Shown in pieces: positions 1 to 64,000 of a DNA stretch of 64,000 nt (the first letter of the stretch is position 1; every line of letters begins with the position of its first letter). Both the position numbers and the translations under genes were made by a program. The stretch is from Albidovulum sediminis (GTDB lineage: Bacteria > Pseudomonadota > Alphaproteobacteria > Rhodobacterales > Rhodobacteraceae): assembly GCF_025380365.1 (NCBI RefSeq), contig NZ_JAOCQF010000002.1, positions 142,846 to 206,845 on the forward strand, in the 5' to 3' direction. The notes under the pieces were generated by a model. The model saw nothing but the letters and a program-made list of their open reading frames with translations. It searched no databases and was not told the origin of the DNA.

Positions 1-358
1 CGACGCGGACGGCTATGTCACCATCGTCGGCCGGGCGAAGGACCTGATCTTCTCGGGCGGCTTCAACGTCTACCCGAAAGAGGTCGAGATGGCGCTCGAT
101 GCCTGCCCCGGCGTTCTGGAAAGTGCCGTTATCGGCGTGCCGCATCCCGACTTCGGCGAAGCCGTGGTGGCCGTCGTGGTAGCCGCGAAGGGCGTGACGC
201 TCGACCCGGAGGCGCTGGGAAAGCATCTCGCGCAGGAGATCGCGGCCTTCAAGCGCCCCAAGCACATCGCCGTCGTTCCCGACCTGCCGCGCAACACCAT
301 GGGCAAGGTGCAGAAGAACCTCCTGCGCGAGCGCTTCCGCGGCCTCTTTCAGGCCTGA
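1..358 (+). CDS. Malonyl-CoA synthetase-like acyl-CoA ligase, C-terminal part (5' end outside window)
   Basis: The reading frame is open from base 2 and ends at TGA 356-358, so only about 118 C-terminal residues are visible. They form the small C-terminal subdomain of ANL-superfamily (AMP-forming) ligases: GRAKDLIFSGGFNVYPKEVE is the hinge and A8 region, and the end contains PRNTMGKVQKNLL, whose lysine after MG is the invariant adenylation lysine. The wording of these motifs and the stretch PGVLESAVIGVPHPDFGE fit MatB-type malonyl-CoA synthetases best, which make malonyl-CoA from malonate, CoA and ATP. Another short-chain acyl-CoA ligase cannot be excluded without the N-terminal substrate pocket. 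It converges on the TRIC channel gene with no gap. Confidence 0.8.
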   Translation, partial: DADGYVTIVGRAKDLIFSGGFNVYPKEVEMALDACPGVLESAVIGVPHPDFGEAVVAVVVAAKGVTLDPEALGKHLAQEIAAFKRPKHIAVVPDLPRNTMGKVQKNLLRERFRGLFQA

Positions 359-979
359 TTACCGGCGTGGCGGGCGCGAGCGATAGACCGGCAGGCGCCA
401 TCCGAACAGAAGGCTGCCTGCCCGCAGGGTGAAGGTAACCGCGGCGCAGGCGGGAAGGGCGACGCTCTCGGGCGCGACCTGCGATGCAAGGATCGCCGCC
501 GCCGCCCCGGCCAGGGCTGCGGTCACATAAAGCTCCCCCTGCTTCAGGACCAGCGGCACCTCGTTGCAGACGACATCGCGCATGAGCCCGCCCAGGCAAC
601 CCGTCGCCACGCCCATCAGCAGCACGACCGCCGCGCCATGGCCCAACGCCATCGCCACCCCGGTTCCGGCCGGAACCGCGACCGCAAGGGCCAGCGCGTC
701 GAGCCAGGTCAGCAGCTTCAGCCTGCTCTCGAACAGATGCGCGGTGAAGAATACCAGGGCCGCCGCCGCGACCGCCGCCAGAATGAACCCGGGCTCGGCA
801 ACCCAGAAGACCGGGTTGCGGTCAAGGATGACATCGCGCACCGTGCCGCCCCCGGTGGCGGTCAGAGCGGCGACAAAGGCGAAGCCGACGATGTCCAGCT
901 GCGCGCGGCTCGCGACCAGCGCCCCCGTCAGCGCGAAGACGATAACGGAGGCATAGTCGAGAAGCTCAAGCAGCGTCAT
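359..979 (-). CDS. Trimeric intracellular cation channel (TRIC/UPF0126) family membrane protein
   Basis: A 206-residue, almost wholly hydrophobic protein with about seven membrane segments. Two internally related halves each carry the family's glycine-rich signature followed by R-D-V ([13 protein letters not shown] and [11 protein letters not shown]), as in the YicG/YadS family, whose structures show trimeric cation channels. The start at 979 is chosen because the protein then begins [12 protein letters not shown], the usual family N-terminus, and is preceded by a GGGGA ribosome site; an upstream in-frame start would add a basic tail not seen in the family. It overlaps the end of rnhA by 14 bases, so it is probably translated with it. 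The physiological ion in bacteria is not settled. Confidence 0.85.
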
Positions 980-1445
980 TCGTCCCCGCCCTTCGCGGCT
1001 TGAACGGCGCCATGCCCGCCCGCGCCAGCTCGTCGGCGCGTTCGTTCTCGGGATGACCCGCATGTCCCTTGATCCATTCCCAGGTCACCCGGTGGCCGGC
1101 CTGCACCGCATCGAGCCTTTGCCAGAGATCGACATTCTTCACCGGCTTCCTGTCCGCGGTGCGCCAACCGTTCCGCTTCCAGCCGTGGATCCAGGTCATC
1201 ACGCCGTTCTTCACATAGGCGCTGTCGGTGACGATGGTGATCGTCGACGGCCACTTCAGCGCCTCCAGCGCGGAAATCGCCGCCAGCAACTCCATGCGGT
1301 TGTTCGTCGTCTCCGCCTCGCCGCCCTTCAATTCGCGCTCGCGCACGACGCTGCCGGCCTCGACGGCCCGCATCAGCACGCCCCATCCCCCCGGCCCCGG
1401 ATTTCCAGAACAGGCCCCGTCGGTAAAGGCGAAAAGATCCGGCAT
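966..1445 (-). CDS. rnhA: Ribonuclease HI
   Basis: A 159-residue protein of the size of E. coli RNase HI, which cuts RNA in RNA-DNA hybrids. All catalytic elements are visible: D9 in [15 protein letters not shown], the glutamate in NNRMELLA, the aspartate in VTDSAYV, and the C-terminal histidine and aspartate in [15 protein letters not shown]. The start at 1445 (MPDLFAF) follows an AAGAAGAAG purine run and matches the family N-terminus; the frame continues open further upstream but that part is antisense-quality sequence lying over ispH. It lies downstream of ispH on the same strand, separated by a GC-rich hairpin repeat, and overlaps the TRIC gene. Confidence 0.96.
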
Positions 1446-1460
1446 CTGCTTCTTCTTTTT

Positions 1461-1499
1461 CCAAATATCCTCGGGGGTGTGGGGGCAGACAGCCCCCAC
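1461..1499 (+). repeat. GC-rich hairpin repeat, copy 1 (intergenic)
   Basis: A CCAAATATCCT box is followed by a G-rich stretch and a perfect 8-bp stem (GTGGGGGC 1479-1486 with GCCCCCAC 1492-1499, loop AGACA). The same box-plus-hairpin layout occurs at 19341-19377 inside xdhB, and the box alone at 12414. It lies between ispH and rnhA, where it could act as a transcript hairpin. From memory, similar elements are common between genes in Rhodobacteraceae; that is not checked here. Confidence 0.6.
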
Positions 1500-1516
1500 G
1501 GCCCGCCCGCCGCCGG

Positions 1517-2464
1517 TCAGGCCGGAATGCGGAGCGCGCGCGGGACCTTGAACTCCACGTTCTCGCGCGCGGTCTCGACCATTTCCACCGTCACGTCGAA
1601 CCGTGCCCGGAATGCGTCGATGACCTCGTTCACCAGCACCTCCGGCGCCGAGGCCCCGGCGGTGACGCCGACCGACCGCAGCCGCCCGAGCGCGCGCCAG
1701 TCGATGTCGCCGGCGCGCTGCACCAGTTGCGCGTGCGCGCAGCCCGCGGCACGGCCGACCTCGACCAGCCGGCGCGAGTTCGACGAATTCGGCGCCCCGA
1801 TCACCAGCAGCGCGTCGATCTTCGGCGCGATCGCCTTCACGGCCTCCTGCCGGTTCGTGGTGGCATAGCAGATGTCTTCCTTGTGCGGCCCGACGATGGC
1901 GGGGAAGCGCGTCTTCAAGGCCGCGACCACTTCGGCGGTGTCGTCGACCGACAGCGTCGTCTGGGTGATGAAGGCCAGCCGGGCCGGATCGCGGGGCGCG
2001 ATCTTGGCCACGTCCGCCACCGTCTCGACCAGGATGACCTCGCCTTCCGGCAACTGGCCCATCGTGCCCAGGGTCTCGGGGTGGCCGGCGTGGCCGATCA
2101 TCACCATCTGCAGGCCGTTCTCGTGGTGCCGCTCCGCCTCGATATGGACCTTGGAGACCAGCGGGCAGGTGGCATCGACGAAGGTCATGCCGCGCCGCGC
2201 GGCTTCGGCCGGTACCGCTTTCGGCACGCCATGGGCGGAAAAGATCACCGGCCGGTCGGCGGGGCAGTCGTCGAGGTCCTCGACGAAGACCGCGCCTTTC
2301 GCCCGCAGGCCGTCGACGACGAAGCGGTTGTGCACGATCTCGTGGCGGACATAGACGGGTGCCCCCCATTTCTCGATCGCCATCTCGACGATGCGGATGG
2401 CGCGGTCGACGCCGGCGCAGAAGCCGCGCGGCGCTGCCAGGTAAAGGGTGAGCTGTTCGGTCAT
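1517..2464 (-). CDS. ispH: 4-hydroxy-3-methylbut-2-enyl diphosphate reductase
   Basis: A 315-residue IspH/LytB protein, the last enzyme of the non-mevalonate isoprenoid pathway, reducing HMBPP to IPP and DMAPP with a [4Fe-4S] cluster. The three cluster cysteines are visible in [23 protein letters not shown] and [12 protein letters not shown], with the catalytic TNRQ motif following the third. Substrate-binding histidines lie in the VRHEIVHN and GHAGHPE segments. The start at 2464 ([16 protein letters not shown]) puts the first cysteine at the usual distance from the N-terminus; a longer in-frame start would add an unlikely proline/arginine-rich leader. It is the first gene of a probable ispH-rnhA-TRIC unit. 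Confidence 0.96.
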
Positions 2465-2588
2465 CGCGTCCTCGGTCCGTCGTGCCGGGACACTAAGCCA
2501 GCCCCGGGTCCGAGACAACCGGCCGTCCGCCGCCTGCGGGGCGCGGCCTGCGCCGGGGCCGGCCCGCCCCGCTGCGGTCGCCGCCGGC

Positions 2589-3161
2589 TCACTTACCGCC
2601 GGCGGCCTCTTCCTCACGCTCGTAGCGGGGCTCGCGCGGCGGCCGCCCGATCACCTCGCGCAGCGCGTCAAGCTCGATGAAGTTGTCGGCCTGCCGGCGC
2701 AATTCGTCGGCGATCATCGGCGGCTGCGAGCGGATCGTGGAGACGACCGAGACCCGCACCCCCTGCCGCTGCAGGCTTTCGACCAGCGGGCGGAAATCGC
2801 CATCGCCCGAGAACAGGACGATGTGATCGACGCGGGGGGCAAGTTCCATGGCATCGACGGTCAGTTCGATGTCCATGTTGCCCTTGACCTTCCGCCGGCC
2901 CTGGCTGTCGGTGTATTCCTTCGCGGGCTTCGTCACCATGCAGAAGCCGTTGTAGTGCAGCCAGTCCACCAGTGGGCGGATCGGCGAATACTCGTCGTTC
3001 TCCAGCAGCGCGGTATAGTAGAACGCGCGCAGAAGCTTGCCCCGCCGCTCGAACTCCTGCCTGAGAAGCTTGTAGTCGATGTCGAACCCGAGCGCCTTCG
3101 CGGCCGCATAGAGGTTCGACCCGTCGATGAACAGCGCAAGCCGTTCGTCCTTGTAGAACAT
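2589..3161 (-). CDS. NYN-domain (LabA/DUF88-type) putative ribonuclease
   Basis: A 190-residue PIN-like NYN domain protein. The conserved acidic residues expected to bind metal are in [12 protein letters not shown] near residue 12, [12 protein letters not shown] in the middle, and [13 protein letters not shown], the most typical NYN motif. The family includes RNA-cleaving enzymes and LabA-like proteins, but the target here is unknown. The start at 3161 has a good GGAAGGA ribosome site nine bases upstream. The last 20 residues are charged and disordered. It is divergent from folK, with an 18-bp near-palindrome between them. Confidence 0.85.
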
Positions 3162-3209
3162 CAAATGTTCCTTCCAAAATAGGTGTTGCCGAAGTCCGTT
3201 CCGGCGGCA

Positions 3210-3227
3210 CCGGGTTGGCCAATCCGG
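3210..3227. promoter_or_regulatory. Near-perfect palindrome between NYN gene and folK
   Basis: CCGGGTTGGCCAATCCGG is an 18-bp palindrome with one mismatched pair and a central TTGGCCAA, in the 116-bp divergent intergenic region. It could be an operator for either gene. No regulator is encoded next to it. Confidence 0.35.
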
Positions 3228-3277
3228 TTTCGGCGAAGGTCTGAGTGGAGCTACAGTAAGCAACATCGGGAGGGTCA

Positions 3278-3853
3278 ATGGTATCTGTCCAAAAGGATAG
3301 GCAGGCGCTGATCGCGCTCGGCGGAAACCTTCCGGCCGGAACGGTCGGGTCGGCCGACCTCCTGCGCATCGCCCTGGCCGATCTTGCCGGCAGGGCGGGG
3401 CGGCTTCAGGCGGTCAGCAGGTTCTTCTTGACACCGGCCTTCCCGGCCGGGTCCGGGCCGGACTACGTCAATGCCGCGGCCCTTCTGTCCACCGCGCTTG
3501 CCCCCGGTGCGCTGCTTGCGGTGCTGCACGATGTCGAGGCGCTGCACGGGCGCGAACGGACGACGCGCTGGGGCGCGCGCACGCTCGACCTCGACCTTCT
3601 CGCGATGGGGGACAAGGTCTTGCCCGACGCGGCCACCCAGGACCGCTGGCGAGCGCTTGACCCCGCGCGCCAGCGCGAGGTGGCGCCGGACCGTCTGATC
3701 CTGCCCCATCCCCGGCTTCAGGACCGCGGATTCGTGCTTGTGCCGCTGATGGACATCGCCCCCCTGTGGCGCCATCCGCGGACGGGGAAGACGGTCGCGG
3801 AGATGGCCGCTGCCCTGCCCGAGGCCGACAAAGCGGCGATCCGGCCGCTTTGA
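3278..3853 (+). CDS. folK: 2-amino-4-hydroxy-6-hydroxymethyldihydropteridine pyrophosphokinase
   Basis: A 191-residue HPPK, which transfers pyrophosphate from ATP to 6-hydroxymethyl-7,8-dihydropterin in folate synthesis. Diagnostic features are the N-terminal ALIALGGNLP, the substrate loop and acidic metal site in RWGARTLDLDLLAMGD, and the ILPHPRLQDRGFVLVPLMDIAP block. It is slightly longer than E. coli FolK (about 159 residues) because of a spacer in the DKVLPDAATQDRW region. The ATG at 3278 follows a GGGAGGG ribosome site. It stands alone here; no folP or folB is adjacent. Confidence 0.95.
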   Translation: MVSVQKDRQALIALGGNLPAGTVGSADLLRIALADLAGRAGRLQAVSRFFLTPAFPAGSGPDYVNAAALLSTALAPGALLAVLHDVEALHGRERTTRWGARTLDLDLLAMGDKVLPDAATQDRWRALDPARQREVAPDRLILPHPRLQDRGFVLVPLMDIAPLWRHPRTGKTVAEMAAALPEADKAAIRPL

Positions 3854-3867
3854 GGGGGATTCCGTGC

Positions 3868-3896
3868 TTGTCAAGGCTGGACATAGGGCATAAATA
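3868..3896 (+). promoter_or_regulatory. Probable sigma-70-type promoter for rpoZ
   Basis: TTGTCA (3868-3873) and TAAATA (3891-3896) are separated by exactly 17 bases in the folK-rpoZ gap, about 37 bases before the rpoZ start. This is a close fit to the vegetative promoter consensus and the local sequence is AT-richer than its surroundings. Confidence 0.6.
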
Positions 3897-3932
3897 GCGG
3901 CTTCCACCTTCCCAGATGGATTGGAGTAGCCG

Positions 3933-4286
3933 ATGGCCCGCGTGACGGTCGAAGATTGCGTTGACAAGGTTCCGAACCGGTTCGAGCTGGTCATGCTCGC
4001 GGCGCATCGTGCGCGCGAAATCGCCGCAGGCTCCGGGCTGACGATCGACCGCGACAACGACAAGAACCCCGTCGTGGCACTGCGCGAGATCGCGGACGAG
4101 ACGCAGACCGCCGCGGAACTGCGCGAGCGGATGATCGAAAGCCACCAGACGCAGATCGAGGTCGACGAGCCCGAGGATGACGCCATGGCGCTTCTGATGC
4201 GGACCGAGGTCGATCGTCCCGCCCACGACGACATGGACGAAGAGCGTCTTCTGCGCCAGTTGATGGAAGCGCAGGGCCAGGGCTGA
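3933..4286 (+). CDS. rpoZ: RNA polymerase omega subunit
   Basis: A 117-residue omega subunit, which wraps the beta-prime C-terminus and helps assemble RNA polymerase. The first 60 residues have the conserved core [31 protein letters not shown] and [10 protein letters not shown]. The acidic C-terminal tail (from about residue 75) is longer than in E. coli and is typical of alphaproteobacteria. It is followed 29 bases later by rsh, the usual rpoZ-spoT pairing; in other bacteria omega is part of the ppGpp binding site on the polymerase. Confidence 0.96.
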
Positions 4287-4315
4287 AGGCTCACGCCCGG
4301 GACGAGCGGACCACG

Positions 4316-6436
4316 ATGATCGACGTCGAAGACCTCATCGCCCTTGTCCACAACTACAATCCGCACACCAATGCCGACCTGATCCGGCGCGCCTATGACT
4401 ATGGCCGCCGGATGCACGAGGGCCAGAAGCGCCATTCGGGAGAAGATTACTTCTCCCACCCCGTCGCCGTCGCCGCGATCCTGACCGAGCAGCGGCTGGA
4501 CGACGCCACCATCGTGACGGCGCTGTTGCACGACACGATAGAGGATACCAAGTCCACCTTCGCCGAGGTCGCCCGCCAGTTCGGCGAGGAGATCGCGGAA
4601 CTGGTGGACGGGGTCACCAAGCTGACCAACCTGCAACTGTCCTCGACCGCCTCGAAGCAGTCGGAAAACTTCCGCAAGCTGTTCATGGCGATGTCGAAGG
4701 ACCTGCGGGTCATCCTCGTCAAGCTGGCCGACCGGCTGCACAACATGCGCACCATCAAGTCGCTGCCGGCCGAAAAGCAGGCGCGCAAGGCGCGCGAGAC
4801 GATGGACATCTTCGCGCCGCTCGCTGGCCGCATGGGCATGCAGTGGATGCGCGAGGAGCTTGAGGACCTGTCCTTCCGCGTCCTCAACCCCGAGGCGCGA
4901 TCCTCGATCATCCGGCGCTTCATCACGCTCCAGAAGGAAACCGGCGACGTGATCCAGAAGATCACCGCCGACATCCGGCTGGAGCTGGAGAAGGAGGCGA
5001 TCGAGGCCGATGTCTACGGCCGCGCCAAGAAGCCCTATTCGATCTGGCGCAAGATGCAGGAAAAGCAGCTTGCCTTCTCGCGCCTGTCGGACATCTACGG
5101 CTTCCGCGTGATCTGCCGGTCGGAAAGCGACTGCTACCGCATCCTCGGCGCGATCCACCGCCGCTGGCGCGCGGTGCCGGGGCGGTTCAAGGACTACATC
5201 AGCCAGCCGAAGTCGAACGGCTATCGCTCCATCCACACCACCGTGTCGGGGCGCGACGGCAAGCGGGTGGAGGTGCAGATCCGCACCCGGCAGATGCACG
5301 AGGTGGCCGAGGCGGGGGTCGCCGCCCACTGGTCCTACCGTGACGGCCAGCGTGCGCAGAACCCCTTCGCTGTCGATCCCGCGAAATGGATCGCCACGCT
5401 GACCGAACGCTTCGACACCGGCGAGGATCACGACGAGTTTCTCGAGAACGTGAAGCTCGAGATGTATTCCGACCAGGTCTTCTGCTTCACGCCGAAGGGC
5501 GACGTGGTGCAGTTGCCGAAGGGGGCGACGCCCATCGACTTCGCCTATGCGATCCACACCCGGATCGGCAATTCCTGCGTCGGCGCCAAGGTCGACGGGA
5601 TTCGCGTGCCGCTCTGGACGCGGCTGAAGAACGGCCAGTCGGTCGAGGTCATCACCGCGACCGGGCAGCGCCCGCAGGCGACCTGGATCGACATCGTGGT
5701 GACCGGCCGCGCCAAGTCCGCTATCCGCCGCAGCCTGCGGGAAGAGGACCGCGAGCGTTTCGTCAAGCTCGGTCAGGAACTGGCCCGCGTCGCGTTCGAG
5801 CATGTCGGCCGCAAGGTCACCGAGAAGGCCCTGAAGATTGCGGCCAAGAACCTGGCCCTGGCCGATGAGAAGGAAGTTCTGGCGCGCATCGGTTCGGCCG
5901 AACTGACCGCGAGCGAGGTTCTCGCGGCGATCTATCCCGAACTGGCGCAGAACCCGTCCGAGGAGGTTGATTCGCGCCGGGCCGTCCTGGGCCTGACCGC
6001 CGACCAAAGCTTCCGGCGCGCGAACTGCTGCCAGCCGGTGCCCGGCGAGCGGATCGTCGGCATCACCTATCGCGGGCAGGGCGTGGTCGTTCACGCCATC
6101 GACTGCCCCGCGCTGGCCGAGTTCGAGGATCAGCCCGCGCGCTGGATCGACCTGCACTGGCACTCGGGTCGGCACGCCGCCGCCTATTCCGTCAGCCTCA
6201 ATCTCACGATTGCGAACGATGCGGGCGTGCTGGGGCGAATCTGCACCTTGATTGGCACCCACAAGGCCAATATCTCCGATCTGACGTTCGTTGACCGCAA
6301 ACCGGATTTCTACCGGCTGATTGTCGAGGTCGACCTGCGGGACGCAGAGCATCTTCATGCAGTGCTGACCGCGCTTGAAGCGGAACCGGATGTCGCTCAG
6401 GTCGAGCGGTACCGGGACCTGAACCGCAAGCCCTGA
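4316..6436 (+). CDS. rsh: Bifunctional (p)ppGpp synthetase/hydrolase (Rsh)
   Basis: A 706-residue long-form RelA/SpoT homologue that makes and degrades the starvation alarmone (p)ppGpp. The hydrolase HD domain is intact, with HD at residues 72-73 and ED at 76-77 in LHDTIEDT. The synthetase domain follows, with FRVICRSESDCYR, SNGYRSIHTTV, VEVQIRT and AAHWSYR. Next come a TGS domain (VFCFTPKGDVVQLPKGATPIDFAYAIHT) and a C-terminal ACT domain after about residue 625. Because both catalytic domains look complete it is probably the only such enzyme in the cell, as is usual in alphaproteobacteria. The next gene begins 26 bases downstream. Confidence 0.96.
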   Translation: MIDVEDLIALVHNYNPHTNADLIRRAYDYGRRMHEGQKRHSGEDYFSHPVAVAAILTEQRLDDATIVTALLHDTIEDTKSTFAEVARQFGEEIAELVDGVTKLTNLQLSSTASKQSENFRKLFMAMSKDLRVILVKLADRLHNMRTIKSLPAEKQARKARETMDIFAPLAGRMGMQWMREELEDLSFRVLNPEARSSIIRRFITLQKETGDVIQKITADIRLELEKEAIEADVYGRAKKPYSIWRKMQEKQLAFSRLSDIYGFRVICRSESDCYRILGAIHRRWRAVPGRFKDYISQPKSNGYRSIHTTVSGRDGKRVEVQIRTRQMHEVAEAGVAAHWSYRDGQRAQNPFAVDPAKWIATLTERFDTGEDHDEFLENVKLEMYSDQVFCFTPKGDVVQLPKGATPIDFAYAIHTRIGNSCVGAKVDGIRVPLWTRLKNGQSVEVITATGQRPQATWIDIVVTGRAKSAIRRSLREEDRERFVKLGQELARVAFEHVGRKVTEKALKIAAKNLALADEKEVLARIGSAELTASEVLAAIYPELAQNPSEEVDSRRAVLGLTADQSFRRANCCQPVPGERIVGITYRGQGVVVHAIDCPALAEFEDQPARWIDLHWHSGRHAAAYSVSLNLTIANDAGVLGRICTLIGTHKANISDLTFVDRKPDFYRLIVEVDLRDAEHLHAVLTALEAEPDVAQVERYRDLNRKP

Positions 6437-6461
6437 GGCAGGGCAGGAAGGAAGCTGACCG

Positions 6462-7118
6462 GTGGTCTTCAAGCGGCGCAACCCGCGGACCTACCTGCAG
6501 ATGCTGGCGGAGTCGTTCTGGCCCCGCGGCGGCTGGACGCGCGCCTTCCATTATGTCCGGCACCGCATCCACCGCCTGCCCGACAACCCGCGCAGCATCG
6601 CCCGCGGGGTCGCCGCTGGCGTCTTCGTCAGCTTCACACCGCTTTACGGGTTCCACTTCATCGCCGCCTATCTTTCTGCCCGACTTGTGCGTGGCAACGT
6701 GCTCGCGGCGCTGCTTGGCACCTTTTTCGGCAACCCGCTTACCTTTCCCATCATCGCCTTCAGTTCCCTCAAGATCGGCCATTTCATCCTCGGGACGGAG
6801 TTTGACGAGGCCGCCCATGCCACGCTGTTCGGCGAATTCGTGGGTGCGGGGCAGGACCTGAAGCACAACTTCCTCGCGCTGTTCACGGATACCGTCGCGC
6901 ATTGGGACAACCTGATCGGCTTCTTCGACAGGGTCTTCCTGCCCTACCTCGTGGGCGGGCTGATCCCCGGCCTGATCGCCGGTGTCGTCAGCTACTGGCT
7001 GTCCGAGCCGGTGATCGCCGCCTACCAGAAACGGCGGCGGAAGAAGCTGAAGGACCGGCTGGAGAAACTGCGCGAGAAGCTGCACGCACGCGCCGAGGAG
7101 CGGCGCGAGAAGAACTGA
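6462..7118 (+). CDS. DUF2062 family membrane protein
   Basis: A 218-residue membrane protein of the DUF2062 family, of unknown function. It starts at GTG 6462 after a strong GGAAGGA ribosome site. Visible features are a basic N-terminus, the family block PRSIARGVAAGVFVSFTPLYGFHFIAA, a GTFFGNPLTFPII segment with a membrane helix, a second hydrophobic pair near residues 160-185, and a highly basic C-terminal tail (KRRRKKLKDRLEKLREKL) likely to be a cytoplasmic helix. Its place directly after rsh and before pdxJ is common in Rhodobacterales. Confidence 0.85.
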   Translation: MVFKRRNPRTYLQMLAESFWPRGGWTRAFHYVRHRIHRLPDNPRSIARGVAAGVFVSFTPLYGFHFIAAYLSARLVRGNVLAALLGTFFGNPLTFPIIAFSSLKIGHFILGTEFDEAAHATLFGEFVGAGQDLKHNFLALFTDTVAHWDNLIGFFDRVFLPYLVGGLIPGLIAGVVSYWLSEPVIAAYQKRRRKKLKDRLEKLREKLHARAEERREKN

Positions 7119-7211
7119 GGTGAATTGTACCGATGACGATTCACCCGTTCACAGCGTCCCATGGCCTGTTCTAACGTGATCCCCGACCCATCGACGAACG
7201 GAGCAGCTCAG

Positions 7212-7955
7212 GTGGCGCAACTCAGGCTTGGCGTGAACATCGACCATGTGGCGACCGTCCGTAACGCGCGCGGCACCGCGTGGCCCGATCCCGTGCGCGC
7301 GGCGCTTCTGGCCGAGGCGGCGGGGGCGGACGGCATCACCGCGCATCTGCGCGAGGACCGGCGCCACATCGTCGACGCGGATATCGAGCGGCTGATGGCG
7401 TCGCTGACGCGACCGCTCAACTTCGAGTGCGCCGCAACGGCCGAGATGCAGGCCATCGCGCTGCGCCACCGCCCGCACGCCGTCTGCATCGTCCCCGAGA
7501 AGCGGGAGGAGCGGACGACCGAGGGCGGGCTTGACGTCGCCGCCGACATCGCCCGTCTCACCGACTACATCGCGCCGCTGCGGGAGGCGGGCAGCCGCGT
7601 GTCGATGTTCATCGGCCACGATCCCCGCCAGATCGAGGCGTCCGCCCGGATCGGCGCGGCAGTGGTGGAACTTCACACCGGCCATTACTGCGACCTGCAT
7701 GCCGAGGGTCGTCTTGCCGAACGCGACGCGGAGCTTGCAGCCCTTGCCGAGGGCGCGCGGCTTGCGCATTCGCTGGGGCTGGAGGTCCACGCCGGCCACG
7801 GGCTGACCTACGACACCGTCGGACCCATCGCCGCCCTGCCCGAAGTCCGCGAACTCAACATCGGGCATTTCCTGATCGGAGAGGCGATCTTCGTCGGACT
7901 GGACACAGCCATCGGCAAGATGCGCCAATTGATGGACGAGTCGCGCGGCGGTTAA
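7212..7955 (+). CDS. pdxJ: Pyridoxine 5'-phosphate synthase
   Basis: PdxJ condenses 1-deoxyxylulose 5-phosphate with 3-amino-2-oxopropyl phosphate to give pyridoxine 5'-phosphate. The protein has the family sequence [18 protein letters not shown] at the N-terminus, [40 protein letters not shown], and the phosphate-binding [15 protein letters not shown] near the C-terminus. The GTG at 7212 is preferred because it gives 247 residues, an E. coli-like N-terminus and a GGAG site eight bases upstream; an ATG at 7161 in the same frame would add 17 unconserved residues and has no ribosome site. It ends one base from the convergent LysR gene. Confidence 0.93.
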
Positions 7956-7956
7956 G

Positions 7957-8874
7957 CTACGGCGGCGGCGCGGCGCCCCGCGTCCGACCCAGACCGGCCG
8001 CTGCCGTTTCCTCCTTCAGCCAGCGCGAGAAGGCTCGGACGGCGCGCCCCGGACGCCTGTCTTCCGCCGTGACGAGCCAGTAATGGTTCTGCGTCGCGTG
8101 GCGGCCGTGGAAGGGTTCCACAAGGCGACCGTTGGCCAGGGCATCGACGGCCAGCGTCTCGAATGTCAGGTACACGCCCGCGCCGGTCATTGCGGCGTCG
8201 AGGCACAGCATCGCGTCCGAGAACACCGGCCCTTCGCCCGGCACCACGTCGGGGTGGCCTTCGGGGCCAAGCCAGTCCTGCCAGCCGAAGTTCGCGCGGG
8301 TTTCGCGGATCACGGGCACATGGGCGAGGTCGCCATGGGTGCGAAGGCTGCGGGCAAGCTCGGGCGCGCAGACCGGAAAGATCACTTGCGGGAACAACCG
8401 CTCGGCGTTCACCCCGGGCCATCCGCCCCTGCCCACGCGGACGCACAGGTCGACCTCGCCCGCCGAGGGGTTCAGAAGCGAGAGATCGGCGTCGAAGCGG
8501 ACACGGATACCCGGATGGGCCGCCTGGAATCGCGGCAGGCGCCAGATCAGCCAGCGCGCCGCAAAGACGGGCGCGACCGATACCGTCAGGACGTTGTCGA
8601 GATCGCGCCCGGCGCGCGCGATGGCCGCCCCGATCCGGGCGAACCCCTGCGAGAGCAGCACCGTGATCTCGCGTCCGCGTTCCGTCGGTGTCATGCCGCC
8701 CGGCCGCCGCTCGAAAAGCGTCAGGCCAAGCTGCCGTTCGGCCAGAAGCACCTGCTGGCTGACAGCGCCCGGCGTGACGCCAAGATCGTCGGCCGCCGCG
8801 CGCAGCGTGCCGCAGCGGGCGACCGCCTCGACGGCGCGCAGGGCGGGCAACGGGATGCGGTTCAGCGGGTTCAT
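7957..8874 (-). CDS. LysR-family transcriptional regulator (GcvA-like)
   Basis: A 305-residue LysR regulator. The N-terminal winged helix-turn-helix is clear (PALRAVEAVARCGTLRAAADDLGVTPGAVSQQVLLAERQLG), followed by FERRPGGMTPTERG and a periplasmic-binding-like effector domain starting near residue 95 (SVAPVFAARWLIWRLPRFQAAHPGI). The sequence style is that of the GcvA subgroup. Its start codon lies in a perfect 15-bp palindrome, so autoregulation is likely. The divergent neighbour is a 63-residue basic protein, a possible target. The effector cannot be told from sequence. Confidence 0.9.
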   Translation of the reverse strand: MNPLNRIPLPALRAVEAVARCGTLRAAADDLGVTPGAVSQQVLLAERQLGLTLFERRPGGMTPTERGREITVLLSQGFARIGAAIARAGRDLDNVLTVSVAPVFAARWLIWRLPRFQAAHPGIRVRFDADLSLLNPSAGEVDLCVRVGRGGWPGVNAERLFPQVIFPVCAPELARSLRTHGDLAHVPVIRETRANFGWQDWLGPEGHPDVVPGEGPVFSDAMLCLDAAMTGAGVYLTFETLAVDALANGRLVEPFHGRHATQNHYWLVTAEDRRPGRAVRAFSRWLKEETAAAGLGRTRGAAPPP

Positions 8875-8888
8875 ATAGCCAGGCTATA
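8874..8888. promoter_or_regulatory. Perfect palindrome overlapping the LysR start, probable operator
   Basis: TATAGCC-A-GGCTATA is a perfect 7+1+7 palindrome that includes the first base of the LysR start codon. It satisfies the T-N11-A rule of LysR binding sites in two registers. It lies 85 bases from the divergent small gene. Confidence 0.55.
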
Positions 8889-8972
8889 CCCTGAAGCAGC
8901 AATCCGGCAATGCGCGACGGCGACCGATCGGGCAGGAACGACAGCACGACAGCGCCGGAAAGGATCCCGACA

Positions 8973-9164
8973 ATGTTTCGATTTCTTCGCCGTTCCAAAG
9001 CCCGACCGCCGGCAGCGGCGACGGGCGACGATCCCTGGGCACGCCCCGAGATCGCCCGGATGTCGCTGCGCGAACTTGCAGACCTGCCGATGCCACGGCC
9101 TTCCCCTGTTCCGCGCCCGGCCGATGCGCTATGTGGGACGTCATCGGAAACGCGGGCCGCCTGA
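8973..9164 (+). CDS. Small basic hypothetical protein (63 residues)
   Basis: The frame from ATG 8973 follows GGAAAGGA, a good ribosome site, and encodes 63 residues beginning MFRFLRRSKARPP: a short arginine-rich head, then DPWARPEIARMSLRELADLPMPR and a proline-rich end. The pattern IARMSLRELADLPM loosely recalls the helix of DUF1127 (YjiS-like) small proteins (LxxLxDRELxDIGL), but the match is weak. No function can be given. It lies between a divergent LysR gene and acpS. Confidence 0.45.
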   Translation: MFRFLRRSKARPPAAATGDDPWARPEIARMSLRELADLPMPRPSPVPRPADALCGTSSETRAA

Positions 9165-9202
9165 CGTGACGGGGATCGGCCTGAACGGACAGGCAACCGC
9201 CC

Positions 9203-9616
9203 ATGATCCTTGGCATCGGCACCGACCTTGCGAACATCGACCGGATCGCAGCCACGCTCGACCGGTTCGGCGACCGGTTCCTGAACCGGGTCTTCACCGA
9301 GACGGAACGCCGCAAGGCCGAACGGCGCAAGGACAGGGCCGGAACCTACGCCAAGCGTTGGGCCGCCAAGGAAGCCTGTTCGAAGGCGCTCGGCACCGGG
9401 CTCAGGATGGGGATATCGTGGAAGGACATGGCGGTTTCCAACCTGCGAACCGGCCAGCCGGTCATGCACCTGACCGGCTGGGCCGCCGAGCGGCTGGCCG
9501 CAATCACCCCGCCCGGGCATGAGGCGGTGGTCCATGTCTCGCTCACCGACGATCACCCCTGGGCGCAGGCCTTCGTCGTGATCGAGGCGCGCCCCCGTTC
9601 CGCCAAGGAAACTTGA
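9203..9616 (+). CDS. acpS: Holo-[acyl-carrier-protein] synthase
   Basis: A 137-residue AcpS, which moves 4'-phosphopantetheine from CoA to a serine of acyl carrier protein. The metal-binding N-terminus [15 protein letters not shown] and the second signature [17 protein letters not shown], whose glutamate completes the metal site, are both present. The C-terminal [19 protein letters not shown] is also typical. It is followed by lepB-rnc-era, the standard alphaproteobacterial order; the gap to lepB is 54 bases. Confidence 0.95.
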
Positions 9617-9670
9617 CACGCCCCGCGCCGGGCCCCATGAAGCGGGGCGCGCAGGAACACGGGACGCATC

Positions 9671-10453
9671 ATGTCGAGCAAAGCCACGGACGGCATCGTC
9701 GAAACCTTCAAGACGATCGTCTACGCCCTTCTGATCGCAGGGGTCTTTCGCACCCTCTTCTTCCAGCCGTTCTGGATCCCCTCCGGTTCGATGAAGGACA
9801 CGCTGCTGATCGGCGACTTCCTGTTCGTCAACAAGATGGCCTATGGCTATTCGCGCTATTCCTGCCCCTTCGCGATCTGCCCCGTCTCCGGCCGCATCCT
9901 GGCCTCCGAGCCCGAGCGTGGCGATGTCGTCGTCTTCCGCCATCCCGCGACGGGCAACGACTTCATCAAGCGCCTGATCGGACTTCCGGGCGACACCATC
10001 CAGGTGCTGGACGGCGTGCTTCAGATCAACGGGCAGGCGGTGCCGCAGGAACCCGCAGGCATCTTCGAGGAGATCAAGGAACCGCAAGGGTCCGAACGCC
10101 TCGTCCCGCGCTGCGCCAACGATCCGGTCGGCCAGGGCGGCATCTGCCAGAAGGAACGCTTCACCGAAACGCTTCCCGGCGGTCGCCAGCACGACATCCT
10201 CAACATCACCGACAGCTGGGGGGCGGACAACACGCCGATCTTCACGGTGCCGCCCGGAAACTACTTCTTCATGGGCGACAACCGCGACAACAGCCAGGAC
10301 AGCCGCATTCCCGTGCAGTCTGGCGGTGTCGGCCTCGTTCCTGCCGAGTATCTCATCGGACGCGCGGAACGGATCATGTTCTCCTCCGCTGGCCGGTCTC
10401 TCTTCGCTTTCTGGACCTGGCGGGGGGATCGCTTCTTCAAGGCGATCGAGTGA
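9671..10453 (+). CDS. lepB: Signal peptidase I
   Basis: A 260-residue leader peptidase that removes signal peptides on the outer face of the inner membrane. One N-terminal membrane anchor (about residues 15-32) is followed by box B with the nucleophile S40 in [15 protein letters not shown], box D with the general base K100 in [12 protein letters not shown], and the late box [15 protein letters not shown] roughly 40-residue stretch with [12 protein letters not shown] between the first two boxes is a typical alphaproteobacterial addition. Its last bases overlap the GTG start of rnc (GTGA), so the two are translationally coupled. Confidence 0.95.
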
Positions 10454-11139
10454 AACTGTCGGCCGATCTTCAGGCCTTCGCGGCCAGGATCGGGCATGAG
10501 TTCGAGCAGCCCGAGCTTCTTCTGCGCGCGCTGACCCATGCATCGATCTCGACTCCGACGCGGCCTGACAACCAGCGGCTCGAATTCCTGGGCGACCGCG
10601 TTCTCGGCCTCGTCATGGCCGAGGCGCTTCTGGCCGCCGACGGTACCGCGACCGAGGGCCAGCTTGCGCCGCGCTACAACGCGCTCGTCCGCAAGGAAAC
10701 CTGCGCGGCCGTTGCCCATGCGGCCGGCGTGGGCGAGGTGCTGAAACTCGGCCGGTCGGAAATGATGTCGGGCGGGCGCCGGAAGGAGGCGCTTCTTGGC
10801 GACGCGATCGAGGCGGTGATCGCCGCCGTCTACCTCGACGCGGGCTTCGAGGCGGCGCGCGCGATGGTCCTGCGGCTCTGGGACGCGCGCATCGGCGCGG
10901 TGGCCGAGGACGCCCGCGACGCCAAGACCGCGCTTCAGGAATGGGCGCAGGCGCGCGGCATGCCGCCCCCCGCCTATTCCGAGACGGAGCGCGAGGGCCC
11001 CGATCACCAGCCGGTGTTCACGGTCGAGGTGCGCCTGGCCTCCGGGCAAAGCGAACGTGCCCGCGCCGGGTCGAAGCGCCAGGCCGAACAGGCGGCGGCA
11101 AAGGCGCTTCTGGCGCGGGTGGAGGGAACTGATGACTGA
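10450..11139 (+). CDS. rnc: Ribonuclease III
   Basis: A 229-residue double-strand-specific ribonuclease acting on rRNA precursors and other duplex RNA. The GTG at 10450 overlaps the lepB stop. The catalytic signature [20 protein letters not shown] lies near residue 40, the second acidic site is in [16 protein letters not shown], and the last 70 residues form the double-stranded RNA-binding domain ([20 protein letters not shown] through [15 protein letters not shown]). An open frame runs into the gene from upstream, but that part is out of frame with lepB. It overlaps era by eight bases. Confidence 0.94.
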
Positions 11140-12043
11140 GACACGCGCGGGCTTCGTGGCCCTGATCGGGGAGCCGAACGCCGGCAAGTCCACGCTCCTG
11201 AACCGGATGGTGGGGGCCAAGGTCTCCATCGTCACCCACAAGGTGCAGACCACGCGCGCGCGCATTCGCGGGATCGCGATGGAGGGGCAGGCGCAGATCG
11301 TCTTTGTCGACACGCCCGGGCTTTTCCGGCCCCGCCGCCGGCTGGACCGGGCGATGGTCGCCGCCGCCTGGGGCGGTGCGGCGGATGCCGATATCGTCGT
11401 CCTTCTGGTCGAGGCGCACCGCGGCCTGACCGAAGGGGTCAGGTCCATCCTCGACACGCTGAAGGACCGGCTGCCCAAGGGAACCCGCGTGGCGCTGGCC
11501 ATCAACAAGATCGACCGGGTCAAGGCCGAGACGCTCCTCGCCCTCTCGCAGGAGCTGAACGCGGCCTACGAATTCGCGAAAACCTTCATGATCTCGGCCG
11601 AAAAGGGCTACGGCGTGCAGGACCTGAAGGAATGGCTCGCCGCGGAAGTGCCGGCAGGCCCCTGGTTCTACCCCGAGGACCAGATCGCCGACCTGCCGAT
11701 GCGGATGATCGCCGCCGAGGTCACGCGTGAGAAGCTGACGCTCCGCCTGCACGAGGAATTGCCCTACCAGCTCACGGTCGAGACCGAGCGGTGGGAAGAC
11801 CGCAAGGACGGATCGGCCCGCATCGACCAGATCGTCTACGTCGCGCGCGAGGGCCACAAGGGCATCGTGCTCGGCAACCGGGGCGAGACGATCAAGGCTG
11901 TCGGCAAGGCCGCGCGCGAGGAACTGACAGAGTTCCTCGGCCGCCCGGTGCACCTTTTCCTGACCGTGAAGGTAAGGCCGAACTGGCTTGAGGAAAGCGA
12001 ACGCTACAACGAGATGGGGCTCGACTTCCGGGATGGCGACTGA
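11132..12043 (+). CDS. era: GTPase Era
   Basis: A 303-residue GTPase for 30S ribosome assembly and 16S rRNA maturation. The G1 loop GEPNAGKST, the switch region [10 protein letters not shown]3 DTPG and G4 NKID are all intact. The C-terminal KH domain that binds the 16S 3' end is shown by [24 protein letters not shown]. The start at 11132 gives the usual family N-terminus and overlaps rnc by eight bases; rnc and era are functionally linked through rRNA processing. It overlaps the DUF1491 gene by 11 bases. Confidence 0.95.
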
Positions 12044-12374
12044 GCCGCGGCTGACCGCCGATTTCTGGGTGCGCGCCTATCTCGCCCGGCTTCGGCTGGC
12101 GGACATCCCCGCCTACATCACCTGCCGCGGCGACCCGACCGCGGGGGCGGTGCTGGTGAAACTCGCCACGCTCGACGGGCAGGCACAGCTTTTCCAGCGC
12201 AGCTTCGACCTCATGACCGGCGCGCGCGCCTGGGTGACGCTCGCCGCGGGACCGGAGGCCGAGGTCGACGTCGCCGCCCGCCGCCAGCGCCAGATGGACC
12301 CGGACCTCTGGGTCATTGAGGTGGAAAGCCGCGAGGGCCGCACCCTTCTCGATGAAGAAGGGCTCTCCGGCTGA
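12033..12374 (+). CDS. DUF1491 family protein
   Basis: A 113-residue DUF1491 protein of unknown function, common downstream of era in Rhodobacterales. It begins [22 protein letters not shown], has the conserved CRGDPTAGAVLVKLATLDGQA and ends DPDLWVIEVESREGRTLLDEE. It is soluble and lacks recognisable catalytic motifs. The start at 12033 overlaps the era stop, so it is the last gene of an acpS/lepB-rnc-era-DUF1491 unit that ends before the terminator at 12506. Confidence 0.85.
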   Translation: MATEPRLTADFWVRAYLARLRLADIPAYITCRGDPTAGAVLVKLATLDGQAQLFQRSFDLMTGARAWVTLAAGPEAEVDVAARRQRQMDPDLWVIEVESREGRTLLDEEGLSG

Positions 12375-12413
12375 AGCCCCCGGGGCACAGGTGCCCGATG
12401 ACCTTTCAGTCTG

Positions 12414-12440
12414 GCCCAAATACTCCCGCCGGAGGCGACC
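12414..12440 (+). repeat. GC-rich repeat, copy 2 (degenerate)
   Basis: GCCCAAATACTCCCGCCGG matches the conserved box of the repeats at 1461 and 19341, but the long GGGGGC/GCCCCC hairpin is replaced by a short CCGCCGGAGGCG element. It lies between DUF1491 and the terminator. Confidence 0.4.
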
Positions 12441-12505
12441 CCGCACGCAGTGCCAGAGGTCTTGTGCGCGAGCCCCCAGGGCTCGTGCACGCCGCTTTAA
12501 ACAGG

Positions 12506-12531
12506 AAAGGCCCCGTCTTCACGGGGCCTTT
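12506..12531. terminator. Bidirectional intrinsic terminator
   Basis: A perfect 11-bp stem AAAGGCCCCGT/ACGGGGCCTTT with a CTTC loop has A and T runs on the two sides, so it can end both the era operon (plus) and the xdh-transporter operon (minus). The BMP gene stop lies only 21 bases away. Confidence 0.85.
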
Positions 12532-12551
12532 CGATCTTGTTCGGGCTGTGA

Positions 12552-13640
12552 TTACTGCGGAATCTCGCCGGTGATGCCTTCAACGAAGAAGTTCATCCCC
12601 AGAAGATCGCCGTCGGGCGCGGTCTGGCCCTCGGCCAGCCAGGCGCTGCCGTCCTGCTTGTTGATCGGGCCGGTGAACGGGTGATAGCTGCCCGCCGCGA
12701 TCGCATCGCGCAGCGCCTCGGCCTCCTTCGTCACCTCGTCCGGCAGGCCGGTGAACTCTCCGATGCCGACGGTGCCCTGGGCAATGCCGTCCCAGGTGTC
12801 CTCCGAGGTCCAGTTGCCGTCGATGACGGCCTGGATCTGGCGGATGTAGTAGGGCGACCAGTCGTCGATGATCGAGGTCACGCGCGGGCTGGGCTTGTAT
12901 TCGGCCATGTCGGAGGCCTGGCCAAAGCCGATGACCTTGCCGCCGGCCTTGGAGATCTCGGCCAGTGCCGCGGTGGAATCCGTATGGGCCGCGATCACGT
13001 CCACGCCCGCATCCATCAGCGCCTTGGCCGCATCGGCCTCCTTGCCCGGATCGAACCAAGTGTAGGCCCAGACCACCGACAGTTCCACATCCGGGTTCAC
13101 CTTCTTCGCGTTGAGGAAGTAGGAGTTGATGCCCATGATCACTTCAGGGATCGGGAACGAGGCGATGTAGCCGATCTTGTTGGTCTGGGTCATGCGGCCG
13201 GCGATCAGCCCCTCGATCGCCCGGCCTTCGTAGAAGCGGGCGTTGTAGATGCCGACATTCGGATGCTCGCGCTTGAAGCCGGTGGCGTGTTCGAACTTCA
13301 CGTTCGGAAACTTCGCGGCGATGGCATTGGTCGGATCCATGTAGCCGAACGAGGTGGTGAAGATGATGTTGCATCCCCCCAGCGCCATCTGGGTCATGAC
13401 GCGTTCGGAATCCGCGCCCTCGGGGACGGATTCCTGCCACTGGAACTCGACCGCATCGCCGAAATGTTCCTGCGCCTTCATCACGGCGGTGTGGTGGGCC
13501 TGCGTCCAGCCGCCATCGCCGATGGTGCCGACATAGACGAAGCAGGCCTTCGTCTTGTCCTGTGCCAGCGCGGCGCTGCCGCCCAGTATCGCCAGGCCGA
13601 GGCCCGCCGCGGCCGTTGTCATCAGGGTTCTTCTCAGCAT
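12552..13640 (-). CDS. BMP-family (PnrA/Med-like) ABC transporter substrate-binding protein
   Basis: A 362-residue periplasmic binding protein of the BMP family, which mostly binds purine or pyrimidine nucleosides. It has a Sec signal peptide (MLRRTLMTTAAAGLGLAILGGSAALAQ, cleavage after ALA) and no lipobox, as is usual in Gram-negative members. The mature protein has ACFVYVGTIGDGGWTQAHH and IGFGQASDMAEYKPSPRVTSIIDDWSPYY. The start at 13640 follows AGGAGACAGGA. It is the last gene of an operon with two permeases, an ATPase and xdhABC, which points to a purine base or nucleoside as substrate. Confidence 0.9.
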   Translation of the reverse strand: MLRRTLMTTAAAGLGLAILGGSAALAQDKTKACFVYVGTIGDGGWTQAHHTAVMKAQEHFGDAVEFQWQESVPEGADSERVMTQMALGGCNIIFTTSFGYMDPTNAIAAKFPNVKFEHATGFKREHPNVGIYNARFYEGRAIEGLIAGRMTQTNKIGYIASFPIPEVIMGINSYFLNAKKVNPDVELSVVWAYTWFDPGKEADAAKALMDAGVDVIAAHTDSTAALAEISKAGGKVIGFGQASDMAEYKPSPRVTSIIDDWSPYYIRQIQAVIDGNWTSEDTWDGIAQGTVGIGEFTGLPDEVTKEAEALRDAIAAGSYHPFTGPINKQDGSAWLAEGQTAPDGDLLGMNFFVEGITGEIPQ

Positions 13641-13712
13641 TCCTGTCTCCTGTTGGTTGGGCTTCGGGCCCGGTTGGGTGTGCCCTTTCAAGGGCCTTGC
13701 AGCGACACCGTC

Positions 13713-14645
13713 CTAGCGGGCGGCGTGGAAGTTCTGGCCGAGCGCGGCGGGGGCATTCAGGCTTGCCCGGCCGCGTCCGGAGGACATGATCACAAGCACG
13801 ACGATGGTTACCAGATACGGCGACATCGACAAGTACTCCACCGGAATCGCCGACCCACCAGCCTGAAGGCTGAGTTGCAGGACGCTGATGCCGCCGAAAA
13901 GATAGGCGCCGATCAGCACGCGCCAGGGCCGCCAGCTGGCGAAGACCACGATGGCCAGCGCGATCCAGCCGGCACCCGCCGTCATCCCGTCCACCCATTG
14001 CGGCACCCGGACGAGGCTGACATAGGCGCCGCCGAGACCCGCCATGGCGCCGCCGAAGGCGATGCACATCAGGCGGATGCGGTTGACCTTGTAGCCGAGC
14101 GCGTGGGCGGCGTCGTGGCTTTCGCCCACGGCACGGATGATCAGGCCCAGGCGCGTGGCACGCAGCACCCACCAGACCCCGGCGACAAGCGCGATCGAGG
14201 CATAGACCATCCAGTCATGCGCAAAGAGGATGGGGCCGAGGACCGGGATGTCGGCCAGCGGACCGAAGGGAACCTTGCCGGTGAGCGGCGGCTTGATGCC
14301 GTTGTAGCCCTGGCCCATCAGCGACGACAGGCCAAGCCCGAACATCGTCAGTGCAAGCCCCGTCGCCACCTGGTTGGCCAGAACGACCTGGGTCAGGAAG
14401 GCGAAGACGAGGCTCAGCACCGCGCCGCCCGCCGCCCCGGCCAGGAAGCCCACGACCGGGCTGCCGGTCGCCACCGCGGCGATGAAGCCGCTGATCGCGC
14501 CCACGATCATCATCCCCTCGACCCCTAGGTTCAGGACGCCCGCCTTTTCGACCACAAGCTCGCCCAGCGCCGCCAGCATGATCGGGACCGCCGCAACCAT
14601 CAGCGAGGCGACGAGGATGACAGGATTGATGCCGCCGAAGTCCAT
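13713..14645 (-). CDS. ABC transporter permease (nucleoside/BMP type), second subunit
   Basis: A 310-residue inner-membrane permease with about eight to nine membrane helices and the BPD_transp_2-type sequence GELVVEKAGVLNLGVEGMMIVGA near the N-terminus and AFGGAMAGLGGAYVSL further on. This is the YufQ/NupQ class found with BMP binding proteins. The ATG overlaps the stop of the preceding permease by one base (TGATG). The closing residues after VIMSSGRGR are a short soluble tail. Substrate inferred from the operon: purine nucleoside or base. Confidence 0.9.
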   Translation of the reverse strand: MDFGGINPVILVASLMVAAVPIMLAALGELVVEKAGVLNLGVEGMMIVGAISGFIAAVATGSPVVGFLAGAAGGAVLSLVFAFLTQVVLANQVATGLALTMFGLGLSSLMGQGYNGIKPPLTGKVPFGPLADIPVLGPILFAHDWMVYASIALVAGVWWVLRATRLGLIIRAVGESHDAAHALGYKVNRIRLMCIAFGGAMAGLGGAYVSLVRVPQWVDGMTAGAGWIALAIVVFASWRPWRVLIGAYLFGGISVLQLSLQAGGSAIPVEYLSMSPYLVTIVVLVIMSSGRGRASLNAPAALGQNFHAAR

Positions 14646-15727
14646 CACTTGACCCCCAGAATTGCAGTGCGGATGCGGAAGTTGGTCAGCACGTCGACAC
14701 CGAGCAGGAAGAACAGGAGCATGCCCTGGAAGACCTGGATCGCCGCCGCGGGCAGGCCGAGGTTGGTCGCGGCCATCTCGCCGCCGACATAGGTCAGCGC
14801 CATCAGGATACCGGCAAAGACGATGCCGATGGGGTTCAGGCGCCCGAGGAAGGCCACGATGATCGCGGTGAAGCCGTAGCCCACGTTGAAGTCGATGCTG
14901 ATCTGGCCCGCCGGCCCGGTAACCTCGAAAAGTCCCGCAAGGCCGGCAAGCCCGCCCGAAACCCCCATGCACAGCACCACCAGCCGCGACGGGTTGACCC
15001 CGTGAAAGCGCGCCGCGCGCGGGGCCTGGCCGGACAGCTTGATCTGGAAGCCGATGATGTGGCGCGACAGGATCACCCAGCCCACGATGGCCACCAGGAA
15101 GGCCGCGATGACGCCCCAGTGGATGCCGGTTCCGGCGATCAGTTCGGGGTTGGCCGCGGCAGGAAAGCTCGAGAAGTTGCGGCTTCCCGGAAAGCCCATG
15201 CCTTCGGGGTTCTTCAGGAACCCGGTCGAGGCCTTGGCGAGGATCGTCTGCGCGACGTAGACGAGCATCAGCGAGACGAGGATCTCGTTCGTGTTGAAGC
15301 GCGTCTTCAGAATGGCCGGGATCATCGCCCAGGCCCAGCCGCCCAAGGCACCCGCGATCACCATCGCCGGGAAGATGAGCCGCGATTCGGTCGGATAGAC
15401 CGCAAGGCCCACCGCGGCGCCACAGATCGCGCCCATGATGTACTGGCCTTCGGCGCCGATGTTCCAGATACCCGCGCGAAAGCCCAGCGACAGGCCGATC
15501 GCGATCAGGATCAGCGGCCCGGCCTTCACCAGAAGCTGGCCCCGCAGGTAGAAGGCGAATTCGCCGAAGATAGGGTCCCAGAAGATCGTGCGGATCACCT
15601 CGACAGGATTCTTGCCCATGAAGGCAAAGAGGATCCCCCCCACGATCATGGTCAGGGCGACGGCGACCACCGGGGTGCCGTACTGCCAGAACTTCGAGGG
15701 GTTCGGGCGTTTCTCAAGCCTCAGCAT
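14645..15727 (-). CDS. ABC transporter permease (nucleoside/BMP type), first subunit
   Basis: A 360-residue permease with about nine to ten membrane helices, of the YufP/NupP class. It has the family blocks AFYLRGQLLVKAGPLILIAIGLSLGFRAGIWNIGAEGQ and NEILVSLMLVYVAQ and the late VGYGFTAIIVAFLGRLNPIG. The N-terminus overlaps the ATPase gene by 14 bases and its stop overlaps the next permease, so the three transporter genes are probably made in fixed ratio. Together with the partner permease it forms the membrane channel of the nucleoside transporter. Confidence 0.9.
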   Translation of the reverse strand: MLRLEKRPNPSKFWQYGTPVVAVALTMIVGGILFAFMGKNPVEVIRTIFWDPIFGEFAFYLRGQLLVKAGPLILIAIGLSLGFRAGIWNIGAEGQYIMGAICGAAVGLAVYPTESRLIFPAMVIAGALGGWAWAMIPAILKTRFNTNEILVSLMLVYVAQTILAKASTGFLKNPEGMGFPGSRNFSSFPAAANPELIAGTGIHWGVIAAFLVAIVGWVILSRHIIGFQIKLSGQAPRAARFHGVNPSRLVVLCMGVSGGLAGLAGLFEVTGPAGQISIDFNVGYGFTAIIVAFLGRLNPIGIVFAGILMALTYVGGEMAATNLGLPAAAIQVFQGMLLFFLLGVDVLTNFRIRTAILGVK

Positions 15728-17243
15728 GATGCGCGACCTCCATTCCGTGGGCGCCGCCCATCATCAATCCGATCTCGTCGATGGTGAGGCCCTCGACGGT
15801 TCTTGGCCGGGTCAGCCGGCCTTCGTTCAGCACTGCGAAGTTGTCGGCAATCTCCAGCAGTTCATCGAGGTCCTGGCTGATGACCACGACACCCGCGCCT
15901 TCGGCCGCCCGGTTCAGGATCGCCTGCCGGATCGCCGCCGCAGCCGCCGCATCGACGCCCCAGGTGGGCTGGTTGATCACGATCACCTGCGGGCTCTGGT
16001 CCAGCTCGCGCCCGATCAGGAACTTCTGCAGGTTACCCCCCGAAAGCGCCCGCGCCGCGACATGGTTGCCGGGGGTGCGCACGTCGTAGGTCTGGATGAT
16101 CTCGTCGGCGAAGGCGCGTGTCGCGGCCCAGTCGATGAAGCCGTTGCGGGTCAGGTTGCGCCGGATCGCCCCGGTCAGGAGCGCGTTTTCAACCAGCGAC
16201 ATGTCGGGCGCCGCGCCATGGCCGTAGCGGTCTTCCGGCGCGGCCACCAGGCCCGCCTTGCGCCGCTCGCTCGGGCCAAGGTCTCCGGCAGCGTGTCCGT
16301 TGATGCGGATGCGGTCGGCGCCGGTCCGCAACTCGCCCGACAGCGCCAGCAGAAGCTCGTCCTGACCGTTGCCGGCAACCCCGGCGATGCCCAGGACCTC
16401 GCCGCGCGCCACGGTGAAGGCGATGTTCTTCAGCGAGGTGCCGAAAGGAATGGGCGAGGCGGCCGACAGGTCGGTGACGCCCAGCACGACCTCACCCTTG
16501 GCCGTTGCGCGCCGCTCGGGCGGGGTCAGCGTCGCGCCCACCATCAGTTCGGCCATCTCCCGCGCGGTCGTCTCGCGCGGGACGCAGGTTCCCACCACCT
16601 TGCCGCGCCGGAGGATCGTCGCGCCGTCGCAAAGCGCCCGGATTTCCTCGAGCTTGTGGGAAATGTAGAGGATCGCCGTTCCCTCCGCCGACAGTTGGCG
16701 CAGCGTCTTGAACAGGATCTCCACCTCCTGCGGGGTCAGCACGCTGGTCGGCTCGTCCATGATCAGGAGTTTCGGGTCCTGAAGCAGGCAGCGGATGATC
16801 TCCACCCGCTGGCGCTCACCAGCCGAGAGGTCCCCCACCATGCGCGCCGGGTCGAGCGGCAGGCCGTATTCCTCGCTCACCGCGCGGATGCGCGCGGCAA
16901 GTTCCCGCATGGGGGGCGGGTTCTCCATCCCCAGCGCCACGTTCTCGGCGACGTTCAGCGCCTCGAACAGGCTGAAGTGCTGGAACACCATCGCGACGCC
17001 CAGACCGCGCGCCTCCGAGGGCTCGGCCGGAGCATAGGACTTGCCCCGAAGCTCCATGCTGCCCTCGTCGGGCTTGACGAGGCCGTAGATCATCTTCACC
17101 AGCGTCGACTTGCCCGCGCCGTTCTCACCCAGAAGCGCATGCACCTCGCCCACGCCGATCGAGAACGACACATCCTCGTTCGCCTTCACCCCCGGATAGG
17201 ATTTGCTGATCCCCCGGATGTTCAACAGCGTTTCCCTCGTCAT
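15714..17243 (-). CDS. ABC transporter ATPase with two nucleotide-binding domains (nucleoside type)
   Basis: A 509-residue protein with two ABC domains, like YufO/NupO and sugar-type ATPases. The first has Walker A GENGAGKST, signature LSAGERQR and Walker B LLIMDEPTSVLT. The second has a degenerate Walker A (GVAGNGQDELL) and signature LSGGNLQK, with N in place of the Walker B aspartate (IVINQPTWGVD); this asymmetry is normal for the class. The start at 17243 (MTRETLLNIRGISKSYPG) overlaps the xdhC stop by four bases. It powers uptake with the two downstream permeases. Confidence 0.92.
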   Translation of the reverse strand: MTRETLLNIRGISKSYPGVKANEDVSFSIGVGEVHALLGENGAGKSTLVKMIYGLVKPDEGSMELRGKSYAPAEPSEARGLGVAMVFQHFSLFEALNVAENVALGMENPPPMRELAARIRAVSEEYGLPLDPARMVGDLSAGERQRVEIIRCLLQDPKLLIMDEPTSVLTPQEVEILFKTLRQLSAEGTAILYISHKLEEIRALCDGATILRRGKVVGTCVPRETTAREMAELMVGATLTPPERRATAKGEVVLGVTDLSAASPIPFGTSLKNIAFTVARGEVLGIAGVAGNGQDELLLALSGELRTGADRIRINGHAAGDLGPSERRKAGLVAAPEDRYGHGAAPDMSLVENALLTGAIRRNLTRNGFIDWAATRAFADEIIQTYDVRTPGNHVAARALSGGNLQKFLIGRELDQSPQVIVINQPTWGVDAAAAAAIRQAILNRAAEGAGVVVISQDLDELLEIADNFAVLNEGRLTRPRTVEGLTIDEIGLMMGGAHGMEVAHHAEA

Positions 17244-18193
17244 CCCGCGCGCTCCTTTTCGGTCCGGGCTTTGGCGGATTTCAGCGTCATCATCTCTGCG
17301 GCCACGCCCACGGCGATTGCCTGCGGGTGCTTGCCCAGGCGCGGATCGCCGATCGGGCAGCGGATGGCCGCGATCCGGTCCGGCGCATGGCCGAGGGCGG
17401 CCAGGCGCGACCGGAATCGCGCCCACTTCGTTTCCGATCCGATCAGGCCGAGGCTGGCGAACCCGTGGTCCAGCAACCGGTGGCACAGGTCGAGGTCAAG
17501 CGCGTGCGAGAAGGTCAGGACCAGATGATCCGCGCCTTTCGGTGCCTCGGTGACGATCTCGCCGGGATCGGCTGCGATCCGCTGCACCACGCCGTCCGGC
17601 ACGGCCGGAAAGCGGCCCGCGTCGGTGTCGATCCAGGTCAGGCGGAAGCCGGGCAGGGGGTGCATCACCGCGACGATGGCGCGCCCCACGTGGCCCGCGC
17701 CCCAGATCCAGAGGTCGCGCGCCGGCGCCGTCACCGGCTCGACGAACCAGCCCTGCACGATGCGCGCGGCGGGTGCGAAACCTTCGCCCCGGGCGCGCCT
17801 CAGGATGCGGGCGACGGCCATCGGCATTTCGCCCGTCGTTCCCGGCAGCGGCCGTGCCACGACCTCCGCCTCCGCCAGCCCTCGCAGCCCCTCCGCGTCC
17901 CAGCACTCCGAGAGGATCGTGACCGCCCCCCCGCAGCACTGGTTCAGCGCCGGTCCCAGCGGCATCCGATCCAGCCGCGCCGCGCCGCCCTTGGCCAGCA
18001 TCTCGCGGGCCCGTGCGGCCGCCCCGTATTCCAGCGCGCCGCCGCCGATGGTTCCCTCCTGCCCGCCGGCCCAGACCAGCATCGCGGCACCCGCCTCGCG
18101 CGGGGCCGATCCGGCAACCTCTGCCACGACTACACGCACGACAGGGCCATGGGCCGCCACCGCGCGGCCCGCTTCTGCCAGATCGAAGCTCAT
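17240..18193 (-). CDS. xdhC: Xanthine dehydrogenase accessory protein XdhC
   Basis: A 317-residue XdhC, which binds molybdenum cofactor, promotes its sulfuration and delivers it to XdhB. It has the N-terminal VVVAEVAGSAPREAGAAMLVW, the conserved cysteine pair in LNQCCGGAVTILSE, the Rossmann-type segment DLWIWGAGHVGRAIVAVM and the C-terminal LGLIGSETKWARFRSRL. It overlaps xdhB by four bases (ATGA) and the transporter ATPase by four more, so xanthine dehydrogenase maturation and purine uptake are made from one transcript. Confidence 0.93.
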   Translation of the reverse strand: MSFDLAEAGRAVAAHGPVVRVVVAEVAGSAPREAGAAMLVWAGGQEGTIGGGALEYGAAARAREMLAKGGAARLDRMPLGPALNQCCGGAVTILSECWDAEGLRGLAEAEVVARPLPGTTGEMPMAVARILRRARGEGFAPAARIVQGWFVEPVTAPARDLWIWGAGHVGRAIVAVMHPLPGFRLTWIDTDAGRFPAVPDGVVQRIAADPGEIVTEAPKGADHLVLTFSHALDLDLCHRLLDHGFASLGLIGSETKWARFRSRLAALGHAPDRIAAIRCPIGDPRLGKHPQAIAVGVAAEMMTLKSAKARTEKERAG

Positions 18194-20517
18194 GCCGCCC
18201 CCCTTGCGCGCTTGACCGCAGCCAGAACGGCCTCCGCGGTTGCGGGCGCCTGAAGGTCCGGGTAGTTCGGGCCGCAGGCCGCGCAGGCTTGCGACAGCGC
18301 CATGAAAGCGGAAATGCCGTGCATGAAGGGGGGCTCGCCCACCGCCTTCGAGCGATAGATCGTGTCTTCCCGGTTCGCGCCGTCCCAAAGCGCCACGTTG
18401 AAGACGCGCGGCCGGTCGGAACAGGCCGGGATCTTGTAGGTCGAGGGTGCATGCGTCCTGAGCCGCCCCTTGTCGTCCCAGACCAGTTCCTCGGTCGTCA
18501 GCCAGCCCGCACCCTGCACATAGGCGCCCTCCACCTGCCCAATATCCAGCGCCGGGTTCAGGCTCGCGCCCGCGTCATGCAGGATGTCGGTGCGCAGGAT
18601 GCGGTTCTCGCCGGTCAGCGTGTCGATCACCGTCTCGGTGACCGACGCCCCATAGGAAAAGTAGTAGAACGGTCGCCCGCGCCCCGCCTTGCGGTCCCAG
18701 GTGATCTTGGGGGTGGCATAGAAGCCGGTCTGCGAAAGACTGACCCGCCCCATGTAGCAGCGGCTCGCCGCTTCGGCGAAGGTCATCTCCTCGCCGCCGA
18801 CGATGACCTTGCCATCCTCGAACCGGACCTCGCCGGCCTTGCTCTGGTGCTGCGCAGCCAGATAGTCGGCCATCCGGTCGCGGATGCGGTCGCAGGCGTC
18901 CTTGACCGCCATGCCGTTCAGGTCCGACCCCGAGGAGGCCGCGGTGGCCGAGGTGTTCGGCACCTTGCCGGTATCGGTCGCCGTGATCATCACCCGGCCC
19001 ACATCGACGCTGAAGGCTGACGCCGCGACCTGGCTGACCTTGCGGAACAGGCCCTGGCCCATCTCGGTCCCGCCATGGTTCAGGTGGATCGACCCGTCCT
19101 GGTAGACATGGACCAGCGCGCCCGCCTGGTTCAGGTGCGTGAGCGTGAACGAGATGCCGAACTTCACCGGCGTCAGCGCGATGCCGCGCTTCAGGATCGG
19201 GCTCTGCCGGTTCCAGTCGGCGATCTCCGTGCGCCGCGCCGCCAGCCCCGCATCCGCCTCCAGCCGGGCCACCAGCCCGTTCAGGATGAAGTCCTCGACC
19301 TCCATGTGATAGGGCGTCGTCTGCACCTCTTTCACTTTGGCCGAAATACTCCGGGGGTCCGGGGGCAGCGCCCCCGGCGCCTCGGCGTAGAAGTTCCGCT
19401 TGCGGACCTCCGTCGGGTCCAGCCCGAGGTCATGGGCGATGTGGTCCATCACCCGCTCGATCCCGATCATCCCCTGCGGGCCGCCGAAGCCGCGATAGGC
19501 GGTCGCAGACTGGGTGTTGGTCTTCAGCCGGTGGCTTTCGATCCGCACATGGTCGAGGTTGTAGGCGTTGTCGGCATGCAGCATCGCCCTGTCCGCGACC
19601 GGCAGGCTCAGGTCCATCGACCAGCCGCAGCGCGCGAGCTGGAGGAACTCGATCCCCTCGATGCGCCCCTCGGCATCCACGCCGACCCGGTATTCGATGC
19701 GGAAGTCGTGGCGCTTGCCGGTGATGGTCATGTCGTCGTCGCGGTCGTAGCGCATCTTGGCGGGCCGCCCCAGCAGCCGCGCCACCAGCGCGCAGGATAC
19801 GGCCAGCGCGTTGCCCTGGCTTTCCTTGCCGCCGAATCCGCCGCCCATCCGCCGGCATTCCACCCGGACGGCGTGCATCGGCAGGCCGATCGCCTCGGCC
19901 ACCTTGTGCTGGATCTCGGTCGGGTGCTGGGTCGAGGACTGGACGACCACGCCGCCTTCGGCCGGCACCGCCAGCGCCGCCTGCCCCTCGAGGTAGAAAT
20001 GTTCCTGTCCGCCCATGGTGAAGCGGCCCACGATCACCCTCGGCGCGGCGGCGATGGCCGATGCCGCATCTCCCTTGGACCAGACGACCGGCCCGCCCTC
20101 GAACCGGCTGTTCGCGGCCAGCGCCTGGTCGACGGTCAGGATCGCGGGTTTCTCGCGATACTCGATCCGGCCCATCCGTGCGGCCTTGCGCGCCTGAAGA
20201 TGGCTTTCCGCGATGACCAGGAAGATCGGCTGGCCGACATAGTGGACCGTGCCCGTCGCCAGCAGCGGCTCGTCATGGGCCGAGGGCGAGACGTCGTTGG
20301 CGAAGGGCAGGTCATCCGCCGTCCAGACGGCAATCACGCCGGGGGCAGCCTTCACCGCCGAAAGGTCCATCGACACGATGTCGGCGTGTGCGACGGTCGA
20401 CAGGCCGAAGGCCAGATGCGCCGTATTCGCGGGCAGCGCCACATCGTCGATGTAGCGCGCCGTGCCGGTGACATGAAGTTCGGCGCTGTCGTGGGGGATC
20501 GGTTTTGCGACGCTCAT
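18190..20517 (-). CDS. xdhB: Xanthine dehydrogenase, molybdopterin-binding subunit
   Basis: A 775-residue large subunit carrying the molybdenum site that hydroxylates hypoxanthine and xanthine. Key active-site residues can be placed at R. capsulatus-like positions: E232 in [11 protein letters not shown]310 in PVADRAML, and the base E728 in VGEPPFMHG. The total length is close to that of R. capsulatus XdhB (777 from memory). Odd feature: residues about 378-398 (from [13 protein letters not shown] to KVKEV) are encoded by a GC-rich hairpin repeat that is intergenic elsewhere in the window, read in frame on the opposite strand. It follows xdhA with a four-base overlap. Confidence 0.95.
19341..19377 (+). 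repeat. GC-rich hairpin repeat, copy 3, inside xdhB coding sequence
   Basis: The box CCGAAATACTCCGGGGG is followed by a perfect 8-bp hairpin (CCGGGGGC 19359-19366 with GCCCCCGG 19370-19377, loop AGC), the same layout as the intergenic copy at 1461-1499. Here it lies in the xdhB reading frame without breaking it, adding a proline-rich loop just before [10 protein letters not shown]. Confidence 0.65.
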
Positions 20518-21875
20518 GCCTGCACCTCCAGGACCGAAGCCGGCGTGCCGGCGCTTTCGTGGAAATGGCGCACCAGCATGTTCTGTGCCGTCTCCAGCCG
20601 GTAGGAGGCCGAGGCCCGCATGTCCGTCATCGGGGTGAAGTCGCGGGCGAAGGCTGGCAGCGCCGCCTCGATCGTGGCCAGCGTCCAGTCACGCCCGACA
20701 AGCGCCGCCTCGACCGAGGCCGCGCGTTTCGGAGTGCCCGCCATGCCGCCGAAGGCGATCCGGGCGGCGGTCACGCGACCGCCTTCGCGGGTGATGTTGA
20801 AGCAGCCGCAGACGGCCGAGATGTCCTGATCGAACCGCTTCGAAAGCTTGTAGCAGGCGAGGTCCGGCGCGGCGTCCGGGATCGTGACCGCCTCGACGAA
20901 TTCGCCCTTCGCCCGGTCCTGCTTGCGGTAGTCGAGGAAGAACGCCTCCAGCGGCATCTCGCGGCGGGTGTCGCCCCGGCGCAGGTGCAGCGTCGCGTCC
21001 ATCGCGATCAGCGCGGGTGGCGTGTCGCCGATGGGCGAGCCGTTGGCGATGTTGCCACCGATCGTTGCCGCGCCGCGCACCTGTTCGGAGGCGAAGCGGC
21101 GCAGCAGCTCGGCAAGGGTCGGGTGAGAGGACTGCACAGCCTTGCGCAGGGCGGCGATGGTCACCCCCGCGCCGATCCGCAGCCCGCCCGGCACCGTTGC
21201 GATCCGCTGAAGGTCGACGCAGGCGTGAAGGAAGGCGACCTCGGGCAGGTCGCGCAATTCCTTCGTCACCCAGAGGCCGACATCGGTCGCCCCGGCAATC
21301 AGCGTGGCGTCGGGATGCGCCGCGTACCAGGCGGCAAGCTCGTCGGAGGAGGCGGGCGCGAACGGCGCGGGTCCGGCGCTTGCGGGGCTGTCCTGCACCC
21401 AGGTCGGCACGGGCGTGCCTGCAACGGCCTCGGCCGCGCGGATGATGGGCGCGTATCCCGTGCAGCGGCAAAGGTTGCCCGCAAGGTAATCGTCGTGATC
21501 GGTCGCGCCGTTCGCCTGCGCCGCAGCCATCGACATGACGAAGCCCGGCGTGCAGAAGCCGCACTGGCTGCCGTGTTTGTCGACCATCGCCTTCTGGACG
21601 GGGTGCAACTCGCCCTTCGGGCCGGTCAGCCCCTCGACGGTGCGCACGGCCTTGCCGTGCAACTGCGGCAGGAACAGGATGCAGGCGTTGAGCGCGCGCG
21701 TCCCGGCGTCGTCCGTCACCATCACGGTGCAGGCGCCGCAGTCGCCCTCGTTGCAGCCTTCCTTGGTTCCGGTAAGCCCGCGCCCTTCGCGCAGCCAGTC
21801 CAACAGCGTCCGCGTCGGGTTGTCGGCCGACACGCGGACAGGCGTTCCGTTCAACAGAAACGCGATGTCGTTCAT
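20514..21875 (-). CDS. xdhA: Xanthine dehydrogenase, iron-sulfur/FAD subunit
   Basis: A 453-residue small subunit that passes electrons from the molybdenum site to FAD and NAD. The N-terminal ferredoxin-like [2Fe-2S] domain has [14 protein letters not shown] plus a later cysteine, and the second cluster has QCGFCTPG and LCRCTGY. The FAD domain follows from about residue 185 ([30 protein letters not shown]). The start at 21875 ([15 protein letters not shown]) gives the usual family N-terminus; the frame is open for 58 more codons upstream but that leader is not family-like. First gene of the xdhABC-transporter operon, behind a TATAAT box and palindrome. Confidence 0.94.
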
Positions 21876-21996
21876 ACTGTGGTCCCGCCGCCTTCTCTTC
21901 ATCCGGGTTGTCGTGTGCCCGCCCGATGCGGCGTAAAGCGGAACACACCCCGTCTCCCTGTCGCAATCAAGCCTGCATGACGCCCGCATGGCAAGA

Positions 21997-22020
21997 ATTA
22001 TATCTTCCGGAATTCCGAAG
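21997..22020 (-). promoter_or_regulatory. Candidate promoter -10 and operator upstream of xdhA
   Basis: On the minus strand a perfect TATAAT occupies 22002-21997, about 120 bases upstream of xdhA, with no good -35 box. Immediately upstream is the near-palindrome CTTCCGGAATTCCGAAG (22004-22020, centre GGAATTCC). A palindrome where the -35 box should be suggests activator- or repressor-controlled transcription of the operon. Confidence 0.4.
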
Positions 22021-22148
22021 GGAGTTTCAATTTTTCCTGAACAATGCATCGAGGACGACGTCCTGGATGACCGGACCCGATCACTCGGGTAGACTTGCGC
22101 GAAGCCCTCGGTTTCGGGGGCACCTTAGCGGCGCGGGGGGCGGCGTCA

Positions 22149-22967
22149 ATGCGTGCAGCGGCTTTTCTCGTGATCCTCGGCGTCCTGCCCTTGCTCGGCC
22201 TTCATGTCTGGGCCGCGCATCGGTTCGTACGGCGCATTTCCGCGCGCGTTCGCGCCCTTGGCAGCGGGCGGGTGGAAAGCCGGGGCGACCTGCCGCCCGC
22301 GATCGACGCCTTCGCGCGGCGCGGCGGCGCCGGAGAGGGACCGGCCCCGCGCGCGGCGCGGTTGACCCAAAGCGCCGAACTCAGGCTGGGGCAGGGGGCG
22401 CCGTTTCGCCCTATCCGCGCAACCCAGCACGTCGCGCTGGCTTCGCCGGGCTTTGTCTGGGAAGCGGTGCGGCGCCTTGGCCCGCTGCCCCTGTTCCGTG
22501 TCGTCGATGCCTATGACGGCGCGGCGGGGGGGCTTCTCGAGGCGCGGGCGCTGGGGTCGGTTCCGGTGGCGTCGAAGGCGGGAAGCGACATCGCCCTGGG
22601 CGAGGCGCTGCGCTATCTTGCGGAACTGCCCTGGGCGCCGGATGCGATCCTGTGCAACCCCCACATCGGCTGGCGGATGATCGACGCCTCCCACGTCGAG
22701 GCGACGCTGCGCCTGCCCGGTGACGTGGCGAGGGTGACCTTCTCCCTAGACGCCGACGGCGACATCGTGCGGGTCGTGGCGAAAGACCGCCCCGCGCTGG
22801 ACGCATGGGGGCAACCGGCCCGCTACGACTGGCGCGGTCGATTCTGGGGCTACCGCCGGATCGGCCCGCGCCGCATCCCCGAATGGGGCGAGGTGGGCTA
22901 TGTCTATCCGGAGGGCTACGAAGTCTACTTTCGCGGCCGGATCCTGACCTGCGATCTTGTCGCCTGA
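22149..22967 (+). CDS. DUF6544-like hypothetical protein with N-terminal membrane helix
   Basis: About 272 residues with one hydrophobic N-terminal segment (AAAFLVILGVLPLLGLHVWAA), probably a membrane anchor or uncleaved signal. The rest resembles the DUF6544/DUF6920 family: ELRLGQGAPFRPIRATQHVALASPGFVWEA, a RYLAELPWAPDAIL block, and the C-terminal RFWGYRRIGPRRIPEWGEVGYVYPEGYEVYFRGRI. The function of the family is not known. The start is uncertain; ATG 22149 behind a G-rich stretch is preferred over 22095 because it places the hydrophobic segment at the N-terminus. It stands alone upstream of dnaE. Confidence 0.7.
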   Translation: MRAAAFLVILGVLPLLGLHVWAAHRFVRRISARVRALGSGRVESRGDLPPAIDAFARRGGAGEGPAPRAARLTQSAELRLGQGAPFRPIRATQHVALASPGFVWEAVRRLGPLPLFRVVDAYDGAAGGLLEARALGSVPVASKAGSDIALGEALRYLAELPWAPDAILCNPHIGWRMIDASHVEATLRLPGDVARVTFSLDADGDIVRVVAKDRPALDAWGQPARYDWRGRFWGYRRIGPRRIPEWGEVGYVYPEGYEVYFRGRILTCDLVA

Positions 22968-23013
22968 CCCAAGTCTGCTTCCGCTGTCCGGTCCGCTCCG
23001 CTAGTGTCGCCCC

Positions 23014-26000
23014 ATGACCCGCGCGCCCCGATTCATCCACCTTCGCGTCCATACGGAATACTCGCTTCTGGAAGGCGCGGTGCCGGTGAAGAAGCTTCCC
23101 GCCCTGGCGGAGAAGATGGGGATGCCCGCCGTCGCCGTGACCGACACCAACAACATGTTCGCGGCGCTGGAGTTTTCGGTGACGGCGGCGGGTGCTGGCG
23201 TCCAGCCCATTGTCGGCTGCCAGCTCTCGCTCGACTTTGACCCGGTTCAGCCGGGCGAACGTGCCCGCCCGCCTGCGCCGATCGTCCTCCTGGCGCAGTC
23301 CGAAGCGGGTTACATGAACCTGATGAAGCTCAACACCTGCCTCTACCTGCGCGGGGACGGCGCGCTGCCGCATGTCACGGCGGAGGAGGTAGAGGCGCAT
23401 GCCGAAGGGCTGATCTGCCTGTCCGGCGGGCCGGACGGGCCGGTGGGGCGGCTCCTCCAGACCGGGCAGGCAGGCAAGGCCGAGGCGATGCTGCGCCGGC
23501 TGGCCGCGGCCTTCCCGGACCGGCTTTACGTGGAACTTCAGCGCCATCCCGGCGAAGGCGGGCGGCTGACCGAAGCCGAACGCCTGACCGAGCGCGGACA
23601 TGTCGAGATGGCCTACCGGCTTGGCTTGCCGCTGGTGGCGACCAACGATGTCCACTTTCCCAAGGCGCAGATGTTCGAGGCGCACGACGCGATGATCTGC
23701 ATTGCCGCCGGGGCCTATGTCGATCAGCAGGAACCGCGCCGCAGGCTGACGCCGCAGCACTACCTCAAGACGCCCGAGGAGATGGCGGCGCTGTTCGCCG
23801 ATCTTCCTGAAGCCCTGGAAAACACGGTCGAGATCGCGCGGCGCTGCGCCTTCAAGGCGTCGAAGCGCAAGCCGATCCTGCCGCGCTTCGCCGAGGACGA
23901 GGTGGAGGAATTGCGCCGTCAGGCCTGGGAAGGGCTGCGCGCGCGGCTTGCCGTCATCCCCCTTTCCGGCACGGTGGAGGATTACGAGGCGCGCCTGAAG
24001 TTCGAACTCGACATCATCGAGCAGATGGGGTTCCCCGGCTATTTCCTGATCGTCGCCGACTTCATCAAATGGGCGAAGGACCACGACATTCCCGTGGGTC
24101 CGGGGCGGGGGTCGGGCGCGGGCTCTCTCGTCGCCTATGCGCTGACGATCACCGACCTCGACCCGCTGCGCTATTCGCTGCTGTTCGAACGCTTCCTGAA
24201 CCCCGAACGGGTCTCGATGCCGGACTTCGACATCGACTTCTGCATGGACCGGCGGGAGGAGGTGATCGAATACGTCCAGCAGCGCTACGGGCGCGAGAAG
24301 GTGGCGCAGATCATCACCTTCGGCGCGCTGCTGTCCAAGGCGGCGGTGCGCGACGTCGGGCGCGTGCTGCAGATGCCCTACGGGCAGGTGGACAAGCTGT
24401 CGAAGCTGATCCCGGTCGAGGGGGTCAAGCCCGTCTCGATCGAAAAGGCGCTGGCCGACGAACCCCGCCTGCGCGAGGCCGCGCGCGCCGAGGAGGTGGT
24501 GCAGCGGCTCCTCAACTACGCCCAGCAAATCGAGGGGCTGCTGCGCAACGCCTCGACCCATGCCGCGGGTGTCGTCATCGGCGACCGGCCGCTGGACGAG
24601 CTGGTGCCGCTTTACCAGGACCCGCGCTCGACCATGCCGGCGACCCAGTTCAACATGAAGTGGGTGGAGGCCGCGGGCCTCGTCAAGTTCGACTTCCTCG
24701 GGCTCAAGACCCTGACGGTGATCCAGAACGCCGTCGACCTGATCCGCGACGGCGGCCGGCACCTGCACATCGCCGCCGATGGGCGGGAACTTTACGCCCC
24801 GCCCGAGGGGGCGGTCGACCAGATCAACGCCATCCCGCTGGACGACCGGGCCGCGTATGACCTTTACGCCCGCGCCCAGACGGTTGCGGTGTTCCAGGTC
24901 GAAAGCACCGGCATGATGGACGCGCTCAGGCGCATGAAACCCACCTGCATCGAGGACATCGTGGCGCTTGTCGCGCTCTACCGCCCCGGCCCGATGGAGA
25001 ACATCCCGACCTATTGCGAGGTCAAGAACGGCCTGCGCGACATCGAGAGCATCCACCCGACCATCGACCACATCCTTGCCGAAACCCAGGGCATCATCGT
25101 CTACCAGGAACAGGTGATGGAGATTGCCAAGGTCATGGCGGGCTATTCGCTTGGCGGCGCCGATCTTCTGCGCCGCGCCATGGGCAAGAAGATCAAGGAG
25201 GAGATGGACAAGGAACGCCCGAAGTTCATCGAGGGCGCGAAAAAGACCCATGACGTGCCGGCGAAGAAGGCGGGCGAGGTCTTCGACCTGCTGGAGAAAT
25301 TCGCCAACTACGGTTTCAACAAGTCCCACGCCGCAGCCTATGCGGTGGTCAGCTACCAGACCGCCTGGCTCAAGGCCAACCACCCGGTCGAATTCATGGC
25401 CGCGGTGATGAACTGCGACATCCACCTGACCGACAAGCTGGCCGTCTACAAGCGCGAGGTCGATCGGATGGGGATCGCGACGGTGGCGCCGTGCGTCAAT
25501 CGCTCCTTCGCGACCTTCACGGTCAGGGACGGGAAGGTCGTCTACGCGCTGGGTGCGCTGAAGAACGTCGGTGTCGAGGCGATGCGGATGATCGTCTCGG
25601 CACGGGGCGAGCGTCCCTTTGTCTCGCTGTTCGACTTCGCGCGGCGCGTGGACCTGAAACGGCTGGGCAAGCGGCCGCTGGAGATGCTGGCCCGGGCGGG
25701 GGCCTTCGACGTGCTGGACGCGAACCGCCGGCGCGTCTTCGACAGCCTCGATGCTCTTTCAGCCTGGTCGGCGGCTGTGCACGAGGCGTCGTCGTCCTCG
25801 CAGGTTTCCCTGTTCGGGGAAGCGGGTGACGACCTGCCCGAGCCGCGCCTTGCCCCGGTCGACGACTGGTTGCCGGTCGAGCGCCTGGGCGAGGAACACG
25901 CGGCGGTGGGGTTCTACCTGTCCGGCCACCCGCTTGACGACTACATGCCCGCCCTCAGGCGCAGGAAGGTGATGACGCTGGCCGAAGTCGCCGCCGCGGC

Positions 26001-26517
26001 CGAGCGCGCGCCCCTTGTCGCCCGAATGGCGGGCACGGTGGCTAACCGGCAGGAGCGCAAGTCGGCGCGCGGCAACCGCTTTGCCTTCGTCGGCCTGTCC
26101 GACCCGACCGGGCTTTACGAGGTCACGGTGTTTTCCGACACGCTCGAGGCCGCGCGCCAGCACCTTGAGCCCGGCAATGCCGTCGTCCTGACCGTCGAGG
26201 CGAACATGGAGGGCGAGACGCTGAAGCTGCTGGCACGCGCCGCCCAGCCTGTCGATGCGATTGCCGCTGACGCCGACAGCGCGGGCCTGCGCATCCATGT
26301 GGAGAGTGAAACTGCCGTCAGCGCGGTTGCGGGCCTGCTCGCGCGCATGCAGCAGGAGGCGAAGATCCGGTCGCGCGGACCGATCAGCTTCCTGGTCGCC
26401 GACCGCGCCACCGGCACCGAGGTCGAGGTGGAGACGGGCCGGGAATATCCGGTCAATCCCCAGATCAAGGGTGCGATCAAGGCGATGTCGGGCGTCGTCC
26501 TGGTGGAAGAAGTGTGA
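23014..26517 (+). CDS. dnaE: DNA polymerase III alpha subunit
   Basis: A 1167-residue C-family replicative polymerase, of the length and order of DnaE1. It begins with a PHP domain (FIHLRVHTEYSLLEGAVPVKKL), followed by the polymerase core with GPGRGSGAGSLVAYAL, the two catalytic aspartates in MPDFDIDFCMDRR, and ALYRPGPMENIP. The C-terminal part has the FANYGFNKSHAAAYAVVSYQTAWLK helix-hairpin region, an OB fold near residue 1000 (RMAGTVANRQERKSARGNRFAFVGLSD) and a tail domain. The beta-clamp motif is likely SQVSLFG near residue 930. Its TGA overlaps the GTG start of the next gene. Confidence 0.95.
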   Translation: MTRAPRFIHLRVHTEYSLLEGAVPVKKLPALAEKMGMPAVAVTDTNNMFAALEFSVTAAGAGVQPIVGCQLSLDFDPVQPGERARPPAPIVLLAQSEAGYMNLMKLNTCLYLRGDGALPHVTAEEVEAHAEGLICLSGGPDGPVGRLLQTGQAGKAEAMLRRLAAAFPDRLYVELQRHPGEGGRLTEAERLTERGHVEMAYRLGLPLVATNDVHFPKAQMFEAHDAMICIAAGAYVDQQEPRRRLTPQHYLKTPEEMAALFADLPEALENTVEIARRCAFKASKRKPILPRFAEDEVEELRRQAWEGLRARLAVIPLSGTVEDYEARLKFELDIIEQMGFPGYFLIVADFIKWAKDHDIPVGPGRGSGAGSLVAYALTITDLDPLRYSLLFERFLNPERVSMPDFDIDFCMDRREEVIEYVQQRYGREKVAQIITFGALLSKAAVRDVGRVLQMPYGQVDKLSKLIPVEGVKPVSIEKALADEPRLREAARAEEVVQRLLNYAQQIEGLLRNASTHAAGVVIGDRPLDELVPLYQDPRSTMPATQFNMKWVEAAGLVKFDFLGLKTLTVIQNAVDLIRDGGRHLHIAADGRELYAPPEGAVDQINAIPLDDRAAYDLYARAQTVAVFQVESTGMMDALRRMKPTCIEDIVALVALYRPGPMENIPTYCEVKNGLRDIESIHPTIDHILAETQGIIVYQEQVMEIAKVMAGYSLGGADLLRRAMGKKIKEEMDKERPKFIEGAKKTHDVPAKKAGEVFDLLEKFANYGFNKSHAAAYAVVSYQTAWLKANHPVEFMAAVMNCDIHLTDKLAVYKREVDRMGIATVAPCVNRSFATFTVRDGKVVYALGALKNVGVEAMRMIVSARGERPFVSLFDFARRVDLKRLGKRPLEMLARAGAFDVLDANRRRVFDSLDALSAWSAAVHEASSSSQVSLFGEAGDDLPEPRLAPVDDWLPVERLGEEHAAVGFYLSGHPLDDYMPALRRRKVMTLAEVAAAAERAPLVARMAGTVANRQERKSARGNRFAFVGLSDPTGLYEVTVFSDTLEAARQHLEPGNAVVLTVEANMEGETLKLLARAAQPVDAIAADADSAGLRIHVESETAVSAVAGLLARMQQEAKIRSRGPISFLVADRATGTEVEVETGREYPVNPQIKGAIKAMSGVVLVEEV

Positions 26518-28082
26518 GCCGCCGCCCGCGATGGCTTGCGCAGGGCGCGCGCATCCTGGGAACGGTGCTCGCCGCGCCGTTCCGGGCGATAAGGCTGGTC
26601 TTTCCGCTGCCGCCCCTCGACCAAAGGGTTCCCTCTGCCGCGATTGCGCCGTCGGAGCGGACGACGCTCGGCGCCTCGGTCCTGCCGCTGGCCACCGCGC
26701 ATCCTGGCGCCTCGGGGGTCATGGCGCTTGAGGGCGGCGTCGATGCCTTTGCGGCGCGGATGGCGCTGATCCATGCCGCGGAGGCGTCGATCGACCTGCA
26801 GTACTACATCTGGCAGGACGACCTGACCGGCCTGCGGATGCTGTCGGAACTTGCCGCCGCCGCGGCGCGCGGCGTGCGTGTGCGCCTGCTGGTGGACGAC
26901 CTGGGCACACAGTCGCTGGACCGGGAACTCCTCCAGCTTTCCCGCATGCCGATGGCTGAGGTGCGGCTTTTCAATCCTTTCGTGTTGCGCCGGCCGCGGA
27001 TGCTCAACTACCTTTTCGACTTCGCGCGCCTCAACCGGCGGATGCACAACAAGTCCTTCACCGTCGATGGCGTGGTCACCATCGTCGGCGGGCGCAACAT
27101 CGGCGATCTCTATTTCGAGACCGGCAACGGGCATTTCTACTCGGACCTCGACGTGCTGGCGCTGGGTCCCGCCGCGCAGGCCGTCGGGGCGGATTTCGAC
27201 CGGTACTGGAACAGCGCGTCCGCCTTTCCCGTGGAAAGTCTCGTCTCGGTGGCGCCTGGGGGGCAAAGCCGCCTTGCGACCGGCGCGGCGGCCGGACAGT
27301 CGCCTGCGCCAGCGTCAGACATAGACGAGGTGGTGCGGGCCTCGACCCTCTGCCACCAGATCCGCGACCAGACTCTGCCCGTCGAATGGGCTGCGGTCCG
27401 TCTTTTCAGCGACGATCCCGCCAAGGCGCTTGGCATGGTTGCGGGCGACGGCCTCATGGCCCGCGCGCTGATGGCCGAGATCGGACGCCCCGCCGCCGCC
27501 TACGACGTCATTTCCGCCTATTTCGTGCCGGGCACCGAGGCCACCGACAGCCTTGCGCACCTGGCCCGGTCCGGGGTCCGGGTCCGCACCCTGACCAACG
27601 CGCTTGAGGCGACGGATGTCGCGCCGGTGCATTCCGGCTACATCGGCTACCGCGGCGCGCTTGTCGATGCCGGTGTCGAGGTCTGGGAACTGAAGGGCGA
27701 GGGGGGGGAGCGCAAGCGGGTGGACGATCTGGGGATCAAGGGTATTTCCCGCACCGCGCTGCACGCCAAGACCTTCCAGATCGACGGGCGCCGCGCCTTC
27801 ATCGGGTCGTTCAACTTCGATCCGCGGTCCCGGCGGCTCAACTGCGAAATGGGTCTGCTGATCGACAGCCCGGCGCTGGCCACCATGATCTCTGCCTGGC
27901 TGGACCGGATGCTGCCTACGCGGGCCTACCGTGTCCGGCGCGCCGAAAATGGCCGCCTGGTCTGGATCGGCGGGCACGGCGATCGGGACGAGGTGGTGTG
28001 GACGGCCGAACCCAACACCACCTGGCCGCTCCGCGTGGCGGTGTGGGCGATCGGGCTGCTGCCGGTCGAGTGGCTGCTGTAG
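26514..28082 (+). CDS. Phospholipase D-family protein (cardiolipin synthase-like)
   Basis: A 522-residue PLD-superfamily protein with two complete HKD motifs: HNKSFTVDG with GGRNIGD, and HAKTFQIDG with FIGSFNFDPRS. These make a phosphatidyl transfer or hydrolysis active site. The N-terminus is basic with a weak hydrophobic stretch and the C-terminus ends in a hydrophobic segment (LRVAVWAIGLLPVEWLL), so it is probably membrane-associated. The GTG at 26514 overlaps the dnaE stop by four bases. It could be a cardiolipin synthase-like enzyme or a PLD nuclease; the domain length fits the former. Confidence 0.87.
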   Translation: MSRRPRWLAQGARILGTVLAAPFRAIRLVFPLPPLDQRVPSAAIAPSERTTLGASVLPLATAHPGASGVMALEGGVDAFAARMALIHAAEASIDLQYYIWQDDLTGLRMLSELAAAAARGVRVRLLVDDLGTQSLDRELLQLSRMPMAEVRLFNPFVLRRPRMLNYLFDFARLNRRMHNKSFTVDGVVTIVGGRNIGDLYFETGNGHFYSDLDVLALGPAAQAVGADFDRYWNSASAFPVESLVSVAPGGQSRLATGAAAGQSPAPASDIDEVVRASTLCHQIRDQTLPVEWAAVRLFSDDPAKALGMVAGDGLMARALMAEIGRPAAAYDVISAYFVPGTEATDSLAHLARSGVRVRTLTNALEATDVAPVHSGYIGYRGALVDAGVEVWELKGEGGERKRVDDLGIKGISRTALHAKTFQIDGRRAFIGSFNFDPRSRRLNCEMGLLIDSPALATMISAWLDRMLPTRAYRVRRAENGRLVWIGGHGDRDEVVWTAEPNTTWPLRVAVWAIGLLPVEWLL

Positions 28083-28090
28083 CCCGTGCC

Positions 28091-29167
28091 TCAGCGCGCA
28101 AGGCGCCGGGCGAAGATCCGCGCCACCGTCACCGCAAGGACGATGCGCAGGAGATGATGCGCGGTCACATAGAGGATCGACAGGTTGAGGCTGAGGGCAA
28201 TCAGCCCCATCTCGACCAGCCCGCCCGGCGCGAAGGCCAGGAATACCGCCGGCACGGTTTCGCCCACGGCGTCGGCCAGTCCCCAGGCGATCAGGCCCGC
28301 GCCGGTCATCATCAGGGCCACACTCATCAGCGACAGCCTCAGCGCCTCGAGGATGCGCCGCTTCGGCATGCCGGCAAAGCGCACGCCCAGCGAGGTGCCG
28401 ATGACGACCTGCGTCGCCCAGACCGCGACCTGCGGCGGGACTGCCGCGGTCAGCCCGGTCAGGTGCGCCGCCCCCGACAGGAAGATCGGGCCTAGGACAT
28501 GGCCCGCGGGCAGGCGCAGCTTCAGCCCGATGATGGCGCCGACGACACCGGCAAGGACGAGGATAGCCAGATCGGCGGGCCCCATCGCCGTGCCCGGCAG
28601 GGCCGCGCCGCCGGCCGATCCAACCGCGTGGCCCACCATCCAGGTGAAGAAGAGGGGGATGAAGACGATGGTCAGGATCAGCCGCAGGAACTGCAGCATG
28701 ATCAGCATCTGCATGTCCGCGCCTGCCTCCTCGCCCATCTGCACGGTCTCGACAAGGCCGCCGGGCGCGGTGGCGAACAACGCCGTCACCCGGTCGATGC
28801 GCCCGGTCCCGACCAGAAGGCGGAATCCGGCGTAGTGCACCGCCGGGATGAACACCGCGAGGATGGCGAGCGAGGGAAGCCAGGCCAGGGCTTCGGTCAG
28901 CAATCCGGGATGCACCGCCCCCCCGATGGCAACGCCGATGACCGGGATGAACAGCATCCGCAGCCGCTGCGGCGCTTCCGGCAAGCGGCCGAGCGGGCGC
29001 AGGCCGGCCAGGGCGGCCGCACCCACCGCGAGGAGCGAGCCGAGAAGCATCGGCAGCGGCAGATGGGCCAGCTTTGCCGCGACCCCGCCCGCCGTGCCGA
29101 TGGCGTAGGTCAGGGCAACGGTCGGCCAGTGCGGGGCGCCGAAGAAGGCGGACAGTCGGGAAGACAT
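28091..29167 (-). CDS. AbrB-family membrane protein (putative permease/ammonia monooxygenase-like)
   Basis: A 358-residue integral membrane protein with about ten helices and the duplicated AbrB membrane domain. The repeated signature AxAPGGLVExxxM occurs twice (TAPGGLVETVQMG and FAPGGLVEMGLIAL), each after a helix, and the first half has LPLPMLLGSLLAVGAAAL. The name comes from E. coli AbrB; no transport substrate is known. The start at 29167 removes a non-conserved 28-residue leader. It converges with the PLD gene eight bases away. Confidence 0.85.
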   Translation of the reverse strand: MSSRLSAFFGAPHWPTVALTYAIGTAGGVAAKLAHLPLPMLLGSLLAVGAAALAGLRPLGRLPEAPQRLRMLFIPVIGVAIGGAVHPGLLTEALAWLPSLAILAVFIPAVHYAGFRLLVGTGRIDRVTALFATAPGGLVETVQMGEEAGADMQMLIMLQFLRLILTIVFIPLFFTWMVGHAVGSAGGAALPGTAMGPADLAILVLAGVVGAIIGLKLRLPAGHVLGPIFLSGAAHLTGLTAAVPPQVAVWATQVVIGTSLGVRFAGMPKRRILEALRLSLMSVALMMTGAGLIAWGLADAVGETVPAVFLAFAPGGLVEMGLIALSLNLSILYVTAHHLLRIVLAVTVARIFARRLAR

Positions 29168-29267
29168 CGGAGGGTCGCGTCGGTGAATGCTGGTCGCCGG
29201 TCTTGCCCGCGATCCTGACACCAACCTGTCAGCGTGTTCGCCGGGGTGCAAGAGCCAGGCGCAAGGG

Positions 29268-29474
29268 CTACCAGTGCGGCGGCCTCTGGTCTGCCAGCGG
29301 GACGCTGCCGGAGCGTTCCGCCTCGGCCTCGGCCGCGCGTTCCATCAGCAACAGGACGCGCCGGGTCAGAAGGTCGATCTCGCGCGATTGCCTCGCGACG
29401 ACCTCCGACAGGTCGTCGACCGTGCGCCGAAGATGCGCCAGCTCTTCCTCGGCACGTTCCAGCCTGTCCGTCAT
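29268..29474 (-). CDS. slyX: SlyX family protein
   Basis: A 68-residue coiled-coil protein. It has the SlyX heptad pattern from the start (MTDRLERAEEELAHLRRTVDDLSEVVARQSREIDLLTRRVLLLMERA) and the typical short proline-rich end with PPHW. The function of SlyX is unknown. ATG 29474 follows GGGGTGG; a GTG nine bases earlier (29483) is an alternative. It lies 19 bases downstream of nrdJ and may be cotranscribed with it. Confidence 0.85.
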   Translation of the reverse strand: MTDRLERAEEELAHLRRTVDDLSEVVARQSREIDLLTRRVLLLMERAAEAEAERSGSVPLADQRPPHW

Positions 29475-29493
29475 GCGCGCCACCCCGCGCAGG

Positions 29494-31995
29494 TCATGCG
29501 CATTTCGAATGGCCGCAGTTCGGGCAGGTCATGCAGCCCTCGCGTTTCTGCATCCCGAACTGCCCGCAGGCCGGGCAGGCCGGGCCGCGCGGCGCCTCGC
29601 CAACTGCCATGACCTGCGCCTTGGGGTCGGACTTCAGCCCCATCCCCTCGCCCCGGAGGAACCCGATCGCGACCATGTGGCGTTCTATCACGCCCCCGAT
29701 CGCGGCCAGGATCGAGGGGATGTAGCGCCCCTCCATCCACGCCCCGCCGCGCGGGTCGAACACCGCCTTCAGCTCCTCGACCACGAAGGACACGTCGCCG
29801 CCCCTTCGGAACACCGCCGAGATCATCCGCGTCAGCGCCACGGTCCAGGCGTAATGCTCCATGTTCTTGGAGTTGATGAAGACCTCGAACGGGCGCCGGT
29901 GGCCGCCCTGCACGATGTCGTTGATGGTGATGTAGATCGCATGCTCGCTGTCGGGCCACTTGAGCTTGTAGGTCGCCCCCTCCAGCGCCTGCGGCCGGTC
30001 CAGCGGTTCGGAGAGGTAGACGACATCGCCGTGCGGGGTGAGGGGTTCATTCTCCCCGACCGCGACTACTTCCGGCGCTTCGGTGGCGCCGAAAAGAAGC
30101 CAGCCGGCTGGAACGCCCAGCGCCGCCGCAATAATTCTAGCGCCGTCACGCGACATCTCTCTCTGATTGTTCTTGTAGAAGCTGAGCATGGTATTGGAGA
30201 TGCCGGTTGCCGAAGACAGCTGCGCCATATTGGCAAAGTTTGAGTTTTTCAGCGCCCACGCAAGTCGATCGCCGCTCGTCTGCAAAACCGGTAAGTCCGC
30301 TTTCGCCACACTCAGCACACTCCCCGTCACCGCGTTCGGGCGATAGGTGGTGCAGCCCTTGCAGCCCTGGTCCCAGGCGGCCATGTAGACGTCCTTGAAC
30401 GCCTCGAAGCTGATTTCCTCGGGGCAGTTGATGGTCTTGGAGATGGACGAATCCACCCATTTTTGCGCCGCCGCCTGCATGCGAACGTGATCCATGGGCG
30501 GCAGCGTCTGGGCGTTGACGAAATGCTCCGGCAGGGGCTTGTCGCCGAAGCGTTCGCGCCAGAGCTGGACGGCATAGTCCACCACCTCCTCCTCGGTGCG
30601 GCTGCCGTCCTTCTGCAGGACCTTGCGCCTGTAGGCATAGGCGAACACGGGCTCGATCCCGGAGGACACGTTACCGGCGTAAAGGCTGATCGTGCCGGTG
30701 GGTGCGATCGAGGTCAGGAGCGCGTTGCGGATGCCGTGCGCGCGGATCGCCTCGCGCACGTCGCCGTCCATCTGCATCATGGTGCCGCTGGCCAGGAACT
30801 TCTCGGCGTCGAACAGGGGGAACGCCCCCTTTTCCTTCGCGAGGTCGACCGAGGCGAGGTAGGCCGCCCGCGCGATGCGGTGCATCCAGTCCTCGGTCTG
30901 ACGGGCGGCCGCATCGGAGCCGTAGCGCAGCCCCACCATCAGGAGCGCGTCGGCCAGCCCGGTGACGCCCAGCCCGATACGGCGCTTGGCCTCGGCCTCG
31001 GCCGCCTGCTGCGGCAGCGGAAAGCGCGAGGCGTCGACGGTGTTGTCCATCATCCTGACCGCCACGCGCACCAGATCGTCCAGCGCGTCCTCGTCCAGCG
31101 TGGCACCCGGCCCGAACGGGTCGGCCACCAGCCGCGCGAGGTTGACCGAGCCCAGGAGGCAGGCGCCGTAGGGCGGCAGCGGCTGTTCCCCGCAGGGGTT
31201 GGTCGCCGCGATCGTCTCGGCATAGCCGAGGTTGTTCATCCGGTTGATCCGGTCGATGAAGATGACCCCCGGTTCGGCATAGTCGAAGGTCGCGCGCATG
31301 ATCCGGTTCCACAGGTCGACCGCGGAAACGGTGCGGTAGACCTTGCCGCCGAAGGTCAGGTCCCACGGCCTGTCGGCCTTCACCGCCTCCATGAAAGGGT
31401 CGGTGACGAGGACCGAGAGGTTGAACATGCGAAGCCGCGCCGCGTCCTGCTTGGCCTCGATGAAGGCCTCGATGTCGGGGTGGTCGCAGCGCATGGTGGC
31501 CATCATCGCGCCGCGGCGCGAGCCCGCCGACATGATCGTGCGGCACATCGCGTCCCACACGTCCATGAAGCTGAGCGGGCCGGAGGCATCGGCCGCGACC
31601 CCGTGCACGGCCGCGCCACGCGGGCGGATGGTGGAGAAGTCATAGCCGATCCCGCCGCCCTGCTGCATCGTCAGCGCCGCTTCCTTCAGCGCGTCGAAGA
31701 TGCCGGCCATGCTGTCGGGGATCGTGCCCATGACGAAGCAGTTGAAAAGCGTCACGCTGCGCCCAGTGCCCGCGCCCGCCGTGATCCGCCCGGCGGGCAG
31801 ATAGCGAAAGCCCGACAGCGCGTCGTAGAATCGGCCCTCCCACTGCGCCGGATCCTTCTCCACCTCTGCCAGCGCGCGGGCGATGCGGCGCCAGGTGTCC
31901 TCAACCGTGACGTCCACGGGGGTGCCGTCGGCCTCCTTCAGCCGGTATTTCATGTCCCAGATCTGCTCGGCGATGGGGGCGGCGAAGGCGGTCAT
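29494..31995 (-). CDS. nrdJ: Adenosylcobalamin-dependent (class II) ribonucleotide reductase with an internal XRE domain
   Basis: An 833-residue class II ribonucleoside-diphosphate reductase, making deoxynucleotides without a separate radical subunit. The active site is intact: thiyl cysteine C268 with N266 and E270 in NPCGEQPL, and the redox pair C86 (LFNCFV) and C279 (GACLLG). A TSCPD domain lies at about 665-750 and a cysteine-rich tail at C807, C810, C821, C824, C827 and C832. It exceeds the roughly 750 residues I expect because residues about 566-641 form a Cro/C1-type helix-turn-helix domain in the linker before the TSCPD domain. DNA coding for that insert is AT-richer than the flanks. 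Read as one frame with no stop. Confidence 0.95.
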   Translation of the reverse strand: MTAFAAPIAEQIWDMKYRLKEADGTPVDVTVEDTWRRIARALAEVEKDPAQWEGRFYDALSGFRYLPAGRITAGAGTGRSVTLFNCFVMGTIPDSMAGIFDALKEAALTMQQGGGIGYDFSTIRPRGAAVHGVAADASGPLSFMDVWDAMCRTIMSAGSRRGAMMATMRCDHPDIEAFIEAKQDAARLRMFNLSVLVTDPFMEAVKADRPWDLTFGGKVYRTVSAVDLWNRIMRATFDYAEPGVIFIDRINRMNNLGYAETIAATNPCGEQPLPPYGACLLGSVNLARLVADPFGPGATLDEDALDDLVRVAVRMMDNTVDASRFPLPQQAAEAEAKRRIGLGVTGLADALLMVGLRYGSDAAARQTEDWMHRIARAAYLASVDLAKEKGAFPLFDAEKFLASGTMMQMDGDVREAIRAHGIRNALLTSIAPTGTISLYAGNVSSGIEPVFAYAYRRKVLQKDGSRTEEEVVDYAVQLWRERFGDKPLPEHFVNAQTLPPMDHVRMQAAAQKWVDSSISKTINCPEEISFEAFKDVYMAAWDQGCKGCTTYRPNAVTGSVLSVAKADLPVLQTSGDRLAWALKNSNFANMAQLSSATGISNTMLSFYKNNQREMSRDGARIIAAALGVPAGWLLFGATEAPEVVAVGENEPLTPHGDVVYLSEPLDRPQALEGATYKLKWPDSEHAIYITINDIVQGGHRRPFEVFINSKNMEHYAWTVALTRMISAVFRRGGDVSFVVEELKAVFDPRGGAWMEGRYIPSILAAIGGVIERHMVAIGFLRGEGMGLKSDPKAQVMAVGEAPRGPACPACGQFGMQKREGCMTCPNCGHSKCA
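30073..30300 (-). other. XRE/Cro-type helix-turn-helix insert within nrdJ
   Basis: Residues 566-641 read GDRLAWALKNSN, MAQLSSATGISNTMLSFYKNN, MSRDGARIIAAALGVPAGWLLFG: the five-helix pattern of phage-repressor N-terminal domains, including the closing LGVPAGWLLFG. Upstream (RPNAVTGSVLSV) and downstream (VVYLSEPLDRPQALEG) sequence is ordinary NrdJ. Low-GC codons such as ATA, ATT, TTT and AAA cluster only here. No intein splice residues are seen. Confidence 0.85.
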
Positions 31996-32028
31996 GGGTA
32001 TCCTCGGCGGTCCTGGGGAAGGGCAACC

Positions 32029-32057
32029 AAGATACGCCCCGCGCCCGGCCTGGTCAA
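32029..32057 (-). promoter_or_regulatory. Probable nrdJ promoter
   Basis: On the minus strand TTGACC (32057-32052) and TATCTT (32034-32029) are separated by 17 bases, about 35 bases before the nrdJ start. No cobalamin riboswitch-like structure fits in the short leader. Confidence 0.55.
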
Positions 32058-32058
32058 C

Positions 32059-32086
32059 TTGATCTGGCGGCGCATCGGACTAGAAT
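32059..32086 (+). promoter_or_regulatory. Probable promoter for the DUF1489 gene
   Basis: TTGATC (32059-32064) and TAGAAT (32081-32086) are separated by 16 bases, 20 bases before the ATG. It lies back to back with the nrdJ promoter, one base apart. Confidence 0.5.
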
Positions 32087-32106
32087 GCCAAGGTCTTGGG
32101 GGTGCC

Positions 32107-32538
32107 ATGCCGGGATTCGTCCATCTTCTGAAACTTTGCGTCGGCGCCGACAGCGTCGAGGATCTGGTGGATTGGCACCGGACCCACCCCTCGCCCTTCC
32201 CCACGGGCGAGCGGCGGCACACCACCCGCATGTGGCCCAAGCGCGAGGCGGAGGTTCTGGCGGGCGGGTCGCTCTACTGGGTCATCAAGGGCGTGATCCT
32301 CTGCCGCCAGCGGATCGTCCGGCTGGACGAGGTGACCGGCGCCGACGGCATCCTGCGCTGCGGCATCATCATGGACCCGGAGGTGGTTCGGACCGAGGCC
32401 GCGGCGCGGCGCCCGTTCCAGGGCTGGCGCTACCTTGACCCGGCGGACGCGCCGCGCGACCTGCCGAAGGGCCGCGAAGGAGACAGCACGCTGCCCGAAG
32501 ACCTCGCCCTCGCCCTGTCCGAAATCGGCCTCAGGTAG
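32107..32538 (+). CDS. DUF1489 family protein
   Basis: A 143-residue DUF1489 protein of unknown function, found in most Rhodobacterales and Rhizobiales. It begins MPGFVHLLKLCVGADSVEDLVDWH and has the strongly conserved central block HTTRMWPKREAEVLAGGSLYWVIKGVILCRQRI, followed by CGIIMDPEVVRTEAAARRPFQGWRYLDPADAPRDL. No catalytic motif is evident; the conserved RMWPKR and WRYL segments suggest a binding surface. It is divergent from nrdJ and upstream of hisS. Confidence 0.87.
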   Translation: MPGFVHLLKLCVGADSVEDLVDWHRTHPSPFPTGERRHTTRMWPKREAEVLAGGSLYWVIKGVILCRQRIVRLDEVTGADGILRCGIIMDPEVVRTEAAARRPFQGWRYLDPADAPRDLPKGREGDSTLPEDLALALSEIGLR

Positions 32539-32646
32539 GGTCTGGCGGCCGCCGCGCCGCTTGTCCCGCCCGGCCCCATCCGCTACACCCGCGCGCGGAT
32601 ATTGCGGATGAGGGCGCTGGATCGCCCGCAAGCGAAAGACGGGACG

Positions 32647-34296
32647 ATGGCCAAGGACAAGGGACCGAGACGACCGCGCGCCGAGACCCCGAAGGGGTTC
32701 CGCGACTATTTCGGCGCCGAGGTGAGCGAGCGCAAGGCGATGCTCGACACCATCGCGGAGGTCTATCACCGCTACGGCTTCGACGCGCTGGAAACCTCGG
32801 CGGTGGAAACGGTCGAGGCGCTGGGCAAGTTCCTGCCCGACGTGGACCGCCCCAACGCCGGCGTCTTCGCCTGGCGCGAGGACGAGGAGGGCGCAAGCCG
32901 CGAGGGCGACTGGCTGGCGCTGCGCTATGACCTGACCGCGCCCCTGGCCCGTGTTGCGGCGCAGTACCGCAACGACCTCGCCTCGCCCTACCGCCGCTAC
33001 GCCATGGGCCCGGTCTGGCGCAACGAAAAGCCGGGGCCGGGGCGGTTCCGGCAGTTCTACCAGTGCGACGCCGATACGGTGGGCAGCGGATCGGTCGCGG
33101 CGGATGCGGAGATCTGCGCGATGCTGGCGGATGCATTGGAAGAGGTCGGCATCCCGCGCGGCGATTATGTGGTGCGGGTGAACAACCGCAAGGTGCTGAA
33201 CGGGGTGATGGAGGTCGCGGGCATCCTCGACCCGACCGACCCCGAGAAGTTCGCCCACGAGCGCGGCATCGTGCTGCGGGCGATCGACAAGTTCGACAAG
33301 TTCGGCGAAGCGGGCGTGCGCGCGCTGATCGGCAAGGGGCGGATGGACGAAAGCGGCGACTTCACGAAGGGTGCAGGGTTGTCCGACGAACAGGCCGAAT
33401 TGATAATGGGATTTGTTGCCGCATCGGACGCCGTTGACCGAAAACTAATAGATATGTTGGCTGAACATCCTACGCAGCCAGTGGCGGTTCTCAGACACAT
33501 TCAAGCAGTTCGGGACGCTCGAAACGACTATGCTAGGCGTAAACTTGCGATTCCAATGGCGGCCATGGACGCTCGGAATAGAGTTACATTGAAGTATCTT
33601 GGTGACCTGGTGGGCTCATCTGAGACAGGCGCTGAGGGCGTATCCGAACTCGAACAGATCGCCTCCCTCCTCGACGCCCAGGGCTACGGTCCCGACCGCA
33701 TCGTGATCGACCCCTCGGTGGTCCGCGGCCTCGGCTATTACACCGGGCCGGTGTTCGAGGCGGAACTGACCTTCGAGATCCTCGACGAGAAGGGTCGTCC
33801 GCGTCAGTTCGGCTCGGTCGCGGGTGGGGGGCGGTATGACGATCTTGTCAAGCGCTTCACCGGGCAGTCGGTGCCGGCGACCGGCGTTTCCATCGGCGTC
33901 GACCGTCTGCTGGCCGCGCTGCGCGCCAAGGGGCGCGTGCAGACCGACACGCGCGGCCCCGTCGTCGTCACCGTCATGGACCGCGACCGCATGGCCGACT
34001 ACCAGGCGATGGCGACCGAACTGCGCCGCGCCGGCATCCGGGCGGAGGTCTACCTCGGCAACCCGAAGAACTTCGGCAACCAGTTGAAGTACGCCGACAA
34101 GCGCAACTCGCCCGTTGCCGTGATCCAGGGCGCGGACGAGGCCGCGCGTGGCGTGGTGCAGGTCAAGGACCTTTACCTTGGCGCGCGGATCGCGGCGGAG
34201 GCGAGCCACGAGGAATGGAAGGCCCAGCCCGCCCAGACCGAGGTCGCGCGCGACGCCCTTGTGGCCGAGGTGCGGCGCATCCTGGGGCAGGGCTGA
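32647..34296 (+). CDS. hisS: Histidyl-tRNA synthetase with an AT-rich internal segment
   Basis: A 549-residue class II synthetase charging tRNA-His. Motif 1 lies in [16 protein letters not shown], motif 2 is [23 protein letters not shown], the histidine-specific motif [15 protein letters not shown] is near residue 360, and motif 3 is [18 protein letters not shown]. The C-terminal anticodon domain is complete ([20 protein letters not shown]). Between about residues 247 and 336, in the helical insertion domain, base and codon use shift sharply to AT-rich and the protein is about 50 residues longer than relatives as I remember them. ATG 32647 gives the usual start. It overlaps hisZ by one base. 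Confidence 0.94.
33385..33655 (+). other. AT-rich in-frame segment within hisS
   Basis: Codons such as TTG, ATA, AAA, CTA, ATA and GAT cluster between two very GC-rich flanks; encoded residues about 247-336 are helical ([42 protein letters not shown]). The frame is maintained and normal hisS resumes at [24 protein letters not shown]. It may be an insertion or a segment replaced from a lower-GC relative. Confidence 0.65.
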
Positions 34297-35390
34297 TGGC
34301 GGAAAAGGCGGCGGCCCGGGTCGAGGCGGCGCGCCTTGTCGCCGCCTTCCGCGCCGCGGGCGCGGTCGAGGTGGAGACCGACATCCTCCAGCCTGCCGAG
34401 GTGCTTCTGGACCTTTACGGCGAGGATATCCGCGCCCGCGCCTATGTGACCGCCGATCCGGTCCGGGGCGAGATGATGCTGCGCCCCGACTTCACGGTGC
34501 CCGTCGTGCAGATGCACATGGCCGACGGGGCGGAGCCCGCGCGCTACTGCTACGCGGGCGAGGTCTTCCGCAAGCAGGAACGGCCCTCCGCGCGGCGCGC
34601 GGAATACGTGCAGGTGGGTTACGAGGTGTTCGAGCGCAACGATCCCGTCGCTGCCGATGCCGAGGTTTTCGCGCTGTTCGCCCGGCTTCTGGCACCCCTT
34701 GGCCTGCGCGCGGCGACCGGGGACATCGCCATCCTGACGGCTGCGGTGCGCGGGCTGAAGACGCTTGAGACGCGCAAGGCCGCACTTCTGCGGCACATCT
34801 GGCGGCCGCGCCGGTTCACCGAACTGCTTGACCGCTTCGGCGGCCGCGCCCCGGTGCCGCCCAGCCGCCAGGCGCTTCTGCGGGCGCTTTCCGCGGGCGA
34901 ACGGCCCGGATCGGCCCCCCATGTCGGCCTGCGCAGCAAGGGTGAGATCGCCGCGCGCCTTGCCGCGCTGGTCGAGGATGCCGGGGCTGCGCCGATTTCG
35001 GCCGAAGAGGTCGCCCGGCTCGAGGATCTCTTGAACCTTGCGGCCCCCGGCCCCGCCGCTCTGGCGCACCTGCGCGAGATGACGCGCGAGATGCCCGCCA
35101 TCCTGCCCGCCGTCGACCGGATGGAGGCGCGGCTTGACGCGCTGGCACAGGCCGGGATCGACATCGGCACGCTCGCGTTCGAGGCCAGCCACGGGCGCAC
35201 CACGCTCGAATACTACGACGGCTTCGTGTTCTCGTTCCACGCGGCCAACCCGGATCTGCCCCCGGTCGCCTCGGGCGGGCGCTACGACGCGCTGACCGAG
35301 GTCCTCGGGCAGGGCCGGTCCATCCCGGCCGTCGGCGGCATCATCCGCCCCGGCCTTGTCGCCGATCTGGGGGGGCTCGGGCCATGCTGA
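34296..35390 (+). CDS. hisZ: ATP phosphoribosyltransferase regulatory subunit
   Basis: A 364-residue HisZ, a catalytically inactive paralogue of histidyl-tRNA synthetase that partners short-form HisG in the first step of histidine synthesis and gives feedback control. Synthetase-like sequences are present (EMMLRPDFTVPVVQMH, RYCYAGEVFRKQ, YVQVGYEVF, GRTTLEYYDGFVFSF, ASGGRYDALTEVLG), but the anticodon-binding domain is missing. The ATG overlaps the hisS stop (TGATG) and its end overlaps hisG by seven bases, so the three are one operon. Confidence 0.94.
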   Translation: MAEKAAARVEAARLVAAFRAAGAVEVETDILQPAEVLLDLYGEDIRARAYVTADPVRGEMMLRPDFTVPVVQMHMADGAEPARYCYAGEVFRKQERPSARRAEYVQVGYEVFERNDPVAADAEVFALFARLLAPLGLRAATGDIAILTAAVRGLKTLETRKAALLRHIWRPRRFTELLDRFGGRAPVPPSRQALLRALSAGERPGSAPHVGLRSKGEIAARLAALVEDAGAAPISAEEVARLEDLLNLAAPGPAALAHLREMTREMPAILPAVDRMEARLDALAQAGIDIGTLAFEASHGRTTLEYYDGFVFSFHAANPDLPPVASGGRYDALTEVLGQGRSIPAVGGIIRPGLVADLGGLGPC

Positions 35391-36091
35391 AGCTGGGCGT
35401 GCCCTCGAAGGGCCGGCTGATGGAGCAGTGCTTCGACTGGTTCGGGGCCCGCGGCGTGAAGCTTCGCCGCACCGGGTCCGACCGGGAATATGCCGGCGCG
35501 GTGGAAGGGGTGGACGGACTGCAGCTCGTGCTGCTGTCGGCGGGCGAGATCCCGCGCGAACTGGCCGCTGGCCGCATCCATCTGGGCGTGACCGGCTCGG
35601 ACCTCGTGCAGGAGAAGCTGGCCGACTGGCCGTCGCAGGTGGTCGAGCTTGCGCCGATGGGGTTCGGTCATGCCGACCTGATCATCGCCGTGCCCGCCTG
35701 CTGGCCGGATGTCGACACGCTGGACGACCTTGACGCCGCGGCGGCGGCCTTTCGACGGGAACACGGGTTCCGCCTTCGCATCGCGACGAAGTACCACCGT
35801 CTGGTGCGCGATTTCCTGACCCGGCACGGGGTCGCCGACTACCAGCTGGTCGACAGTCAGGGCGCGACCGAGGGCACGGTCAAGAACCTGACCGCCGAGG
35901 CCGTGGCCGACATCACCTCGACCGGAGAGACCTTGCGGGCGAACCACCTCAAGATCCTGTCCGACGGGCTGGTGCATCAAAGCCAGGCGACACTTTATGC
36001 GGCGCGTGAGGCGGACTGGACGGGCGGCAGGCGCGCGACCCTGGCCCGGCTGGCGTCCCGTCTTGGCGTGTCCGCGGGCGATCTGGTCTGA
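35384..36091 (+). CDS. hisG: ATP phosphoribosyltransferase catalytic subunit (short form)
   Basis: A 235-residue short-form HisG, joining ATP and PRPP as the committed step of histidine synthesis. It has the N-terminal LGVPSKGRLMEQC, the binding-protein-like SAGEIPRELAAGRIHLGVTGSDLVQE, and the PRPP-binding loop in DSQGATEGTVKNLTAEAVADITSTGETL. It lacks the C-terminal regulatory domain of long forms, in line with the presence of hisZ just upstream. It is the last gene of hisS-hisZ-hisG. Confidence 0.95.
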   Translation: MLKLGVPSKGRLMEQCFDWFGARGVKLRRTGSDREYAGAVEGVDGLQLVLLSAGEIPRELAAGRIHLGVTGSDLVQEKLADWPSQVVELAPMGFGHADLIIAVPACWPDVDTLDDLDAAAAAFRREHGFRLRIATKYHRLVRDFLTRHGVADYQLVDSQGATEGTVKNLTAEAVADITSTGETLRANHLKILSDGLVHQSQATLYAAREADWTGGRRATLARLASRLGVSAGDLV

Positions 36092-36378
36092 ACCGGGCCG
36101 GGCGATCCGGCGCTGATCCGCAGCCTGGATGGGGAAGGTTGAGGCGAGTACCGGATCGAGGCGGCCTTCGCGGGTTTGCTATCCGAAGGAACTTACAGAA
36201 AAAGCTCGATTCTTCTGTACGCTGATCGACTTGCCATCCCCTCTGCCAGACACCCGGGCGCTCGATGCGAACCATATCGCTGGCCACAGATGGCACAAAG
36301 TGCACGTGTTAGGCCCCGCCATCCGGTGGGCCTGGCCTGCGCTTGCATGGGGCCGTTCCCTGACGCGGCGCCATGTTT
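36092..36378. other. Intergenic region without a recognisable gene
   Basis: About 290 bases between the convergent hisG and the type I secretion adaptor gene. I see AT-richer patches near 36180-36220 and no convincing reading frame, tRNA or strong terminator. It marks the change from core genes to the accessory island. Confidence 0.5.
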
Positions 36379-37848
36379 TTAGTTTTCCCGGAAGCTACGG
36401 TCGAGCGACTGCACCAAGGGCTCCACAAGATAGGAGACAAGCGTACGCTCGCCGTCGAGGATATAGACTTCGGCCGGCATTCCGGGCATCAGCCGCAGAC
36501 CGGCAACCCTTTCCAGATCGCTCTCGTCGACCTCGACCTTCGCCAGGAAATAAGGCTCTCCGGTACGATCCTCGATCAGCCGGTCCGCAGATACGGACCT
36601 GAGCACGCCATGGATCTGCGGCAGGTTGCGCTGCCGGTAGGCAGTCAGCACGACCCGCGCCCGCATGCCGGGCTCGATCCGGTCGATGTCGGTGGGGCGG
36701 ATGCGCGCGTCGATGATCATCGGCATGTCCTGCGGCACGATCTCGAGCAGGGTCTGACCGGGCTTGACCACTTCCTGCGGGCTGCGCGGCGCGACGTTCA
36801 TCACCACGCCGGATATCGGCGCCCGGACCACCGTTCGGGACAGGATGTCGTCCAGCAGCGGGATGCGGCTGTCCACCTCGGAAAGCTGGCGCAGGATGTC
36901 GGCCAGTTCGCCGGTCGCGCGTTCCTGCACCTGGGCGTCCAGCGTCAGCAGCGAGAGTTCCGTCTCTCCGATCTTTTCGTGGTTTTCGGCGATGCGGGCG
37001 CGATTGCCCGCGATCTCCACCTCGATCTCGGCGGCTGCACATCGCAGCGAGAGGATGCGGGAGGCATGTTCGAGCCCGCGGTCCAGCAGGGTCTGGACCG
37101 TCGCCGTCTCCTCCGCGATCAGGGCGGCCTGCTCCTCGCGCGCGGCGATGACCGCCTCAAGCCCGAGGTTCTGCTCGGCAAGCTGGGCAATCCGGCGATG
37201 CAGGATGCTGCGCTGCCCTTCGACGCTGGCCCGGCGGTCGCGGAAAAGTGCCTGCTGCGCCGCCACGACCTCGGCGCTGGCCGGATCCGCGACCAGATCG
37301 GCGGGAAAGGCGATCTCGGTCGCCCTGTCGCGCTCGGCCGAAAGGCGTGCGGCCGCGGCCGCCAGGTAGCGCCGCCGTTCGGCCAGCCCGGCGCGGTTGG
37401 CACGCGCTTCCACGTCATCAAGGACGATCAGAGGATCGCCCGCCAGCACGGCATCCCCCTCGCGCACATGGATGGCGCGGACGATCCCTCCCTCGAGGTG
37501 GTCCACCGACTTCCGGCTCCCGTCCGGTGAAACCACGCCCAGCGCGATCGACGCGCTGGCCAGCGGCGCCACCCAGGACCAGCCGGCGAATGCCAGCGCC
37601 AGCACCGCAATGGTCGCGTAACCCAGCCAGCGCGGCCCGCGTGTCAGCCGCGCAAGCCGGCGTCTGCCCGAGGAACTGGCCCCGGCAGAGAGAATGCCGC
37701 CCGCGATCGGAACGAGGAACAGCGCCGTGGCAAGCCCCGCGAGGGTCAGGAGGCGCGGGTCCGCGTCCTGCGCGGTGGCGGTCAGCGCGCCGACGAAATC
37801 ATCGAAGGCCGCCATCGTGGCGTCGAGCGTTTCCCTGAACACGGTCAT
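36379..37848 (-). CDS. HlyD-family type I secretion periplasmic adaptor
   Basis: A 489-residue membrane-fusion protein that would bridge an inner-membrane ABC exporter and an outer-membrane TolC channel. The membrane anchor GYATIAVLALAFAGWSWVAPLASA is followed by the lipoyl half-motif SVDHLEGGIVRAIHVREGDAVLAGDPLIVLDD, a long coiled coil (about residues 150-330), and the C-terminal RAPISGVVMNVAP and LIEDRTGEPYFLAKVEVD. Odd feature: about 75 residues precede the anchor and include a second hydrophobic stretch (LLTLAGLATALFLVPIAGGIL), longer than typical HlyD. It overlaps the ABC exporter stop by four bases. Confidence 0.9.
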   Translation of the reverse strand: MTVFRETLDATMAAFDDFVGALTATAQDADPRLLTLAGLATALFLVPIAGGILSAGASSSGRRRLARLTRGPRWLGYATIAVLALAFAGWSWVAPLASASIALGVVSPDGSRKSVDHLEGGIVRAIHVREGDAVLAGDPLIVLDDVEARANRAGLAERRRYLAAAAARLSAERDRATEIAFPADLVADPASAEVVAAQQALFRDRRASVEGQRSILHRRIAQLAEQNLGLEAVIAAREEQAALIAEETATVQTLLDRGLEHASRILSLRCAAAEIEVEIAGNRARIAENHEKIGETELSLLTLDAQVQERATGELADILRQLSEVDSRIPLLDDILSRTVVRAPISGVVMNVAPRSPQEVVKPGQTLLEIVPQDMPMIIDARIRPTDIDRIEPGMRARVVLTAYRQRNLPQIHGVLRSVSADRLIEDRTGEPYFLAKVEVDESDLERVAGLRLMPGMPAEVYILDGERTLVSYLVEPLVQSLDRSFREN

Positions 37849-39659
37849 GTCGGCACCTCGCAGTCATCTTCGTAGGCGTCACGCGACTGGGCCTGCGAAA
37901 CCTGGGCGGCCGCGGCCGCGGTTTCGGTTGGTGGCCGCCGACGCTTCTTGCGCAGCGCCGCAAGCGCCTCGACCGGCGTTGCGGGCGCATCCCCGTCAGT
38001 CATCGGCGCGGGTTTCAGGATGGTGGCGGTTTCGCCGAACTTCACCGCCTGGCCAGCGTGCAGTACCAGCGCGTGGTCGGTCACCCGCAAGACCCCGGCT
38101 CGGTGCGACACGACGATCACCGTCGTCCCCATCGCGCGGAGCCTGCCGATGGCCGCGATCAGCGCGCGGTCGCCCTCGGCGTCGAGGTTCGAATTCGGCT
38201 CGTCAAGCACGACAAAGGATGGATCGCCGAACAACGCGCGAGCCAGTCCGATCCGCTGGCATTGGCCGATCGAAAGCTGCGTCCCTGCATCGGTGACCAG
38301 GGTGTCATAACCCTCCGGAAGCCGCAGGATCAGGTCATGCGCTCCCGCAAGCTGCGCCGCGCGGATCACCGCCTCGTCCTCGGTCTTGCGGAAGCGGGCG
38401 ATGTTTTCCGCGATGGTTCCGGGGAACAGCCGGACCATTTGCGGCAGATAGCCGATGTACCGGCCGAGGTCGTCCGAATCCCAGGACGCGACGTCGGCGC
38501 CGTCCAGGCGGACATGGCCCGCGGTCGGACGGACCGCGCCGACCATAAGCCGGCACAGCGTCGACTTGCCCGCACCGGATTCGCCGACCACCCCGCAGAT
38601 GCTGCCGGGGGCAAGGGCGAAGGACACGCCGCGCAGGATCGGCGGCGCATCCGGCACCGCGTAGCTCAGGGCCGACGCCTCGACCCGGCCCGAGGGCCGC
38701 GGCAGGCGCAGCGGGTCGGCCGCGTCGGCCCGCTTTTCGAAGGCGGCTGCCAGACGTCCCTCGGCCGCGCGCTTGGCGGTGAACCGGCCCCAGGCCATCA
38801 GCGACCGTTCGACCGGGGCGAGCACGCGGCCCAGGATGATCGACGCCGCCACCATCGCGCCTGGCGTCGTTTCGCCATGCAGGACAAGCCAGGCGCCGCT
38901 GCCGAGGATGAGCACCTGAAGGGCCGGCCGCACCGCCCGCGTCAGGCTCACGATGCCGATCGTGATCTCGTCGACGCGTTGCCGCGCCTCCATCGCGGCG
39001 GTGTGCCGGTCCTGCCAGCGGTCGAAGATCGGACCTTCCATGCCGAGCGGCATGATCGTCTCCCCCTCGGCCACAAGGCGCGTCGCCGCCTCCTGCCCGC
39101 TGCGAAGGTCCGCCAGCGCCCTGCCAAGGCGACGGCGTGTCAGGACTTCGTTCGCAAGGCTGGCGGCGAAAAGGACAAGCGCCCCGGCGACCGCGACCAC
39201 ACCGAGCACGGGATGCAGCGCCCATATGAAGACGATGAACACGAAGCTCCAGGGCGCGTCATGGAAGGCGATCACCGCGTCGCTCTGGTAATAGTTCCGG
39301 AGGTCGGCGACGTCGCGGATGCCGCTTTCGAAGCGACCTTCGGACAGGAGCCGGCCCATATTGCGTCTCAGCACCGGCGCAGACAGTTCGGCGTCGATAT
39401 GGAGCGCCGCGCGCGACAGCATGACCCGCCGCGCCTGCTCCAGCACTCCGTAGGCCCCCAGCGCGACCAGCGCGACTACGGTCAGCCAGAGCAGCGTGTC
39501 GAGCGATCCGCTCGACAGCACGCGGTCATAGACCTGCAGCATGTAGATCGCGCTGACAAGCATCAGCAGGTTCGCCACTGACCCGAGCAGGAACAGAACC
39601 CATCTTTGGCGCCGCACGGCGCTCATCGCGTCCGAGAACTCGGAAGACCGCTTCGACAT
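37845..39659 (-). CDS. Type I secretion ABC exporter (PrtD/HlyB-like, no peptidase domain)
   Basis: A 604-residue exporter with an N-terminal six-helix membrane domain (starting near WVLFLLGSVANLLMLVSAIYMLQVYDRV) and a C-terminal ATPase. Walker A GESGAGKST, Q-loop IGYLPQ, Walker B FVVLDEPNSNLD and switch H in VVSHR are intact; the signature motif is unusual, LSIGQCQR instead of LSGGQRQR. There is no C39 peptidase domain, so substrates would carry an uncleaved C-terminal signal. The tail after residue 555 is low-complexity and charged. The start at 39659 follows the adhesin gene by 55 bases; the adhesin is the likely cargo. Confidence 0.9.
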   Translation of the reverse strand: MSKRSSEFSDAMSAVRRQRWVLFLLGSVANLLMLVSAIYMLQVYDRVLSSGSLDTLLWLTVVALVALGAYGVLEQARRVMLSRAALHIDAELSAPVLRRNMGRLLSEGRFESGIRDVADLRNYYQSDAVIAFHDAPWSFVFIVFIWALHPVLGVVAVAGALVLFAASLANEVLTRRRLGRALADLRSGQEAATRLVAEGETIMPLGMEGPIFDRWQDRHTAAMEARQRVDEITIGIVSLTRAVRPALQVLILGSGAWLVLHGETTPGAMVAASIILGRVLAPVERSLMAWGRFTAKRAAEGRLAAAFEKRADAADPLRLPRPSGRVEASALSYAVPDAPPILRGVSFALAPGSICGVVGESGAGKSTLCRLMVGAVRPTAGHVRLDGADVASWDSDDLGRYIGYLPQMVRLFPGTIAENIARFRKTEDEAVIRAAQLAGAHDLILRLPEGYDTLVTDAGTQLSIGQCQRIGLARALFGDPSFVVLDEPNSNLDAEGDRALIAAIGRLRAMGTTVIVVSHRAGVLRVTDHALVLHAGQAVKFGETATILKPAPMTDGDAPATPVEALAALRKKRRRPPTETAAAAAQVSQAQSRDAYEDDCEVPT

Positions 39660-39714
39660 CGGTTGCCCCCCTTGAAGCGAGCCCGGGCAGGGCGCGGCCC
39701 CGCCCGGCGCACAA

Positions 39715-42714
39715 TCAGACGCCGGCCACCGCGTCGTTGTCGTAAAGTCCGGTGCCGTCGAGGCTGACCGAGAAGCTTGCCGTGTCGGTGTCACCGTCGA
39801 AGTCGGTGATCTGCACGGTGAAGTCGAACTTCTGGTCCGGCGTTGGCTGCGCCTCGGTGATGTTGAACCCGCCGATGTCGAAGCCGTCGCCGTCGGTATC
39901 CACGTTCTCGACCAGGGCAAGGTTGTGCTCGTCCGCGGTGATGAACTCGATGCTGTAATTGTCGGCCGCGTTGTAGATGATCGCGCTGTGGTTGCCCGAA
40001 CCGTCGTCGATGAAGTCGACGTCGATCACGGCGTCGTCGACCTCCGCGACATAGGCCCCGCCGGTCAGGGCCCAGTGCTCCAGGATGGTGCCGCCGCCGT
40101 CGCGCACGATCACCTCGACGATATCCTCCTGCGAGGCGCCTGTGAGCGGATTCTGCAGGAAGGCGTAGGCCTCGGCGTCCGTGTCGACCCCGTCGGCATC
40201 CGTGCCGCCCGACACCGGCACCACCGCGCTGTAGGCGGTGATCTGCAGATCCACGAGACTACCGTTGGGCGTGACCTGCGAGATGTCGACCTCTGCCCCG
40301 TTAGAAGGCATCAGCGCGGCGAAGTTGAGGTAATCCGCATCGCCATAGGCCGTGGTCAGTTGCGACGACGATCCGACGCCGACCACGATGGTGTCGGCCT
40401 CCGGATCATCGACATAGGCGATGAACATGCCCTCGCCGGAATCGGTGGTCTGGTTGTCGATGGCAAGCGCGGTGCCCGAGTTCTGTGCGTTCGAGGAGTT
40501 GACGAAATGGCCCGCGCTGCCGCCGACGACCGCCTGACCCGCCTTCGTCCCCGAGGTGACAAGGTTCACGCCCTCGCCGAACACGAGGATCGCCGGCCCG
40601 TCGGGATCGACCACCCCGCCCTGGTCCTTGGCGCCGAACACGCCGTAGATCTGCTTGCCCGAGGGGAAGCCGTCGAAGTCGAAGTTCAGTTCCGCCGGCG
40701 GCGGGTTCTGGTAGACCGAGAAGGTGTAGGTGCCGTTGGTCTGGTCGAGAACGACGTCGTAGTACTTGGTGTCGCCCGCGGTGAATCCGGCCACCCCGTC
40801 GCCGTCGACATAGTAGGTCACCGTCGTCGCGTCGCTGCTCAGCTCCGCCAGCAGACCCGGCACGGCGGCGGGCGCATTGCCCGAGGTGTCGCCGCTGTAG
40901 CTGGTGAAGGTGTAGGTCTTCGTGCCCGCGGCCGACAGGTTCGTGGCGTTGTTCTCGTCCGCGCCGATGACCCCGTTCAGCGTCTTGGTCGCAGACTCGC
41001 CGGACGCGAAGTCGATCGTCGAATTGGCAATGGGCCCGATCGCGGAGATGTCGTCGACCACCGTGATCTCGAAGGTCGAGGCCGGCAGCCCGATCGTGTC
41101 GTCGTCGTAGTCCGCCGCCTGCACGACCGAGGAGAAGTCGATCGTCAGGCTGCTCTGGCCGTTGCCGGTGGCGTGGTCGAGCTGGTCGAACTGGGTGTAG
41201 GTATAGGTCCCGTCGCCATCGAGCACGAGCGTGAACACCGTGATCGCGCCCGCCGTCGCCGTCAGCGTGTCGCCGACGACGGCATAGCTGAGCGCCACCC
41301 CCTTCGAGGAAAGCGCGGGCAGGCCCGAGGTGTCGACGAGAAGCGACCAGGCCGCCGGCTCGTCCGTCCCCGCGGTCACGAGGGCCGACAGGTCGCCCGT
41401 CGCCGTCAGCGGGTTGGTGCCCGTGTCGCTGCCGTCCGAGAGCGCCGTCTGCAGGTCGTCCTCGTCGACCGACCCGCTTTCCGTCCCGCCGGTCAGCACC
41501 GGCACGTCGTCCTGGACCGCATAGGTCAGGAACCCGGCCTCGGTCGCGAGCGGGTCGTTGTCGGCATCGAGGATCAGCAGCATGGCCGAGAAGTCGATAA
41601 CGCTGACGGTGCCCCCGCCCGCAAGCAGGAGCGCGGTATTCTCGCCCCCGCCGGCCGCATGGTCGAGCTGGTCGTTGAGCGTCAGCGTTGCCGCGCCGAC
41701 ACTGCTGACTGAGAAGGTGAAGACGAGCCGCTCCCCGGCGCCGCCCTTGTCGACCCAGGCACGGATCACGTCCGCCCCGCCCATGGAGGCGTCGTCAAGC
41801 GTCAGCTCGTAATCGACCGCCTCGCCCTTCGACAGAAGCGCAGGCAGCACGGTATCGGGGTCGATGTCGTCGAGGTTGTAGGACAGCGGCGCGTCGGCCC
41901 CGGTCGAGGTAACACCGTCCGAGAGGTCGATCGTCGCGGTATGCGCGTCCACCGAGGCATCCTCGTTGTTGCCGGTGCTGAGCGCATTGGCCAGATCGTC
42001 TTCCTCCAGCGTCTCGGTGCCGATGTCCTCGCCCGTCGGCCCGTCGTCCTGGATGTTGACCTTGTCGCCGATGTATTCGGTGTCGACATGGGTGTCGCCG
42101 TCGGCGTCGGTCACGGTCAGCACCGCCTGGATGGCGGTGTCGAGCATGGTCGCGGTCTGGTCGGCGGTGGTGTTGGGCAGATGCTCGACCGCGCCGTACT
42201 GCACCACCTGCAGGAGGCCGGTCTGGGTGATCGAGACTGCCAGCACCACCGCGCCGGCCGCACCGCCCTCGCGCCCGACGATGATCATTTCGCCGTTGTG
42301 CTCCTCGACGAAGAGGATGATGTCGGCGCCCGAGATCGCGTTCAGGCCGCTGTCGGTGCCGGCAAGGTTGGGAATGGTCAGCGACCAGACCGCGCTGTCG
42401 GTCGCGGCGGCGCCGTCGGTGCCGAAGGCGGTGCCGGCGGTGCTGACCACCGCGCCGGCGCTTTGCGCCCAGCCGATGGCCGTCGCGGGCAAGCCGTCGC
42501 CGGTGGCAAAGACCGTCGGGACTGCGCCTGCCTGATCGGTGTCGGCCTGCACGCCCGCCGTTTCGTCATGCGTCACCGTCACGCCGGTGTCGGTGATGGC
42601 CGCCGTCGGCCCGTCGTCGTCCACGAGCAGGCTGCCGCCCACCGGCGTCGTCTCGACGATCCCCTGCGAGGTGTCGACGCGGCCGACATCGAACTTGCCG
42701 GCGATGTCGGTCAC
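39715..42714 (-). CDS. T1SS-repeat (DUF5801/VCBS-like) adhesin, 5'-truncated
   Basis: About 1000 residues of acidic, Asp/Gly/Thr-rich sequence made of T1SS-143 type repeats: repeated units contain LPALLSKGEAVDYEL / LPALSSKGVALSYAV, DQLDHA-x-G, and D-x-D-x-D calcium-type loops (VTDADGDTHVDTEY, VDTDGDGFDIGG, ITDFDGDTDTASFSVSL). Such proteins are exported by the T1SS encoded directly downstream. No start codon with a ribosome site or N-terminal domain is visible: upstream the frame stays open only to a stop at 42736-42738, and there the sequence becomes a LysR gene on the other strand. The gene has therefore lost its 5' end and may be a pseudogene. Confidence 0.75.
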   Translation of the reverse strand: MTDIAGKFDVGRVDTSQGIVETTPVGGSLLVDDDGPTAAITDTGVTVTHDETAGVQADTDQAGAVPTVFATGDGLPATAIGWAQSAGAVVSTAGTAFGTDGAAATDSAVWSLTIPNLAGTDSGLNAISGADIILFVEEHNGEMIIVGREGGAAGAVVLAVSITQTGLLQVVQYGAVEHLPNTTADQTATMLDTAIQAVLTVTDADGDTHVDTEYIGDKVNIQDDGPTGEDIGTETLEEDDLANALSTGNNEDASVDAHTATIDLSDGVTSTGADAPLSYNLDDIDPDTVLPALLSKGEAVDYELTLDDASMGGADVIRAWVDKGGAGERLVFTFSVSSVGAATLTLNDQLDHAAGGGENTALLLAGGGTVSVIDFSAMLLILDADNDPLATEAGFLTYAVQDDVPVLTGGTESGSVDEDDLQTALSDGSDTGTNPLTATGDLSALVTAGTDEPAAWSLLVDTSGLPALSSKGVALSYAVVGDTLTATAGAITVFTLVLDGDGTYTYTQFDQLDHATGNGQSSLTIDFSSVVQAADYDDDTIGLPASTFEITVVDDISAIGPIANSTIDFASGESATKTLNGVIGADENNATNLSAAGTKTYTFTSYSGDTSGNAPAAVPGLLAELSSDATTVTYYVDGDGVAGFTAGDTKYYDVVLDQTNGTYTFSVYQNPPPAELNFDFDGFPSGKQIYGVFGAKDQGGVVDPDGPAILVFGEGVNLVTSGTKAGQAVVGGSAGHFVNSSNAQNSGTALAIDNQTTDSGEGMFIAYVDDPEADTIVVGVGSSSQLTTAYGDADYLNFAALMPSNGAEVDISQVTPNGSLVDLQITAYSAVVPVSGGTDADGVDTDAEAYAFLQNPLTGASQEDIVEVIVRDGGGTILEHWALTGGAYVAEVDDAVIDVDFIDDGSGNHSAIIYNAADNYSIEFITADEHNLALVENVDTDGDGFDIGGFNITEAQPTPDQKFDFTVQITDFDGDTDTASFSVSLDGTGLYDNDAVAGV

Positions 42715-42717
42715 GGT

Positions 42718-43327
42718 GAAGCGGTTGCCCGCCTTCTACGGTGCCTGTCCGCAGGTCGAGGTCGAGTTCGATCTTGGTGACAGGTTCGTGGACCTGGTTC
42801 GCGGCGAAGCGGATATAGCAGTTCGCGTCGGACAACCTGGCGGATCCGAACTGAAACGCGAGCACCTGTTTCTTGGAGGCATGTTACCGCTGTGCACTCC
42901 GGAATTCGCCAAGACGCACGGGCTTGACGAAACAACTCGCGATCTGACTGGCATCCCGCTCTTCCGGTATTCGCCGACTTCGGGTGATCCCGCGATTGTT
43001 GGATGGGCCGAACTGCTCGAGCGGCACGGCATTCGGCGAGAGGATCCGGCTCCGCCCAATCGCGTCGCAGGAACCCGCGCCGCGCTTTCGGGGCACGGAC
43101 TCGTCTTGTGCGGGCTGGTGTCGAGCTTCGCCGAATTGCGATCGGGAAGGCTGGTCGCACCGCTTGGGCCGCGGCTCTATACGAAGTACTCCTTCCCCTA
43201 TGCCCTCGTCTGGTCGGCTGGCCGCTCGCTGACACCCGCCATGCGCAGTTTTCGTGGCTGGATACTCCGCGAACGCGAGGTATTTCTACGCGAGGCTTCT
43301 GAACTGGTCGGGGTGGAACTCAATTAG
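42718..43327 (+). pseudogene. LysR-family regulator, C-terminal fragment
   Basis: The plus frame from about 42718 encodes RLPAFYGACPQVEVEFDLGDRFVDLVRGEADIAVRVGQPG, then LPLCTPEFAKTHG and SGHGLVLCGLVSSFAELRSGRLVAPLG, the effector-binding domain of a GcvA-type LysR regulator. The DNA-binding N-terminus (about 95 residues) is missing; the sequence just upstream is the adhesin gene on the other strand. The frame ends at TAG 43325-43327. It cannot work as a regulator. Confidence 0.8.
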
Positions 43328-43690
43328 CGAAGGCCGAATCCTACCTGTGCTGTGCGCCGTGGGGCCGAAGGAACAAACAGTTCAGTGTCCACGTCTCCAC
43401 CTTCCTTGCTCTGCTGAATGCCAACGGCACCACGAAAGAGCCGCGCAACTTCGATAGTGTCGCCCATGGCATGACCGCCGAGGCATTCCGCCAAAGTGTC
43501 ATGGTTGCCTTCCCGATGTTGCCGGGCATCTTCGGCACCGGGATCGGGCTTTACCTGCAACGCGAAGACAGTGACATGGCTGAACAGATCATGCTGCACT
43601 TCGCTGAAAAGGACGTGCCGGTCCTGCCCGTGCATGACAGCTTCATCATTGCAGCCCAGCACAAGGATGAACTGGTCCGGGTCAAGTACT
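43324..43690 (+). pseudogene. Mobile-element protein remnant with VHDSFII motif
   Basis: An open plus-strand frame without a start encodes FSVHVSTFLALLNANG, then MLPGIFGTGIGLYLQREDSDMAEQIM and VPVLPVHDSFIIAAQHKDELVRV before diverging at about 43683. The GIGLxLQRxDSxxAE...VLPVHDSFI pattern is one I associate with the C-terminus of proteins on alphaproteobacterial mobile elements; HDSF also occurs at the active site of phage-type polymerases. The family is not certain. Both ends are lost; 43691-43903 has no recognisable gene. Confidence 0.5.
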
Positions 43691-43903
43691 TGCGATGCAG
43701 CTGTAAACGGAACAGTGCGAAGCAAAGGCCATCAGCTTCATCGGGGCATCCTGCTGGTCGAAGTCGTAGCCGCTCGTCGGCAAAGCGGGTTGAAGCCGGA
43801 CAATTAAACACTTGCCTGCGTGGGCTTTATCGCGGAGCATTCTTCCGGGGGCTGGCATTGACGGAGTGTCAGCGATGCGTTTGCTAGTCGGCTTGAGGTT
43901 CCC

Positions 43904-44455
43904 GTGCTCAAGCTCATAGTGCGTCTGATTTTCGGGGGCGGTTCCGCTCCGAGAGGAAGCGCCCCCTCGTCGAGCGAGGACGATTACAGGAGCGTGTGGC
44001 AACCTGAGAAAGCGCCACAGCGGCGAGTTGCAGTTAGCGTCCGCGTTACAGAACCAGCACCAGCACGACAGACGACTTTATCCGGCAAGTGCTACGTGAT
44101 TGACGGGGATACGATCCAGATCGGCGAGGTCCGGTTACGGCTGGCCGGCATAGATGCACCAGAACTTAAGCACCCATGGGGGCAGAAGGCCAAATGGGAG
44201 TTGGTCCAGCTCTGCAAGGGGCAGATCATTACCGCAGAGATTGCAGTCGACATTTCATACGACCGGCTGGTTGCTACCTGCTACCTTCCCGATGGTCGGG
44301 ACTTGAGCGCAGAGATGGTTCGGCGAGGGTTGGCCCTGGATTGGCACAACTTCTCAGGCGGCAAATACGCCCACCTGGAACCCGAAGGCGCACGCAAGAG
44401 GCACTGGAAAGCCGCCGCAAGGCAGCGCGGGCACATGCATGCTTTTCATAAGTGA
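43904..44455 (+). CDS. Thermonuclease (SNase)-like protein
   Basis: A 183-residue protein with a staphylococcal-nuclease fold domain from about residue 60: SGKCYVIDGDTIQIGEVRLRLAGIDAPELKHPWG, then RLVATCYLPDGRDLSAEMVRRGLALDW. The IDGDTI and RLAGIDAPE motifs and the late arginine-containing helix are those of the active family. The N-terminus is a hydrophobic stretch (MLKLIVRLIFGGG) followed by a low-complexity linker; it may be a membrane anchor. GTG 43904 follows TTGAGG. Base composition is lower in GC than the core genes. It converges on the restriction endonuclease gene. Confidence 0.82.
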   Translation: MLKLIVRLIFGGGSAPRGSAPSSSEDDYRSVWQPEKAPQRRVAVSVRVTEPAPARQTTLSGKCYVIDGDTIQIGEVRLRLAGIDAPELKHPWGQKAKWELVQLCKGQIITAEIAVDISYDRLVATCYLPDGRDLSAEMVRRGLALDWHNFSGGKYAHLEPEGARKRHWKAAARQRGHMHAFHK

Positions 44456-44582
44456 AGTTGGCATTCGGCCCAAAGCCGCCATTCCCCAGAGAACTTCGTC
44501 TCTGGTGCGACGCCCCATATAGCGGCCGTCCACAAGGGATGAAAGTGAAGCGCCCGAGCAATAACAGGAACAGCGAGCGTCG

Positions 44583-46046
44583 CTACTGCTTCCATTGGTG
44601 CTCATAGCAAGAACGGAACTCAAGCACATCGATCACATCATCCGCTCTCGGCTCTCGTTCAATTTGCTGCTTGATCTTCCAAGCCAGGTGCGGATCGTCC
44701 CGAAGCATGTCGCTTCCAGACAACTTGTACCGTTGGGTGATCTGGATAAATCGGTCATCCTTCTGGCCGAACCTCACGACCGCTACATCACCTGGTTTTA
44801 AGTGTGCGAACCGACTATCAACGTCATAAAGGGTGTCGAAGTTTCCACGGAAATTGGCGATTTGTTCACTGATGCTGTCAGGCAAAGCTAGCCCTTCCTC
44901 ATCGTGGATCTTTCCGAATTGCGGCTTTGGAAAGGACGCCGGGAAAACACTTTCCAAGGAAAAATCATCAAGCAAGATTTGCCGTTCACCCTTCATTAGA
45001 AACTCTAGCGTTCCCGACACGGGCTGCCCATCCACAAAGTCCACAAAAATATGAGGCACCTCTTTCCAGCTGTCACCTTTGTCATCGATCACAAGCATGT
45101 CTTCATATCGAATGATACCGTTGAGATGGAACATCGCCTGGTTCTTCTTGGGCAATCGTTCCCAAAAATCTCTGATGAAATCAATTGTTTCCCGATTTGC
45201 TCGATCCTTCTTCGGATCGTGGGTTCGGTCGTATGGGTTGCTGAAAAAGATCGGCGGCTCAGCAAGGTCAAAGGTCCTCTTTTCCTCGTCAAACCAAGCA
45301 TAGCACTGCTTCACCGAGACAATCACGCCCCGCGGGTGCAGCTCGACAACTTCGTAGTCTTTCCAACGCGGCCTTTCCTCAAAATCTGCATACTTCGATT
45401 CATAAGGGTAGTGGCGATCCTTCGAGTCCCTAGCCAAGATCCAGGAGCGTGATGGGTTTTCTCCAAGAATTCGCATGATTCGGTTCTTGTTGGTCACCTC
45501 GGACCTGATTTCAGTGGCACGCGAGCGCTTGCGTCTAACGTTCGATATGCCGAAGAAGGTGAACAATATTCTGTCGTTCTTTGGCTGGTGTAGCTCGGTT
45601 TCGAGCGTGGCATTGCCCCAAAGGTAGAACTCAAGGACGCCCAACTTTGTCAGTTCGTCGCGAAACGTGTCGTAGGATTTCTTGGAGAAGTTAGTTGCTG
45701 CCGCCAAGATGTATCCGTATGGCGGATTCCCAGGGTCGATGTCCTTTAGGATTTTCGCGATCTTGCTGGGCGGAATAGTCTTCTCGCGCTTGCACTGGAT
45801 CATCCAGAGGTTACCGTCCATCGGACGGACGACCTCTTCGCCATCATCATCAGTGACAGTTGTCGTGGTACGTTCGAAAGCTCTGATGTCGAAGCCGTCG
45901 TCGTCACCGCCCTTGCCGGTAGCTTCGATAGTCTGCCAGTCGCGAAAGTCGTAAATCAACTCTCGCACCAAGTCTTCGAAGCGCTTGGGATCGAGGTCTT
46001 CGAAGTGGATAGGGTTCGTTGTTTTCGTGGGGTTGCCGCTAGCCAT
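44583..46046 (-). CDS. Mrr-type restriction endonuclease-like protein with long unassigned C-terminus
   Basis: A 487-residue protein. The N-terminal 120 residues are an Mrr-like PD-(D/E)xK nuclease domain: FEDLDPKRFEDLVRELIYDF, then D53 in GFDIRAF and Q84-C-K86 in WMIQCKREKT. Residues about 170-487 match no family I recognise; they are rich in aromatic and charged residues (VRRKRSRATEIRS, WKDYEVVELHPRGVIVSVKQCYAWFDEEKRTF, FDTLYDVDSRFAHLKPGDVAVVRF). The gene is clearly AT-richer than the core genome, in line with horizontal transfer. ATG 46046 is preferred over an upstream TTG. A modification-dependent or phage-defence nuclease is plausible; no methylase is adjacent. Confidence 0.72.
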   Translation of the reverse strand: MASGNPTKTTNPIHFEDLDPKRFEDLVRELIYDFRDWQTIEATGKGGDDDGFDIRAFERTTTTVTDDDGEEVVRPMDGNLWMIQCKREKTIPPSKIAKILKDIDPGNPPYGYILAAATNFSKKSYDTFRDELTKLGVLEFYLWGNATLETELHQPKNDRILFTFFGISNVRRKRSRATEIRSEVTNKNRIMRILGENPSRSWILARDSKDRHYPYESKYADFEERPRWKDYEVVELHPRGVIVSVKQCYAWFDEEKRTFDLAEPPIFFSNPYDRTHDPKKDRANRETIDFIRDFWERLPKKNQAMFHLNGIIRYEDMLVIDDKGDSWKEVPHIFVDFVDGQPVSGTLEFLMKGERQILLDDFSLESVFPASFPKPQFGKIHDEEGLALPDSISEQIANFRGNFDTLYDVDSRFAHLKPGDVAVVRFGQKDDRFIQITQRYKLSGSDMLRDDPHLAWKIKQQIEREPRADDVIDVLEFRSCYEHQWKQ

Positions 46047-46386
46047 AGACAGAAGATTACCAAAGTCTGTCGAGAGTAGAAGCAAATATCGCCAGCATTG
46101 GGTCAGTCTCTACGCATCATGTTCGCAATTTGGGCCGTTTGGTAGCTTCGTCGCCGCACGGGAACATTGCCGATCTTACCCTTGTGTGAATGCCTGCTAT
46201 CCGTGCAACGGACAGCTTGCTTCGCATCTGCACCGGCCGTCTGCTTTCCGCCCTTCGTGCAGGCCAGGGCACTTACGGCCCTTACGGGCGGTTCGGCTCC
46301 AAACACGCCGCATGGCAGCATTCCCTGAAGCGGCTGTTCGCGCAGGGCCGCTGTGTGGTCTTCGGTTTCTCGGTAGCAATTCGGAC
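46047..46386. other. Gap without a convincing gene
   Basis: About 340 bases between two minus-strand genes. Open frames exist on both strands but look like composition artefacts, and none has a start with a ribosome site or a recognisable domain. It probably holds decayed mobile-element sequence and closes the accessory island. Confidence 0.5.
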
Positions 46387-47253
46387 CTAGTATAGGCTCA
46401 GCCCCCGCATGATCGGTGGCCAGTCTCTTATGCGTTTCCGGGCCTTCTCCGGCGCGCGACCAGCGACCTCGTGGATTATGATGTTCATCAGTGTGGTCAT
46501 CGGGCCAGTACTTTCCAGGAAGGCGTCGACCTTTGTGGCAACATGGAAGACGAAGGGGGTCTCCGGGCTGGCCCAGGTATTCAGTTCGTCCGTCACCACG
46601 ACCACCTGCATACCCAGGCCGCGCGCGGTCTGCACAATGGGCAGGGCTTCGCGGGCGTAAGGCGCCATGTCGATCATCAGCAGGCAGCGCGTCTCTTCGG
46701 CGCGGCGGAAGGAGGGGATCCATTCCACCAGGCCGCCGTCGTGTGGCGACAGGAACCGGACCGAGCCGCGCACGATTGACAGGCGGCGGGCAAAATCCTC
46801 GGCGATGCCGCGGATGGTCTGGAAGCCGGTGACGAAGACCTCATCTGCACCGGCGATCGCGTCGATGGCCTTGGGCCAAGCGGGCTTCTCTACCTCTTGA
46901 GCCAACGCCAGAACCGCGTCGGCATCGCGTTTCAGGATCGCGCCGATTTCGCCGTCGAGCAGGCGGAAGTAGCGGTCGGATGGCGAAACATGCGCATGCA
47001 CCAATGCCGCCTGCAGGTCTTCCTTCAGCCCCTGCAGGCCCTTGTAGCCCGCGCGCTTGAGGAAGCGACTGACCGTGATCTCGCTGACGCCGGTCTTGGC
47101 GGCGATCGAGGCGCCGGTCTCCAAGCCCAGGGTAGGTTCGTTCAGGATCAGCCATTGGGCGATGACCGCCTCTGATTTCGTCAGGCGGCTGGACATGCCA
47201 CGCAACCGCGCGGCAAGCGGCGAATCCTCGGGTGGTGCAGGTAGGTCATTCAT
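46387..47253 (-). CDS. MurR/RpiR-family transcriptional regulator
   Basis: A 288-residue regulator with an N-terminal HTH_6 domain (LTKSEAVIAQWLILNEPTLGLETGASIAAKTGVSEITVSRFLKRAGYKG) and a C-terminal SIS-type effector domain (about residues 120-260; VFVTGFQTIRGIAEDFARRL, CLLMIDMAPYAREALPIVQTA). SIS domains usually bind phospho-sugars, but RpiR members beside amino-acid or polyamine transporters are known. The start at 47253 gives MNDLPAPPEDSP. It is divergent from a polyamine-type ABC operon and likely controls it. Confidence 0.9.
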   Translation of the reverse strand: MNDLPAPPEDSPLAARLRGMSSRLTKSEAVIAQWLILNEPTLGLETGASIAAKTGVSEITVSRFLKRAGYKGLQGLKEDLQAALVHAHVSPSDRYFRLLDGEIGAILKRDADAVLALAQEVEKPAWPKAIDAIAGADEVFVTGFQTIRGIAEDFARRLSIVRGSVRFLSPHDGGLVEWIPSFRRAEETRCLLMIDMAPYAREALPIVQTARGLGMQVVVVTDELNTWASPETPFVFHVATKVDAFLESTGPMTTLMNIIIHEVAGRAPEKARKRIRDWPPIMRGLSLY

Positions 47254-47260
47254 GACAGAG

Positions 47261-47303
47261 TTTACACCAAGCAATCTAGATGGTAGCAATCTGTCATTAC
47301 CAT
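47261..47303 (+). promoter_or_regulatory. Candidate promoter and operator between RpiR regulator and ABC operon
   Basis: TTTACA (47261) and TAGCAA (47284) are 17 bases apart. Overlapping them are a direct repeat AGCAATCT (47270-47277 and 47285-47292) and an inverted repeat ATGGTA-N12-TACCAT (47280-47303). This layout suits repression by the divergent RpiR protein. Confidence 0.4.
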
Positions 47304-47378
47304 AGCATGCCCGAGTCGCTGCCGCCAAGACCCTTGAAACCGGCAGACTGAACCGAAGGCACCAACCGGGAGGGGAAC

Positions 47379-48398
47379 ATGAAGGCAATTGGATTGGCAT
47401 CGGCCATCGCGGTGATGGCAGGTGTGGCGCAGGCTGAAGGCACGCTCGCGCTGTACAACTGGGGCGACTACATCAACCCCGAAGTGCTGACGAAGTTCAC
47501 CGAGGAAACCGGCATCGCGGTGACGCTGGACACCTATTCCTCGAACGAGGAAATGCTGGCGAAGATCCAGGCGGGCGCCACGGGGTATGACATCGTCTTC
47601 CCCTCGGTCCACATGAACGACATCATGATCAAGCTGGGGCTTCTGGAAAAGACCGGCATCAACACAGCGCCGGACTTCAAAAACATCGACCCGGCCTTCA
47701 TCCGCGCCAAGGAAGACCCGAACAGTGAATACTGCCTGCCCTACGCCTGGGGCACCGTGGGCATCTTCTACAACGAGGACATCACCGGCCCGATCACCGG
47801 CTGGGCGGATTTTTTCGCGATCCCGGAAAAGAGCGGCGCAAAGATCACGCTTCTCGACGACATGCGCGAGGTTCTGGCCATCGGTCACATCATGAACGGG
47901 ACGTCGGTCAACAGCATTGATCCGGCCGAAGTGCAGGCGGCGGCGGATTATGTGCTGTATCACAAGGCCGCCGTGAACGCCTTCACTTACGAGGTGCCAC
48001 CGATGCTCGCCTCGGGCGACATCGCGGCGGGTCATTTCTTCGTCGGTGGCAACGTCTTCTTCACCGACACGCCGAACATCAAGTACATCATCCCGTCCGA
48101 AGGCGGCACGATGTACCAGGAAAACATCTGCGTCCTGGCATCGGCGCCGAACAAGGAGAATGCCAAGAAATTCCTTGAGTTCTACCTGAAACCCGAAATC
48201 GCCGCGCTGAACGTCGCGCAGCAGTTCAACGGCACGCCCAACATCCCGGCGAACGACCTGACGCCCGACTTCATCAAGTCGAACCCGAACATCAACGTCG
48301 GTGCTGACACGATGGCACGCCTCCAGATCTTCGAGGACATTGGCGCCGCGCTCAAACTCTACGACCGCGCCTGGAACACGATCCGAACGGCGCAGTGA
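47379..48398 (+). CDS. Polyamine-type ABC transporter substrate-binding protein (PotD/PotF-like)
   Basis: A 339-residue periplasmic protein. The signal peptide MKAIGLASAIAVMAGVAQA is followed by EGTLALYNWGDYINPEVLTKFTEETGIAVTLDTYSSNEEMLAKIQAG, the classical PotD/PotF start, and VFPSVHMNDIMIKLGLLEK. Aromatic and acidic pocket residues typical of polyamine binding are frequent, but the true ligand cannot be fixed. The ATG follows a strong GGGAGGGG site. It is the first gene of an operon that ends with a P1 peptidase, so the ligand could be a peptide or amide of a polyamine or amino acid rather than a free polyamine. Confidence 0.9.
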   Translation: MKAIGLASAIAVMAGVAQAEGTLALYNWGDYINPEVLTKFTEETGIAVTLDTYSSNEEMLAKIQAGATGYDIVFPSVHMNDIMIKLGLLEKTGINTAPDFKNIDPAFIRAKEDPNSEYCLPYAWGTVGIFYNEDITGPITGWADFFAIPEKSGAKITLLDDMREVLAIGHIMNGTSVNSIDPAEVQAAADYVLYHKAAVNAFTYEVPPMLASGDIAAGHFFVGGNVFFTDTPNIKYIIPSEGGTMYQENICVLASAPNKENAKKFLEFYLKPEIAALNVAQQFNGTPNIPANDLTPDFIKSNPNINVGADTMARLQIFEDIGAALKLYDRAWNTIRTAQ

Positions 48399-49466
48399 AT
48401 GTCGGCGCTTCTGGAAATCCGTGACGCGCGCCGGACCTTCGTCACCCCAGAAGGCGGCCGCCTGGCCGCCCTCGACGGGGTCAGCCTTGATGTCAGCGCG
48501 AATGAATTCGTGACGCTGCTCGGGCCCTCGGGCTGCGGCAAGACCACGCTTCTGCGCGCGATCTCGGGGTTCGAGACGCTTGACAGCGGCACGATGCGGC
48601 TTGGGGGCGCGGACCTGACCGGCCTGCCGCCCTTCCGACGCCCGGTGAACACCGTCTTCCAAAGCTACGCCCTCTTTGGCCACATGACCGTAGCGCGGAA
48701 CGTCGGTTATGCGCTGGAGGTAGCCGGCGTCGCGAAGGCAGCACGCGAGGCTGAGGTCGCCGAGGCGCTGGAGAAGGTGGGCCTAGCGGGCCTCGGCGCG
48801 CGCAAGCCTGGCCAGCTTTCCGGCGGCCAGCGGCAGCGGGTGGCGCTTGCCCGCGCGATCATCGCCAAGCCGCAGCTCCTCCTTCTTGACGAGCCCCTCT
48901 CGGCGCTGGACCGCAATCTCCGCCAACAGATGCAGCTGGAATTGAAGACGCTGCAGCACTCTCTCGGCATCGCCTTCATCTTCGTGACCCACGACCAGGA
49001 AGAGGCACTGACGATGTCCGACCGGATCGTGGTCATGCGCGCAGGGCAGATCGAACAGATTGGCACCCCACGCGACATCTACCGCCACCCGAAGAACCGC
49101 TTCGTGGCGGAGTTCATCGGCGAGACCAACCTGATGCCCGTGACAATCGACCGGGTTGACGGGAGCGAAGCTCTGGCCCGGACCGCCGAGGGCGTCGAAC
49201 TCCGCCTGCCTGCCTCGGGTCGCAAACCCGGCGAACAGGTAACAGCAGTCCTCCGCCCGGCAGATTTCACTTTGGGCGCCTCCGGTATCCCCGCCACCGT
49301 CTCCCGAGCGGTCTACCTTGGGTCTGACCTCTACGTCTTCGTCCAACCAAAGGCAGGCGGTCCCGAACTCCGCGTCATCGCGCGCGACACTGCCGGGGTC
49401 GAGGCCGGGGCGACCGTGCATCTGTCCCACGATCCGGCGCGCGTCCACGTGCTGGAGGCCGCGTGA
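48399..49466 (+). CDS. Polyamine-type ABC transporter ATPase (PotA-like)
   Basis: A 355-residue ATPase with Walker [10 protein letters not shown], signature [14 protein letters not shown], Walker [13 protein letters not shown] and switch H in VTHDQEEAL. The C-terminal TOBE domain (about residues 270-350) is typical of PotA. The ATG starts at the base after the stop of the binding-protein gene. It energises uptake with the two permeases downstream. Confidence 0.93.
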
Positions 49467-50350
49467 TGGCGGTGAAGCGGCAGTCGGTGGTGCTGGGCGT
49501 CCTCCTCGCCCCAGTGACGCTGTTCCTCGGCGTGTTCTTCCTCCTCCCGCTCTGCATCATCGCGCTCTTCTCCCTCCTCACCCCTGGCCTCTACGGCGGC
49601 GTGGAATGGTCCTTCTACCACTGGAACTACGGCCGCATCTTCGGCTGGGCAGACGGGATCAATGAAATCTTCGAGCCGATCTATTTGCAGATCCTCTGGC
49701 GCTCCCTCTCCTTCGCCGCGCTGACGGTCGTCCTGACCCTCATCCTCTGTTACCCCGTCGCCTTCTGGGTCAGCCGCCTCAATGATCGCTGGCGGCTGGT
49801 GTTCCTGTTCCTCATCACGCTCCCGTTCTTCTGCAGCCTGATCGTCCGGCTCTACGCTTGGCTTCTGATCCTGAAGCCGACCGGACTGCTGAACACGATC
49901 CTCCTCTGGACCGGCCTTATCTCCGAGCCGCTGGAGATCCTCTACACCCCCGCCGCCGTAGTCCTTGGCATGGTCTACGTCATGATCCCCTTCATGTTCC
50001 TGCCGCTATATGCCGCCGTCGACAACCTTGACCGCGCGCAGGTCGAGGCGTCCATGGACCTTGGCGCGAACCGCATTCAGACCTTCCTCAAGGTGATCCT
50101 GCCCCAGACCCTACCCGGCATCCTCGGCGGAGCGGTCATCGTCTTCATCCCCTCGGTCGGCAACTTCGTGGTCCCGGACGTGCTGGGCGGCGCCAAGGGC
50201 CTGATGATCGGCAACCTGGTCGAACAGCAGTTCCTGTCATCGCGCAACTGGCCCTTCGGATCGGCGCTGTCGATGATCATCATGGGCGTAGTGCTGACCG
50301 TCCTCATGGTCTCGGTCACCCGCGCGCGGAAGGTGAGTGGCCATGCGTAA
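49466..50350 (+). CDS. Polyamine-type ABC transporter permease (PotB-like)
   Basis: A 294-residue permease with six predicted membrane helices and the EAA loop QVEASMDLGANRIQTFLKVILPQTLPGI that contacts the ATPase. The ATG overlaps the ATPase stop (TGATG); a GTG one codon earlier is also possible. The long first periplasmic loop (GVEWSFYHWNYGRIFGWADG) is typical of PotB proteins. Confidence 0.92.
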   Translation: MAVKRQSVVLGVLLAPVTLFLGVFFLLPLCIIALFSLLTPGLYGGVEWSFYHWNYGRIFGWADGINEIFEPIYLQILWRSLSFAALTVVLTLILCYPVAFWVSRLNDRWRLVFLFLITLPFFCSLIVRLYAWLLILKPTGLLNTILLWTGLISEPLEILYTPAAVVLGMVYVMIPFMFLPLYAAVDNLDRAQVEASMDLGANRIQTFLKVILPQTLPGILGGAVIVFIPSVGNFVVPDVLGGAKGLMIGNLVEQQFLSSRNWPFGSALSMIIMGVVLTVLMVSVTRARKVSGHA

Positions 50351-51179
50351 CCCTGTCGGCTGGGCCGCACTCACGGCCTTCTCGCTCGCCTTCTTCGCCT
50401 TCATCTACGCGCCCCTCTTCGTCATCATCGGCTATTCGTTCAACTCGAACCCGGTCAACATGATGATCTGGGAACATTTTACCTTCGACTGGTACACGGG
50501 CCTTCTCGGCCTGTCGGACCGGACGACAGATGTCTCGAACCGCGCAGCCTATGTCGAAAGCACCGACCAGATGCTCGCCGCGCTGCGCACCTCACTGACC
50601 GTGGCGCTGTTCACCACCACGATCTCGACCGTGATCGGCACTGCCACCGCCATCGCGCTGGCCCGGTACCGGTTCCGGATGCGCGGCTTCTACAACGGCT
50701 TCCTGATGCTGCCGATGATGATGCCCGACATCGTCCTTGGCATCGGCCTTCTGATCTTCTTCGTCACCATCGGCATGAAACTGTCGATGCTGACAATCAT
50801 CATCGGCCACTGCACCTTCCTGACCTCCTACGTCTTCATCATCGTTCAGGCCCGCATCGCCGGCATCGACCCCGCGCTGGAAGAAGCCTCGGCCGACCTC
50901 GGCGCCTCGGAATGGGTCACCCTCCGCAAAGTCCTCTTGCCGCAACTCACCCCCGGCATCCTGGGCGGGGCACTTCTGGCCTTCGTCATTTCGATGGATG
51001 ACCTCGTCATCACCTATTTCATCTCGGGCACCGGCGATACGACGCTGCCGGTCTTCATCTTCGGCATGATCCGAAGGGGCGTGAAGCCCGAGATCAACGC
51101 CATCGCAACGCTAATCATCCTCGCGTCCGTGGTGATCGCCGCCCTTGGCCTGTGGCTACGCAGCAGAAAGACCGACTGA
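50343..51179 (+). CDS. Polyamine-type ABC transporter permease (PotC-like)
   Basis: A 278-residue permease with six membrane helices and EAA loop PALEEASADLGASEWVTLRKVLLPQLTPGILGG. The N-terminal helix AALTAFSLAFFAFIYAPLFVIIGYSFNS is PotC-like. ATG 50343 is preferred over GTG 50337 because GGAAGGTGA lies at a good distance; either overlaps the PotB-like stop. It is followed within two bases by the peptidase gene. Confidence 0.92.
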   Translation: MRNPVGWAALTAFSLAFFAFIYAPLFVIIGYSFNSNPVNMMIWEHFTFDWYTGLLGLSDRTTDVSNRAAYVESTDQMLAALRTSLTVALFTTTISTVIGTATAIALARYRFRMRGFYNGFLMLPMMMPDIVLGIGLLIFFVTIGMKLSMLTIIIGHCTFLTSYVFIIVQARIAGIDPALEEASADLGASEWVTLRKVLLPQLTPGILGGALLAFVISMDDLVITYFISGTGDTTLPVFIFGMIRRGVKPEINAIATLIILASVVIAALGLWLRSRKTD

Positions 51180-51180
51180 C

Positions 51181-52245
51181 ATGACCCGACCCCGCGCCCG
51201 TGATCTGGGCCTGCCCTTCCCCGGCACCCCCGGCCCGCTGAACGCGATCACCGATGTGCCCGGCGTCGCCGTCGGCTTCTGCACCCTCACCGACCCCGCG
51301 CGGAAGATGCGCACCGGCGTCACCGCGATCCTGCCGCGGCCGGGAACCGAGCCCCAGCCGGTCTGGGCCGGGCACTACGCGCTGAACGGCAATGGCGAGA
51401 TGACGGGTACCCACTGGATCAATGACTCAGGCTATTTCCTCGGGCCGATCCTGATCACCAACACCCACGGCGTGGGCGCGGCCCATACCGGTGCGACCCG
51501 CTGGATGATCGACCACTACGCTGACTATTTCGCCAAGGAACACGCCTGGGCGATGCCCATCGTCGCCGAGACCTACGACGGCGTCCTGAACGACATCAAC
51601 GCGCTTCACGTCCAGCCCGAACATGCCATCGCCGCCCTCAACGCCCGAAGCACCGGCCCGGTGGCAGAAGGCTCCACCGGCGGCGGCAACGGCATGATCA
51701 CTTACGAGTTCAAGGGCGGCACTGGCACATCCTCGCGCCGGATCGCCCTAGGCGGGCATGACTTCACCGTCGCGGCCCTCGTGCAGGCGAACCATGGCAT
51801 TCGGCCGTGGCTGACGATTCTCGGGCGGCCGGTGGGCGAACTGATCCCCGAAGACTCGCTTTACGCCGGAGAGATGGGCTCGATCATCGTGATCCTTGCC
51901 ACCGACGCGCCGCTCTCCGGCCTCGCCCTGCGCCAGGTTGCGAAGCGCGCCGCCATCGGCATCGGGCGCGGCGGCACGCCGGGGGGCAACAACTCGGGTG
52001 ACATCTTCCTCGCCTTCTCCACTGCCAACCCGGGTCCGATGCCGCAATTCGCCCCGGCCATCTCCAGCCGGCAGGAACTGAACATCGAGCTCTTGGACAA
52101 TCTCTACCTTGGCGCCGTGCAGTCCATCGATGAGGCGATCGTCAATGCGATGGTCGCCGGCGAAGATGTGGCGACGGTCAAGCCGGATGGATTGATATGC
52201 CGGGCATTGGACCTAGATCGGCTGAAGGCACTCTTTGCCCGTTAG
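51181..52245 (+). CDS. P1 family peptidase (DmpA/BapA-type aminopeptidase)
   Basis: A 354-residue S58 family peptidase. These enzymes are made as one chain and cut themselves to expose an N-terminal nucleophile; here the expected cut is between N271 and S272 in GGNNSGDIFLAFSTAN. Other family blocks are NAITDVPGVAVG, VGAAHTGATRW, GPVAEGSTGGGNGMITYEFKGG and GSIIVILATDAPLSGLALRQVAKRA. Known members remove D-amino acids or beta-amino acids from peptide N-termini. No signal peptide is seen, so it is cytoplasmic. It lies one base after the permease gene, so it likely acts on the imported compound. Confidence 0.88.
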   Translation: MTRPRARDLGLPFPGTPGPLNAITDVPGVAVGFCTLTDPARKMRTGVTAILPRPGTEPQPVWAGHYALNGNGEMTGTHWINDSGYFLGPILITNTHGVGAAHTGATRWMIDHYADYFAKEHAWAMPIVAETYDGVLNDINALHVQPEHAIAALNARSTGPVAEGSTGGGNGMITYEFKGGTGTSSRRIALGGHDFTVAALVQANHGIRPWLTILGRPVGELIPEDSLYAGEMGSIIVILATDAPLSGLALRQVAKRAAIGIGRGGTPGGNNSGDIFLAFSTANPGPMPQFAPAISSRQELNIELLDNLYLGAVQSIDEAIVNAMVAGEDVATVKPDGLICRALDLDRLKALFAR

Positions 52246-52374
52246 GCGCAGCTTCAACGCTGTTGCCTGTAGGTACGGGCAGACCAGAATAATAGGCGAC
52301 ATTCAATTCGCGACCGCGAAATTTCGGGTGGCCCGCATGCAAAGGCAGCTTTCGCCATTTGTTTCGAAGGAAAT

Positions 52375-52398
52375 GCCGAACGGCCGTAACCGTTCGGC
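52375..52398. terminator. Hairpin, possible terminator after the peptidase gene
   Basis: A perfect 9-bp stem GCCGAACGG/CCGTTCGGC with a six-base loop, 130 bases after the operon. There is no long T run, so termination is only possible. Confidence 0.4.
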
Positions 52399-52454
52399 CT
52401 GGAGGAAAATCCTATAGCAGGTCAGCGGTACCCGTATTCTGTGGTTCGGATCAC

Positions 52455-52500
52455 GGAGTTCGGCTCCGCCCTCGGACAACAATCGGGCGGAGCCAACTCC
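52455..52500. other. Long imperfect inverted repeat
   Basis: GGAGTTCGGCTCCGCCC (52455-52471) pairs with GGGCGGAGCCAACTCC (52485-52500), 16 pairs with one bulged C and a 13-base loop. The rest of 52246-52787 holds no recognisable gene. The element may be a terminator, a mobile-element end or a recombination site. Confidence 0.5.
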
Positions 52501-52787
52501 AGAAACTCATCGTCGCACTTACACTTGCAGCACTGGTTACACACAACGACGATGATATCTGCGCCTGAGATAATATCGCATAGCGCGGCACTTTGGGGAA
52601 CTTGTCTAAATGGACATGCTCTTTCGGCCAAAGTGAACAATCCCGTGCCGGCTGGGCGGATTGGCTGCGCAAATCCTTAGAATTCGCCGAAATTCCGCCA
52701 AACTTCTGCCGCCCCAATTCCTTCGCGCCCACGGGACTTATCAGGGGTCACACGCCGGCGACTCACTCGACGGCACGGGTCGGCCCG

Positions 52788-53320
52788 TCAATTCCGGCGT
52801 TGCAGCCGCGACCAGGCCTTGCGCAGCTCCGCCCGCTCCGGCGCGTAGGAGGTATCGAAGATCGACTCGCGCGGTTCCCGTTGCGCCGGTTCCGGCCTGG
52901 TTTCCGGCTTCGGCGATGTGCCGCTGCGGTCCTTGCCGGGTTCGTCTTCCGGGGGGTAAAACCCTGTGCAGCTTCCTCTTCAGCCTGACGTCCAGCCCAA
53001 GCCCCGCGCATCTCACCCAGATGGTCGTTCCGATTGAGCGCAGAGAGCCGCTCAGGGGCCATGGAGCGTTCGTAGGCTGTCAGGTTACCCAGATCATCGT
53101 AGACCGGCATGAGCGCCTCTCCTGCGAAGCGGGAGCGTTGCTTCAGCCGTGCCTGGATCACGGGGAGGTATTTCCCGGTGATCACCCCAGCCGTCGTGCC
53201 TGTGACAGTCCGGCCAGTGCGGGGATCCACCCCGTTCACCGCGGTCTGGACCGTCTGCATGGCACCCTGGCTGAAGTTCTGCCGACCGGAGACAGTCGAG
53301 AAGTAGTAGCCGCGGCGGCC
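52788..53320 (-). pseudogene. Frameshifted, 5'-truncated remnant of a mobile-element protein
   Basis: A minus-strand frame begins without a start at about 53320 (KGRRGYYFSTVSGRQNFSQG) and continues with GVITGKYLPVIQARLKQRSRFAGEALMPVYDDLGNLTAYERSM and LGEMRGAWAGRQAEEEAAQ. At a run of six C on that strand (about 52953-52958) the frame is lost; a one-base shift restores EDEPGKDRSG, REPRESIFDTSYAPERAELRKAW and an orderly stop at 52788-52790. The AYERS, RLSALNRNDHLGEM style resembles the C-terminal part of very large phage- or plasmid-borne proteins, but I cannot name the family. Confidence 0.6.
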
Positions 53321-53594
53321 TTTCTCAACACCTAAAGACCCCCTAAAACCTCAAACGGTCGGGAATCCGGATGCTGCCAGGAACTCCCCGGCCAGCTCAA
53401 GCTATCAACCCAAAATTGAGCCCCTGATTCGGGCAGCTTATCAGTTACACCCACCGGCCCCTCGACGCCGTATCATTTGCGGAGCGTATTGGAGGACTGC
53501 ATCAACTGGAACAAGCAACGAGGAAGCGACGACACAGGGGGCCTCCAATTAGCGGTGTGGGTCAAGAAAGCTCAGTTAAACCGATCTCTGCGGG

Positions 53595-53819
53595 GTGGGA
53601 GTCACCGTCAGCAGGCATCGCGAAGGGTCAGCACACCTGCTCAAGAAAGTTGATTTCGAGGAACACGGGAAGCCCGCAAATTCCAACGCAGCTCAGCTTG
53701 AATACACAATCCAGGGTAGTATTTACTTCAGCGTTACCGCCGGAAGATCATCGGCAAGACAGGGGGCCAAATCGAAAGAGCAGGCCTTTCGCACCAATTT
53801 GGCCAAGTTCAGTCCCTAA
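53595..53819 (+). CDS. Possible small hypothetical protein (74 residues)
   Basis: A GTG-initiated frame encodes 74 residues with a plausible, mixed composition (VSRHREGSAHLLKKVDFEEHGK, LEYTIQGSIYFSVTAGRSS) and a basic C-terminus. No family is recognised and the ribosome site is weak. It lies in a mobile, gene-poor stretch and could be a chance frame or a phage-type fragment. Confidence 0.25.
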   Translation: MGVTVSRHREGSAHLLKKVDFEEHGKPANSNAAQLEYTIQGSIYFSVTAGRSSARQGAKSKEQAFRTNLAKFSP

Positions 53820-54472
53820 AGTCTAACTAGGCCCGAAGGTGAAGATCGCGACTAAAGACACCCTAAAGGCTGCTCGGATCGGCACGCTAGGTGAAAAGGG
53901 GGCCAGCGCATGGTCGAAAACCATGCAGTTAAGCCCTCACAAAACACCTCTAAAATAGGTGTTGACGGAATCGAAAACAGGTGTAAAAAGGGCAATGCCC
54001 CCACCGGAGGCAATACAGTCGCATTTGAAGCTGGCCCTGAAAACGTCGCTGAGAGTGCTGGCTTCAGTCTCAGATCTGGCGACTGAATACTCCAGCCAAA
54101 ACAGGTCGGCGTGGGCAGGGCCCGGCTTTCACAAGTATCGGACATAAGAGAACGCAGCCGGACCAAACACTTTTTGTCGAGTGCGCTTGTTTGAACGCTC
54201 CATACAGTCCGTAAATGTACGCCTGCTGACTCTGCCGCTAAAATCTGGTGACGGGCAAACCGATCCTTCTTCCGGTCAGACACCGATCACGGCATCGGAA
54301 GCGGGAATGCCGTGCACAGCGAAGGCATTTCAGATGGCACACAAAACCGGACCTCGGCGACCTGGAAAGCTACCCAGCCCCCTCCTAAAATCTTGGCGTC
54401 TCTCGATGGATTCCACGTCGTAACGTTTCGTGATACGACCAATTGACAGAGCGTGACACAGGGGAAGCCCAT
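53820..54472. other. Gene-poor stretch upstream of the serine recombinase
   Basis: No convincing gene is seen on either strand. It contains an inverted repeat AACACCT-N7-AGGTGTT (53943-53963) and a further AGGTGT at 53979, 22 bases after the previous one. These could be protein-binding sites. The sequence is AT-richer than the core genome and looks like decayed mobile DNA. Confidence 0.45.
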
Positions 54473-55174
54473 ATGCCGGAAGGTCGGTTCGTTTCCTACC
54501 TGCGCGTATCGACGCAGAAGCAGGGCGCCCAGGGACTCGGAATCGAGGCGCAGCGCCGGGCGGTTGCCGAGTTCATGAATGGCGGCAGCTGGCAACTCCT
54601 TGGCGAACTGTTCGAGGTGGAGAGTGGCAAGCGAAAGGACCGGCCCAGGCTGGCTGAAGCAATAGCTCTCTGCCGAGCCTTCACCGCCAAGCTCGTCATT
54701 GCCAAGCTGGATCGCCTGAGCCGCGATGCTGCATTCCTGCTCTCGCTACGAGATGCCGGGGTGGAATTTGTTGCTGCAGACAACCCTCACGCAAACCGGC
54801 TGACGGTAGGAATCCTGGCTCTTGTCGCCGAGCAGGAGAGGGAAGCCATTTCGCAACGAACGAAGGCAGCGTTAGCTGCGGCCAAGGCGCGTGGTGTTCA
54901 ACTGGGTGCTTTTCGGGACGGGAAGTTTGTTGGTCGAACGGCGACCCCTGAGGATGCGGTGGTGGCCCGATCGGCTCGGTCAATGCAAGCGAGGGAGAAG
55001 GCAGCCCGAATCCGCTTTCTGATCGAACGATTTGACCCCAATGGTCATCTATCGATGAGGCAACTGGCGGATCGCTTGAATCGGGAGGGTGTGCCACCTC
55101 CCTCCGGCCGTGGTGCCTGGCACCCACAGACGGTGAAACGTCTCCGACTGCAGCTTGAAGCCGAAAGCTGCTAG
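54473..55174 (+). CDS. Serine recombinase (resolvase/invertase family)
   Basis: A 233-residue site-specific recombinase. The catalytic serine lies in RFVSYLRVSTQKQGAQGLGIEAQ near the N-terminus; AKLDRLSRDAAFLLSL and ALVAEQEREAISQRTKAAL give the conserved R-L-x-R and the E-helix arginine. The C-terminal part (SMRQLADRLNREGVPPPSGRGAWHPQTVKRL) resembles the start of the recombinase DNA-binding domain. It is shorter than large phage integrases and close to plasmid/transposon resolvases. ATG 54473 follows GGGGAAG; a GTG at 54443 is possible. It is probably the enzyme that moved this region. Confidence 0.9.
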   Translation: MPEGRFVSYLRVSTQKQGAQGLGIEAQRRAVAEFMNGGSWQLLGELFEVESGKRKDRPRLAEAIALCRAFTAKLVIAKLDRLSRDAAFLLSLRDAGVEFVAADNPHANRLTVGILALVAEQEREAISQRTKAALAAAKARGVQLGAFRDGKFVGRTATPEDAVVARSARSMQAREKAARIRFLIERFDPNGHLSMRQLADRLNREGVPPPSGRGAWHPQTVKRLRLQLEAESC

Positions 55175-55283
55175 CCCCCCGATGCGCTAACCGATGAGTA
55201 TGGGACTGAAGTCAAACTCCCGTGAAGGTTGCGCGCAGCCATTTATCAAACAGGCCCACCAACGTGTACGCTCAGAGGGGATA

Positions 55284-55329
55284 AAAGGCAGGCAAGCCAA
55301 ACGCGTAAGAAAAGAAAGGCAGGCAAGCC
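55284..55329. repeat. 15-bp direct repeat next to the serine recombinase
   Basis: AAAGGCAGGCAAGCC occurs at 55284-55298 and again at 55315-55329, 31 bases apart, in the short gap between the recombinase and the next gene. It could be a crossover or resolvase-binding site, or the scar of a small duplication. Confidence 0.5.
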
Positions 55330-55361
55330 GACCGTCGCCCGCGCCTGTTTGACAATCGGCG

Positions 55362-56273
55362 TCACGCGGAGGCTTGTCGCTGCATCCAGTGAAGCAGGGC
55401 TTCTAGGGCCCGGCGCCTCGGGTGCTCGCTCCGATAGACAAAGTAGAAGCCGTAGCCGGGCAGAACGATATCGCTCACTTGCAGAAGACGGCCATCGCGA
55501 AGCTCCCGTGCCACAAGCACGTCGCTACACAGCCCAAGCCCCTGTCCGGCAACGATCGCTTCGATCCCGTGATGCTCTTCGTGGAATTTCAGGTGTGGTG
55601 GCCGGACGGTGCCGCTGATCCGGTGGCCTGCCGCTCGGGCAGCAGTCTCCCAGTGACGCCAGGTAGGCGCTCCGGCGTCGGTCAGGGGCCAGCCGACCTC
55701 GACGCGTGGCAGATCGAGGATCGCCTGAGGCTCGAGCATCCCGACGCCTCCGTCAAGCATCGACGGCGCCGCCACGACGTGGAAGGTATCGCGAAGCAGC
55801 TCCACCGCGACTCCGTCCGTCGGTGATTGACGTGCATAACGGATCGCGACGTCCACTTCGCCCGTGCGAAGGTTCAGCACCGTATCCGTTCCCACAAGGT
55901 CGAGCGTCGACCCCGGCGCTTCCGCGCGCCAGCTGTCCAGGCGCGGCAGCAGCCAGCGCGCGGCGAAGGCGCTGGTCGTGGTGACCCGAAGATGGCCGAT
56001 CCGGCTGCCGGGGGTTAGGCGACCAAGCTCGTCCGAGATCGACAGGAAGGCGTCCCGGACAACCGGCAGAAGCTGTGCGCCCGCGGTGGTGAGTTGCAAG
56101 GGCCTCGGCTGGCGCTGGAAAAGCGGTTGGCCGCAATAGCGTTCCAGGAGCCGTATCTGGTGGCTGACGGCTGTGGGCGTGACGGACAGTTCCTCGGCCG
56201 CCTTCCTGAAGCTCAGCAGGCGGGCAGCCGCTTCGAATGCCTGAAGCTCTCGGAGAGGTGGAAGCCGATGCAT
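55362..56273 (-). CDS. LysR-family transcriptional regulator (GcvA-like)
   Basis: A 303-residue LysR regulator. The DNA-binding domain is LRELQAFEAAARLLSFRKAAEELSVTPTAVSHQIRLLERYCGQ, followed by LTTAGAQLLPVVRDAF and an effector domain starting VTTTSAFAARWLLPRLDSW. It belongs to the GcvA-type subgroup. It is divergent from an acyl-CoA dehydrogenase-like gene, with a palindrome of LysR type between them, so it probably controls that gene. Confidence 0.92.
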   Translation of the reverse strand: MHRLPPLRELQAFEAAARLLSFRKAAEELSVTPTAVSHQIRLLERYCGQPLFQRQPRPLQLTTAGAQLLPVVRDAFLSISDELGRLTPGSRIGHLRVTTTSAFAARWLLPRLDSWRAEAPGSTLDLVGTDTVLNLRTGEVDVAIRYARQSPTDGVAVELLRDTFHVVAAPSMLDGGVGMLEPQAILDLPRVEVGWPLTDAGAPTWRHWETAARAAGHRISGTVRPPHLKFHEEHHGIEAIVAGQGLGLCSDVLVARELRDGRLLQVSDIVLPGYGFYFVYRSEHPRRRALEALLHWMQRQASA

Positions 56274-56285
56274 GGGGCCAATCTA

Positions 56286-56302
56286 GATGAATTGCTTTCA
56301 TC
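56286..56302. promoter_or_regulatory. Palindrome in the LysR/acyl-CoA dehydrogenase intergenic region
   Basis: GATGAATTGCTTTCATC is a 6+5+6 perfect palindrome fitting the T-N11-A LysR binding rule (ATGAA-N5-TTCAT). It lies 13 bases from the LysR start and 75 bases from the dehydrogenase start. Confidence 0.5.
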
Positions 56303-56376
56303 TTGCCCGAAATTCTTTGCTGTTGCCCCACTTCTCATCGAGGCCGACCATTCCGGCATCCCGGAAGGAGGTCATC

Positions 56377-57525
56377 ATGCTGGACGGACAATCGCCTGTG
56401 ACCGCCGCGACCATGATCGATAGGTTCGAACGGATCCGCCCCCTGCTGGCGGAACAATCCGGGCGCCTTGATGCGGATCGAAGGCTGTCGGACGAGGCGT
56501 TTCGTGCCCTGAGCGAAGCGGGGTTCTTCCGCCTGCTGCTGCCGGCTCAACTCGGCGGATGCGCGCTTTCGCCCCTCGACTTCATGACCGTGGTCGAGCA
56601 CGCCGCAGCTTTCGATGGGACGATCGGCTGGCTCGTCGGAAACGGTGGCGGCATGTCGCGCGCCGGCGGCTATCTGTCGTTGGAAGCCGCTCAAGCAGTG
56701 TTCGTGAGCCCGTCGGCCTTCGTCGCCTCAAGCACGGGCGCAATCGGCAAGGCGGTTCCCGAGGCGGGCGGATACCGCATCACCGGCCGTTGGCCCTTTG
56801 CCAGCGGCGCGCCACACGCCACGACCTTCGCCCCGCTTTGCGAGATATGCGATGGTAGTGGGCGGATCGTTCTTGCGTTCCTGCCACGCGGGGCTGTCAA
56901 CTTGATCGACAACTGGCACGTGTCGGGCATGAGAGGCAGCGGAAGCTGGGACTTCGAGGCGGACAACGTGTTCCTGCCAGCCGAATTCGTTTGCGACCTC
57001 CAGCCGGTTCCGACCCAAACCGGTATCGTCTATCGCCTTCCAGGCGTATCCGCCTTTGTTTGGACGGTCGCCACGGTGCCGCTCGGGATCGCGAAGGGCG
57101 CCATCGACGCGCTCGTCTCGGTCAGCGCCGGCCACCGTCGTCTGGGTGTCAGCGTTCCCGTCGCGGAACGCGAACTGGTGCAGGCCCAGATCGGGCGCTG
57201 CCTTGCGTCGTGCAGGGCGGCGGGCGCCTATCTGCGGTCAGCCATGTCGGACCTGTGCGCCTCCGTCGACAGCGAAGGTGCTGATCAGGTTGCGGCCCGG
57301 ATCAACTACCGGCTGGCCTGTTCTCACGCCGCTGACGTCGCAGTGGGCGCCGTGCTGCGGGTGAACGATCTGATTGGAGCCCGGTCCCTTGCCGAGTCCC
57401 AGCCCTTCGAGCGGCGCGAGCGCGACGTTCGCGCAGCGGCCAAGCACATCGCCATGAGTGCCGAGCAGTTCGTGATCGGTGGCCGTCATGCTCTCGGCGG
57501 CGATATCAGCGGCGCAAGCTTCTGA
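56377..57525 (+). CDS. Acyl-CoA dehydrogenase-family flavoprotein (monooxygenase-like)
   Basis: A 382-residue protein with acyl-CoA dehydrogenase fold: an N-terminal helical domain (LLAEQSGRLDADRRLSDEAFRALSEAGFFRLLLPAQLGG), a middle beta domain (YRITGRWPFASGAPHATTFAP, NWHVSGMRGSGSWDFEADNVFLP) and a C-terminal helical domain. The lack of the usual catalytic glutamate motif and the IGWLVGNGG / GMRGSGSWDF sequence suggest the flavin-dependent monooxygenase or HpaB/DszC-like side of the family rather than fatty acid beta-oxidation. ATG 56377 has an excellent GGAAGGAGG site. Likely regulated by the divergent LysR protein. Confidence 0.85.
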   Translation: MLDGQSPVTAATMIDRFERIRPLLAEQSGRLDADRRLSDEAFRALSEAGFFRLLLPAQLGGCALSPLDFMTVVEHAAAFDGTIGWLVGNGGGMSRAGGYLSLEAAQAVFVSPSAFVASSTGAIGKAVPEAGGYRITGRWPFASGAPHATTFAPLCEICDGSGRIVLAFLPRGAVNLIDNWHVSGMRGSGSWDFEADNVFLPAEFVCDLQPVPTQTGIVYRLPGVSAFVWTVATVPLGIAKGAIDALVSVSAGHRRLGVSVPVAERELVQAQIGRCLASCRAAGAYLRSAMSDLCASVDSEGADQVAARINYRLACSHAADVAVGAVLRVNDLIGARSLAESQPFERRERDVRAAAKHIAMSAEQFVIGGRHALGGDISGASF

Positions 57526-57925
57526 CCATCGGCGCGCGCCGGTCCCGCCGTAACCCCGCCGCGTCGGTCCGCTGTAGAGTTGCCGGGCAGATCGATCAGC
57601 GGTCTCGGGTCCGCGATAGTCGATTTCCGCCGGCCGGCCCAGCCCGCCGCCCGTCTGAACGCGAGGATCGACGAGCGGAAGCCGTTCGCCCTTGTCGGTC
57701 TCTCTGTCCTGGAGTTCTGGCCCCTTGCGGCACAAATGCAGCGCGCCGTAGGAAAATCGCTCAGATCTACCGCAAGACGGGTATCGCGGCACTGCGTTTC
57801 TCTCCCAACGGTGCGCCTGCAGGATCGCTTCCTCTGATGGCGACAATCCGCCTGTCGCTGTCCCTCACGTGTGCTGTGTCCGTTGCCGCGAGGCTCAGAT
57901 GATCGATTGTCGCCATGGTTTTCCT
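57526..57925. other. Gap with decayed sequence, no recognised gene
   Basis: About 400 bases between two convergent genes. Frames are open on both strands but none has a recognisable domain. The patchwork composition suggests remnant DNA. Confidence 0.4.
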
Positions 57926-58426
57926 TCACGGCTGCCAGCCGAATGGTGGAGTTTCGAGGCGGTACTTCAGGAATGTCGCTCCGGTGTGGACCTGGCGGCC
58001 GGCGGCCCGCGCGCCCAGCCGGCGCAGGGCGCCAAGGTTGCGACGCGAGGGCGGCAGCAGGAACGTGACAAAGGGGATGCGCGGGTCCGATCGCGCGAAG
58101 TCCAGCGCCGCTCGTGTGATGCGCGCACCAAGGCCGAAATCCTGCGGCCGCAGGACCAGGCCGAAGTCCCACTCCTCGCCTTCCAACTGGAACCCGCCCC
58201 AGCCGACATAGCGCCCGTCGGCGAGAAAGGCCCAGTGACCGAGTCCGTCGCGCGCCCAGCAGGCCTCCTTGGCGACGACGAAGCCTTGCGCCTCGGCGTC
58301 GCCCCAGGTTCCGGTCAGCAAAGGCATGTGCGCGCGCAGGCGCGGGTCCGACATATGCGCGACCAGCTCCGCAAGCGGCACCTCGGTCAGGCGCGCAAAT
58401 CGGATGGTTGGGGCCGTGCCGGTCAT
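57926..58426 (-). CDS. GNAT-family N-acetyltransferase
   Basis: A 166-residue protein of the GNAT_3/RimJ-like type. It has the N-terminal IRFARLTEVPLAELVAHMSDPRL, a beta-strand core GHWAFLADGRYVGWGGFQLEGEEWDFGLVLRP, and the acetyl-CoA site region DFGLGARITRAALDFARS, then FVTFLLPPSRRNLGALRRLGAR with the typical asparagine. The substrate is unknown. It overlaps the upstream glutathione transferase gene by four bases. Confidence 0.85.
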   Translation of the reverse strand: MTGTAPTIRFARLTEVPLAELVAHMSDPRLRAHMPLLTGTWGDAEAQGFVVAKEACWARDGLGHWAFLADGRYVGWGGFQLEGEEWDFGLVLRPQDFGLGARITRAALDFARSDPRIPFVTFLLPPSRRNLGALRRLGARAAGRQVHTGATFLKYRLETPPFGWQP

Positions 58427-59115
58427 GCCGAATGCCGGATCGCGATACCGGCGGGCACCATCCTGCGCGAAAGCGCGCCCCCCCGACGCCTCAGGAAGGC
58501 TGCCAGCAGATCGTCGTAATTGTCGGCAACGGCGGCGCGCACGGACGGCCGGATCGCAAGCGACCGGCGCCAGGCCATCACCCGCCCGAGGCCGTCAAGA
58601 CAGCCGAAGTCACCGATCCGGTCAAAGGTTTCGAAGTAGCGGAAGACCGGGGCGAAGCAGGCGTCGACCAGGCTGAAGCGGTCGCCGGCGAACCAGCGTC
58701 CGGAACCAAGCTGACCCTCCAGCACCCGGAACCGGGCGTGGAGCGCTGCGGCCTTCGCCTCCAGCGTCCCGGCATCGGGGGCAGAGTAGAAGTCTGCGAT
58801 GTCGTTCAGGCACTCAGAGGCAAACCCGATCCAGGCGCGCTGCCGTGCCCGCTCCACCGGGTCTGCGGGGTGCAGGGGGCCGGGTTGCGTTTCCTCGAGG
58901 TATTCGAGGATCGCCGCGGACTCGAAGAGCGCCGCCTCTCCGACCTGCAGGACGGGCGTCCGCCCGAGCGGCGAAAGCGCCAGGAACCAGTCGGGCTTCC
59001 TGGCGAGATCCACGGTGATGCAGTCATGCGCCACGTCCTTCTCGGCCAGTGCGATGGCGATGCGCTGGACATAGGGGCAAAGCACGTGGCTGATGAGCGT
59101 GATAGGTTGAGTCAT
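58423..59115 (-). CDS. Glutathione S-transferase family protein
   Basis: A 230-residue GST-fold protein. The N-terminal thioredoxin-like domain begins ITLISHVLCPYVQRIAIAL, where the cysteine of CPYxQR is the likely catalytic residue as in Omega/Beta-type enzymes, and LSPLGRTPVLQVGEAALFESAAILEYLEE is the glutathione-binding part. The C-terminal helical domain has LEGQLGSGRWFAGDRFSLVDACFAPVFRYFE. ATG 59115 follows AGGAGAGG. It is cotranscribed with the GNAT gene. Confidence 0.92.
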   Translation of the reverse strand: MTQPITLISHVLCPYVQRIAIALAEKDVAHDCITVDLARKPDWFLALSPLGRTPVLQVGEAALFESAAILEYLEETQPGPLHPADPVERARQRAWIGFASECLNDIADFYSAPDAGTLEAKAAALHARFRVLEGQLGSGRWFAGDRFSLVDACFAPVFRYFETFDRIGDFGCLDGLGRVMAWRRSLAIRPSVRAAVADNYDDLLAAFLRRRGGALSRRMVPAGIAIRHSA

Positions 59116-59141
59116 GGACCTCTCCTGCAACAGATGGCGGA

Positions 59142-59175
59142 AACCGGCCCGCGTGGAGCGTTGCGCGGGCCGGTT
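59142..59175 (-). terminator. Strong hairpin between YHS and GST genes
   Basis: A perfect 12-bp stem AACCGGCCCGCG/CGCGGGCCGGTT with a ten-base loop, followed on the minus strand by a short T run. It probably ends or attenuates the YHS transcript before the GST gene. Confidence 0.65.
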
Positions 59176-59189
59176 CCGTGGGGCTCTTG

Positions 59190-59672
59190 TCAGAGAGCTG
59201 TCGCGGCGGTGTGCTCGATCTTCGTCCAGTTGCCCTCGGCCTTCTCGATGGTGCCGGCCTGGTCCTTGAGATAGGCCTCGTAGACGTCCTTGTTGAGGAA
59301 GACATAGAGCTTGTCGTTCAGAACGGCCGCAAAGCTCGGGTCGCCATCGAACTTCTTGCCGACCGAAACGCCGAAGGCGCAGAAGCCGCCATACTGGGGC
59401 GCGTAACGTGCCGGATTCGCCTCGAACGCCTTCAGGTTCTCTTCGGAGGCGAAGTAGTAGGCGACGCCCTCATGCGCGGCTGCAAAGCTGGCGTTGCCTT
59501 CGGCGTTGGTGCCCTGGTCGAGCAGCGCGACCGGGTCGGCGCCATGCAATCCCAGCGGCGCGCCGCCGTAGGTGAGGCCGGGCGCGACATTGGCCTCGTC
59601 CGCGGCCATGGCGGGGCCGAAGGCGAGAAGGGCCGTCAGGGCGGCGGCGGTGATGGTGATCGTGCGAGACAT
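59190..59672 (-). CDS. Secreted YHS domain-containing protein
   Basis: A 160-residue protein with a Sec signal peptide (ITITAAALTALLAFGPAMAA) and a YHS domain: GLHGADPVALLDQG, AYYFASEENLKAFEANPARYAPQYGGFCAFGVSVGKK. YHS domains are linked to metal or redox functions, and this group (YHS domain protein of about 150 residues in the periplasm) is common in marine alphaproteobacteria. The ATG follows AAGGAAGA. It is divergent from the AraC regulator across a 212-bp region. Confidence 0.87.
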   Translation of the reverse strand: MSRTITITAAALTALLAFGPAMAADEANVAPGLTYGGAPLGLHGADPVALLDQGTNAEGNASFAAAHEGVAYYFASEENLKAFEANPARYAPQYGGFCAFGVSVGKKFDGDPSFAAVLNDKLYVFLNKDVYEAYLKDQAGTIEKAEGNWTKIEHTAATAL

Positions 59673-59836
59673 CAGTTCTTCCTTTCAACAGGGTTGGGGC
59701 GGCCTTTTCGGGCCGGTACTGCGTTCGGCTGCGGCGCCGGGTCAGGATTGGACCTGCCGCCACATCGACTGCCTGTGCCATAGACCTCATGTATTCCGGC
59801 GTGTTAATGCCGGATGGTTCACTTTGCATGCCCGAT

Positions 59837-59854
59837 CGTCCAGCCTTCTGGACG
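59837..59854. promoter_or_regulatory. CGTCC-N8-GGACG inverted repeat, site 1
   Basis: CGTCCAGCCTTCTGGACG lies in the YHS/AraC intergenic region, 30 bases before the AraC start. The same half-sites with the same eight-base spacer recur at 60858-60875. Confidence 0.6.
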
Positions 59855-59884
59855 TACAAAGAAATCTGTGTGCAGGATGACGAC

Positions 59885-60844
59885 ATGTTGGACCTGCTCA
59901 GTGACATCCTCACCCGCCTCTCGCTTCGTGGCTCGCTCTACTTCCGGACGAGCTTCACCGAGCCCTGGGGCGTGCGCGTCCCCGCCTTCCGCGACGTCGC
60001 GCGATTCCACTTCGCCCATCGGGGCGAGGCGCTGGTGCGGGTGGCAGGGGTCGCCGTGCCCGTGCATCTGGGGCAAGGCGACCTGATCGTGATCCCCCAT
60101 GGGACCGCCCATATCCTGACCTGCCGCTACACCGGCCCCGACGATGCCTTGCCTCTGGACGATGTCCTCTCCCGGTCGGGGTTTCCGGGCCACGGAACGC
60201 TGGTCTGGGGCGGGGAGGAAAGCCCGCGCGACACGCAGCTTATCTGCGGTCATTTCGCTTTGGCGGAGGGGTCGCGGCATATCCTGTTCGATCGGCTTCC
60301 GCCCTTCATCCACCTGCGCGGCTATGGTGAAGAAGCGGGCCCATGGCTCGAGGCGACGCTCAAAGTCATCGGGGCCGAAGCCGGAGGGACACGGCTTGGC
60401 GGCGACCTGATCGCACTGAAGATGTCCGAGGCGATTTTTGCCCAGGCGATCCGCGCCCACATCGAACAGGCGAACCAAGCCGATTGCGGCGTGACCGGGT
60501 TCGGCGATCCCTATCTCGCGCGGGCGCTGACCGCGTTCCACCGCGCGCCGACAGCAGACTGGACGGTGGCGCGCCTCGCGCGCGAGGCGGGGATGTCACG
60601 CACGGGATTCGCGGAACGCTTCTCGGAACGCCTGGGCGTGACGCCGATGGCCTACGTCACATCCTGGCGGATGCAGATTGCGCGCGAGGCGCTGGCGGCG
60701 CGGGGGCTGTCGGTGGCCGAGGCCGCAGAGGTATCCGGATACGCCTCCGAGTCCGCGTTCAGCCGCGTCTTCAAGAAGGAGATCGGGATTTCGCCGGCGG
60801 CCTTCCGGCAGTCGGGCCTTGCGCAGGATCTGCGTGCAACATAG
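59885..60844 (+). CDS. AraC-family regulator with cupin_6 sensor domain
   Basis: A 319-residue regulator. The N-terminal cupin_6 domain (MLDLLSDILTRLSLRGSLYFRTSFTEPWGVRVP, RVAGVAVPVHLGQGDLIVIPHGTAHIL) is followed by two AraC helix-turn-helix motifs from about residue 215: WTVARLAREAGMSRTGFAERFSERLGVTPMAYVTSWRMQIA and SVAEAAEVSGYASESAFSRVFKKEIGISPAAFRQ. ATG 59885 matches relatives; an earlier start at 59789 would put the operator inside the gene. It probably controls itself and the downstream SPW/AhpD-like operon. Confidence 0.92.
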   Translation: MLDLLSDILTRLSLRGSLYFRTSFTEPWGVRVPAFRDVARFHFAHRGEALVRVAGVAVPVHLGQGDLIVIPHGTAHILTCRYTGPDDALPLDDVLSRSGFPGHGTLVWGGEESPRDTQLICGHFALAEGSRHILFDRLPPFIHLRGYGEEAGPWLEATLKVIGAEAGGTRLGGDLIALKMSEAIFAQAIRAHIEQANQADCGVTGFGDPYLARALTAFHRAPTADWTVARLAREAGMSRTGFAERFSERLGVTPMAYVTSWRMQIAREALAARGLSVAEAAEVSGYASESAFSRVFKKEIGISPAAFRQSGLAQDLRAT

Positions 60845-60857
60845 CAGCCTGACGATA

Positions 60858-60875
60858 CGTCCGGAAATCTGGACG
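60858..60875. promoter_or_regulatory. CGTCC-N8-GGACG inverted repeat, site 2
   Basis: CGTCCGGAAATCTGGACG lies 14 bases after the AraC stop and 116 bases before the SPW gene, with the same arms and spacing as the site at 59837. Confidence 0.6.
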
Positions 60876-60990
60876 ATCTGCAACGTATTGCGAACTTCCT
60901 GAAATTCATCGTTCGAACCATGGCCCTTAACTCGGGAAGCGCGGCGGAAACGACCGCCCATCGCCTCCTCCACCGAAAGGACCATGAAAC

Positions 60991-61353
60991 ATGCGCTTCG
61001 TCACCAAGACCATTCATGCCTGGCTCGACTATCCGGTCGCGCTTGCGCTCTTTTCGCTGCCGTTTGCCCTTGGACTCGGCACCTCGCACCCGCTGGCGCT
61101 ATCGATCTCGCCCACCATCGGCGTGGCCGCCTTCTTCCTGACCCTGTTCACCGATCATCACCTCGGGGCGATCCGGGTGCTGCCCTACAAGCTGCACCTC
61201 GCCGTCGATCTGGCGGTCGGCATCCTGTTCCTGATCCTTCCCTTCGCGCTCGGCTTCAGCGGTCTGGATGCGATCTACTACCTGCTGAATGGCGCCGCCG
61301 TCGTGGTGGTCATCGGCCTTTCCAAGCCCGAAACGCAAATGGCCTCGGCCTGA
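60991..61353 (+). CDS. SPW repeat-like small membrane protein
   Basis: A 120-residue protein with four membrane helices arranged as two similar halves (IHAWLDYPVALALFSLPFALGLG and YKLHLAVDLAVGILFLILPFALGFSGLDAIYYLLNGAAVVVVIGLS). This matches the SPW repeat family of small membrane proteins of unknown function. The ATG follows AAAGGACC. It is the first gene of a probable two-gene operon with the AhpD-like gene, 29 bases upstream of it. Confidence 0.75.
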   Translation: MRFVTKTIHAWLDYPVALALFSLPFALGLGTSHPLALSISPTIGVAAFFLTLFTDHHLGAIRVLPYKLHLAVDLAVGILFLILPFALGFSGLDAIYYLLNGAAVVVVIGLSKPETQMASA

Positions 61354-61382
61354 TCCTTCGTCAGCCTGAAAGGACATATCCC

Positions 61383-61925
61383 ATGGCTCGCATCACCCAG
61401 GTTTCCGACACCTCCGCCGCCCCCGAGGCCGCAGCACTCTTCACCGCCATCAAGGGCAAGATCGGCATGGTGCCGAACCTGTACCGCGTTGCCGCGAACC
61501 AGCCCAAGGTTCTGGCGGCCATGCTCGGCCTGAACGAGACGTTGGCGGGCGGGGCCTTCGACGCCCGCACTCGCGAGGCGATCGCGCTGGCCGTTGCCGG
61601 CGCCAACGCCTGCGACTACTGTGCCTCGGCCCATGCCGCGATCTCGGCGGGCTTGAAAGTCTCTCCATCCACGGTTGACGCGCATCTCGCGGGTCAGTCT
61701 GACGACCCGCGCACCGCAGCCATCCTGCGGCTCGCCACGGCCATCGTTACGGCGCGCGGAATGCTGGAAGATGCAGACCTCGCCTCGGCCCGTGGCGCGG
61801 GACTGAGCGAAGCCGACATTGTCGAGACCGTCGCGCAGGTGGTGGCCAACATCTTCACCAACTACCTCAACCATGTGGCGGGTACCGACATCGACTTCCC
61901 AGCCCGCAAGGTTCGCGCGGCGTAG
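61383..61925 (+). CDS. Carboxymuconolactone decarboxylase/AhpD-family peroxidase-related protein
   Basis: A 180-residue AhpD-like protein. The redox motif CDYCASAH (CxxC with a following histidine) and the family blocks KIGMVPNLYRVAANQPKVLAAMLGLNETL and FDARTREAIALAVAGANACDYC are present, with NIFTNYLNHVAGTDIDFP at the C-terminus as in the uncharacterised peroxidase-related group. It likely reduces peroxides or acts in oxidative stress. The ATG 61383 gives the usual MARITQV start. It ends just before a terminator hairpin. Confidence 0.92.
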   Translation: MARITQVSDTSAAPEAAALFTAIKGKIGMVPNLYRVAANQPKVLAAMLGLNETLAGGAFDARTREAIALAVAGANACDYCASAHAAISAGLKVSPSTVDAHLAGQSDDPRTAAILRLATAIVTARGMLEDADLASARGAGLSEADIVETVAQVVANIFTNYLNHVAGTDIDFPARKVRAA

Positions 61926-61931
61926 GACATC

Positions 61932-61958
61932 CGGCCCGGCGGAATTGACGCCGGGCCG
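61932..61958 (+). terminator. Intrinsic terminator-like hairpin
   Basis: A perfect 10-bp stem CGGCCCGGCG/CGCCGGGCCG with a seven-base loop, seven bases after the AhpD-like gene. There is no long T run. The rest of 61959-62227 holds no recognisable gene. Confidence 0.6.
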
Positions 61959-62227
61959 ATCTCCTCCCGACGGTCTCAAGCACGTGAACAGGAGTTCTGC
62001 GAGGTTCAGGTCATTGGCCTCCGGCATGTCGCAGGCGAGGATAACGACGCCCCAGCCCCAAAGCCTGAGCAGGAACCGGAGAAGCTGCCAGGGGTAGGTC
62101 GGCGATGCTCAGACATGCAGAATTCTTGTCCAAGGTAGCGCAGAATCCTGCCGTACGGTAATATTCAGACCGAACCACGTGGATTTGGCTGCTGACGGCG
62201 ATCGGGTCAACGTAGGAGGTTGGAGGA

Positions 62228-62728
62228 GTGGGGAAGGTATCAACTGGCGTCGCTCTTTTGTGCGTCTTCGGTGCCGGCGCAGCGGCGGCGGACGACAAGT
62301 TCACCATCGTCTACGAAAAAGCTCCCTGGACGGTGTTCAAGTTTGTCGGCACGGACCAAGGCGATCCACCTGACTACTGCAGTGCCAGGTCGGCTCGATC
62401 GACCGGGTTCCTTGAACTCATAGGGCAAGAGGCGACCAGTTGCGTGAGTGCGGAGGACCAGCAATGGACGTTCAGCAAGCGCACAGACGAGGTCGGGTTT
62501 TTCATCGGCAGCTCTGGCTTCTACGTCAGCAACGGGAACTACTTTTCGAACGGCCTGCAGATTTGCGCCGAGACCGCGGCAATCGATAGCCTCATCGACG
62601 CAATCTGGTCGGCGAAAGGCGACAGGATCGATGCCTATGACTTCAAGCACAGGAAGATCGGCAGCTTCCCGGGCTCAGGGCGAAGTCCGGCGCTGAAGGC
62701 ATGGAGGGCTTGCCGAGATGCGCTTTAG
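62228..62728 (+). CDS. Secreted hypothetical protein
   Basis: A 166-residue protein with a signal peptide (VSTGVALLCVFGAGAAAADD) and a cysteine-containing mature part (four cysteines in DYCSARSA, TSCVSAED, LQICAETA and WRACRDAL) that could form two disulfides. GTG 62228 has an AGGAGG site eight bases upstream. No domain is recognised; an inhibitor-like or periplasmic stress function is possible but not shown. It is probably a single-gene unit. Confidence 0.6.
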   Translation: MGKVSTGVALLCVFGAGAAAADDKFTIVYEKAPWTVFKFVGTDQGDPPDYCSARSARSTGFLELIGQEATSCVSAEDQQWTFSKRTDEVGFFIGSSGFYVSNGNYFSNGLQICAETAAIDSLIDAIWSAKGDRIDAYDFKHRKIGSFPGSGRSPALKAWRACRDAL

Positions 62729-62835
62729 GCACCGACAGGCCGGCGGACCGCCGCGGAGTGCAGCATTTGTTCCGCGCGAACCGCGGGCCTATGGTGCATT
62801 CAGTCCTGAGATGCGGCAGAATGTCGGAGGCAGCC

Positions 62836-63300
62836 ATGTATCGCACGATCCTCTTGGCGTATGACGGATCCATCGAGGGACGCCTCGCCTTGCGCGAAGG
62901 CGCGCGGCTGGCCCAGGTCTGTGGAGCGCGCGTCGTGCTGATGGCCGTCGTGGAACCCACGCCCGAATTTGTCGCCGGCGATGGCAGTGCGGTCTACATT
63001 CCGCCGGACCGGACCGAGGAATTCCAGAAGATCCTTGATGAGGGCAAGGCACGTCTGATCCGAATGGGCCTTGTCCCCGAGGCGCGACTGGAAAGGGGCG
63101 ACCCTACAGAGCAGATCTGCAAGGCAGCGCAGGAAATCGCCGCTGACCTGGTCGTCGTCGGGCATCACAAGCAGGGGGCGATGGCCAGGTGGTTGAAAGG
63201 GTCAGTCACGGCATCTCTCAGCGACACCCTGAACTGCAGCCTGCTGGTTGCACGGCTCGAGATTTCCGATGAAGCGCTGTTTGGCGGGCCTGTGCCCTGA
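62836..63300 (+). CDS. Universal stress protein (UspA family)
   Basis: A 154-residue single UspA domain. It starts MYRTILLAYDGSIEGRLALREGARLA and ends with ADLVVVGHHKQGAMARWLKGSVTASLSDTLNCSLLVAR, the ATP-binding G-2x-G-9x-G-(S/T) region of UspA proteins that bind nucleotide. ATG 62836 has the site GGAGG six bases upstream. It stands alone. Confidence 0.92.
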   Translation: MYRTILLAYDGSIEGRLALREGARLAQVCGARVVLMAVVEPTPEFVAGDGSAVYIPPDRTEEFQKILDEGKARLIRMGLVPEARLERGDPTEQICKAAQEIAADLVVVGHHKQGAMARWLKGSVTASLSDTLNCSLLVARLEISDEALFGGPVP

Positions 63301-63522
63301 TCGTCAGATTTCAGGACCCTGTTCCCGGTGAGAACCGGCGGCCTTTTCCCTGAACCCTGCGCCCGGCAACACATGGTGTGAATGCCGTGCCATTCAGCGA
63401 GAGCAACGGATCGGGACAGCCTGACGGCGGACTTCGGAACCCGACGGGTTCCATGCGCTTGCCCTTGCCGGCAGCCCTTTGACATCCCCCACATTCCACC
63501 GGCCTCCGCGCCTTGTCCTGAT

Positions 63523-63681
63523 CCCGTTCTGAGGCTCGTTACCAAGCGTCTCAAAAAGTGCGTCAAGCCGCACAAACTCGCCACTGTCGCCGTCGCGCGC
63601 GGGCTCATCACCACCGCAAACGTGATCCTCAAATCCGGAACCCTTGGCGACATCAGATCACTGCATAGACACAGTCGCTAG
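63523..63681 (+). pseudogene. IS110-family transposase, C-terminal fragment
   Basis: The frame reads PVLRLVTKRLKKCVKPHKLATVAVARGLITTANVILKSG, which matches the end of IS110-type transposases (RLxxxGKPxKVALxAxxRKLLxxxNAxLRDG). The catalytic domains are missing; upstream sequence in the same frame is unrelated. It is a small relic of an insertion sequence. Confidence 0.65.
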
Positions 63682-64000
63682 CGCGTTGATCTTACAGGCG
63701 GCTTGCCTTCCTTGGGGCAGATTTGGCTTGGCGATCCAAACGGTGTTTACTATACTAGATTTTGTTCTGGCCATATCTGGCCGCGGCGAGAGCCTTTGAT
63801 CAAAGGCTTGCACGTACTCAAGTTTCCATGCGTGCGATCGCCAGCATCTTCCAGATCTAGCGTAGGGGCTCTCCGACCTGACCGTCGGGATTTGCCGCGC
63901 CGAGGCCATGAGGTGGTCTATTGCATATCCGACTTATATCCATCGAACAACTGGCCCAAGAGCTAGGCTACTCCGGGGCGAATTCATCCTGCAGAAATTG
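63682..64000. other. AT-richer end of the window, no recognised gene
   Basis: About 320 bases beyond the IS110 relic with no convincing gene, RNA or terminator. 63301-63522 is likewise without a recognisable gene; it holds only a small hairpin GGAACCC-GAC-GGGTTCC at 63436-63452. Confidence 0.4.

Follow-up and report, generated by a model that had tools for sequence, protein, structure and literature searches.

Why should an enzyme of DNA precursor synthesis carry, in its interior, a domain resembling a phage repressor, and what could that domain be doing there? The question is raised by nrdJ of Albidovulum sediminis (Rhodobacteraceae), located in the stretch of 64,000 nucleotides analysed here (the window; contig NZ_JAOCQF010000002.1, positions 142,846 to 206,845). 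The original prediction, made from the sequence, had described the gene as one uninterrupted frame of 833 residues with a Cro/C1-type helix-turn-helix (HTH) domain between its barrel and TSCPD domains. Open-frame analysis bore out the single frame, and the coordinates given for the insert (30073-30300, residues 566-641) were correct. The insert is real, and the finding became larger when relatives were compared, among which it appears as a hypervariable, apparently exchanged cassette.

nrdJ and its embedded helix-turn-helix domain

Judged by its profile matches, the 833-residue protein is the class II ribonucleotide reductase NrdJ: it scores 583 bits against the NCBIfam family NrdJ_Z (TIGR02504, cut-off 400), and Pfam recognizes its N-terminal, barrel (423 bits) and TSCPD domains (Table 1). 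All domains of the NrdJ_Z family are present, and the barrel is up to 91% identical to that of HTH-less relatives, while an extra HTH of about 65 residues between the barrel and TSCPD sets this protein apart from the family.

Table 1. Features of nrdJ and its surroundings, in positions of the window.
Feature	Position	Strand	Basis
nrdJ (833 aa), adenosylcobalamin-dependent class II ribonucleotide reductase carrying the HTH	29494..31995	-	open frame and family profiles
Catalytic barrel domain, residues 85-551	30343..31743	-	Pfam PF02867
TSCPD domain, residues 676-774	29674..29970	-	Pfam PF12637
C-terminal Cys-rich ribbon, residues 807-832	29500..29577	-	Cys columns invariant in alignment
Predicted Cro/C1-type helix-turn-helix, residues 574-637, hypervariable among relatives, low GC3	30085..30276	-	profiles, model, composition
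Codons of the 5' junction (TGSVLSV, residues 557-563), some synonymous forms of which track HTH presence in relatives	30307..30327	-	
3' tail of the cassette, PEVVAVGENEPLTPHGDV, a disordered linker (residues 641-658)	30022..30075	-	
Spacer separating nrdJ from the divergent DUF1489 gene	31996..32106	.	dyads not in excess in HTH-bearing relatives
DUF1489 gene, divergent neighbour; locus marker in HTH-bearing and HTH-less relatives	32107..32538	+	

The HTH lies between two linkers predicted to be disordered. Fold prediction, which had been proposed as a check on this segment, returned an HTH fold: the AlphaFold model of the 104-residue insert segment contains five helices, with block-mean pLDDT values of 91-94 over residues 11-70 and of 82 for the block holding the last helix. 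In a Foldseek search with this model, the first rank was taken by an integrative model of the RGHR-DLDH1 complex (E 2e-4, rmsd 3.9), followed by the P22 c2 repressor (E 8e-4, rmsd 1.3) and, lower in the list, 434 Cro (E 2e-3, rmsd 1.3); the XRE domains of Stl, which binds a protein (dUTPase), and of the enzyme MPnS are also listed. Against Pfam, the insert segment alone scored 28.1 bits for HTH_19 (below the cut-off of 30.2) and 23.0 bits for HTH_3 (cut-off 23), and the whole NrdJ 22.8 and 18.7 bits, respectively, both below cut-off. As 58 of the 62 inserts compared at this site (that of the window and those of its relatives) match HTH_3 at E <= 0.01, the HTH identity of the site's inserts goes beyond chance; 56 and 53 of them match PHROG families 8 and 4 (regulator/repressor), respectively. 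The insert is predicted to be a five-helix Cro/C1-type HTH fold with putative DNA binding, in agreement with the original prediction.

No match to an S24 peptidase domain was found in the 833-residue NrdJ at E values up to 1. The HTH2-3 segment is no more basic in the inserts (median charge 0) than in 22 free-standing XRE proteins (+1, p 0.16), and in the inserts of one HTH type (type E) the HTH2-3 recognition region is acidic in four of five, suggesting that some HTH types may not bind DNA. PADLOC matches of the inserts (capH in 41/62, RmrA and others) were set down to generic HTH similarity and provide no evidence of defence.

Occurrence and variability of the insert among relatives

An HTH is present at this NrdJ site in at least 47 of approximately 357 Rhodobacteraceae-like genomes with an NrdJ match, sampled at one genome per species. 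The numerator comprises 41 full-length and six split matches, all of which were read, and the denominator is approximate, as a few matches are more distant NrdJ. HTH-less status was mostly deduced from alignments stopping at the site together with normal-length frames, and some frames longer than about 815 residues were read. In the window's genus, an HTH is found in 8 of the 19 genomes that have an NrdJ match, in seven types. Outside the family, in 108 genomes of the class that have NrdJ, no match ran across the insertion site. The site, in the flexible barrel-TSCPD linker whose length varies within the class, is empty in most family genomes and holds in others one HTH or, once, two, namely a pair of unlike HTHs in tandem within a single nrdJ (G118). 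In one further gene (G009), the frame is broken after the HTH. The original prediction had asked whether close relatives show the same segment as a long-conserved part of NrdJ; they lack it or carry a different HTH.

The genes with and without HTH occupy one fixed chromosomal locus, with the DUF1489 gene adjoining nrdJ in 13/14 HTH-bearing and 52/55 HTH-less loci. A second class II reductase was found in 376 of 394 genomes; being nearly universal, it cannot explain which genomes bear the HTH, and differential back-up was rejected as a reason for HTH presence.

Over the 1596 pairs of 57 distinct insert-bearing proteins, including the contig-truncated L120 (G119), the median identity is 83% in the barrel and 83% in TSCPD, versus 30% in the insert with its linkers. 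The HTH cores were compared in a set of 62 inserts, which adds six from the window's genus, excludes L120, identical proteins and G009 (L030/L126), and consists of intact frames partly by choice. Their identity has a median of 27% and a maximum of 75% over 1891 pairs, and typing separated them into about 28 clusters. In the 30 listed pairs within a type, insert pN ranges from 0.19 to 0.34 and pS from 0.54 to 0.88, indicating that the domain has been constrained, not necessarily inside NrdJ. In 28 of the same 30 pairs, insert pS exceeds barrel pS, which is supportive only, given that codon bias differs.

On the tree of the flanks, HTH type requires 48 changes versus 49 with shuffled labels, and about 30% of shuffles do equally well or better. 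With 13 coarse types, 37 changes are required (mean of the shuffles 40.8, with 4% of them reaching so low a value), a weak tree signal, and presence or absence of the HTH requires at least 34 (shuffled mean 47). At the finer grouping, HTH types are common to different genera. The sequences thereby display the marks of a polymorphic cassette, that is, conserved flanks, unlike alleles at one site and an allele uncoupled from the gene tree.

This record makes it very improbable that the diversity arose by fast evolution in place of one ancestral HTH, without exchange. The weak signal at 13 coarse types and the confinement of most HTH families to NrdJ (see below) would suit such a history, but the finer types are uncoupled from the gene tree and common to different genera, unlike HTHs stand in tandem in one gene, and the insert and barrel pS values are supportive of the same objection.

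Composition, kin and junctions of the insert

The coding DNA of the HTH had been described as AT-richer than the rest and acquired in appearance, and it proved compositionally foreign. GC is 0.53 at 30125-30274, the AT-richer part of nrdJ, and GC3 of the insert is 0.25 below that of the remaining gene and below that of every equal-size segment of nrdJ. In 59 of the 62 inserts, GC3 is below that of the remaining gene, and in 56 it is the lowest of any segment of the gene.

When the window's HTH was searched in the 394 genomes, all nine non-self matches (E <= 1e-5) were NrdJ inserts, and the top matches of types D and E were likewise NrdJ inserts. The best free-standing HTHs matched at 65% over 46 residues (L233) and at 47% (L238), and the best non-self match in the own genome had an E value of 0.03. 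For type B, the only match in 50,697 phage records (E <= 0.01) was the XRE regulator of Sulfitobacter phage NYA-2014a (two records, 40%, E 8e-5), a phage infecting the same bacterial family, in which the XRE gene adjoins a divergent gene junction. Viral contigs gave no match to the window's HTH, and no close donor was found in the own genome, phage records, plasmids, viral contigs or family genomes. Within these collections, the HTH families appear mostly private to NrdJ, with distant kin among phage repressors. A captured operator reader should look closer to the repressors of the same hosts' phages, and this counts against the explanation that we favour below. Viral NrdJ was rejected as a source, since an HTH was seen by eye in none of the 58 loci with a readable junction among 80 viral loci; some viral NrdJ genes have other, non-HTH inserts at the corresponding place. 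Plasmid NrdJ was rejected as well, as the best 15 of 108 records cover 88-93% of the query in two pieces, like HTH-less genes.

The junctions carry a signal of their own. Of 531 codon columns, four of the five most strongly tied to HTH presence fall within five codons of the insert. In independent pairs, GGG at Gly and AGY at the second Ser go with HTH presence (median p 0.016 each) and TTG at Leu is nearly linked (median p 0.063), while AGY at the first Ser and three control codons show no link. The PHGDV/PHGDI tail occurs in 48/62 HTH-bearing versus 6/86 HTH-less relatives, the latter set being limited to proteins at least 70% identical to the query whose junction position is typical. The HTH types are distributed independently of the remaining gene, with junction features moving along. 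Selection on local translation is another possible source of the codon link; an internal translation start at the junction is a possibility, with internal start-like sites in 23/62 HTH genes versus 18/86 HTH-less ones, a weak excess. Flank identity climbs towards the insert in HTH-bearing pairs and partly so in HTH-less pairs. As proof of recombination, this rise was weakened by a synonymous control, in which HTH-less pairs are equally high on the TSCPD side, and the codon link and the tree were relied on for exchange instead.

Possible roles of the embedded domain

Given the variable HTHs, their independence of the tree, the tandem case, the low GC3 and the codon link, the insert appears to be a polymorphic recognition cassette that is passed between nrdJ alleles, the chromosomal locus being fixed. 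In evolutionary terms it would behave like HsdS of type I restriction enzymes, whose target-recognition domains are swapped, as a putative DNA-recognition domain is exchanged at a fixed place in a conserved protein. Unlike HsdS, NrdJ carries an HTH in place of the target-recognition domain, its DNA binding is putative, and it is not known to have restriction or methylase activity. In its fold the insert resembles the DNA-binding domains of phage CI/Cro/c2 and S24 repressors (P22 c2, 434 Cro), and it shares PHROG families with them, but it lacks the S24 domain and sits inside an enzyme. XRE-type domains are also fused to enzymes in MPnS, the cyanase N-terminus and NadR, where they are a conserved part of the family, whereas that of NrdJ is optional and swapped. 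Stl and dUTPase offer an earlier case of phage conflict in which an XRE repressor is tied to a nucleotide-metabolism enzyme, although Stl is a separate protein bound by the enzyme and the HTH of NrdJ is covalently within it. Replication initiators of Gordonia phages are reported to combine C-termini that are almost the same with winged-HTH regions that differ (PMC10684548), an exchange of an HTH for a distant variant as in NrdJ, but in a phage gene instead of a chromosomal housekeeping enzyme. No report of an NrdJ-HTH fusion was found in the excerpts of the open-licence PMC literature.

NrdJ is presumably dimeric and abundant. It is plausible, though we propose it tentatively, that the dimer shows a changeable, putatively DNA-recognizing domain against mobile elements. 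The two HTH domains displayed by the dimer would act as a constitutive repressor, which could not be cleaved in the SOS response because the S24 domain is absent, and would bind operators of mobile elements, temperate phages among them, that enter the cell. The cassette would be swapped among nrdJ alleles by homologous recombination, and selection would favour altered specificity, as in type I restriction enzymes; immunity specificity would then be borne by a housekeeping enzyme. Catalysis would be spared because the linkers are long, and variation in the HTH-bearing NrdJ would be affordable given the near-universal second class II reductase. No DNA target of the HTHs was found, which counts against this proposal, as do the types that may not bind DNA. 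More doubtful is the further idea that the enzyme carries a quickly changing set of domains that read operators, and that the nrdJ alleles constitute a chromosomal superinfection immunity, each silencing different phages or mobile elements, possibly coupled to the dNTP state via allostery.

Hypervariability and swapping would suit any arms race, and the HTH could instead be a protein-interaction module, its surface exchanged as a decoy or docking site for variable partners such as phage antirepressors or phage proteins seizing the host reductase. We consider this unlikely: the acidic type E inserts and the presence of Stl and MPnS in the Foldseek list are in its favour, but most types are ordinary in their HTH features, with matches to families of phage regulators, and a decoy surface need not remain in one DNA-binding superfamily. 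It is also rather improbable that XRE domains were gathered and shuffled by ordinary recombination as neutral or near-neutral passengers of a tolerant linker, as the disordered, length-variable linker, the non-HTH inserts of viral NrdJ and the many changes in presence would allow, since nearly all inserts are recognizable as HTH_3 and the within-type pN and pS values point to constraint, if not necessarily within NrdJ. The original prediction had offered a DNA tether or a linker passenger; both explain poorly why 58/62 inserts match HTH_3 and yet fall into about 28 types off the enzyme's tree.

It had also suggested that the domain regulates nrdJ itself, which went unsupported. NadR, BirA and PutA, enzymes whose XRE or other HTH domains are regulatory, set a precedent for NrdJ as a transcription factor for its own or other dNTP genes, which would link expression to the level of the enzyme or to its allosteric state. 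Such a fusion is distinctly unlikely here: dyads in the 140 bp upstream are not in excess in 61 HTH-bearing versus 85 HTH-less nrdJ genes (p 0.98, a weak test), no operator-like signal was found upstream of nrdJ, and a self-operator would have to alter at every change of HTH type, about 48 times in this set.

In the exchanged-cassette reading, a DNA-precursor enzyme bears the signature of a recognition gene, with a conserved body, a recognition domain that is interchangeable and unrelated between alleles, and alleles shuffled across genera. The cassette is separable and could be deleted or exchanged with the catalytic domains untouched. If the HTHs do not bind DNA, they would be an unusual case of a fold retained while its sequence is exchanged; if they do, a layer of immunity or regulation would have gone unrecognized in a gene annotated merely as a reductase.

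The helix-turn-helix domain of NrdJ

The class II ribonucleotide reductase gene nrdJ of the window is intact, as the original prediction of an uninterrupted frame had it.

Position of the class II ribonucleotide reductase gene in the window
Feature	Position	Strand	Description
nrdJ	29494-31995	minus	single intact frame, 833 residues

Its product scores 583 bits against the NrdJ_Z model (cut-off 400) and possesses N-terminal, barrel and TSCPD domains according to Pfam, and a Cro/C1-type helix-turn-helix (HTH) domain is located between the barrel and TSCPD. In the insert segment alone, Pfam gave 23.0 bits for HTH_3 (cut-off 23) and 28.1 bits for HTH_19, below its cut-off of 30.2. Although these scores lie at or under the cut-offs, the predicted structure is clearly that of an HTH: in the AlphaFold model the segment folds into five helices, with a block-mean pLDDT of 91-94 over the first four and of 82 around the fifth, and Foldseek matched it to the P22 c2 repressor and 434 Cro with an rmsd of 1.3, ranked behind an integrative model of another complex. 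The proposal of a Cro/C1-type domain at this site, which was to be checked by fold prediction and structural comparison, is thus supported by a predicted XRE-type fold. The full-length NrdJ model has a mean pLDDT of only 66 (36 sequences, barrel poor in parts), with block means of 87-93 at residues 571-630 and pLDDT below 50 on either side of the HTH (548-567 and 639-671), and the HTH is modelled as a bead between two flexible strings. The segment is foreign in base composition (GC and GC3) relative to the rest of nrdJ, in line with the earlier suggestion, made from its AT-rich coding DNA, that it was acquired. As had also been supposed, no description of an NrdJ-HTH fusion was found in the open-licence literature searched, PMC10684548 included.

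Diversity and kin of the inserts

The HTH in NrdJ is not one domain inherited with minor variation. Pairwise comparison of 57 distinct proteins with an insert (1596 pairs) gave median identities of 83% for the barrel, 83% for TSCPD and 30% for the insert plus linkers. The identity of the insert barely tracked that of the barrel; for instance, loci L011 and L044 agree at 93% of barrel positions and at 33% of insert positions. In a set of slightly different membership (62 inserts including the window's, 1891 pairs), the HTH cores showed a median identity of 27% and a highest of 75%, and formed 28 types with 16 singletons (22-35 types at neighbouring clustering thresholds). When mapped on a tree of the NrdJ flanks alone, HTH type required 48 changes, about as many as shuffled labels (mean 49, with about 30% of shuffles needing 48 or fewer), and 13 coarse types gave a weak tree signal (37 changes vs 40.8 shuffled, 4% of shuffles). 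HTH presence required 34 changes, against a shuffled mean of 47 and minimum of 37, and is partly inherited. Despite this diversity, the domain at the site is almost always XRE: HTH_3 matched 58 of the 62 inserts at 0.01 and was listed for all ten re-inspected (L181 only at E 0.14), and PHROG families 8 and 4, comprising phage transcriptional regulators/repressors, matched 56 and 53 of them. One nrdJ (L033/L127, genome G118) carries a tandem pair of unlike HTH domains at the cassette site.

Letters were given to types A (L142/L007-like), B (L044-like), C (L046-like), D (L146-like), E (L020-like) and F (L011-like), and the window's HTH clusters with L037, adjacent to type A. Its nine other matches in 394 genomes (E up to 1e-5) were all NrdJ inserts of other genera, at 29-41%. 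The best matches of types D and E (130 genomes each) were other NrdJ inserts at 60-76% (the third NrdJ match of type D at 40%), compared with only 34-45% for free-standing XRE proteins, and in 32 genomes type B matched three NrdJ inserts (61-63%) and, at 38%, one small protein. Type C is closer to free-standing repressors, five of which it matched at 41-47% in 61 genomes, along with a single NrdJ at 41%; one of two scanned repressors among these possesses an S24 peptidase domain. In the phage collection, types A and F matched mostly annotated repressors/regulators (35-42%) and the window's HTH matched HTH or hypothetical proteins (36%), both among the matches listed, while type C found only two proteins without named function (32-33%). 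The only matches of type B were two records (40%) of one phage of the Rhodobacteraceae-like family, Sulfitobacter phage NYA-2014a, in which the matched XRE regulator adjoins a divergent gene junction. Since NrdJ inserts are mostly nearest and phage-repressor kin remoter, the cassettes seem to be a long-standing pool that resides chiefly in nrdJ and is occasionally entered from outside.

Distribution and movement of the cassette

Named insert-bearing relatives are of Rhodobacteraceae type (Defluviimonas, Roseovarius, Sulfitobacter, Tateyamaria and others). NrdJ was matched in 133 of 149 family genomes (E up to 1e-50), 23 of them with the HTH, and in a larger sample in 357 of 394 (E up to 1e-100), at least 47 with it. 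In the window's genus, 19 of 22 genomes had a match and 8 of these the HTH; G010, of the same genus and 91% identical in the barrel, is without it. The class-level sample gave a match in 112 of 289 genomes, four being family members; in the other 108, none of the matches listed crossed the insert, and none of 26 linkers inspected was HTH-like. No HTH was seen by eye in the 58 of 80 viral loci with a readable junction, several of which hold other inserts at the linker, such as the long, non-HTH-looking ones of viral contigs L272, L286 and L296. Of the loci inspected, 13 of 14 with the HTH and 52 of 55 lacking it have the same divergent DUF1489 gene next to nrdJ; what varies is thus the insert, at a constant locus.

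Other NrdJ forms were also observed. Besides this NrdJ, 376 of 394 family genomes, and also that of the window, encode a distinct class II reductase, and G399 possesses an HTH-bearing copy (L176/L257) and an HTH-less one (L193/L258) with an unusual TSCPD part. In G451, G454, G596, other class-level genomes and G008, NrdJ frames reach ~1150-1220 aa through a few hundred additional residues near position 268 of the query, a candidate intein by their size and place. Short NrdJ of ~580 residues (L194 of G411, also G145, G032 and G127; 55-59% identity) are without TSCPD and, where read (L194, L134), end at or near the TGSVLS junction.

Synonymous codon choice just 5' of the insert is tied to HTH presence: four of the five strongest associations among 531 codon columns lie within five codons of it, and TTG at the last Leu before the insert occurs in 35 of 62 HTH-bearing and 10 of 86 HTH-less genes. 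A comparison of 14 phylogenetically independent pairs, all on supported branches, links the HTH to GGG at Gly and to AGY at the second Ser: for each codon about 7 pairs agree and 0.2-0.3 disagree (median p 0.016). TTG at Leu scores 5.2 vs 0.3 (median p 0.063), and no significant effect was seen for three control codons or for AGY at the first Ser (5.1 vs 2.2). A 3' tail ending in PHGDV or PHGDI is found in 48 of the 62 and in six of the 86, and these six look like emptied slots. This coupling of junction codons and 3' tail with the HTH suggests that the cassette moves between nrdJ alleles together with short junctions. Flank DNA identity rises towards the insert in the window's genus, but only partly HTH-specifically, because HTH-less pairs are equally high on the TSCPD side. 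Compared with the remainder of the gene, GC3 is reduced in 59 of the 62 inserts, and in 56 the insert is the gene's lowest window; type E accounts for two of the three exceptions.

HTH-less nrdJ with the tail typical of HTH-bearing alleles include L185, L191, L192, L251 and L103; the last matches the filled L039 at 92% of barrel positions and has the same tail. In G009 (L030/L126), the frame of an HTH-bearing nrdJ is broken just past the HTH, leaving TSCPD out of frame, which is either a real loss or a sequencing error.

Possible function

Within types, pN (0.19-0.34) is below pS (0.54-0.88) in the 30 pairs listed, indicating past constraint on the HTH. The HTH might be a passenger, or a decoy that binds protein. 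Autoregulation, in which the HTH would control its own gene as the original prediction had raised, is less likely: it fits poorly with the turnover of HTH types, and a comparison of upstream dyads, itself a weak test, gave it no support.

Our best guess is that HTH-NrdJ reads operators against mobile elements; it is a tentative one, given that the analysis turned up neither a target nor evident donors and that the HTH charge is unremarkable. Dimeric NrdJ would be a carrier of HTHs that cannot be cleaved, and the carried HTHs would read the operators of such elements. A recognition domain that is constrained but exchanged on a conserved carrier is the pattern of specificity genes.
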